Shown one piece after another: positions 1-34,924 of a DNA stretch of 34,924 bases. How positions within the stretch are numbered: position 1 is the first letter of the stretch; every line of letters starts with the position of its first letter. The translations under genes and the position numbers were made by a program. Under the pieces are notes generated by a model that saw only the letters and a list, made by a program, of their open reading frames with translations, searched no databases and was not told the origin of the DNA. Origin of the DNA: Aneurinibacillus thermoaerophilus (GTDB lineage: Bacteria; Bacillota; Bacilli; Aneurinibacillales; Aneurinibacillaceae); contig NZ_FNDE01000039.1 in assembly GCF_900099925.1 (NCBI RefSeq), forward strand, positions 1-34,924, in the 5' to 3' direction.

Positions 1-279
1 TATGCCCAGCGTTGGTCGATCGAATGCTTTTTTCGACAAGCGAAAGACCAGCTGAAGCTCGATGGGTACCGCGTTCGTCAACGTCGGGCGGTGAAACGGT
101 ATTGGATCTTGGTGCAACTCGCTTATGTGTACAGTATGGTCGAATCCAACAGCGATTTCTCTACCGGGCTTGACTTCCTTCGAAAGAAGAAAGGACATAG
201 CCTCGTGGAGTTTATTTACGATGCAGCGAAACAAGATATTCCCATTGATGTCGTTAAAAAACAGCTTCATGTGGCATAA
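1..279 (+). pseudogene. 3' part of an IS4/IS701-type DDE transposase (runs off the window's left edge)
   Basis: The frame is open from base 1 and gives 92 residues ending at a TAA at 277-279. It carries a perfect YREK signature (Y-x2-R-x3-E-x6-K) in its first 15 residues, YAQRWSIECFFRQAK, where E is the catalytic glutamate of IS4/IS701-like DDE transposases. The text after it (FFRQAKDQLKLDGYRV, then ILVQLAYVYS) fits the C-terminal end of this superfamily. Whether the full gene is intact upstream cannot be seen. The element's right terminal inverted repeat may lie around 315-343, where the minus strand reads CTGTAGTTGAGCAATTTTC; that cannot be confirmed without the left end. It marks the left border of the accessory block holding the lantibiotic immunity genes. 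Confidence 0.8.
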
Positions 280-686
280 GGGGTACTCCGTTTGTCTCTT
301 TTTACATGGTAATTATTGTAATGAAAATTGCTCAACTACAGTAACATAAATAGAAATTCTAATATTTTTCTAATGTTTTTGTATACATTTTTTATATTTT
401 TTATATTTTTGTATATTTTTTAAAAAAATATTAACTTCTTTTTAAAAGATTTATCTTCAGATTTTCTATTAAAAATTCAAACCGGTGTCCCTTTCCCGGC
501 ATCTCTAGAATTCATTTGGGATAACAGCCAAAAAACCTCCCGATTCTTTCCTGAAGCTCGCGAATGCAACTATAAAATTTTTATCAAATGGAATATTATT
601 ATTTTTTGGTTATTTTTAATTGAAAAGTCATTACCATTCTATTTTCCCATGTTGTTCTCGCCAATTACATTGTAATTTTGAAGGAA
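280..686. other. AT-rich non-coding stretch between transposase and immunity operon
   Basis: No convincing gene. The sequence is strongly A/T-biased with long T and A runs (about 355-440). It probably contains the right end of the IS4/IS701-like element and decayed sequence. A minus-strand frame runs from about 812 to 630 and is treated separately as a possible gene remnant. Confidence 0.5.
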
Positions 687-722
687 TAAAAAAAGTACTT
701 TCACCAACAGGAAAGTACTCTT
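687..722 (-). terminator. Rho-independent terminator downstream of the immunity operon
   Basis: A perfect 9-bp stem (AGTACTTTC at 694-702 with GAAAGTACT at 711-719) has an 8-nt loop. On the minus strand it is followed by a run of seven T (complement of the A run just left of 694). It lies about 135 nt downstream of the lanI-like stop codon and most simply ends the lanFEGI transcript. Confidence 0.75.
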
Positions 723-845
723 TTGCAAAATGTCTATTTAAGATTCCAAGTATTGCTTCTTCCATTACATAACTTGCATCTGATATAGATTCGCAATCTG
801 TTTTTCATGCTCCCAAAATTCAGTTAAGTTTATGCCTGAAGACAT
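723..845 (-). pseudogene. Possible frameshifted remnant of a small gene
   Basis: On the minus strand an ATG at 845 opens a 26-codon frame beginning MSSGINLTEFWEHEKQIA, closed by TAA at 765-767. A second frame picks up around 812 and reads on as ISDASYVMEEAILGILNRHF and further into the terminator hairpin. Together they look like one protein-like sequence split by a frameshift, just downstream of the immunity lipoprotein gene. The product is not recognised. It could equally be chance open frame in AT-rich DNA. Confidence 0.25.
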
Positions 846-855
846 GGACTCATAA

Positions 856-1296
856 TTATTTTATTTTTGCGAGATGATATTTATTATTAATTACTACCGC
901 AACTTCTTTGTCCGGACTTACATCTTTTATGCTGTATACCCAACCAAAATTTAAATGAATTCTTTTTTCGTCTTCTTCATTTGGAACAATTTCAACTTTT
1001 CTAAGCTCTTTTTTGCTTAATATCTCATTCTTTTCATTAATCGTAATATTTTCCGAAACTTTTCCGATAGGTTCATTTAACTCGTCGGGATCTACTTCTG
1101 ATTCTTGGATAACATAAGTTTTTCCCTCATAGCTTATTTCCTTGAAATTTTCTTTGTTCAATTTATATTTCGGCAATTTTTTATCAATAGCCATATTTTG
1201 GGATGCTGTTTGTTTTAAGTCACTTAAAAGCGAACAGCCTCCCAAGAGGATTGCACCAATTAATAAAAGCAATAGTATGGAATTTTTCATTTCCAC
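856..1296 (-). CDS. NisI/SpaI-like lantibiotic immunity lipoprotein
   Basis: About 146 residues. A short positively charged start is followed by a hydrophobic stretch and a lipobox ending LLGGC, so the protein should be lipidated on the cysteine and anchored outside the membrane. The mature part contains YEGKTYVI, EPIGKVS and a C-terminal block with FGWVYSIK and VVINNKYHLAKIK, which I recognise as the NisI/SpaI-type self-immunity lipoprotein pattern; these proteins bind the lantibiotic and reduce its access to lipid II. The longest open frame starts at 1338, but the AGGAGGAG site at about 1303-1310 lies inside it and sits 6 nt before a GTG at 1296 (an ATG at 1290 is the alternative). It is the last gene of the four-gene operon, after the second permease. 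Family assignment comes from memory of the pattern and should be checked by profile search. Confidence 0.7.
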   Translation of the reverse strand: MEMKNSILLLLLIGAILLGGCSLLSDLKQTASQNMAIDKKLPKYKLNKENFKEISYEGKTYVIQESEVDPDELNEPIGKVSENITINEKNEILSKKELRKVEIVPNEEDEKRIHLNFGWVYSIKDVSPDKEVAVVINNKYHLAKIK

Positions 1297-1330
1297 TATA
1301 TTCTCCTCCTTTCCATGCTTTTTACTTTTA

Positions 1331-2119
1331 TTATTCATATGACTTATCTCCTTCCCAGCGATTAAACCAGATTAAGCCGATTATTGTTACTAATATAAAA
1401 CATATAATTGCAGGTACAATACCTTTAAGTAGTTCTTGGAAATAAAGATTCGACAACTGCATTCCAAAGGCATGTTTTGCCTCAGGCATTAATAACATGG
1501 GAACTTGTGAAAGGCGAACAGTCCAAGCCCAAGGAATAAACTGCCATATGTTATCTCCTACGACAGTTGCCCCAATTATAGCTGAAATAAGGAAGCCTCC
1601 GCCTCCGATCGCTATAGATGCTCCCATCCCTAATGCAAAGCTGATGAGCATATGCATGGAAAAAAGTATAAGTGAGCCAATCACAGACAACAGTACTCCT
1701 TGCAAAAATAGATCATAATGAATATTATCTACGTGCAATATATATCTCATTCCCAACAGCATAAGGAAAGTTGCTAAGAATATATCCACAATTGCTGATA
1801 AAATCAGCAGAAAAAGTTTGCCAAAGTAAAATTTTGCTCTTGAAACGGGACCGGCCAACAAGTTAATAAAATTTCCTGATTTTTCTTCCTGATATGAAAT
1901 AAGACCAGTAAATAAAGAAATAATAATAGGTAAAGAGACGGTCAGTACCTCAAAAAAACCCCCATATATCTTAATTTGCCATGATGAAGGATCATTGTAC
2001 CTGGAAAAATACCATAACATAAAGATTGGATAAATGATCGGTGTTACAAACACGATAAGCCTGATTGTTGTACGTTTTGTCTTTATCCATTCCGAAGACA
2101 GAATTTTCAGAAGAGACAT
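1331..2119 (-). CDS. ABC-2 permease, LanG-like lantibiotic immunity subunit
   Basis: 262 residues with about six hydrophobic segments, and the typical opening LLKILSSEWIKTKRTTIRLI, where a charged SEWIK segment precedes the first membrane helix. The motif GLISYQEEKSGNFINLLAGP between helices 2 and 3 is typical of BcrB/LanE/LanG-type permeases. The start ATG at 2119 has AGAGGTGA 7 nt upstream and sits one base after the stop of the preceding permease, so the two are translationally coupled. With the second permease and the ATPase it should form an exporter that pulls lantibiotic out of the membrane. Which of the two permeases is the true LanE or LanG is only inferred from order. Confidence 0.75.
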   Translation of the reverse strand: MSLLKILSSEWIKTKRTTIRLIVFVTPIIYPIFMLWYFSRYNDPSSWQIKIYGGFFEVLTVSLPIIISLFTGLISYQEEKSGNFINLLAGPVSRAKFYFGKLFLLILSAIVDIFLATFLMLLGMRYILHVDNIHYDLFLQGVLLSVIGSLILFSMHMLISFALGMGASIAIGGGGFLISAIIGATVVGDNIWQFIPWAWTVRLSQVPMLLMPEAKHAFGMQLSNLYFQELLKGIVPAIICFILVTIIGLIWFNRWEGDKSYE

Positions 2120-2120
2120 T

Positions 2121-2867
2121 TCAGTTCACCTCTTTTTTTGAAAACCAGAACGCTGTTACAAATGACAATAAAACAAAAAATACAATGGAGACAGCAATTC
2201 CTATTGGAATAACGGAAGGATCCAACAAAGGACTTCCTTTCTCCAATGGAACTCCTTTTGGATGAACTCCTACAATAGGAGACATCAGTCTCATTCCCCA
2301 GCTCCACGGAATATACATCCAGTAAGATTCCGGAGCCATTACTACTCCTATTATGATCCCTATCACGCTGACAATAACAGAAATCACCGTTCCAAATCGC
2401 TCTGCCAAAAACAAACCTATAGGGATGTATGCCAAAGATGTGATCCAAATTGTAAGACTGGCCAGTATGACTACAACAGCTGATGTAATGCTGTTGGGCA
2501 GTAATAATTTTAATATTAACAGCAAAATGATAAGTTCAATTGATGAGAACAACGTATAATAGGCAATTACAATGATTTTACTGAACCACATACGTGTAAT
2601 GCTGATATCATGGCATCGTAAAGCTCTGTAGTTTCCCGACTTTTTTTCTCTCATTGCGGAAAGTGACGCGATCAATGCTGTCCCTAACGGAATAAATATT
2701 AATGGCCACCAATTAAATACCGTGTATTCGAAATAATTATATTTTGAATTAATGGTAGGCATGGTAATCATGGCATATAGTACAAAGAAAAAAGGGGCAA
2801 TATATACAAGTTTTTTTGCAAATGTCCGCTTATATTTTAAACGTTCTGATTGTATCATATTCAGCAT
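2121..2867 (-). CDS. ABC-2 permease, LanE-like lantibiotic immunity subunit
   Basis: 248 residues with about six predicted membrane helices. It begins MLNMIQSERLKYKRTFAK, where the amphipathic SERLKYKRT segment matches the start of LanE/MutE-type permeases, and has MREKKSGNYRALRCHDIS after the second helix. The start ATG at 2867 follows AAGGAGGATGTGAATA, and this ribosome binding site overlaps the stop of the upstream ATPase gene. The gap to the ATPase is 18 nt and to the next permease 1 nt, so all are one operon. Membrane partner of the ATPase encoded at 2886-3575. Like the rest of the operon it is more A/T-rich than the core genes nearby, which fits horizontal transfer. Confidence 0.75.
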   Translation of the reverse strand: MLNMIQSERLKYKRTFAKKLVYIAPFFFVLYAMITMPTINSKYNYFEYTVFNWWPLIFIPLGTALIASLSAMREKKSGNYRALRCHDISITRMWFSKIIVIAYYTLFSSIELIILLLILKLLLPNSITSAVVVILASLTIWITSLAYIPIGLFLAERFGTVISVIVSVIGIIIGVVMAPESYWMYIPWSWGMRLMSPIVGVHPKGVPLEKGSPLLDPSVIPIGIAVSIVFFVLLSFVTAFWFSKKEVN

Positions 2868-2885
2868 TATTCACATCCTCCTTCA

Positions 2886-3575
2886 TTATCCGCTGACTAC
2901 ATCTATAAAGAATTTTTCTAAATCTTTGTTTTGCTCTATTTCACCCTGATATTTGAGTTTTCCGTTTTGAATAATGCCAATATAATCCGCCAATTGTTTT
3001 ACCTCTGGTAAAATGTGGCTTGATAAGATGACAGTCATTCCTTGCTTCGGGAAAGATCTTATAAGTTTCCGCAACTCTTGTATACCCAGCGGATCAAGTC
3101 CGTTTGTCGGTTCATCGAGAATAAGAAGTTTTGGATCATTTAAAAGTGCTTTAGCAATACCCAATCTTTGCTTCATACCAAAGGAAAACTGCGATACTTT
3201 CTTTTTGCCTGTATTCTCCAAACCGACAATTTCCAGTACCTCTTTTATTCTTGAATTCGGCAAATTTAATAATTTTGCATGAACGAGTAAATTCTCATAC
3301 GCCGTTAAATTTCCATAAAGAGCCGGTGATTCGATAAGCGCGCCGATATCTTTAAGGTCTTTTCTGCTCCATGAATGACCATTAAAGATAATTTCTCCGT
3401 TTGTAGGACGCAAAAGCCCTGTTAACAATTTTAAGATGGTTGATTTTCCGGCACCATTCGGTCCAAGCAATCCATAAATCGTGTTTTCCTTCACTCTTAA
3501 AGAAACATTGTCAACCGCAAGCTGTTTACCAAAAGATTTGCTTAAATTATTGGTTTCCAAAAAATACTCTTCCAT
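2886..3575 (-). CDS. ABC transporter ATPase, LanF/BcrA-like (lantibiotic or bacitracin immunity)
   Basis: 229 residues, a single nucleotide-binding domain. Walker A is GPNGAGKST, the signature region is SQFSFGMKQRLGIAKAL, Walker B is LLILDEPTNGLDP, and the switch histidine is in LSSHILPE. Size and sequence style match LanF/BcrA ATPases that drive peptide-antibiotic removal. I chose ATG 3575 because GAAAGGAGAATAGAA precedes it; the longer frame to 3650 lacks this. It is first in the operon F-E-G-I. No lanA, lanB/C or lanM, lanT, lanP or lanRK gene is visible in this window, so the cluster looks like stand-alone immunity against a competitor's lantibiotic. A bacitracin-type system is possible, but the NisI/SpaI-like last gene argues for lantibiotic. 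Confidence 0.85.
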   Translation of the reverse strand: MEEYFLETNNLSKSFGKQLAVDNVSLRVKENTIYGLLGPNGAGKSTILKLLTGLLRPTNGEIIFNGHSWSRKDLKDIGALIESPALYGNLTAYENLLVHAKLLNLPNSRIKEVLEIVGLENTGKKKVSQFSFGMKQRLGIAKALLNDPKLLILDEPTNGLDPLGIQELRKLIRSFPKQGMTVILSSHILPEVKQLADYIGIIQNGKLKYQGEIEQNKDLEKFFIDVVSG

Positions 3576-3940
3576 TTCTATTCTCCTTTCAAAGTTAAAA
3601 AGCTTTAAAAATTTTATGTTTTGTTCCTTTACATTCCACCGTATCCGCAAGTGGCTACATAAACGGCGCAGTACCGGGACTTTATACAGTTAAGCGATTA
3701 TCCTTAATCTCCGTTGGATATAACAAATACATTGAAGAAATTAATGCATTTTTTGATTCATCATTCATCCACAATTTCATACTAACTTTTCAATATAAAG
3801 TTTTTATAATAATCACGATTTTTCATTAGAGAATTGACGGGATTTAAAAACGTATTGTATTGGGTATGCATTATTTAGTACGTGTCCATGCCTTTACATT
3901 ATTTTTTATATATACTTTAAAAACATAATTTTTTTTCAAG
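3576..3940. other. Upstream region of the immunity operon
   Basis: No gene is supported here. It must contain the promoter of the lanFEGI-like operon on the minus strand. I could not pick a promoter with confidence because there are many TA-rich hexamers. No two-component operator repeat was recognised. Confidence 0.4.
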
Positions 3941-3950
3941 ACAAAATAAA

Positions 3951-3983
3951 AAGTGTCTGATCAAATGGTTTTATCAGACACTT
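3951..3983. terminator. Strong hairpin, probably a minus-strand terminator
   Basis: A perfect 11-bp stem (AAGTGTCTGAT at 3951-3961 with ATCAGACACTT at 3973-3983) has an 11-nt loop. Read on the minus strand it is followed by TTTTATTTTG, as in an intrinsic terminator. It would stop transcription arriving from rlmCD or the IS-derived block before the immunity operon. It could also be an insertion-element end. Confidence 0.55.
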
Positions 3984-4116
3984 AATTTCCTGAAAACTAT
4001 TTTGTTCTTCATCCAATGATTTAAAAACAAAATTAAGGTAAATTTAATCTAATTTTAGCAAAAGAATTATCCCGGCTTGCTCGTAACGTACCGTTGGCAT
4101 ATCAATTGCGGGAAAT

Positions 4117-4265
4117 TTTAACATAACACGCGAGAAGTCCCCTTCCTTCATCGCAGACGGCACGTGTCTGTGAGATCAGCGACAACCCGCTGATCGCCTG
4201 TTCTATCGAGGTGGACAGTTCAGAAACCCTCACTTCAACCTATGGTAAGTGGGGGAGGTTCATAT
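4117..4265 (+). mobile_element. Solitary IS200/IS605-like right end, possibly an omega-RNA scaffold
   Basis: The first 24 bases (4117-4140, ending CGCGAGAAGTCC) are identical to 34805-34828 at the other end of the window. Downstream lie three hairpins: CAGAC/GTCTG around 4155-4170, a perfect 8-bp GATCAGCG/CGCTGATC (4174-4195), and CCTCACTT with AAGTGGGG (about 4229-4256). Known IS200/IS605 right ends that encode TnpB guide RNAs begin with similar GCGAGAAG-CCCC text and end in a CACTT...AAGTGGGG hairpin just before the guide. No tnpA or tnpB is attached here, so this looks like an orphan end of about 150 nt. Family assignment is from memory of such ends and is moderate. Confidence 0.5.
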
Positions 4266-4277
4266 GAATAAAGGATA

Positions 4278-4322
4278 TTGGAAAAGCCCGTTTCATTGAT
4301 ATTCAGAAACGCGCTTTTCCAA
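4278..4322 (-). terminator. Hairpin downstream of rlmCD
   Basis: A 10-bp stem (TTGGAAAAGC at 4278-4287 with GCTTTTCCAA at 4313-4322) is extended inward by CGTTTC/GAAACG after a one-base mismatch. It starts 5 nt after the rlmCD stop codon. There is no strong T run on the minus strand, so it may be a weak terminator or a 3'-end stabilising hairpin. Confidence 0.5.
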
Positions 4323-4326
4323 ATAG

Positions 4327-5736
4327 TTATTTTTTTATGAGCAACGCGCAACACTCCACATGCGCCGTATGTGGAAACATATCCACCGGCTGTACTTCCG
4401 CCGTCTTATAGCCGCCGTCTTCGAGGATGCGGAGATCGCGAGCCAGCGTGGCCGGATTGCATGACACATACACAACGCGCTTCGGCTTCATGGCGATAAT
4501 CGTCTGGAGCAGCTTTTCATCGCAACCTTTGCGCGGCGGGTCCACCACAATCACATCGGCGACATTCCCTTCCTCATACCAGCGCGGAATCACCGTCTCC
4601 GCTTCCCCCACCGCGAACGTCACATTATCCATTTCGTTCAGGCGAGCATTGCGCTTCGCGTCCTCAATGGCCTCCGGCACAATCTCTACGCCAAACACGT
4701 GCTTCGCCTTCTGTGCCAAAAACAGTGAAATCGTTCCGATCCCGCAGTATGCATCGATCACATTCTCCTCGCCCGTCAACGCCGCGTACTCCAGCGCTTT
4801 CTTATACAACCGCTCCGTCTGAACCGGATTCACCTGATAGAACGAACGGGCCGAAATCGCAAACTTCACGTCGCCAATCGTATCATAAATATACTCTTCG
4901 CCCCACAGCACCCGCGTCACATCGCCGAAAATGACGTTTGTCCGCTTCGTATTGACATTCTGCACGATACTTTTCACACCCGGTATCGCTTCCACAAGCT
5001 CCTGCACAAGCGCTTCCGCATGCGGAATCCTCTCGCCGTTCGTTACGAGCACAATCATCACTTCGCCTGTCGCAAAGCCTACTTTCGTCACCACGTGCCG
5101 CAACAAACCGCTGTGCGCCTCCTCATCATACGCACGAATGCCGTATTTTCCGGCAATTTCTTTCACACGGGCGACGACTTCATCGCTTTTCTCGTGCTGA
5201 ATCAGGCACTCCTTCATATCGATAATCTCATGCGAACGCTGGGCATAAAAGCCCCCAATCAAGCCGCCTTCTTCTTCTCCGATTGGCACCTGGGCCTTGT
5301 TCCGATAGCGCCACGGATCTTCCATGCCGATCGTCGGATGAATAAGAGCACCTTCAATCTTGCCAATGCGGCGCAGATTCTCTTCCACCAGCTTGCGCTT
5401 AAATGCGAGCTGTGCATCATAATCCATATGCTGCAACATACAACCGCCGCAACGCTTGTATATCGGGCATGGCGGTTCCGCGCGGCTTGCAGCTGGCTCA
5501 CGGATTTCCATCAGGCGCGCGTAGCCGAATTGCTTCTTCAACTTAGTTGCCTTTGCTATAATTGTTTCACCAGGCAATGCGCCCGGCACAAACAGTGTAT
5601 ATCCCTGATAACGCCCCACACCATTGCCTTCATGCGAAAGATCTTCAATGACAAGCTCTACCGTCTGGTTTTTTTTCAGCGGAAGTCCAGCAATAGCCGT
5701 GGCAGCCTGTTTTTTCTTGCGTGATGTATTTCCCAA
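4327..5736 (-). CDS. rlmCD: 23S rRNA (uracil-5-)-methyltransferase RlmCD (RlmD/RumA family)
   Basis: 469 residues. An N-terminal TRAM domain (about residues 20-80, with [20 protein letters not shown]) binds RNA. It is followed by an iron-sulfur motif C-x5-C-x2-C ([10 protein letters not shown]) and a Rossmann methyltransferase domain with [14 protein letters not shown] for S-adenosylmethionine binding, VDPPRKGCD, and the catalytic cysteine in [12 protein letters not shown]. In Firmicutes one enzyme (B. subtilis YefA) makes both m5U747 and m5U1939 in 23S rRNA; that dual role is inferred here from family. Length is as expected (B. subtilis about 459). It sits near dagK and gatCAB as in Bacillus, but with insertions between them. 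Confidence 0.92.
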
Positions 5737-5800
5737 TCTGCTTCACCTGATTTTTCGTAAAATTTGACATTCCACACGCCTATAGGTTTGGCTTGTATAT

Positions 5801-5964
5801 TTACGAATCATGCCAAAACACCGTTTCTTTAAATCGTTCTTCCACTTTGTTTACTAATACCTTTCGACCATATCTAGGACAAAAAACCAAAGAATAATTA
5901 ATAAAAAATTGTTGTTTTAGGCATTCTCTTAAAGGGGATACCAAACAATGCCATCTTTCATCCC
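5801..5964 (-). pseudogene. Decayed IS200/IS605 tnpA 5' end with left-end hairpin
   Basis: On the minus strand residues YSLVFCPRYGRKVLVNKVEE followed by RFKE match the N-terminal region of IS200-type Y1 transposase TnpA (family pattern YHLVFCPKYRRKVL...VEERFKE). The frame then ends quickly (FWHDS, stop) before the HUH and catalytic tyrosine motifs, so only the start of the gene remains. The natural start ATG at 5924 (MPKTT) is out of frame with it because of the six-T run at about 5905, so there is also a frameshift. Just upstream GGGGAT (5934-5939) can pair with ATCCC (about 5960-5964), as in IS200 left-end hairpins. Not functional. Confidence 0.6.
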
Positions 5965-6006
5965 ACGATTGAAACCATGGACGTTCAGACGGCATTTCTA
6001 TAAATT

Positions 6007-6888
6007 TCAACGAATCAACTGAATATGGCGCGGCAGCGCCGTAAACTTACATGGCAGAGAGCTTCCCAGCTCACCGTCCAGGTTCAGGTCAACTCGTTTG
6101 TTTGAAGTCGCTTTTAATTGTTTCGTCTGAAAATGAATCACGTTTGGATGTTTGAAATGTTCGCCTTTTAACGCCATCGTAGCGATGCGAATAAACTCCG
6201 GCAGCGATGTTTTCTTCAACACAATACAATCAAACAAGCCATCATCCAATTTTGCCTTTGGCATAAGCTTTTCAAATCCGCCCACGGAGTTACTATTGGC
6301 GATAAGGAAAAGCATGATTTCTTCATCGATTACGATATTATTGTCTGCCTCAATTCGTACACGCATCGGCGAAAGAAACGGAAGCTTCTCGATCCCTTTA
6401 ATATAATAAGCGAGCTGACCAAGCATCGTCTTAACTTTGCTTGGCACTTCGTATGTAAGCGTGGTGAGCGAACCGCCACCGGCGATGTTAATGAAGTATT
6501 TGTCATTAATTTTACCGATGTCAATGGGAGAAGGCTTTCCTTTAGCGATAACACCAACCGCTTTAGGAATCGAACGAGGAAGTCCGATAGCGCGGGCAAA
6601 ATCGTTTGTCGTGCCCGCGGGAATAATGCCAAGCGCAGGACGGTAGCGCTGTTCCGCGATTCCATTAATCACCTCATAGACGGTTCCGTCTCCTCCCGCA
6701 GCGATAACCAAATCAAACCGATTCTCCACCGCTCTGCGGGCCGCCAGCGTCGCGTCCCCTTCCCCTTTAGTCGCATGGCACGATGTCTCGTAGCCTGCTT
6801 CTTCCAGCGTATTTAATATATCAGGAATCCGTTTGCGCACCTCTTCCCGGCCAGCAGACGGATTATAAATAAGCCGAGCTCGTTTCAA
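6007..6888 (-). CDS. dagK: Diacylglycerol kinase (DagK/DgkB family)
   Basis: 293 residues, the usual size (B. subtilis DgkB about 303). It contains the N-terminal RLIYNPSAGRE, the nucleotide-binding AAGGDGTVYEVINGI (GGDGT motif) and LGIIPAGTTNDFARA, followed by NIAGGGSLT. These are the lipid kinase catalytic-domain signatures (NAD kinase/diacylglycerol kinase fold). It phosphorylates diacylglycerol, released by lipoteichoic acid synthesis, to phosphatidic acid, recycling it into phospholipid at the inner membrane face. Its place next to rlmCD matches the Bacillus order gatB-dgkB-yefA, although gatCAB is 9 kb away here because of inserted genes. The IS200 remnant abuts its stop codon without truncating it. 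Confidence 0.92.
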   Translation of the reverse strand: MKRARLIYNPSAGREEVRKRIPDILNTLEEAGYETSCHATKGEGDATLAARRAVENRFDLVIAAGGDGTVYEVINGIAEQRYRPALGIIPAGTTNDFARAIGLPRSIPKAVGVIAKGKPSPIDIGKINDKYFINIAGGGSLTTLTYEVPSKVKTMLGQLAYYIKGIEKLPFLSPMRVRIEADNNIVIDEEIMLFLIANSNSVGGFEKLMPKAKLDDGLFDCIVLKKTSLPEFIRIATMALKGEHFKHPNVIHFQTKQLKATSNKRVDLNLDGELGSSLPCKFTALPRHIQLIR

Positions 6889-6993
6889 TCCGTATCCATC
6901 CCATCCATAAATTTTCTATAGTTTATCATACCTTCTTTTCTTTCGTTTTAAAAGATAGAGCGGTATTCGCTCCTGTGCTCCGCTGAAAATCTG

Positions 6994-7701
6994 TTAAACA
7001 TTCATAGGCATGGCAAAAAACAGTGTGACAATTGTTCCTGTTTTGCCACAACTCTTTACCTTAATCCTACCACCGTTTGCTGTAACGATTTTTTTCACGA
7101 TCGGTAGCCCCAGGCCCATACCGACCTTCTTCGTGGAGAAAAATGGATTAAAAATTTGTCGTCGTGTTTCCTTATCCATTCCTCTTCCGTTGTCCGCAAA
7201 ATATACACATGCCTTGTTTTTATGCAGCTTTGTCTTGATGCAGATAGACATCGTCGGCTTGTCTTTTGCTTCGATGGAATTAGAAAAAAGAGAGAAAAAA
7301 ACTTGCAGCATTTGATCAGGGTCAATAAAAAGCGGATAAGCGTCCAGTTCCCGGGCAAGATGAATTTGAAAGTTGATGTCCTGATTCGCCGTGTCTTTTG
7401 AAACCAAATAGCTGAATTGTTTTATGAGCGTGTTGATACAAACCTGTCGTTTCTTCGGAACAACCGGCTGGGATAATAGCAAAAAATCTTCGATCGTTTT
7501 ATTTATTTGATCGAGTTCGGGGATTAAAAGATCTAAAAATATCACCGCATTCTCTTCCCCGACACTTCGCGAAAGATATTGCAAATACCCGCGCACCGTC
7601 ATCAAAGGATTCCGTACTTCATGAGCCATTTTAACAGCTATATCGCCGATGAGGGAATAATTCGCCCTTTCCTCCTCGTTCGGACACACAGCCTTATCCA
7701 T
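6994..7701 (-). CDS. Sensorless histidine kinase, KinB/KinE-like
   Basis: About 235 residues made only of a transmitter module. The HisKA H-box is AHEVRNPLMTVRGYLQYL with the phospho-accepting histidine. The HATPase_c boxes are N (SLFSNSIEAKDKP), D/G1 (FADNGRGMD), F (IFNPFFSTKKVG) and G2 (MGLGLPIVKKI). The H-box style is that of sporulation phosphorelay kinases. No membrane helix or PAS/GAF domain is present, and no response regulator gene is adjacent, so it is an orphan cytosolic kinase. I chose ATG 7701, with AAGGAG 7 nt upstream, instead of the longer frame to 7719. Feeding Spo0F is a possible role inferred from the family only. Confidence 0.85.
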   Translation of the reverse strand: MDKAVCPNEEERANYSLIGDIAVKMAHEVRNPLMTVRGYLQYLSRSVGEENAVIFLDLLIPELDQINKTIEDFLLLSQPVVPKKRQVCINTLIKQFSYLVSKDTANQDINFQIHLARELDAYPLFIDPDQMLQVFFSLFSNSIEAKDKPTMSICIKTKLHKNKACVYFADNGRGMDKETRRQIFNPFFSTKKVGMGLGLPIVKKIVTANGGRIKVKSCGKTGTIVTLFFAMPMNV

Positions 7702-7933
7702 CTGCATTCTCCTTACCATAATTATTGTATGAACACTCCTACCACCTGCGTTTCACTCAGAGGCAATGAAAAGTTCTTAAGCCAGCTTATCAAAGCTTGC
7801 ATATTCATCCTTCTCCATTTATTTCCCGTTATTTTTATGCCTTGTCTTCAAAAACTAACCGTGTAGCTATACGCTACTCCATCCCTTGATTTTACTTTAA
7901 AAATTAGTTATTTTCAATCGCTTTGCAACTTAT

Positions 7934-7974
7934 CGCTACAATCATTTTAGCGGTACCAACGGCTACAGTATAAT
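7934..7974 (+). promoter_or_regulatory. Promoter and possible auto-operator of the XRE gene
   Basis: A perfect -10 hexamer TATAAT lies at 7969-7974, about 30 nt before the start codon. Overlapping the -35 position is an inverted repeat CGCTA-n9-TAGCG (7934-7952). This is a common layout for self-repressing XRE-family regulators. The -35 itself is weak. Confidence 0.45.
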
Positions 7975-8004
7975 GTATCGGGAAAGCAAAAAGGTGGGAT
8001 TGTT

Positions 8005-8361
8005 ATGCTTGGTGATAGGTTAAAAAAACTTCGCCAACAAAAAAATTTGACCCAAGAGGAAATCGCAAAACACTTAAACATTTCCCGCGGCACTTACGCG
8101 CATTATGAGATAAACAAACGCCAGCCCGATTTTGCTACGCTTCAGAAATTCGCCGATTTTTTCAACGTTTCAACAGACTATCTTCTCGGACGTATTGATG
8201 ATCCTGTTTCTCCCCCGTACATTCTCCGTGATCCTTCTATCGATATTTCCTCCTATGAAGGATATGAAGAACTTTCCCCGCAAGAGCAGGAAATCGTGAA
8301 AGAACAAGTCCGCAATACAATTAAAATGCTAAAAAAATTAAAACAGGATAACAAACAGTGA
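8005..8361 (+). CDS. XRE-family transcriptional regulator (SinR/YqaE-like)
   Basis: 118 residues. The HTH_3 domain spans about residues 5-60 (LKKLRQQKNLTQEEIAKHL, ISRGTYAHYEINKRQPD), followed by FNVSTDYLLGRID, the usual exit from the domain. A C-terminal acidic/basic helical tail (LSPQEQEIVKEQVRNTIK) probably mediates dimerisation. The start ATG at 8005 has AAGGTGG upstream. It stands alone between the histidine kinase and the glycolate oxidase operon, with its own promoter and terminator. Targets are unknown apart from a likely self-operator. Confidence 0.85.
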   Translation: MLGDRLKKLRQQKNLTQEEIAKHLNISRGTYAHYEINKRQPDFATLQKFADFFNVSTDYLLGRIDDPVSPPYILRDPSIDISSYEGYEELSPQEQEIVKEQVRNTIKMLKKLKQDNKQ

Positions 8362-8371
8362 CATAAAATAC

Positions 8372-8406
8372 AAAGCAGGCGGAAGTCTCCCGCCGCTTTC
8401 CTTTAT
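8372..8406 (+). terminator. Terminator of the XRE gene
   Basis: The stem AAAGC-a-GGCGG (8372-8382) pairs with CCGCC-GCTTT (8390-8399) with one bulged A, and is followed by CCTTTAT. It starts 10 nt after the stop codon. Confidence 0.65.
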
Positions 8407-8471
8407 AAAAAATGACATTTGAAAGCCCGCTGGCTTTAGCTATGGGATGAAAAACGTAAATTCTCAAAAAT

Positions 8472-8503
8472 AAAAAAACTCGCAGGTACTCCGCGAGTTT
8501 TCC
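8472..8503 (-). terminator. Terminator of the glcDF operon
   Basis: A 9-bp stem (AAAACTCGC at 8475-8483 with GCGAGTTTT at 8493-8501) is followed on the minus strand by TTTTTTTATTTTTG. It lies about 25 nt after the glcF stop. Confidence 0.85.
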
Positions 8504-8527
8504 CTTATATATAATCAAAACGAAAAG

Positions 8528-9886
8528 CTAAAGTGCACGATCGAGCAAATCCATAATATGAATCGCTTCCATTTTGTCCTGCATGCCCGCGCGGATAATC
8601 CCCTGTTTCATCTGCAGCAGGCAGCCAGGATTGGATGTAACAATAACGTGCGCTTTTGTCATCTTCACATTCTCCATCTTGTCGTCCAGAATCCGCATGG
8701 ACATGTCAAAGTTAGTGATATTGTAAATACCAGCTGAGCCGCAGCAGCTGTCCGCGTTGATCATTTCAATGTATTCAACACCAGGAATGCTACGGAGAAG
8801 ATGGCGCGGCTGGTTACGGATCCCCTGACCGTGCGCAAGATGGCAAGAATCCTGATAGGTGACGCGCAGGTTAAGTTCCTTTTTGAATTCCAGTTCTGGC
8901 AATTCCGCAAGTAACTCGTTCGCATCACGCATTTTGGACACAAAATTCATGGCGCGCTCTTTCCAATCCGGATCGCCATGGAACCAGTGATGATACTCCT
9001 TTAAAGCTGCCCCACAACCGCCAGCATTGTTCACAATAAGATCGACACCCGCTTTTTCAAATGCTTCGATATTCCGTTTCGCAAGCGCAATGGCACCGTC
9101 TTTTTCTCCAGCGTGAGCGTGTAGCGCACCGCAACAGGCCTGATCATCAACGAATACAACTTCACAGCCCGCCTTGGTCAGCACGCGGGCAGTCGCCTGG
9201 TTTGTTTCGTAGAACATGACATCCATGATGCAGCCCTTAAACATACCGACCCTTAATTGAGCTGGCTTGCCTTCCGGTTTCATCACTTTCTGACGCTTTT
9301 TTCTCTCGGTCGGAGAAGCAACTTTGTGGACGGACTGCTGCATTTCTGCCAGCGGGCGTGGCAGAACGTTAATCAATCCGGTTTTCCGGGCCAGCGTATG
9401 CAGTCCGGCCGCCTGGGCTGCCCAGAGCGCGGTTCCCAGCTTTTCTATACGCTCCGGATACGGGAACAATTGATTGAACACCAAATTGCGGATAAATGGG
9501 AGTGTCTTTTCTTCTTTCTTACGTGTTTCTACGACTTCCCGCGCCGTTTCCACCAAACTGCCGTACGGAACACCTGCAGGGCAAGCTGTCTCACACGCGC
9601 GACAACCAAGGCAAAGATACATATTGTGCTCAAACTCTTCATCCACGGCAAGCGCCTTCTGCGCCACACCTTTCATAAGCGCAATGCGACCGCGCGGGCT
9701 CGCCACTTCTTTGCCTGTCTGACGGTATGTTGGACAGGATGGCAGGCAAAAACCGCACTGCATACAGTTCATAATCTCATCCATGTTAAACTTGCTTAAC
9801 AGGGACATATCCTGTTTTTCACAAGCTGGCGCTGTGCTTAATGTATCAGCTATGAGTGTGCTCGCATTGTTTGTATCCGCAGCCAT
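8528..9886 (-). CDS. glcF: Glycolate oxidase iron-sulfur subunit GlcF
   Basis: 452 residues. Two ferredoxin-type 4Fe-4S motifs lie near the N-terminus: CMQCGFCLPSCP (about residue 41) and CLGCRACETACPAG (about residue 92). Two cysteine-rich CCG domains follow, with QACCGALHAHAG and DSCHLAHGQG...INADSCCGSAG, as in GlcF and heterodisulfide reductase B-type subunits. It passes electrons from the FAD subunit to the membrane quinone pool. The frame starts at 9886 and overlaps glcD by 41 nt; the ribosome site there is close (AAAAGGCG-ATG), and an ATG at 9808 (MSLLSKFNMDE) is an alternative that would remove the overlap. No glcE is present, as in Bacillus ysfCD. Confidence 0.88.
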   Translation of the reverse strand: MAADTNNASTLIADTLSTAPACEKQDMSLLSKFNMDEIMNCMQCGFCLPSCPTYRQTGKEVASPRGRIALMKGVAQKALAVDEEFEHNMYLCLGCRACETACPAGVPYGSLVETAREVVETRKKEEKTLPFIRNLVFNQLFPYPERIEKLGTALWAAQAAGLHTLARKTGLINVLPRPLAEMQQSVHKVASPTERKKRQKVMKPEGKPAQLRVGMFKGCIMDVMFYETNQATARVLTKAGCEVVFVDDQACCGALHAHAGEKDGAIALAKRNIEAFEKAGVDLIVNNAGGCGAALKEYHHWFHGDPDWKERAMNFVSKMRDANELLAELPELEFKKELNLRVTYQDSCHLAHGQGIRNQPRHLLRSIPGVEYIEMINADSCCGSAGIYNITNFDMSMRILDDKMENVKMTKAHVIVTSNPGCLLQMKQGIIRAGMQDKMEAIHIMDLLDRAL

Positions 9887-11294
9887 CGCCTTTTACAACC
9901 ACCCTTCTTCTCGTGCTTTTTGCAAAGATTTTTCCTGGGTTCATAATGCCGTTCGGGTCAAACGCTTCTTTAATCCGTTTCATCACTTCCATACCAACCG
10001 GACCGAATTTCAAATCAAGGTAACCGGCTTTCGCCATGCCTACGCCGTGCTCACCCGTGATCGTTCCGCCCAGCTGAATGGCGGTATGAAAAATTTCTTC
10101 AAACGCCTGCTCAACGCGGTGAATCTCCTCTTTATCCCGCTCATCCGTAAGACATGTCGGGTGCAAATTGCCATCTCCCGCATGACCAAATGTACAAATC
10201 TGTACGCCGTATTTCTGTGCGATATTTTCTATCTGCTCGACCATGGCCGCCAGATTCGCGCGTGGTACGGTCGCGTCTTCCAGAATGGTGGTCGGCTTCA
10301 CGCGCGCCAACGCGGATAACGCCGAGCGGCGGGCCGCCATTAAACTCGCTCCTTCCTCCACCGTCTGAGCGGTACGGACTTCTGTGGCGCCTTCAGCCCG
10401 GCAAATGTCCGCGATTCGCTTCATATCGTGTTCAACTTGCCACTCGGAACCGTCCTGCTCGATGATAAGCATCGCTTTCATGTCAAGCGGTAGACCAATT
10501 CTCGCAAAATCCTCGACCACCGTCATGGTCGCCTGATCCAGAAATTCCATGGTCGCCGGAATAATTTTGGAGGCAATAATGCGCTGCACGGTTCGCGCAG
10601 CCGCCGCCAGGTCGTTGTAATAGGCCACCATCGTTTGTTTTGCGGCCGGAAGTGGCAATAATTTTACGGTGATTTCCGTAATGACAGCCAGCGTTCCTTC
10701 CGAGCCAACGAGCAGCTTCGTTACATCGTATCCGGCCACGTCTTTTGCGTTCTTTCCGCCGACACGTAACACGTCTCCGCTCGGCAATACCGCTTCAAGC
10801 CCCATCACATAGTCTTTCGTTACTCCGTATTTCAAACCGCGCATACCGCCCGCGCACTCAGCTACATTCCCGCCCATAGTGGAAATGCGCATACTGCCTG
10901 GATCTGGCGGATAGAAAAGTCCAACCGCTTCCACCGCTTTGTGGACATCGGCCGTGATCACGCCTGGCCCAAATGTGGCGGTAAGATTTTCTTGATCGAT
11001 TTCTTTAAATTCGTTTAAACGGTTCATATTCAATACGATGCCACCTTCAACAGGAACCGTACCGCCACACAGGTTCGTGCCCGATCCGCGCGATACAATC
11101 GGAATCCGGTGCTTGTTCGCCACTTTCATAATCGCTGATACTTCTTCCACACAGGCTGGAATCAACACCACATCCGGCATCGCCTGGTAGAGCGGCGTAG
11201 CATCATACGAGTACACGTATAGTTCATTTGGTGAATCCAAAAAATAATTCTGACCGACGATACTTCGCAACTCGCTTTTTATCTGTTGATCCAT
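9846..11294 (-). CDS. glcD: Glycolate oxidase FAD subunit GlcD
   Basis: 482 residues. The N-terminal FAD-binding domain (PCMH type) has IPIVSRGSGTNLCGGTVP and PPDPGSMRISTMGGNVAECA. The C-terminal cap domain has CTFGHAGDGNLHPT and GGTITGEHGVGMAKAGYL. This is the GlcD/D-lactate dehydrogenase group, oxidising glycolate (or D-lactate or another 2-hydroxy acid) to the 2-oxo acid. Substrate cannot be fixed from sequence alone; pairing with glcF favours glycolate. The start ATG at 11294 has GAGAGGGG upstream. The last residues (GCGYKQCEHTHS) form a Cys/His-rich tail. It is divergent from a FadR-type regulator that most likely controls it. Confidence 0.88.
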   Translation of the reverse strand: MDQQIKSELRSIVGQNYFLDSPNELYVYSYDATPLYQAMPDVVLIPACVEEVSAIMKVANKHRIPIVSRGSGTNLCGGTVPVEGGIVLNMNRLNEFKEIDQENLTATFGPGVITADVHKAVEAVGLFYPPDPGSMRISTMGGNVAECAGGMRGLKYGVTKDYVMGLEAVLPSGDVLRVGGKNAKDVAGYDVTKLLVGSEGTLAVITEITVKLLPLPAAKQTMVAYYNDLAAAARTVQRIIASKIIPATMEFLDQATMTVVEDFARIGLPLDMKAMLIIEQDGSEWQVEHDMKRIADICRAEGATEVRTAQTVEEGASLMAARRSALSALARVKPTTILEDATVPRANLAAMVEQIENIAQKYGVQICTFGHAGDGNLHPTCLTDERDKEEIHRVEQAFEEIFHTAIQLGGTITGEHGVGMAKAGYLDLKFGPVGMEVMKRIKEAFDPNGIMNPGKIFAKSTRRRVVVKGDGCGYKQCEHTHS

Positions 11295-11340
11295 ATTGTT
11301 TCCCCTCTCTAATCAGCAGGTCATCAGATGAATTTGATGT

Positions 11341-11352
11341 TTAGTCTACCAT
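11341..11352. promoter_or_regulatory. Candidate GntR/FadR-type operator between glcD and its regulator
   Basis: TAGTCTACCA resembles the TGGTnnnACCA-type operator of FadR-subfamily regulators such as LldR and GlcC. It lies in the 140-bp divergent intergenic region. This is a pattern match to the family, not proof. Confidence 0.35.
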
Positions 11353-11434
11353 ACTTTTTAAAAGTTTTGTAGAGTATAAAAGAAGGTACATACTTTTAGT
11401 GACAAGAATTTTTTCTAAGGAGAAACGAAAAGGC

Positions 11435-12130
11435 ATGAGTTTAATCAAAAAAAGCTATCAGGTTGTGGCGGACGGTTTGCAGAAAATGATCGAAGAAGGA
11501 ATTCTGCAACCAGGCGCCCGTCTTAAAACAATTGATAAATTGGCCGAACAATATGGAGTCGGAAAATCAACCATCCGCGAAGCGCTCAGCCAGTTAAAAG
11601 CGCGCGGGTTGATCGAATCGCGGCAAGGAGAAGGAACATTCGTGAAGCAGGACGCGACTGACGCGCTTAAAGCGCTCCCCGCGCTTCTCATCAGTAACCG
11701 GGAAGAGCTTACACATCTTCTCCAAGTCCGTAAAATTATTGAATCCGGCTGCGCCGAACTCGCGGCACTACACCATGACGAACATGATGAAAAAACGTTA
11801 CGTGAAATTCTGGATAATATGATGATTTCAAGAGACAACGAAGAAATGGGCCGCATTTACGATATCCAATTCCATATGGCGATCGCACACGCCACCAAAA
11901 ATCCGTTTCTCAGAAATATAATGGAAAGCATCTCAGAAGCGATGAACCAGACCATCCGTGACTACCGGAACCTTTGGCTTTACAGCAAAGACGGTTCTTC
12001 CACCCGACTGTACCAGGAGCATTCGGAAATCTTTGAAGCCATACGCAGCCGAGACCCCAAAAAAGCGCGCCGTATGACTGAAAAACATTTGGCCCGCGTC
12101 GAAAAAGCGCTAGAAGCAGGCTTGCTGTAG
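11435..12130 (+). CDS. FadR-subfamily GntR regulator, probably of the glycolate oxidase operon
   Basis: 231 residues. The N-terminal winged helix (about 10-70) has LKTIDKLAEQYGVGKSTIRE and RGLIESRQGEGTFV. The C-terminal FCD effector domain contains the metal-site residues typical of this family, in DIQFHMAIAHA and YQEHSEIFEAI, plus MTEKHLARVEKAL. Family members (LldR, GlcC, PdhR) sense lactate, glycolate or similar acids. The longest frame begins with GTG 11399, but ATG 11435 is preceded by AAGGAGAAACGAAAAGG and fits the family start (MSLIKKSYQ). It is divergent from glcD with about 140 bp between them, so regulation of glcDF is a sound inference. Confidence 0.85.
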   Translation: MSLIKKSYQVVADGLQKMIEEGILQPGARLKTIDKLAEQYGVGKSTIREALSQLKARGLIESRQGEGTFVKQDATDALKALPALLISNREELTHLLQVRKIIESGCAELAALHHDEHDEKTLREILDNMMISRDNEEMGRIYDIQFHMAIAHATKNPFLRNIMESISEAMNQTIRDYRNLWLYSKDGSSTRLYQEHSEIFEAIRSRDPKKARRMTEKHLARVEKALEAGLL

Positions 12131-12138
12131 CCAAAAAA

Positions 12139-12168
12139 GAGCCGCCTATCTTCTAAGATGGGCGGCAA
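12139..12168. terminator. Shared terminator between gntR and the chelatase gene
   Basis: An imperfect stem GCCGCCtATCTT / AAGATgGGCGGC occupies 12141-12166. On the minus strand it is followed by TCTTTTTTGG, and the chelatase stop codon lies within it. On the plus strand the tail AATTGTTTCTT is weaker. It probably serves both convergent genes. Confidence 0.7.
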
Positions 12169-12892
12169 TTGTTTCTTCAAGCCAGAGCACGACGCGTTGA
12201 TCCGGAAGGTATGCTCTGCCGCTGTAGCGGTGCGGGATTCCGGCCAGCCTTTTTGGAATCGCTTTTTCTGTATAATAGCCAGGACTGAGAAACACAGGCA
12301 CCACGATAAGACGGCCTTCACCGGATGCTGTCCTGGCACGGCTTGCGATCGTATCGGGATGAATGGTCGCATATACAGCTCCCTTCAAACCAAGTTCGCA
12401 ACACAAGGTGGAACCGAGGCCTTCGAGCATCTGTTGCCAGCGTTCTTTAAAACCAGGCACATCGCTACCGTGTGCAACCAGCATAAGCATTTCCTCGGAT
12501 GGACGGACGGAAAACTCGCGGACACGATCATGGAGCAACTCCCGGATTTTTGGGTGGTCATTCATTGGCTCTGTCCAAATCACTCGTGCTCCGATTGACA
12601 GGGGATGTCGCCATGTCTTAATATCCAGATGAGAAGTGAAGCCCAGTGCATAGCGAATTTCCTGCAAATGTGTACTGCCGCTTGAAACAAACAACGGAAC
12701 CACGATAATTTCTTCTACTCCCTGCGCTTCTAGCCTTTTCATTCCTTCTCCAATGGTGCGACCTTCTACCATGTCGAGGAACGCAGCCTCCAATGGACAC
12801 GCAGCATGAACCTGTTGTAGCAATTCTTCTACTTTTGCCACCCATGTTCTATTACGGGAACCATGGCTAATCACAAGTACACCCTGCTTCAT
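12146..12892 (-). CDS. sirB: Sirohydrochlorin chelatase, CbiX/SirB family
   Basis: 248 residues with the two-half chelatase layout. The first half starts VLVISHGSRNRTW (His and Gly-Ser-Arg of the CbiX active site) and has VVPLFVSSGSTHLQEI. The second half starts MLMLVAHGSDVPG and has IVVPVFLSPGYYTEK. The enzyme inserts Fe(II) (siroheme) or Co(II) (cobalamin) into sirohydrochlorin. No cysG, nasF or cbi genes lie beside it, so iron versus cobalt is open; B. subtilis SirB (about 266 residues) is the closest size. GGAG lies about 12 nt before ATG 12892. Confidence 0.85.
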   Translation of the reverse strand: MKQGVLVISHGSRNRTWVAKVEELLQQVHAACPLEAAFLDMVEGRTIGEGMKRLEAQGVEEIIVVPLFVSSGSTHLQEIRYALGFTSHLDIKTWRHPLSIGARVIWTEPMNDHPKIRELLHDRVREFSVRPSEEMLMLVAHGSDVPGFKERWQQMLEGLGSTLCCELGLKGAVYATIHPDTIASRARTASGEGRLIVVPVFLSPGYYTEKAIPKRLAGIPHRYSGRAYLPDQRVVLWLEETIAAHLRR

Positions 12893-13059
12893 TTTTCATC
12901 AAACTCCGATTTAATTAATTGGTTTAATGGGTATATTACTACGATATTATAAAATTTTCAAGATGAAACGCGCAGGGTGCTCTCTTTATTCAAATTTCTT
13001 CTCTCCTCTTCTCAAAAGCCACCTGAGTGACATCGTTCAAGGCTTGCCGATTAACCTCC

Positions 13060-13118
13060 AGAGTCAGAGAAGCGGCATTTCTCCCCCGCCTATAGAGGCA
13101 GGGGACTTTTGCCGTATT
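13060..13118. mobile_element. IS200/IS605-like end hairpin overlapping the GGDEF gene's stop
   Basis: Outer arms CGGCA (13073-13077) and TGCCG (13110-13114) enclose an inner stem CCCC-GCCT (13084-13091) / AGGC-a-GGGG (13096-13104) with one bulge. The plus-strand text AGAGAAGCGGCATTTCTCCC and minus-strand AAAAGTCCCCTGCC resemble the hairpin ends of IS200/IS605 elements, and the minus-strand AAGTCCCCT recalls the 4117 element. No transposase gene is attached. It may be a scar that now supplies the end of the GGDEF gene, or act as its terminator. Confidence 0.4.
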
Positions 13119-13761
13119 TGAGTTGAAATTTATAATGATACATATTCTGATCCGCCTTTTGAATTAATTCATCAAGACTTTTCCCGTCATCAGGATAAAC
13201 TGCGGAACCGACAGAAACAGAAAGATCAATCCCCCATTTTTTAGAAAGCGGATGAATATGATTACTAATTCGCTTTATCACCTTGTGGGATTCGATTTTT
13301 TCTGTACAGGGAATGAGAAGAACAAACTCATCGCCTCCCCACCTAACTACGACTTCTCCTTTCCCTTTTTTGCTAACTAATGAAGCACAAATACTTTTTA
13401 AAGTTAAATCACCATATTTATGTCCTTTTGTATCATTAATATCTTTAAAATTATCAACGTCTAAAAGAAACAGGTTTATCTTCTCCTGACTCCGCCTTGA
13501 CTTCTTTACCATTTTAGGAAAGATTTTATAAAGAAATCTTCTATTGTACGAGTTTGTTAGATAATCCTTTTCAGAAAAAAATTTGTACTCATCATACTTT
13601 TTACCCATATACCAAAAAATAACAAGTGAAAAATAAGTGACAAACATCACAAATATATCCATCTTTTTACTATGATTACCTATATAAAGGTAATAGATCC
13701 ATATAAGTGAATGAGCCAAAAATAAAAAAGACAAAAGTAATCTTCCAGTATATTGCTTCAA
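13090..13761 (-). CDS. Membrane diguanylate cyclase (GGDEF protein)
   Basis: 223 residues. Two membrane helices come first (about residues 8-27 and 35-53). The GGDEF domain then has LTNSYNRRFLYK, LFLLDVDNFKDINDTKGHKYGD (Mg-binding Asp and substrate Asn) and an intact active site VVVRWGGDEFVLLIP. It should make c-di-GMP from two GTP. The RxxD inhibitory I-site normally found five residues before GGDEF is absent (KGKGEVVVR), so no product feedback is expected. There is no sensor domain beyond the two helices. The start is TTG 13761 with AAAGGAGG 9 nt upstream. The last codons (KSPLPL, stop at 13090-13092) lie inside an IS200-like hairpin, so the C-terminus may be replaced. Very A/T-rich compared with the neighbouring core. 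Confidence 0.88.
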   Translation of the reverse strand: MKQYTGRLLLSFLFLAHSLIWIYYLYIGNHSKKMDIFVMFVTYFSLVIFWYMGKKYDEYKFFSEKDYLTNSYNRRFLYKIFPKMVKKSRRSQEKINLFLLDVDNFKDINDTKGHKYGDLTLKSICASLVSKKGKGEVVVRWGGDEFVLLIPCTEKIESHKVIKRISNHIHPLSKKWGIDLSVSVGSAVYPDDGKSLDELIQKADQNMYHYKFQLKYGKSPLPL

Positions 13762-13864
13762 ATCAAAATTCCTCCTTTATCATTCTGCTTTTATATACAT
13801 CTGACTTGATATTTCGACGTTTGCATGGTAGTCATCTGATTTTTATAGGACTGAGTCATTCTAT

Positions 13865-13895
13865 AAAAAACGCCAACTTTAGAAAACAGTTGGCG
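13865..13895 (-). terminator. Intrinsic terminator or attenuator in front of the GGDEF gene
   Basis: An 8-bp stem (CGCCAACT at 13871-13878 with AGTTGGCG at 13888-13895) is followed on the minus strand by TTTTTTAT. It lies about 105 nt upstream of the GGDEF start and between it and the invertible segment, so transcription leaving the recombinase gene toward GGDEF would meet it. A second small dyad (GTTCAT/ATGAAC at 13915-13928) precedes it. Confidence 0.6.
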
Positions 13896-13991
13896 CAACA
13901 GGACTTTTGGAGCTGTTCATAAATGAACTGTTTAATTTACACACTTTATTATTTAATTGAAAGAATATTAAGTTGATGAATGAATCAAGTT

Positions 13992-14022
13992 TAAAACAAA
14001 ATAGTCTTTTTGTTAGATTTTA
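13992..14022 (+). repeat. Left 31-bp inverted repeat of a putative invertible element
   Basis: The reverse complement begins TAAAATCTAACAAAAAGACT and matches 14764-14794 at 30 of 31 positions. The repeat is itself roughly dyad-symmetric (TAAAA...TTTTA at its ends), as expected for a tyrosine-recombinase core site. It lies 42 nt beyond the recombinase stop codon. Confidence 0.85.
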
Positions 14023-14064
14023 CAAAAAAACCCATACCTTATTAAAAAAAAATGAAATTAATGG

Positions 14065-14628
14065 TTACAAAGAGAATTCTTCCAAGGCTTTACTTACCAT
14101 TTCATCATTAATTCCAATGTATCGCAACGTAATCGAAGGACTGGAATGACCAAAAATATATTGTAACATTGCAACATCTTTCGTTTTTTGGTAAAAGTGG
14201 TAGCCAAATGTTTTTCTTAATGTATGAGTTCCGATGGGCCCTTCTACTCCGCAAGCTTTTGCTGCAGTATGTATAATTTGCCACGCTTGAATCCTGCTAA
14301 TAGGGCGCTCCCCTTTTTGCGAAGGAAAAAGATACTCTGAATCTGCCATTTTTCGCGTATATCTATCAATCTCCCTTCTCAACGTCTCATTTATAATCGT
14401 TTTTCTTATGTTTTTTGTTTTCTTCTCTTTGATAATTAAATAGTTGGTATATTTAACATCCATAACCCTAAGAGGTAGGATATCACTAATTCTTAAGCCT
14501 GAATTAATCCCAAAAGTGAATAGTAGATAATTCCTGTATGAGCGGTGTAAAAGATACTCTTTTATCTCCTTGATTTTTTCAATATCACGGATCGGTTCTA
14601 CTGTATTTGCTCCTTTTTTTACTGCCAT
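14065..14628 (-). CDS. Short tyrosine recombinase, FimB/FimE-like size, inside an inverted repeat
   Basis: 187 residues, consisting of the catalytic domain with almost no N-terminal core-binding domain. Catalytic residues are all present: Arg46 (SGLRISD), Lys near 69 (IIKEKKTK), His135 and Arg138 (GTHTLRKTFGYH), His161 (YIFGHSS) and the nucleophile Tyr170 (LRYIGIN). Small recombinases of this size (FimB, FimE, about 200 residues) invert promoter segments; other short Bacillales integrases have unknown roles. ATG 14628 is chosen because GGAG lies 8 nt upstream; the longer GTG 14637 start would sit on the ribosome site. The gene lies between 31-bp inverted repeats, with a GGDEF gene on one side and an EAL gene on the other. 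No attachment-site cargo is visible, which favours a switch over an integrated element. Confidence 0.88.
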   Translation of the reverse strand: MAVKKGANTVEPIRDIEKIKEIKEYLLHRSYRNYLLFTFGINSGLRISDILPLRVMDVKYTNYLIIKEKKTKNIRKTIINETLRREIDRYTRKMADSEYLFPSQKGERPISRIQAWQIIHTAAKACGVEGPIGTHTLRKTFGYHFYQKTKDVAMLQYIFGHSSPSITLRYIGINDEMVSKALEEFSL

Positions 14629-14763
14629 AAAAATCACTCCAGAATGTAAGATTTAATTTAATTTTTTATTCAATATGTTAAATTGTTCTTTTGGCTTTTA
14701 TTATCTAAAAAACGAACAAACCCTTTAAAATCAATCATTTAGCTTATCTCATTTTAAAGAATA

Positions 14764-14794
14764 TAAAATCTAACAAAAAGACTAATTTGTTTTA
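14764..14794 (+). repeat. Right 31-bp inverted repeat of the putative invertible element
   Basis: Partner of 13992-14022, with a single mismatch at position 22 of the repeat (A here, T in the other). It ends 52 nt before the EAL gene's start codon. Confidence 0.85.
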
Positions 14795-14819
14795 TATTTT
14801 GCTACGAATCAAATACTAT
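14791..14819 (+). promoter_or_regulatory. Candidate promoter of the EAL gene straddling the repeat edge
   Basis: TTTATA (14791-14796), a 17-nt spacer and TACTAT (14814-14819) form a plausible but weak sigma-A promoter. Four bases of the -35 lie in the inverted repeat and the rest outside, so the core promoter would survive inversion while its upstream context would change. Confidence 0.35.
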
Positions 14820-14846
14820 TTTTAGTAAAAAAGAAGCGGGGAACTT

Positions 14847-15569
14847 ATGGATAATATCAAATTTTCAGAAAAAGATTTAGATACGATTCTTTCAAAAAAA
14901 ATGTTTTATCATCTATACCAACCTCTTTATAATCTTTCCAATTGGAAAATATACGGTTATGAAGCTTTTTTTCGGACTGAACAAGTAAATAACCCTGAAC
15001 TTTTTTTTCTTTTGGCTAAAAAATATCAAAAATTATATGAACTAGATATATTATCTATTTTCCATGCAATAGCAACATATTGGAGAAAACGCAAAGGATT
15101 TGAGTCAAAGTTATTTATAAATATATTTCCATCAACCATAATCCATCCTGAATTCACCAGATTTCTAAACGAAGTAACGTCCATTTTCACATTTAAAACA
15201 AAAAATATCGTATTTGAAATTAATGAACAAGAAGAAATAACGGATTTTAGCCTTATAAAAAAAGCGATTTATTCGTTAAAAGAACAGGGCTTTCAAATCG
15301 CTCTTGACGATGTAGGAAAAGGATTTTATTCTCTGCGGCACCTTATAGAACTAGAACCGGATTTTATTAAATTAGACAAATACTTCTCCCATAACCTGTC
15401 GAATTGTGAAAAGAAACAAAACCTTATTAAATCTTTAATTGATTACTGTAACGAGGAAATCGTCTTAATATTAGAAGGGATCGAAAAAGCGGAGGACTTG
15501 GCCATCGCTAAGGTACTGCATGTACCAATAGTCCAGGGATATTTATTAGATAAACCTTCCATTTTATAA
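14847..15569 (+). CDS. EAL-domain c-di-GMP phosphodiesterase
   Basis: 240 residues, a stand-alone EAL domain with no membrane helix or sensor. The signature is YGYEAFFR (Glu39; EAL has become EAF). The other metal and catalytic residues are kept: Asn in FINIFPS, Glu in IVFEINE, the Asp pair in ALDDVGKGFYS, Lys in FIKLDKYF, Glu in ILEGIEKAED and Gln in PIVQGYLLDKP. It should therefore be able to cleave c-di-GMP to pGpG. The start ATG 14847 has AAGCGGGGA upstream. It faces away from the GGDEF gene across the recombinase element. A/T-rich like the rest of this island. Confidence 0.85.
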   Translation: MDNIKFSEKDLDTILSKKMFYHLYQPLYNLSNWKIYGYEAFFRTEQVNNPELFFLLAKKYQKLYELDILSIFHAIATYWRKRKGFESKLFINIFPSTIIHPEFTRFLNEVTSIFTFKTKNIVFEINEQEEITDFSLIKKAIYSLKEQGFQIALDDVGKGFYSLRHLIELEPDFIKLDKYFSHNLSNCEKKQNLIKSLIDYCNEEIVLILEGIEKAEDLAIAKVLHVPIVQGYLLDKPSIL

Positions 15570-15614
15570 CATTCTCTTATGATAAAAATGATGGACTTCC
15601 CTAACATTCTAAGA

Positions 15615-15656
15615 AAAAACACGGCCAAGCTCTCAATAAGCTTGGCCGTGTTTTTC
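15615..15656. terminator. Bidirectional terminator between the EAL gene and gatB
   Basis: A long perfect stem, ACACGGCCAAGCT with AGCTTGGCCGTGT (arms within 15619-15651), is flanked by A run and T run. It can end both the plus-strand EAL transcript and the minus-strand gatCAB transcript. Confidence 0.9.
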
Positions 15657-15663
15657 TACTCGA

Positions 15664-17103
15664 TTACATTTTTGCCAGCGCATCGCGCAGCAACTGGTTG
15701 ACAAGTCCAGGGTTCGCTTTGCCTTTCGATGCCTTCATTACCTGACCAACCAGCGCACCGATAGCTTTTTCTTTGCCGGCTTTGAAGTCTGCCACCGCCT
15801 GTGGGTTGTTGGCGATCACTTCATCCACCATCTGCTTAATCGCGCCTTCGTCACTAATTTGCACAAGACCTTGTTCTTCGACGATTTTCTCCGGATCTTT
15901 ACCGGTTTCCATCATTTCTCTGAACACTTTCTTCGCGATTTTCGTGCTAATCGTGCCTTTGTCAATCAGCTTAATCATTTGCCCCAGTTGCTCTGGAGTC
16001 ATTTTAATGTCTTTCATTTCGGCTTCATTGGCATTCAAATAACCGATGACTTCGCCCATTATCCAGTTGGATACAGCTTTGGCGTCTACCCCCGTTTTCA
16101 CGGCAGCGTCAAAGAAATCGGAAATGTCTTTAGACATTGTAATAACGCCAGCATCGTATTCCGGCAAGCTATATTCGGAAATATAACGGGCTTTGCGCGC
16201 ATCCGGCAATTCCGGAATGGTAGCGCGAATTTGTTCTACCCATTCGCGGCTAATTTTTAATTTAATTAAATCCGGATCCGGAAAATAACGATAGTCGTGC
16301 GCTTCTTCCTTACCGCGCATGGAAACGGTACGGCCTTTTGCCTCGTCCCAGCGGCGCGTCTCTTGTACAACTTCGCCGCCATCGCGCAAAATTTCGGCCT
16401 GACGCATTTCTTCATATTCCAAGCCGCGCTGCACATTGCGGAATGAGTTAACATTCTTTAGTTCAGTGCGGGTGCCAAACTCTTTTTGTCCAACCGGACG
16501 AAGGCTGATATTGGCATCACAGCGCAGCGAGCCTTCTTCCATTTTTACGTCGGAAACCTCGCAATACTGCATGATCGCCTTCAATTTCTCCAAGTATGCA
16601 CGCGCTTCTTCCGGTGAACGCAAGTCCGGCTCGGATACGATCTCGACAAGCGGCGTACCCACACGATTATAATCCACGAGAGAGGCATAGCCGCTTTCTG
16701 CGTGTACAAGTTTGCCCGCGTCCTCTTCCAAATGCAGACGAGTAATACCAATACGTTTCGTTTGTCCGTTTACTTCAATATCAATCCAGCCATTCTTGCC
16801 GATCGGCTGGTCATATTGTGAAATTTGATACGCTTTCGGCAAATCCGGATAGAAGTAGTTTTTACGATCGAATTTGCTTTCTTCGGAGATTTCACAGTTC
16901 AGCGCAAGCGCCGCTTTCATCGCGAATTCTACCGCTTTTTTGTTCAGAACCGGGAGAACACCCGGATGACCGAGACAAATCGGACATGTATGCGTGTTCG
17001 GCGGCGCTCCAAATTCAGTGGAACAGCCGCAGAAAATTTTCGACTTGGTTGATAACTCAACATGAACTTCAAGCCCGATGACCGTTTCAAATTCTTTCGC
17101 CAT
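15664..17103 (-). CDS. gatB: Asp/Glu-tRNA amidotransferase subunit B
   Basis: 479 residues, full length. It begins [20 protein letters not shown] and contains the zinc-site cysteines in [21 protein letters not shown] and the motif YFPDPDLIK. The C-terminal part is the GatB/YqeY tail domain ending [13 protein letters not shown]. GatB binds the misacylated Glu-tRNA(Gln) or Asp-tRNA(Asn), phosphorylates the carboxyl group and receives ammonia from GatA. It is the last gene of gatC-gatA-gatB, 16 nt after gatA. Confidence 0.97.
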
Positions 17104-17119
17104 TCCTTATGTACCCCCT

Positions 17120-18580
17120 TTACAGCTCAGGACGAGCCTTATGATGTTCCGTATTTTGCTCGTAGGCATGCGCGACGCGTAAAATCGTCGCCTCATCGAA
17201 CGCTTTGCCGATAATCTGCAACCCAACAGGCAGGCCGTTGCTCGCAAAACCGCAGGGCACACTAATTGCCGGGATTCCGGCCAGATTTACAGGAATGGTA
17301 CAAATATCCTCCAGGTACATTGTGAGTGGGTCGCCCACTTTCTCGCCGATTTTGAACGCGGTTGTCGGCGCAGTTGGCCCGATGATCACATCATATTTTT
17401 CAAATACACTGTCGAAATCCTGCTTAATAAGCGTGCGCACCTGTTGCGCCTTTTTGTAATATGCATCATAGTAACCGGAGCTGAGCGCATAGGTGCCGAG
17501 CATAATACGACGCTTTACTTCCGGCCCTAATCCCCGACTGCGCGTTTCGCGATACATCTCAATCAGATTCTCCGCATTGTCCGCACGCACGCCGTAACGT
17601 ACACCATCATAACGAGCAAGGTTGGAGGATGCTTCGGAAGGCGCAATAATATAATATGTCGGTACAGCATACTCAGTATGCGGTAGCATAACTTCTTCGA
17701 CAATGGCGCCGAGTCGTTCCAGCACTTTCAACGCTTCCGTAACTTTTTGTTTTACTTCTGGATCAATTCCTTCCCCCATCAATTCTTTCGGCACGCCAAC
17801 GCGCAAGCCTTGAATTTCACCTGTCAACGCCGAAATATAGTCCGGAATTTCCACATCAGCGGACGTAGAATCAAACGGATCGTGCGCTGCAATCGCCTGC
17901 AAAACATACGCAGCGTCTTCAACATTTTTTGTGATCGGTCCGATTTGATCAAGCGAAGACGCAAATGCCACGAGACCGAAACGGGATACGAGACCATATG
18001 TCGGCTTCAATCCTACTACGCCACAGTAAGCCGCAGGCTGGCGAATCGATCCTCCCGTGTCGGACCCCAGCGAGAAGTATACCTGTCCAGCCGCAACAGA
18101 AGCTGCTGAACCACCGCTGGAGCCACCCGGTACATATTCCAGATTCCACGGATTATATGTGTTGTGAAAACCAGAGTTTTCCGTAGAACCACCCATCGCA
18201 AACTCATCCATGTTCAACTTTCCGATCATCACAGACTGCGCCGCATGCAAACGATCCATCACACTGGCATTGTAAATCGGGCTATAGTTAGCCAAAAGCT
18301 TACTGGCGCATGTTGTTGTTACGTTCTTCGTTACAATATTGTCTTTAATCCCCGCAGGCAGACCAAAAAGCAATCCCTTCTCCTCGCCGCGGGATTGCTG
18401 CTCGTCCAACTCCTTGGCGCGGGCACGCGCATTTTCTTCATCAAGTAAGATAAAAGCTCTCACTTTATCTTCCGTCCGGCCAATGCGCTCAAATGATGCA
18501 TTCACCAAATCTGAAACTGTAAGCTCCCCTTTATCTATTTCACTATGTATTTCTGTTAGCTTTTTATCAAATAAAGACAC
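17120..18580 (-). CDS. gatA: Asp/Glu-tRNA amidotransferase subunit A (glutaminase)
   Basis: 486 residues of the amidase-signature family. The catalytic Lys-Ser-Ser triad is visible: Lys in [10 protein letters not shown], cis-Ser in [10 protein letters not shown] and nucleophile Ser in [16 protein letters not shown]. It releases ammonia from glutamine for GatB. The start ATG 18580 has AAAGGAGG upstream and is 17 nt after gatC. Length is normal and the operon is complete. Confidence 0.97.
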
Positions 18581-18597
18581 GTGGATGTCCTCCTTTC

Positions 18598-18888
18598 TTA
18601 TTCAATAACAGCCGGCACTTTGAACTGTCCATCTTCTTCGTCCGGCGCATTGCGCAAAGCTTCCTCGCGCTCAAGGGACGGGCGTACTTCATCGTCGCGC
18701 ATCACATTATAGACATCAAGTACATGGCTTGTCGGAGGCACGTTTGTCGTATCTAGTTCGTTCAGTTTACCTGCAAATTCAAGAATACTGTTTAATTGTT
18801 CTGTATATTTCACCGCTTCCTCTTCCGTAAGATTTAAGCGGGCCAGTTTCGCTACATATTCCACTTCGTTCCGCGAAATCGCGCTCAT
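18598..18888 (-). CDS. gatC: Asp/Glu-tRNA amidotransferase subunit C
   Basis: 96 residues. It begins [20 protein letters not shown] and contains [12 protein letters not shown] and [10 protein letters not shown], the usual GatC pattern. GatC wraps around and stabilises GatA in the GatCAB complex. AGGAGG precedes ATG 18888. First gene of the operon. Confidence 0.96.
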
Positions 18889-19094
18889 GTTTCCACCTCC
18901 TAATTCTGCTGGCTCTCTCCCGCCTTATGTGCTCATCTAAGGTAGGCAAACCTAGATAAAATCATACCAGAGAAACTATAGAGCCGCAACCAACCGTCCA
19001 CATGAGCGCTTTACAAAACCGTTGAACCCCTCATATTTCCAGTCTCAATCCTATTTATGAAAATCATTCTTTCACAAGAAAAAATATAGTTAGA

Positions 19095-19122
19095 TTGTAA
19101 TAAATAATCCGATAAATATACT
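19095..19122 (+). promoter_or_regulatory. Candidate sigma-A promoter of the chemoreceptor gene
   Basis: TTGTAA (19095-19100), a 16-nt spacer and TATACT (19117-19122) lie 37 nt before the start codon. A partial sigma-D-like CCGATA occurs in the spacer, but no TAAA box lies at the right distance. Confidence 0.5.
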
Positions 19123-19159
19123 GTAAAAACACTTCTTAAGAAAGGAGTAGGCGCAAAAA

Positions 19160-21208
19160 ATGAGATTTCGGAGCATCAAAACACGAATACTGGTTTCACT
19201 TCTTCCCACTTTTATCATCGTATTGTTATTCATCACATTATTTACCTATTTTTATAGCAAATCATTAATCAATGGGCAAATCGAAACCAATATGCATCAG
19301 CAGTTACAAAGCATTACAAACAAAATCGAGAAAGACTTAATCACGCACAAAAAAATGCCTGAATTAGTAGCCCGTACCGCTGAATTTTCCGCTTTATCCT
19401 ATACGAAGGAACAATACAGCGCCATATTAAAAAATGCGCTAGGCACTAACAAGGAGACCCTTGGAATGGGAATCTTCTTTGAACCTTATAAATACAAACC
19501 TGACGTTAAATACTTTTCTTTATATGCTCACCGTAAAGGCGATAACATCGAGATTACGGAGGAATTTAACAATCCAGAATATGATTATCCAAACACTGAT
19601 TGGTATCAGACTGGAAAAAACAGCAAGCAACCAGCGGTCTATACCGATCCATATTTTGATACTGTAATCAATACTTCCGTGGTAACCGTCAGTGTACCCT
19701 TTTACAGCCAACAACGTGAGTTTTTGGGTATTATCACATGCGACATCGACTTAGCCAGCTTGCAGAAAATGATAAACTCAACCAAAGTCGGGGATACAGG
19801 ACGCGCGTTTCTGCTTGACAGCAAAGGAACGTATCTGGCGGATGCCGACAAAAATAAAATGATGAAAGTCAACATTAAAAACGATCCGAACTCCTCACTT
19901 GCTCAGACGTCATCTCATTTATTAAGCGGGAACGACGGAATGGTTACATATAACGATAAACAAGGTGTTAACCGAATCTACTACAAGAGGATTCCGGAGA
20001 ACAATTGGGTACTTGCTCTAATTATCCCAGAAGAAGAGCTACTTGCCCCTGTCCATTCTCTTGTAAATGCGCTGATCTTGACAACTGTTATTGCGATCGC
20101 TATCACCATCGCGATTATCCTTTTATACAGTCGCTATATTACCAACAATATTGAGCGGGTCAATCAATTGTCCGCAGCGATGTCCGACGGCGATTTTACG
20201 CAGAACATCGAGGTCAAAACAGAGGACGAATTCGGGCAAATGTTCCGCAATTTCAACATTATGACGCGGACGCTCAAAGACATGATGGGACAAATTGCTT
20301 CCCATACTCATCAAGTGGCCTCTACTTCTGAACAATTGACGGCCGGCTCCGAACAGACAAGCAAAGCGACAGAACAAATTACGGAGTCCATGATGGAAGT
20401 AGCCAGCGGCACTGACCAGCAAGTATCGATAGTAGAAGATGCAAAAAAAGTAGTATCTGAAATCTCAGAAAGTATGACCAGTATCATGCGCGAAATTCAA
20501 CAGGTAAACGAGCGTGCAAGGATAGCGGCGGAAAAAGCAGAGAACGGCAATCACAACGCAAAAGAAATTACGGAACAAATCAATAACATTCATCAGCGTG
20601 TAGAAAAACTGGCACAGGCCATACGCGCGCTCGGAGAGAAATCTAAGGAAATTACTCATATCGTATCCTTGATTACCTCTATTTCCGAGCAAACGAATCT
20701 TCTGGCTTTAAACGCGGCGATCGAAGCAGCGCGGGCTGGAGAGCACGGAAGAGGATTCTCTATCGTAGCGGACGAAGTGCGCAAGCTTGCTGAACAATCC
20801 GCTCAATCAGCCGGCCAAATCGGACATTTGATTGCCGAAATCCAGCATGAAACCCACCAGGCGATTGAAATGATGAACGAAGCAAACGCGGAAGTTGAAC
20901 AGGGAATGGTAATGGTGGACAGCGCTTCGCAGTCATTTGAAGATATCCTGAAGGCTGCTGAAGACGTATTTGCACATGCAAAGGAAGTAAATACGATCGT
21001 AGAACAAATCAATACCGAAAAAGAGAACATGACGGAGGCAGTAAGCAAAATTGCTCTCATTTCTGAACAAACAGCCGAGCTTACCCAAAGCGTGGCGGCG
21101 GCCGCGGAAGAGCAAAATGCTTCCATGGAAGAGATCGCTTCAGCCTCCCATACGCTTACGAAAATGGCAGAGGAACTGCATGATTTAATGAGCAAATTCA
21201 AGGTATAA
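19160..21208 (+). CDS. Methyl-accepting chemotaxis protein with dCache-type sensor
   Basis: 682 residues. TM1 is at about 11-33. A large extracytoplasmic dCache region (about 34-300) has [20 protein letters not shown] and VVTVSVPF, typical of amino-acid or amine-binding Cache sensors. TM2 is at about 301-325, followed by HAMP. The cytoplasmic signalling domain has its highly conserved hairpin tip [19 protein letters not shown] and [19 protein letters not shown], and several Gln/Glu-rich methylation stretches. It signals to CheA/CheW. Ligand unknown. It converges on the ureohydrolase gene. AAAGGAG lies upstream of ATG 19160. Confidence 0.93.
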
Positions 21209-21213
21209 TAAAG

Positions 21214-21252
21214 CAGGCAGGGATTTTTTCCCTGCCCTTTTCTTTTCTTCAA
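21214..21252 (+). terminator. Terminator of the chemoreceptor gene
   Basis: An 8-bp stem GGCAGGGA / TCCCTGCC (21216-21236) with a TTTTT loop is followed by CTTTTCTTTTC. Confidence 0.85.
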
Positions 21253-21266
21253 TCCCTCGAGATAAA

Positions 21267-22256
21267 TCAACGATTTTGCGTACTTTCACCATGTGCAACC
21301 GCCTCTTGTTCCACTTTTTTCTGCAGCGCAAGATGCGTAATAAATTCAAAGATGACATTCGAAGCCGCGTTGGCCGTAATCTGTCCATGATCAAACGATG
21401 GAAGCACTTCTACCAGATCAAACGCGACAAAATTCAATCCTTCCAACCCCCGTACCAATTGAAGCGCCTCCGTCGTTGTTGCTCCGGCTACTTCCGGCGT
21501 TCCTGTTCCCGGCGCGTATGCCGGGTCAATGAAATCAATGTCAAACGATAAGAAAAGCGGGCCGTGTCCCGCACGTTTGCGGATGCGTTCGATGACTGCT
21601 GGAATGCCCATCTCTTGCACTTCATGCATTTCTACAACATCGAAGCCCATGTTGCGCGCATCGTCCAAATCTTCCGGCGCATAAAGCCCACCACGCATAC
21701 CGACCTGAATACAGCGATTCATATCAAGCAAACCTTCCTCATATGCGCGCCGGAATGGTGTGCCATGATTGTATTTCTTTCCGAAATAAGAATCCCATGT
21801 GTCGCTATGCGCATCAAAATGCACCAGGCCGACAGGTCCATACGCTTTAGCAACCGCGCGCAATTCAGCAAGCGTAATAGAATGATCCCCGCCAATTGTA
21901 ATCGGCACGACGCCTTTTTCAAGAATCGGCAACAAGCCTTCTTCAATCTTTTTATAAGATTCCTCGATGTATCCTGGTACGACCGGCAGATCTCCATAGT
22001 CGACGCCAGATAAATAATCGAATACATTGATTTTCCTCACTGGATTATATGGACGTAATAAAATAGAAAAGTCACGCACAGCCCCAGGGCCAAAACGTGC
22101 TCCAGCCCGGAATGAAGCACCCGTGTCAAACGGCGCGCCAAGCACAACGAAATCCACGTCTTCTGTCGTTTGAACATAAGGCAGACGCATAAACGTACGC
22201 ACGCCGCAAAAACGTGGAGATTCGAATGAATTTGCCGGTTCATATTTTTTTGTCAT
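21267..22256 (-). CDS. Ureohydrolase (agmatinase/guanidinobutyrase family), sigma-54 controlled
   Basis: 329 residues of the arginase/agmatinase fold. The metal-binding motifs are complete: GGDHSITL, HFDAHSDTW and SFDIDFIDPAYAPGTGTPE. The latter with EVAGATTTEAL is closer to agmatinase and guanidinobutyrase than to arginase. It should hydrolyse a guanidino compound to an amine plus urea. The exact substrate (agmatine, 4-guanidinobutyrate or guanidine) cannot be decided. It has a sigma-54 promoter and lies next to a sigma-54 activator, so it is probably induced by a nitrogen or carbon substrate rather than serving constitutive polyamine synthesis. The start ATG 22256 has GGAGGGG upstream. The C-terminal tail past about residue 310 is charged and variable. 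Confidence 0.85.
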   Translation of the reverse strand: MTKKYEPANSFESPRFCGVRTFMRLPYVQTTEDVDFVVLGAPFDTGASFRAGARFGPGAVRDFSILLRPYNPVRKINVFDYLSGVDYGDLPVVPGYIEESYKKIEEGLLPILEKGVVPITIGGDHSITLAELRAVAKAYGPVGLVHFDAHSDTWDSYFGKKYNHGTPFRRAYEEGLLDMNRCIQVGMRGGLYAPEDLDDARNMGFDVVEMHEVQEMGIPAVIERIRKRAGHGPLFLSFDIDFIDPAYAPGTGTPEVAGATTTEALQLVRGLEGLNFVAFDLVEVLPSFDHGQITANAASNVIFEFITHLALQKKVEQEAVAHGESTQNR

Positions 22257-22365
22257 GACGTATCCCCTCCAGCTTTCTTATGCATATGTTCACATCTTCG
22301 CTTTATTCTCATAAGCAAATCTCATACCAACTATATATTTCCTTGTAAAAACCGGGGATACGTCA
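22256..22365. repeat. 12-bp inverted repeat bracketing the ureohydrolase promoter
   Basis: TGACGTATCCCC at 22256-22267 and its exact reverse complement GGGGATACGTCA at 22354-22365 have centres 98 bp apart. One copy overlaps the ureohydrolase ribosome binding site and start codon; the other is about 50 bp upstream of the predicted transcription start. These are candidate binding sites for the adjacent activator. Confidence 0.7.
22311..22331 (-). promoter_or_regulatory. Sigma-54 promoter of the ureohydrolase gene
   Basis: The minus strand reads TTGGTATGAGATTTGCTT. This matches the -24/-12 consensus TGGCACGnnnnTTGCA/T with GG and GC exactly 10 nt apart. Transcription should start near 22304, leaving a leader of about 48 nt. 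The adjacent activator gene strongly supports it. Confidence 0.8.
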
Positions 22366-22396
22366 AATTCCTCTCCCAATCTTCCTTGCGTTTGAT

Positions 22397-23818
22397 TCAT
22401 TTTTGAATAGACGTGCCCTTATCCCTTATTTTTCTATACTTCTGCAACCGACGTACGACGGATGGCTGACTGATTCCCAACCGCTTCGCCATTTCATGCG
22501 TAGTCCGACATTCTTTGTACGCCTGCATAATTATCTTCTCTTCCACTTCTTCGAGAATATCTTTCAGCTTACGAGCAGGAAAAGATACTGGGATTTCTGC
22601 CGCCTCCGCTTCCTTACGCAATGCCTCCGGAAGATGCTCAATTGAAATCACGGGCTCCTCTGTTGTCACCACCAACCGTTCTATCACGCTTTCCACTTCG
22701 CGTACATTGCCGGGCCAGCCATAATTCAGCAACGCTTGAACAGCCGATTCATCCATCCTTTTTTCCAATCCGTATTTTTTAGAAAACTTCGCAAGAAAAA
22801 TACGAATAAGCGGGAGAATGTCTTCCGGCCGTTGACGCAGTGGCGCAATTTCAATCGGTATAACATTCAGCCGAAAGTACAAATCTTGCCGGAATTTCCC
22901 TTCGCGTACCATCTCCGCTAAGTCCCGATTCGTGGCAGCAATCAGACGAAAGTCAACTTGCTTTGAGCGCGTGTCGCCTACAGGTGTAATTTTTTTCTCC
23001 TGGATGACCTTGAGCAACTTCGCCTGCAACGCGAGCGGCATCTCTCCTATTTCATCCAGAAACAACGTGCCTTTGTCAGCCAATTCAATAATACCAGGCT
23101 TTCCGCTCTTGCTGGCGCCGGTAAATGAGCCGGAAGCATAACCGAACAATTCTGATTCCAAAAGCCCTTCTGGAATCGCACCACAATTTATTTCGATAAA
23201 AGGCTGTGCTTTACGCTCGCTTTTTCTGTGAATCGCTTTAGCAATCACGTTTTTGCCAACTCCAGATTCCCCAAGCAGCAATACAGTCGTATCCACCTTA
23301 GCAACACGTTGCACAAGTGTAATGACGCGTTTCATCTGTGGACTTTCAGCAATGACGCCGGGGATGCGTGTTTCCTTTTCGCGCAATTCTTCAAGTTCGC
23401 TTTCATAACGCTTAACTTGCTCCGTCAACTTCTCAAAGCTTTCCTTTAGCGCCATAATTTCAGTCATATCGTGAGAATAGCTGACAACACGCACAAGCTG
23501 TTTTTGTTTATCAAACACCGGATAACCAGTAGCCATAACAACTTTACCTGTTTTCGTATGCTGAATAAGCTGCTGTTTTTGTTTTGTTTCCAGTACACGC
23601 CGGGTAACAGAAGGACTGAAAATTCCTACCTTCTCCAATTGTTCTGTGCTCTTTCCATACAACTCTTCCGGTGCAATGCCGTATATTTCACGACAATTAT
23701 CGCTAACTCGTAATATATTTCCTTCTCCGTCCGCAATGACAATATTATCTGTCGATGTCTCGATAATGGCTTTTAGTTCCATCAAAACATCATCCAGCTT
23801 CTCTTTGTTCTCTCGCAT
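22397..23818 (-). CDS. Sigma-54-dependent transcriptional activator (PAS-AAA+-HTH, RocR-like)
   Basis: 473 residues. A PAS sensor (about 14-115, with NIVIADGEGNILRVSDNCRE) is followed by a coiled linker and the AAA+ domain: Walker A GESGVGKNVIAKA, the sigma-54 contact loop GSFTGA (Ser instead of the usual Ala), Walker B GTLFLDEIGEM, and sensor RLIAATNRDL. The C-terminal Fis-type HTH is THEMAKRLGISQPSVVRRLQKY. It uses ATP hydrolysis to open sigma-54 promoters. The obvious target is the ureohydrolase gene 140 bp downstream, with its sigma-54 promoter. The effector probably binds the PAS domain and may be a guanidino compound or product; this is inference. It has no receiver domain, so it is not part of a two-component system. 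Confidence 0.92.
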   Translation of the reverse strand: MRENKEKLDDVLMELKAIIETSTDNIVIADGEGNILRVSDNCREIYGIAPEELYGKSTEQLEKVGIFSPSVTRRVLETKQKQQLIQHTKTGKVVMATGYPVFDKQKQLVRVVSYSHDMTEIMALKESFEKLTEQVKRYESELEELREKETRIPGVIAESPQMKRVITLVQRVAKVDTTVLLLGESGVGKNVIAKAIHRKSERKAQPFIEINCGAIPEGLLESELFGYASGSFTGASKSGKPGIIELADKGTLFLDEIGEMPLALQAKLLKVIQEKKITPVGDTRSKQVDFRLIAATNRDLAEMVREGKFRQDLYFRLNVIPIEIAPLRQRPEDILPLIRIFLAKFSKKYGLEKRMDESAVQALLNYGWPGNVREVESVIERLVVTTEEPVISIEHLPEALRKEAEAAEIPVSFPARKLKDILEEVEEKIIMQAYKECRTTHEMAKRLGISQPSVVRRLQKYRKIRDKGTSIQK

Positions 23819-23967
23819 CTATCCATCACTTCCTCAAAACACTCATAAAACATTGTGCCTTTATTATATTATATTTACACATTCCGACGAATTGATTTAA
23901 TCATGAATTACTATCAATCATTTTTATTCAAAAATGAATTAAAACAAGCCAAAGTAAATGAAGCAAA

Positions 23968-24008
23968 TACAAAAGGGCCCTATTTCCTAAAGGAACAGAG
24001 CCCTTTCA
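23968..24008 (-). terminator. Terminator of the pcrA-ligA transcript
   Basis: A long near-perfect stem, AAAGGGCcCTaTTTCCT with AGGAACAGAGCCCTTT (23972-24006), is followed on the minus strand by TTTTGTATTTG, about 11 nt after the ligA stop. Confidence 0.8.
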
Positions 24009-24017
24009 TCATTTCCT

Positions 24018-28305
<4,288 letters not shown>

Positions 28306-28463
28306 GGCGAATGACTCCTTTCCCAAGCAAACGTTTCCCTGTCATTATAACAAACAGTCCTCCATGCAATCACCTATACAGATGCTCTTTACTATCTTAA
28401 TATTTTACCTTTTGTTTTATGGTGAGAGGATAGAAAAGAAAACAAAAAGATTAGCCAAAAATG
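28306..28463. other. Divergent intergenic region between pcrA and the XRE regulator
   Basis: No gene is seen. It must contain the pcrA-ligA promoter on the minus strand. In this genome pcrB is not directly upstream of pcrA as in Bacillus. Confidence 0.4.
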
Positions 28464-28497
28464 TTGACTTTTTGCTTAAAAAGTGTAAATTTACACT
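28464..28497 (+). promoter_or_regulatory. Promoter with a 16-bp palindromic operator before the XRE/ABC module
   Basis: TTGACT (28464-28469) and TAAATT (28486-28491), 16 nt apart, form a sigma-A-like promoter. A perfect palindrome AGTGTAAATTTACACT (28482-28497) covers the -10. A protein bound there would block transcription; the XRE protein encoded 40 nt downstream is the obvious candidate. Confidence 0.6.
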
Positions 28498-28537
28498 ATA
28501 AGGATTATTTTTCATCTCATTTTGAAAGGAGTTTTCT

Positions 28538-29074
28538 ATGAATGAGCAACATCCCCCTCATTTTTCTCGCGAAACGTTTGACAGAATGATTTCCGAGAAG
28601 CTGCGTCTCATTCGCACGGAAGCCCGCCTCACGCAAGAACAAATGGCCGATATTATCGGCCTTTCCAAAAAAACGCTTGTACAGGTGGAAAAAGAGCGAA
28701 AAACATTAGGCTTCACCGCCGCTTCGCTCGTCGGCATTTTATTTCGCAATAGCGAAATCGTTCAGGCAATGTTCGGTGAATCTGTGGTCGAGATTATAGA
28801 ACTCGTTGCTTTTCAAGGCATCGAACAAGAACCGTCGGATGCCAAGCTAGAGTGGATTCAACGTGCCAAGACAAAAGCCCGTTATAAGACGATGGGGAAA
28901 CGTGTCTGGTGGAAAGATGAAAAAGTTGGAGAAACGTATTTGCTTCAATCTCACATCTTAACCGGACATCTTCGTATTATCGATCGCGCAGATGTACTGC
29001 ATTATTACAGTATGAATCTAGACGAAGCGAAAACAAAATTCTATGAATTAGAAAGCACAACAAGCAAAGAGTAA
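28538..29074 (+). CDS. XRE-family regulator leading the inserted ABC module
   Basis: 178 residues. The HTH (about residues 20-72) has LRLIRTEARLTQEQMADIIG and SKKTLVQVEKERKTLG. It is followed by a C-terminal domain of about 100 residues I do not recognise, with paired tryptophan in KRVWWKDEKVGETYLLQSHI, which might be an effector or dimer domain. GAAAGGAG precedes ATG 28538. It is followed after 25 nt by the membrane protein and ABC genes on the same strand and is probably co-transcribed with them. A palindromic operator sits over its promoter, which suggests autorepression. Confidence 0.75.
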   Translation: MNEQHPPHFSRETFDRMISEKLRLIRTEARLTQEQMADIIGLSKKTLVQVEKERKTLGFTAASLVGILFRNSEIVQAMFGESVVEIIELVAFQGIEQEPSDAKLEWIQRAKTKARYKTMGKRVWWKDEKVGETYLLQSHILTGHLRIIDRADVLHYYSMNLDEAKTKFYELESTTSKE

Positions 29075-29099
29075 TTATGGGAGAGAAGGTGTTAGACTT

Positions 29100-30818
29100 A
29101 TGAAAAAACGAAAACGAGGGTGGGCCACGTGGCTTCTTTTCACCGTCATTATTATCTGCTTTTTTAGCAGCGGTCTGTTCCCCGTTTCAGTACGCGCCGA
29201 CTCGACTGCCGCACCGGTAGTCAGCATAAAAGTGAATGTTGGTTTTAACAATACGTATAAATGGGATACCATCGTGCCTGTCCGGGTTACCGTCACCAAC
29301 CAGACCGATGCCCCTATCAATGGAAATATTGAATTAGATATGCGTACCAATCATACATTTGTGGGTACATACTCAAAGCCTTTATCCTTGAAAAAAGGGG
29401 AAAGCAAACATGTGACGTTTCGGGTACATGCACAATTCAGCTATTTTAAAAATAACCCGTCATATGTTAAATGGGTACAAAACGGCAAAACACTTGTCAA
29501 ACACCCGATGGCCCCGAACAACATCCCAAATGATAGTATTTTTGTCGGTATACTGGCGAATGAAGCGGTGACCACGCATCTGCTTCGTACCCAACCACCG
29601 GAAAAAGCAAATGCACCATCCATTCATGTACAGCCGCTTACTCTGGAGGACATTCCAGCAGATACGCTGCGGAACAGCGGCCTGAATGCCCTGCTGATCG
29701 ACAAAGAAGAAATGGCGCGTCTAAATGAACAGCAAAAGAAAACCGTAAAAGATTGGGCAGCACAAGGTGGACAATTGTTTACTGTTGATCAAACAAGCGG
29801 GAAAGGACTTTGGGAAACAATCGGCAAAAAAGCGGAAAACGATACAAGTTCATGGAATGGCACATACATGGCCTCCCAACTGAGCGATGCCGCAACCTAC
29901 ATGCCCGAATTTAAATTGCCGGACGTTTCGCTTGCCGCTTTACTGTTCGCTGCCTACATCATCATCATTGGTCCTGTCCTATTTTATATCATGAAAAGAC
30001 GAAACGCCCGGGAATGGAATTGGCTCTTCATTCCGGCGCTTTCAATCATTGCGGCATTGGCAACCTATGGATACGGCAAGTGGCAATACGGCAACAAAGT
30101 ACACCTGCAAAATGTCAGTTTGATTGAAGTAAACAACGACGGAAGCGCCGATATTAGGAGTGGCAGCGCATTTTTTGCACCGCATAGCGGGGACTACAGC
30201 CTGCGCTTCCCAAAAGGTATAACCGTGTTTCCATTAAAAGATAGGGAAAGAGGAAATCCAAGAAGCAACACCCGCATTCTCCTGCAAACAGACCATACGG
30301 AAGCACAATTCACAAATACGGCATTTTGGTCGCTGCGCCAAGCATTTTCCGAACAACATCAAGAAGGGATCGGAACATTCGCAGCAACGCTAACAACGCA
30401 AAATAACCGGATTACCGGTACGATTCGCAATCATACAAACTACGCATTACGCAATGTCTGCATCGTTTATAAAGATGGCGTGCAGACAATCCCTGCGCTT
30501 GCGCCCGGCGATTCCATTCAGGTCAATGTCCCGATTCGCAGCGTTGATACGCCAAGAAGCTTTCTCAAATCAGATTTTGCCAAAGCGCTGCTACCTGCTT
30601 CTCTCGATGTAGAGAAGAGAAATTATACACGTTCACCGGAAGCACGCCTGATCGAATCCATTTATCATGATATTGGAGAACAAGGGATTTATCTCATCGG
30701 CTGGACCGACCAGCATCCATTAAAAAACGAAGTCATCAATGAATCTTATCAGCTTTCGCAATTATCGGTTGTAAAAGCGAAAATAGGAGAGCTAAAAGAA
30801 ACGGGAGGCGTAAAATGA
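29100..30818 (+). CDS. Exported/membrane protein of an ABC-2 module, function unknown
   Basis: 572 residues. A signal peptide (KKRKRG then a hydrophobic core to about residue 33, VRADS) leads into a beta-rich extracytoplasmic part (VVSIKVNVGFNN, VPVRVTVTNQTDAPINGNIE) that looks like an Ig-like or CARDB-like fold. A middle region resembles a degenerate ThuA/DJ-1-like domain (LNALLIDKEEM...VKDWAAQGGQLFTV). Two membrane helices at about 279-300 and 308-325 are followed by a second extracytoplasmic part of about 240 residues. It is coupled to the ATPase by an ATGA overlap. The combination (surface protein, ATPase, ABC-2 permease) recalls Gld-type and exopolysaccharide or stress ABC systems, but I do not assign a function. 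Confidence 0.7.
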   Translation: MKKRKRGWATWLLFTVIIICFFSSGLFPVSVRADSTAAPVVSIKVNVGFNNTYKWDTIVPVRVTVTNQTDAPINGNIELDMRTNHTFVGTYSKPLSLKKGESKHVTFRVHAQFSYFKNNPSYVKWVQNGKTLVKHPMAPNNIPNDSIFVGILANEAVTTHLLRTQPPEKANAPSIHVQPLTLEDIPADTLRNSGLNALLIDKEEMARLNEQQKKTVKDWAAQGGQLFTVDQTSGKGLWETIGKKAENDTSSWNGTYMASQLSDAATYMPEFKLPDVSLAALLFAAYIIIIGPVLFYIMKRRNAREWNWLFIPALSIIAALATYGYGKWQYGNKVHLQNVSLIEVNNDGSADIRSGSAFFAPHSGDYSLRFPKGITVFPLKDRERGNPRSNTRILLQTDHTEAQFTNTAFWSLRQAFSEQHQEGIGTFAATLTTQNNRITGTIRNHTNYALRNVCIVYKDGVQTIPALAPGDSIQVNVPIRSVDTPRSFLKSDFAKALLPASLDVEKRNYTRSPEARLIESIYHDIGEQGIYLIGWTDQHPLKNEVINESYQLSQLSVVKAKIGELKETGGVK

Positions 30819-31741
30819 TCGAAGTAAAAGATTTATACAAAAAATTCGGCCGTACCGTTGCTTTACAGGGAATCACCCTTGAGATTAAAAAAGGACAAAT
30901 TTACGGTTTTGTAGGGCCGAACGGAGCCGGAAAAACAACGGTCATGTCCATTCTGGCCACGCTGCTTACCCCGACGAGCGGTACGGCAAAAGTCGGCGGC
31001 TACGATTGCGTAAAACATCCGCGGGAAGTTCGCCGTCTCATCGGCTATATGCCTGACTTTTTCGGTGTATACGACAATTTAACGGCTTATGAGTATCTGG
31101 ACTTTTACGGGGCGAGTTACGGTTTATCGCCCAAAGAAAGACAACAGGCAATTCCGCAAATGCTGGAGCTTGTGCAACTAACACATAAAACGGATGAATA
31201 TGTCGATATGTTGTCTCGCGGGATGAAACAACGTCTGGGACTCGCCAGATGCCTGATCCATGATCCGGAAGTCATCATTCTTGACGAGCCTGCTTCCGGG
31301 CTTGATCCACGCTCCCGGATTGAAATGCGGGAAATTTTAAAAGTGCTGCGGGAAACCGGAAAAACGATTTTAATTAGTTCGCATATTCTGCCCGAACTGG
31401 CGGAGATGTGTGACACCATCGGCATTATCGAATCCGGCAAACTGGTTGCTACAGGTAAGGTGGAAGAAATTTATCGGAAAATGCGAGCACAAAGATTATT
31501 AAAAATTCGGGTGCTGGATAAATGGGAACCGCTCTTGGCCCGTTTGCGCTCCGCCCCTGAAGTCTCTAATGCGGTGCGGGAAGATGACCATATTATTATA
31601 AGCTTTAACGGCTCTGATTCCGAGCAAGCAGCCCTGTTGCAAACCTTGCTTATAGAGAAATATCCAATCATTGCATTTAGCGAAATGGAAGGAAATTTAG
31701 AAGACATATTCCTGGAAATTACGAAAGGGGTGGGCTCATGA
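30815..31741 (+). CDS. ABC transporter ATPase (NatA/CcmA type)
   Basis: 308 residues. Walker A is GPNGAGKTTVM, the signature LSRGMKQRLGLARCL, Walker B VIILDEPASGLDP, and the switch His is in LISSHILPELAEMCD. A C-terminal extension (about 225-308, KIRVLDKWEPLLARLR to GNLEDIFLEITKG) is typical of ABC-2 exporters' ATPases. It overlaps the preceding gene by 4 nt and the permease by 4 nt, so they form a translationally coupled unit. It powers the adjacent permease; substrate unknown. Confidence 0.88.
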   Translation: MIEVKDLYKKFGRTVALQGITLEIKKGQIYGFVGPNGAGKTTVMSILATLLTPTSGTAKVGGYDCVKHPREVRRLIGYMPDFFGVYDNLTAYEYLDFYGASYGLSPKERQQAIPQMLELVQLTHKTDEYVDMLSRGMKQRLGLARCLIHDPEVIILDEPASGLDPRSRIEMREILKVLRETGKTILISSHILPELAEMCDTIGIIESGKLVATGKVEEIYRKMRAQRLLKIRVLDKWEPLLARLRSAPEVSNAVREDDHIIISFNGSDSEQAALLQTLLIEKYPIIAFSEMEGNLEDIFLEITKGVGS

Positions 31742-32604
31742 ACCTTCTACAACTCTTCACTAATCCCGTACTAAGTAAAGAGTTCCGCATACGTATGCGT
31801 TCTGGCAAAACACCATGGATCATCAGCCTTTATTTGGCGGCGCTTGCGCTTGTCGTGTTCAGTATTATGTATTTTAAAGAAAAAGAAGCTTACTCTTCTA
31901 CTAATTACTTCGAAATTTTTATGTGCTTATCCATATTACAATACGGGCTGATTATTTTCGTTACACCCGGATTAACGGCGGGTGTGATCAGTGGAGAACG
32001 TGAGCGCCAAACATTGTCGCTTCTACTGACAACTAATTTATCGCCTTTGCAAATCATTATTGGCAAATGGCTTTCGGCGCTTAGCTTTATCCTTTTACTT
32101 ATTTTCGCTTCGCTTCCGTTATACAGTATTGTGTTTTTGTTCGGGGGAATTGATCCACAACAATGGCTGAAAATATTCGGTGTATACATGATCACGATAT
32201 TGGCTATCGGTTCTGTGGGCGTATGCGTATCCACACTCGTAAAACGCACCGGCGCTGCATCTGTGACAACATACGCCATCGTGTTCGCATATACCGCTTT
32301 GCTGTTTTTTATCAATGCGATGCTTTATGACATCATCAACATAGATTTAGCTGAAAAGATGATTCCTGATGACTCATTTCCGCCTCTTAACTCTCATCCG
32401 TTGTACAGCTGGCTACATGCACTAAGCTGCATCAATCCGGTGAATATTGTGGTGATGGTCTTTATGAATGAGAAATCAATCTTTGGCAACGGAGCCTCGC
32501 AAATGAGCGACCCTTACTGGTGGTTTATTTTGTATTACGGTCTCATTACGATCATCATGCTTGCACTGGCTGTATTTTTCTTCCGGAGGGTTCAAATTAA
32601 GTAA
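31738..32604 (+). CDS. ABC-2 type permease
   Basis: 288 residues with about six membrane helices. After VLSKEFRIRMRSGKTPW comes helix 1. The typical ABC-2 motif GVISGERERQTLSLLLTTNLS follows helix 2. A large loop lies between helices 5 and 6. It resembles permeases paired with Gld/Nos-type ATPases. Membrane partner of the upstream ATPase. It ends the tightly coupled part of the operon. Confidence 0.85.
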   Translation: MNLLQLFTNPVLSKEFRIRMRSGKTPWIISLYLAALALVVFSIMYFKEKEAYSSTNYFEIFMCLSILQYGLIIFVTPGLTAGVISGERERQTLSLLLTTNLSPLQIIIGKWLSALSFILLLIFASLPLYSIVFLFGGIDPQQWLKIFGVYMITILAIGSVGVCVSTLVKRTGAASVTTYAIVFAYTALLFFINAMLYDIINIDLAEKMIPDDSFPPLNSHPLYSWLHALSCINPVNIVVMVFMNEKSIFGNGASQMSDPYWWFILYYGLITIIMLALAVFFFRRVQIK

Positions 32605-32688
32605 ACGATGATGAATTCATTATGTTCATTGAAAAGAAGGAGAGAAAACGTTATATTTATTGACTACTAAAAAAGTAAGGTGCTAAAA

Positions 32689-33249
32689 ATGGGCTATGAG
32701 AGAATGTTACTAAAACAATGTCGTAGCGGTGATAAAGAGAGATTTCGCTTACTGGTCGGGCCTTACTTACAGCGAGCATATACAACATCACTCGTTATTT
32801 TAGGCAGACAACAGCTGGCAGAAGAAGTCGTGCGAAATGCGCTGATCGAGACATATACACGCATTAGGAATGAAGAAAGGATCGACAACTTTAAAGGGTG
32901 GTTTCATCATGTACTCGCCCGTTGTATACTGGGTATTTCGCAACAACAAGCGGAATGGAAAAGGTGTGAGCATGTCGCTCCGTCTACAATCAGTGCTGAC
33001 GGCATTTTGCCAATTGATACACTGCCTCAAGGAGAATCAAAGCAACAGTTCCTGTATTCGGTTATGTCCCTGGACACGGAGCTGCGAATCATAATCATGC
33101 TGTTCTACTACCAAGAGTTAAGTGCCCAAGAGATTGCTTCGCTATTAAACATAAAAGAAGAAATCATTAAATCCAGATTATACATGGCACGGTTGAAACT
33201 AAGCAACATCATTTATTGTTCATGCCCAGCATCCAAAACATGTTCTTAA
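32689..33249 (+). CDS. ECF-type sigma-factor-like protein, no anti-sigma adjacent
   Basis: 186 residues from ATG 32689 (AAGGTG six nt upstream). Region 2-like sequence (FRLLVGPYLQRAYTTSLVIL, EEVVRNALIETYTRI, FKGWFHHVLARCIL) and region 4-like sequence (YYQELSAQEIASLLN, IKSRLYMARLKL) match ECF sigma factors, but the acidic residues usual in region 2.2 (D-A-E-D) are weak (QLAEEVV), so core binding may be altered. It ends in CSCPASKTCS, a Cys-rich tail. It is 84 nt after the permease. No anti-sigma gene follows, so its control is unclear; the membrane protein at 29100 could be involved, but this is speculation. Confidence 0.7.
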   Translation: MGYERMLLKQCRSGDKERFRLLVGPYLQRAYTTSLVILGRQQLAEEVVRNALIETYTRIRNEERIDNFKGWFHHVLARCILGISQQQAEWKRCEHVAPSTISADGILPIDTLPQGESKQQFLYSVMSLDTELRIIIMLFYYQELSAQEIASLLNIKEEIIKSRLYMARLKLSNIIYCSCPASKTCS

Positions 33250-33469
33250 CAAGATTGATCACGCCGTATGGACGGATTAAGTAGCATACAGGGTGAAAAC
33301 AATCATACCTGTATAAGAAAACTCTCACCTTCTTCCCGGCCCATTTTACCTTCAGCAAAGCCGTTCAAAAAGCGGAAACAAGCAATGGACTCTCTCCATC
33401 ATGGAACGGTTCAGAGTTTGGTCTATTCTGCTTGAAGAACGGCTTTGTGCTCAAATATGCTGCGCTCGC
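33250..33469. other. Intergenic region with a nested hairpin between the sigma-like gene and pcrB
   Basis: No gene is supported. Perfect 10-bp arms AAAGCCGTTC (33357-33366) and GAACGGCTTT (33437-33446) enclose CAAGC/GCTTG and ACTCT/AGAGT arms, so about 90 nt could fold into a branched structure. ATACAGG/CCTGTAT (about 33287-33315) is another dyad. These could be a convergent terminator region, an insertion-element scar or a small RNA. Confidence 0.4.
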
Positions 33470-34159
33470 CTACTTCTGCTTCTTCACCGCCTGTACGGTC
33501 AGAAGCGCCTGTTCAAGATTCTCGTAAATAATATTGCCGACAATAATCGTATCCGCCCACTGTGCCATTTCCGCTGCTTGTTCCGCGCTTCGGATACCGC
33601 CGCCGTAAAAAATGCGGCTGTTCTGTACTACCTTCTGCGCCGCTCGCACTTGCTCCACGTCACCATATATTCCGCTGTATTCAATATAAAAAATCGGGAG
33701 CTTTAGCATCTGATCCGCAAGACGCGCATACGCTTTCATCTCTTCTTGAGCAATATTCGTCCGACTTTCTGTCAGCCGTGCGACCGCTGAATCCGGATTA
33801 CAAACAATATACCCCTCGACAAACACTTCATCCCATTTAATAAACGGCCCATGCTCTTTCAGTCCCTCAATATAAGCGTTAAAAATCCACTCCGGGTTCT
33901 GCGCGTTTAATACAAGCGGCACAAAGTACGCGTCAAACCCCGGGACAATCGCTTCTACATTCGATACTTCAAGCGCGCAGGGTACTGCGTACCGCCGAAT
34001 ACGGCTAAGCAAGTCAATCGTATTATCGAACGTCACATTGGTTGTTCCACCAACAATAATCGCGTCTGTTCCTGATTCGCAGACCATCTCTAATTCTTCA
34101 TCACCAATAAGTTTATCGGGATCAAGTTTAAACACGTGTTTCCATGTTTGGATATTCAA
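33470..34159 (-). CDS. pcrB: Heptaprenylglyceryl phosphate synthase PcrB
   Basis: 229 residues, a TIM-barrel prenyltransferase. It has WKHVFKLDPDKLI at the start, CESGTDAIIVGGTTNVT, VPCALEVSNVEAIVPGFDAY, FYIEYSGIYGD, and the phosphate-binding IFYGGGIRSAEQA and ADTIIVGNIIYE. In Bacillales it joins heptaprenyl diphosphate to sn-glycerol-1-phosphate, an archaeal-type ether lipid step. The start is TTG 34159 (NIQTWKH): GGAGGAGG lies 9 nt upstream inside the longer frame. In B. subtilis it is followed directly by pcrA; here about 5 kb intervene. Confidence 0.95.
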   Translation of the reverse strand: MNIQTWKHVFKLDPDKLIGDEELEMVCESGTDAIIVGGTTNVTFDNTIDLLSRIRRYAVPCALEVSNVEAIVPGFDAYFVPLVLNAQNPEWIFNAYIEGLKEHGPFIKWDEVFVEGYIVCNPDSAVARLTESRTNIAQEEMKAYARLADQMLKLPIFYIEYSGIYGDVEQVRAAQKVVQNSRIFYGGGIRSAEQAAEMAQWADTIIVGNIIYENLEQALLTVQAVKKQK

Positions 34160-34226
34160 GATATGTATCCTCCTCCATGCTTTCATGCTTGTTATTATAA
34201 TTCAAATAAGACGAAAGAAAAAAGAA

Positions 34227-34256
34227 AAGCCTCCTGAACTAAAATTCAGAAGGCTT
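34227..34256 (-). terminator. Terminator of yerC
   Basis: AAGCCTtCTGAA / TTCAGgAGGCTT form a stem (34227-34256) followed on the minus strand by TTCTTTTTTC. It overlaps the yerC stop codon, so pcrB probably has its own promoter in the 95-bp gap. Confidence 0.75.
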
Positions 34257-34566
34257 ATTTCTCTTTTTTGTTCTTCTTTTTGCTTAATCGATCCAGCACG
34301 GCCATATATCCGCCATTACCATAATTCAGGCAACGTTTTACACGGGAAATGGTCGCCGTGCTTGCGCCTGTCTCTTCTTCAATCTGGCTGTATGTTTGTT
34401 TTTCGCGCAACATTCGTGCCACTTCAAGGCGCTGCGCCATCGATTTCATTTCGTTTACCGTACACAAATCATCGAAAAACAAAAAGCAATCTTCCATCGT
34501 CTCCAGCGAGAGAATTGCTTCAAATAATTGTTCAAGCTCTTTTCCCTTGATTTTATCTAACTGCAC
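34255..34566 (-). CDS. yerC: TrpR-like DNA-binding protein YerC/YecD
   Basis: 103 residues. LDKIKGKELEQLFEAILSL and CFLFFDDLCTVNEMKSMAQR lead into the helix-turn-helix QTYSQIEEETGASTATISR and VKRCLNYGNGGY, the signature of the YerC/YecD TrpR-like family. I chose GTG 34566 because GGAGGG sits 7 nt upstream and the protein then starts exactly as B. subtilis YerC (MQ-DK); the longer frame to 34590 reads through the ribosome site. Its regulatory targets are not established; no tryptophan genes lie nearby. Confidence 0.92.
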   Translation of the reverse strand: MQLDKIKGKELEQLFEAILSLETMEDCFLFFDDLCTVNEMKSMAQRLEVARMLREKQTYSQIEEETGASTATISRVKRCLNYGNGGYMAVLDRLSKKKNKKEK

Positions 34567-34804
34567 CGACTTTCCCTCCGTTTCCGGCACATGTACTCTT
34601 TACATAAGTACCACTTTACTTTTTTCAAGAAGTAAAGCAAACGCTATTTTTATAATATGTAATTCTCTACGCTTTGACAAGAAAAAACGGTCACATTCAA
34701 ATATATAGCACAGCCTTAAAAATTTCAAAAATTCTTCCTATCTTTACCTACCAAAATATGACGATATATTAAATATATAGCACTTTTACCATTTCGACAT
34801 TCAA
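34567..34804. other. AT-rich region upstream of yerC
   Basis: No gene is seen. It must carry the yerC promoter. A short direct repeat AAATATATAGCAC occurs twice (about 34698 and 34772) and may be promoter or insertion-related. Confidence 0.4.
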
Positions 34805-34865
34805 TTTAACATAACACGCGAGAAGTCCTCTTCTTCCACGCCTCCGGCGTAGGTGGGGGATGAAT
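34805..34865 (+). mobile_element. IS200/IS605-like right end (second copy of the 24-bp motif)
   Basis: The first 24 bases (ending CGCGAGAAGTCC) are identical to 4117-4140. They are followed by a hairpin CCACGCC-tcc-GGCGTAGG and by GTGGGGGATGAATCG, the usual end of an IS200/IS605 element in Bacillales. No transposase gene precedes it in the window. Confidence 0.5.
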
Positions 34866-34893
34866 CGTGCTTCTTTTTCCCTTCTATTCGTTG

Positions 34894-34913
34894 TATACTA
34901 GGAATGTACGTTC
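34894..34913 (+). promoter_or_regulatory. Promoter with a LexA-like box at the window edge
   Basis: TATACT (34894-34899) is a good -10. Immediately after it GAATGTACGTTC (34902-34913) matches the Bacillus SOS box CGAAC-n4-GTTCG in all but the C of the left half-site and the outer base. A damage-inducible gene (for example a Y-family polymerase) may start just beyond the window. The -35 is weak. Confidence 0.4.
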
Positions 34914-34924
34914 GTATTGAGAAA

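Follow-up and report, generated by a model that had tools for sequence, protein, structure and literature searches.

We analysed a 34,924 nt stretch of the Aneurinibacillus thermoaerophilus genome (the window), in which two inverted repeats enclose a short tyrosine recombinase gene and are flanked by a GGDEF gene on one side and an EAL gene on the other. The features of the locus, with strand in brackets, are:

13090–13761 (-): GGDEF gene; Pfam GGDEF match at 1.6e-34, GGDEF motif intact, N-terminal stretch hydrophobic as judged by eye
13865–13895 (-): terminator-like hairpin plus T run, found by direct reading in the interval from the GGDEF gene to the left repeat
13992–14022: left inverted repeat, on the 3' side of the recombinase; core site 13995–14014, AACAAAA-TAGTCT-TTTTGTT
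14023–14064 (-): spacer on the 3' side of the recombinase, the position of the predicted outward promoter in most relatives; without TATAAT here
14065–14637 (-): tyrosine recombinase ORF, 190 aa as listed, catalytic domain only; the sole gene between the repeats
14669–14680 (-): TAACATATTGAA motif, beginning 43 nt upstream of the listed recombinase ORF start
14764–14794: right inverted repeat, on the 5' side of the recombinase; core site 14772–14791, AACAAAA-AGACTA-ATTTGTT, with one arm mismatch
14847–15569 (+): EAL gene; Pfam EAL match at 1.7e-41

As the preliminary description of this DNA had reported, the repeats are 31 bp long and identical at 30 of 31 positions. The observed inverted-repeat score was 28, compared with a maximum of 16 in 300 first-order Markov shuffles (positions 12900–15700, arms more than 300 nt apart). 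Inside each repeat lies a 20 bp site with a 7-6-7 layout (AACAAAA-N6-TTTTGTT); the 6 bp spacers of the two sites are identical and of opposite sense, AGACTA on the right being the reverse complement of TAGTCT on the left, and the lone mismatch between the repeats falls in a predicted binding arm. Conservation of the 7-6-7 sites suggests that they are bound by the recombinase. In a search of the window's genome for further target sites with up to two mismatches, only the known pair looked real; the other three places were solitary and on other contigs.

The enclosed ORF matches Pfam Phage_integrase (1e-26; 94.2 bits against a cut-off of 27.1), and its alignment to solved Xer proteins spans the catalytic region, where the R-K-HxxR-H-Y motif of tyrosine recombinases can be read by eye. 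These results bear out the earlier account of a short recombinase, alone in the segment and with its catalytic residues in place. Alignment with relatives identifies the ATG at 14628 as the likelier start. The NCBIfam invertase models for FimB/FimE scored 51.1 and 44.8 bits against cut-offs of 221 and 222, respectively, and hence the subfamily threshold was not reached. The TAACATATTGAA motif, present exactly in 8 of the 11 inverton loci described below, is perhaps an accessory half-site for the recombinase.

Coordinates and Pfam matches also agree with the preliminary description on the flanking genes: the GGDEF gene lies on the left, facing left, 230 nt from the left repeat, and the EAL gene lies on the right, facing right, with its start 52 nt from the right repeat. 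By its motif, the GGDEF protein is a predicted cyclase. The EAL protein is atypical in that its motif reads EAF and its loop DDVGKG, the usual forms being EAL and DDFGTG. Residues E39, N92, E124, D154, D155, K175, E210 and Q230 are invariant across seven aligned switch-linked EAL proteins; we take these to be the metal-binding and catalytic residues, and the protein appears to keep those conserved in EAL phosphodiesterases. The 61 nt stretch around the hairpin at 13865–13895 folds at -16.4 kcal/mol, and the hairpin should halt transcription leaving the segment towards the GGDEF gene; our terminator scan, with a loop limit of 8, did not call it. This hairpin had been overlooked in the preliminary description. 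No riboswitch or known RNA between the switch and the GGDEF gene came near the gathering score (positions 12900–15700).

We found ten more loci with the same architecture in Bacilli, making 11 with the window. Their recombinases form one clade (support 99/98), which nests within a wider set of relatives, some of them plasmid-borne; the 11 loci share one ancestor and are thus not independent. The tree and counts leave out L011 (judged from length and repeats to be on the same contig as L073), L050 and L116 (fragments), L023, L035, L046, L047 and L048 (interrupted frames or fragments) and 12 of 16 plasmid records, and the families of G100 and G044 comprise one genome each. A c-di-GMP or chemotaxis gene (EAL, GGDEF, HD-GYP, PilZ or CheW) lies within 1.5 kb at all 11 inverton loci, a count favoured by the fact that the query proteins came from inverton loci, and at 0 of 57 relatives without a detected site pair, a set in which a flank fell short of 1.5 kb in 13 cases and four rows are identical repeats. 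A single 7-6-7-type site is found 125–185 bp upstream of the recombinase in 15 of these pairless relatives. Within each pair the spacers match, and nine different spacers occur among the 11 loci; they differ between places in all four genomes with two paired places (G001, G002, G009 and G044). Based on coordinates and mechanical starts, 11 of 15 flanking genes begin 20–67 nt from a repeat, indicating that there is little room for promoters outside the segment. The repeats of L069 have decayed to 25/29 identity, and this switch may be locked.

Four genomes of the genus carry the segment, and three of them (the window's, G003 and G002) have the complete GGDEF–switch–EAL trio, at three different genome places. 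Relative to the EAL gene, the segment in G003 and G002 is reversed compared with the window, which lends weight to the original proposal of an inversion switch that encodes its own recombinase and is linked to c-di-GMP genes; both flanking genes begin 33–67 nt from the repeats in these two genomes, by coordinates. Among the 11 loci, the EAL gene is on the recombinase 3' side at L051, L052, L053 and L009, and on the 5' side in the window and at L070 and L073. Hence, both segment orientations occur when related species are compared. A candidate GGDEF gene at L070 was dropped, as Pfam shows a 5TMR-LYT histidine kinase. An empty site, with gatB next to a cbiX-like gene, is present in G001, G003 and G005; other genes lie beside gatB in G004 and G006, and the gatB stretch of G002 stops at a contig end and is uninformative in this respect. 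The pairing of a cyclase with a phosphodiesterase is not general, since L052 has no GGDEF gene directly beside the segment and L008, L068, L069 and L071 have neither gene adjoining it.

We observed an outward TATAAT on the recombinase 3' side at 9 of 11 loci, compared with 2.3 expected from shuffles. By contrast, the 5' side has one at 3 of 11 loci, compared with 3.6 expected. The two loci with no TATAAT in the 3' spacer are the window and L073. In the window, the distance from the recombinase stop to the core site is 51 nt, as against 74–153 nt at the other ten loci, and a degenerate -10 candidate (TTTAAT, 14041–14046) can be seen by eye. The extended form TGTCGA-N19-TATAAT is exact at five of the 11 loci and absent from the window, and TGTAGA-N19-TATAAT occurs in both recombinase-less mini-invertons. 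The composite of promoter and site was found in 4 of 398 genomes of the class, with all six matches at already known places and none in a reversed control. TGTCGA covers six of the seven letters of TGTCGAA, our criterion for a 0A box. Upstream of spoIIGA (220 bp before the mechanical start), the strict TGTCGA-N19-TATAAT form was present in none of seven stretches from the genus and a looser form, TGTC[GA]T-N22-TATTTT, in four of the seven; control of the segment promoter by Spo0A is therefore only a lead. On the 5' side, with the sites themselves excluded, a script detected terminators only in G003, G001 and, weakly, G044a, and inspection by eye suggested terminators in the four single-site relatives inspected. 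We do not claim this as a family-wide trait.

Taken together, these observations make it very probable that the segment serves as a heritable on/off switch derived from a recombinase of plasmid type. The recombinase would act on the two flanking 7-6-7 sites, inverting the 0.8 kb segment together with its own gene. Because the outward TATAAT of the family lies on the recombinase 3' side, with as a rule none on the 5' side, the orientation is expected to determine which gene next to the segment is transcribed: the 3'-end neighbour would be expressed, and the 5'-end neighbour would be silent until the segment flips. Since the neighbours are genes for c-di-GMP turnover, c-di-GMP receptors or chemotaxis, flipping is expected to generate heritable subpopulations distinguished by motility or by their c-di-GMP level. 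For the window, this model puts the EAL phosphodiesterase gene on the silent (5') side and the GGDEF gene on the promoter side, behind the terminator-like hairpin; with this hairpin in the way and the promoter apparently decayed, we favour on/off control of the EAL gene over a two-way toggle there. We consider it likely that the window holds a self-contained inversion switch with its own recombinase, from a family with a predicted outward promoter on the 3' side, and that here it acts mainly on the EAL gene.

The preliminary description had proposed that inversion redirects transcription from the GGDEF side to the EAL side. Such a toggle, with one orientation transcribing GGDEF and the other EAL to give high and low c-di-GMP lineages, is consistent with retention of the trio in three genomes despite different places and reversed orientations, and the short gene-to-repeat distances in G003 and G002 suggest that both genes should depend on the segment there. 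In the window, however, the GGDEF gene is distant and separated from the segment by the hairpin, the shared outward promoter is degenerate, and a GGDEF gene stands opposite an EAL gene at only 3 of 11 loci, making the toggle a possible but doubtful reading. The shortened 3' spacer and the separate terminator before the GGDEF gene would also fit a segment that is still invertible but, having lost its promoter, controls neither gene any more, and L069 provides an example of repeat decay. We regard this as unlikely, since the reading frames of the recombinase and EAL genes, the repeats, the spacers and the close spacing are all intact, and some transcription may persist, either from a weak promoter (TTGTAA-N18-TTTAAT, by eye) or as read-through of the recombinase gene.

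It is improbable that the repeats are the ends of a tiny transposon moving with its recombinase. The segment does occur at several genome places, the trio resembles DNA inserted at the junction of gatB and the cbiX-like gene, and, as the preliminary description had envisaged for a transposon, there are loci without GGDEF or EAL genes (L008, L068, L069 and L071); HD-GYP, CheW or PilZ genes stand there instead, however, so that neighbours of one functional class are found at all 11 loci. Moreover, the repeats are laid out as recombinase core sites, single sites of this type persist upstream of the gene in pairless relatives, and an EAL gene adjoins the segment in each of the four genomes in the genus with a copy. 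We give very little credence to the sites belonging to a plasmid-type resolvase remnant that serves dimer resolution or integration rather than switching. Pairless relatives do include small-plasmid recombinases, several with a single upstream site, but recombination at inverted sites leads to inversion, not resolution, and the site pair is confined to the clade with regulatory neighbours.

If the self-contained switch is correct, a plasmid-type recombinase would become a regulatory switch by gain of one inverted site, and compact switches may give rise to subpopulations of Bacilli that are motile or sessile. A broader reading, plausible yet tentative, is that such a recombinase was domesticated once into a portable, self-flipping two-way promoter that would answer a starvation/sporulation regulator through its 0A-box-like promoter, and was placed before decision genes (EAL, GGDEF, HD-GYP, PilZ, CheW and the 5TMR-LYT histidine kinase, and near a Spo0E-like gene) across Bacilli, with locus-specific 6 bp spacers separating the switches and recombinase-less satellites driven in trans. 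With recombinase, sites and promoter within ~0.85 kb, the cassette is testable with a reporter.

The small Bacillaceae plasmids pPM8 (B. badius) and punamed16 (P. megaterium) encode recombinases 71% and 64% identical to that of the window, with one similar site each (at -152 and -160, respectively, two mismatches each) and a TAACATATTGAA-like motif with one mismatch. We found neither a second inverted site with a matching spacer in these plasmids nor a c-di-GMP or chemotaxis gene in their 1.5 kb flanks (one pPM8 flank being short). The window recombinase resembles FimB/FimE in being a short, catalytic-domain-only tyrosine recombinase, with weak invertase-model matches far under the cut-offs; the fim recombinases are located outside their segment, whereas that of the window lies within. 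Hin is a serine recombinase on a flagellin switch, unrelated to the tyrosine recombinase found here beside c-di-GMP genes. Salmonella Hin is encoded within its own invertible H segment (PMC5903667), as is the case in the window; a recombinase riding in its own switch, as inferred in the preliminary description, is thus not new in principle. Similarly, in the C. difficile pdcB and pdcC switches (Cdi2 and Cdi3), c-di-GMP phosphodiesterase genes become phase-variable through the orientation of a segment framed by inverted repeats (PMC9286219, PMC5903667); according to PMC9286219, the recombinase of the pdcB switch had not been identified. In C. difficile a single gene lies downstream of the segment, whereas in the window family the segment contains the recombinase and has genes on either side. 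Self-encoded and c-di-GMP-linked switches therefore have precedents in Hin and in C. difficile pdcB/pdcC, and the inverton family itself appears to be new.

The segment under study is bounded in the window by an inverted repeat whose score of 28 exceeds chance: 300 Markov shuffles reached no more than 16. Together with Pfam matches for the genes, this confirmed the repeat-enclosed recombinase and the flanking GGDEF and EAL genes claimed in the preliminary description, in the following layout:

13992-14022 and 14764-14794: inverted repeat, 30/31 identical
14065-14637, minus strand: recombinase gene, enclosed by the repeat (Phage_integrase, 1e-26)
left of the segment, facing left: GGDEF gene
14847-15569, right of the segment, facing right: EAL gene
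13865-13895: terminator-like hairpin, behind which the GGDEF gene lies

Each repeat contains a symmetric core site, AACAAAA-N6-TTTTGTT, with spacers (TAGTCT and AGACTA) that match in opposite sense, and the sole mismatch between the repeats falls in a predicted binding arm of this site. A core-site scan of the window's genome allowing up to two mismatches found no second pair.

We searched for relatives of the recombinase in the genus (7 genomes; 4 gave matches at E <= 1e-10, among them that of the window), the family (11 genomes; 6 at E <= 1e-55) and the class (398 genomes; 10 at E <= 1e-70). These searches yielded 43 loci in named genomes, 17 in viral contigs and 16 plasmid records, 4 of which were taken into the analysis; the genus search found no close recombinase in G004, G005 or G006. 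An inverted pair surrounds the recombinase gene in 8 of the 10 matching class genomes and is absent there from G143 and G361. Repeat and core-site scans gave 11 paired loci: the window, L051 (G003), L052 (G001) and L053 (G002) in genus genomes; L068 and L069 (both G044), L070 (G100), L071 (G009) and L073 (G086; its contig agrees in length and repeats with that of the Tepidibacillus locus L011, so the two were counted once); L008 (Paenibacillus oceani); and L009 (a Bacillaceae MAG). The repeat scan of other relatives covered L010-L049, L072, L074 and L075, and viral and plasmid rows were scanned for core sites within 400 bp only. Paired segments span 803-867 bp, and the core spacer is identical within every pair. 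Nine different spacers occur among the 11 loci, and each of the four genomes that have the pair at two places (G001, G002, G009 and G044) carries a different spacer at each. The repeats of L069 (L069:7114-7951), the second copy in G044, have decayed to 25/29 identity, and this copy is perhaps locked.

A tree of 68 recombinases places those of the 11 invertons in a single clade (support 99/98) nested among pairless relatives, some of them carried by small plasmids. By raw count, 23 of 57 pairless relatives have a core site (up to two mismatches) in the 400 bp that precede the gene, 15 of these sites lying at 125-185 bp, the place of the inverton 5' site; in the group nearest the inverton clade, 8/11 have the upstream site. 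The simplest reading of these sequences is that the inverton arose by addition of a second, inverted site copy downstream.

Neighbouring genes, identified with Pfam and phmmer, include a c-di-GMP or chemotaxis gene within 1.5 kb at 11/11 inverton loci versus 0/57 other relatives, a comparison in which the query proteins were drawn from inverton loci, the 11 loci descend from one ancestor, 13 of the 57 had a flank shorter than 1.5 kb, and the 57 include four repeats because the 68 tree rows represent 64 different sequences. An EAL gene adjoins the recombinase 3' end in L051, L052, L053 and L009, and the 5' end in the window, L070 and L073 (shortened in the last). HD-GYP genes adjoin L008 and L071 (broken into several frames in L071), PilZ adjoins L069 and CheW adjoins L068. 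The EAL loop reads DD-x-GKG in 7/7 aligned switch-linked proteins, the window's included, and DDVGKG in 5/7; the usual loop at this place is DDFGTG. A GGDEF gene lies across the switch from EAL in the window, L051 and L053. At L070 that position is taken by a gene (L070:8100-9416) for a 5TMR-LYT histidine kinase, which shows that EAL need not face a cyclase across the switch. In Bacillus wudalianchiensis, a pairless recombinase (L012) and a small GGDEF protein (L050:1632-2369) 39% identical to the window's are encoded on one 10-kb contig, a possible source of the recombinase-GGDEF pairing.

Within the genus, the parts of the trio are grouped at three locations. The gatB and cbiX-like genes are adjacent without the trio in G001, G003 and G005, and the switch adjoins acuABC-like genes in G003 and G001 and lies elsewhere in G002 (gene names by eye); the trio therefore looks inserted in the window's lineage.

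The preliminary description proposed that flipping the segment redirects transcription between GGDEF and EAL. The outer genes are the same in the window and L051/L053 but the segment is reversed, which is sequence evidence for inversion between species, as distinct from inversion within one culture. An outward TATAAT occurs on the 3' side at 9/11 loci versus 2.3 expected, and on the 5' side at 3/11 versus 3.6 expected. TGTCGA-N19-TATAAT is exact in L051, L053, L068, L069 and L009; at the same spacing L052 has TATCGA and L070 GGTCGC. A composite of promoter motif and core site matches in 4 of 398 class genomes, all at already known places (reversed control, 0). Since, in addition, 11 of 15 flanking genes begin 20-67 nt from the repeat (mechanical starts), the 3'-side neighbour should be on, driven by a predicted outward promoter at the recombinase 3' end. 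The 3' spacer of the window is 51 nt, versus 74-153 nt at other paired loci, and lacks a TATAAT. Because of this and the hairpin ahead of GGDEF, the window's switch is more likely to turn EAL on and off than to act as the full two-way toggle proposed.

Two recombinase-less mini-invertons were found:

L059:12121-12383 (G002:C162): ~260 bp, upstream of an MCP gene and a further EAL gene
L076:6546-6909 (G001:C171): between an MCP gene (700 bp off) and an SLH-domain protein

By eye, the inside of L059 is similar to the window's segment at its ends, as though the recombinase gene had been deleted; L059 is presumably flipped in trans by the L053 recombinase. Both carry TGTAGA-N19-TATAAT, currently aimed away from the right-hand gene and, in L076, at the MCP side. 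A lone core site at L077:7278-7297 (G002:C117), upstream of a CheW gene and an MCP-like gene and with flanks like those of L059 (by eye), is perhaps a collapsed switch. Matched inverted sites at L078:6454-7208 (G009:C26), close to a Spo0E-like gene, enclose an N run, which may mark an assembly gap within a segment that flips.

The 0A-box core is TGTCGAA, with G2, C4 and G5 contacted (PMC3485338). TGTCGA agrees with 6/7 letters and retains all three contacts; TGTAGA loses C4. The exact spacing, TGTCGA-N19-TATAAT, occurred in 0/7 spoIIGA upstream stretches from 7 genomes. Spo0A control of the outward promoter stands as a lead.

Among the matches listed from open-licence PMC literature, judged by title and abstract start, this recombinase-carrying inverton family is undescribed. 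Hin is likewise a recombinase located inside its own segment (PMC5903667), and C. difficile pdcB and pdcC are made phase-variable by invertible segments (PMC9286219; PMC5903667).
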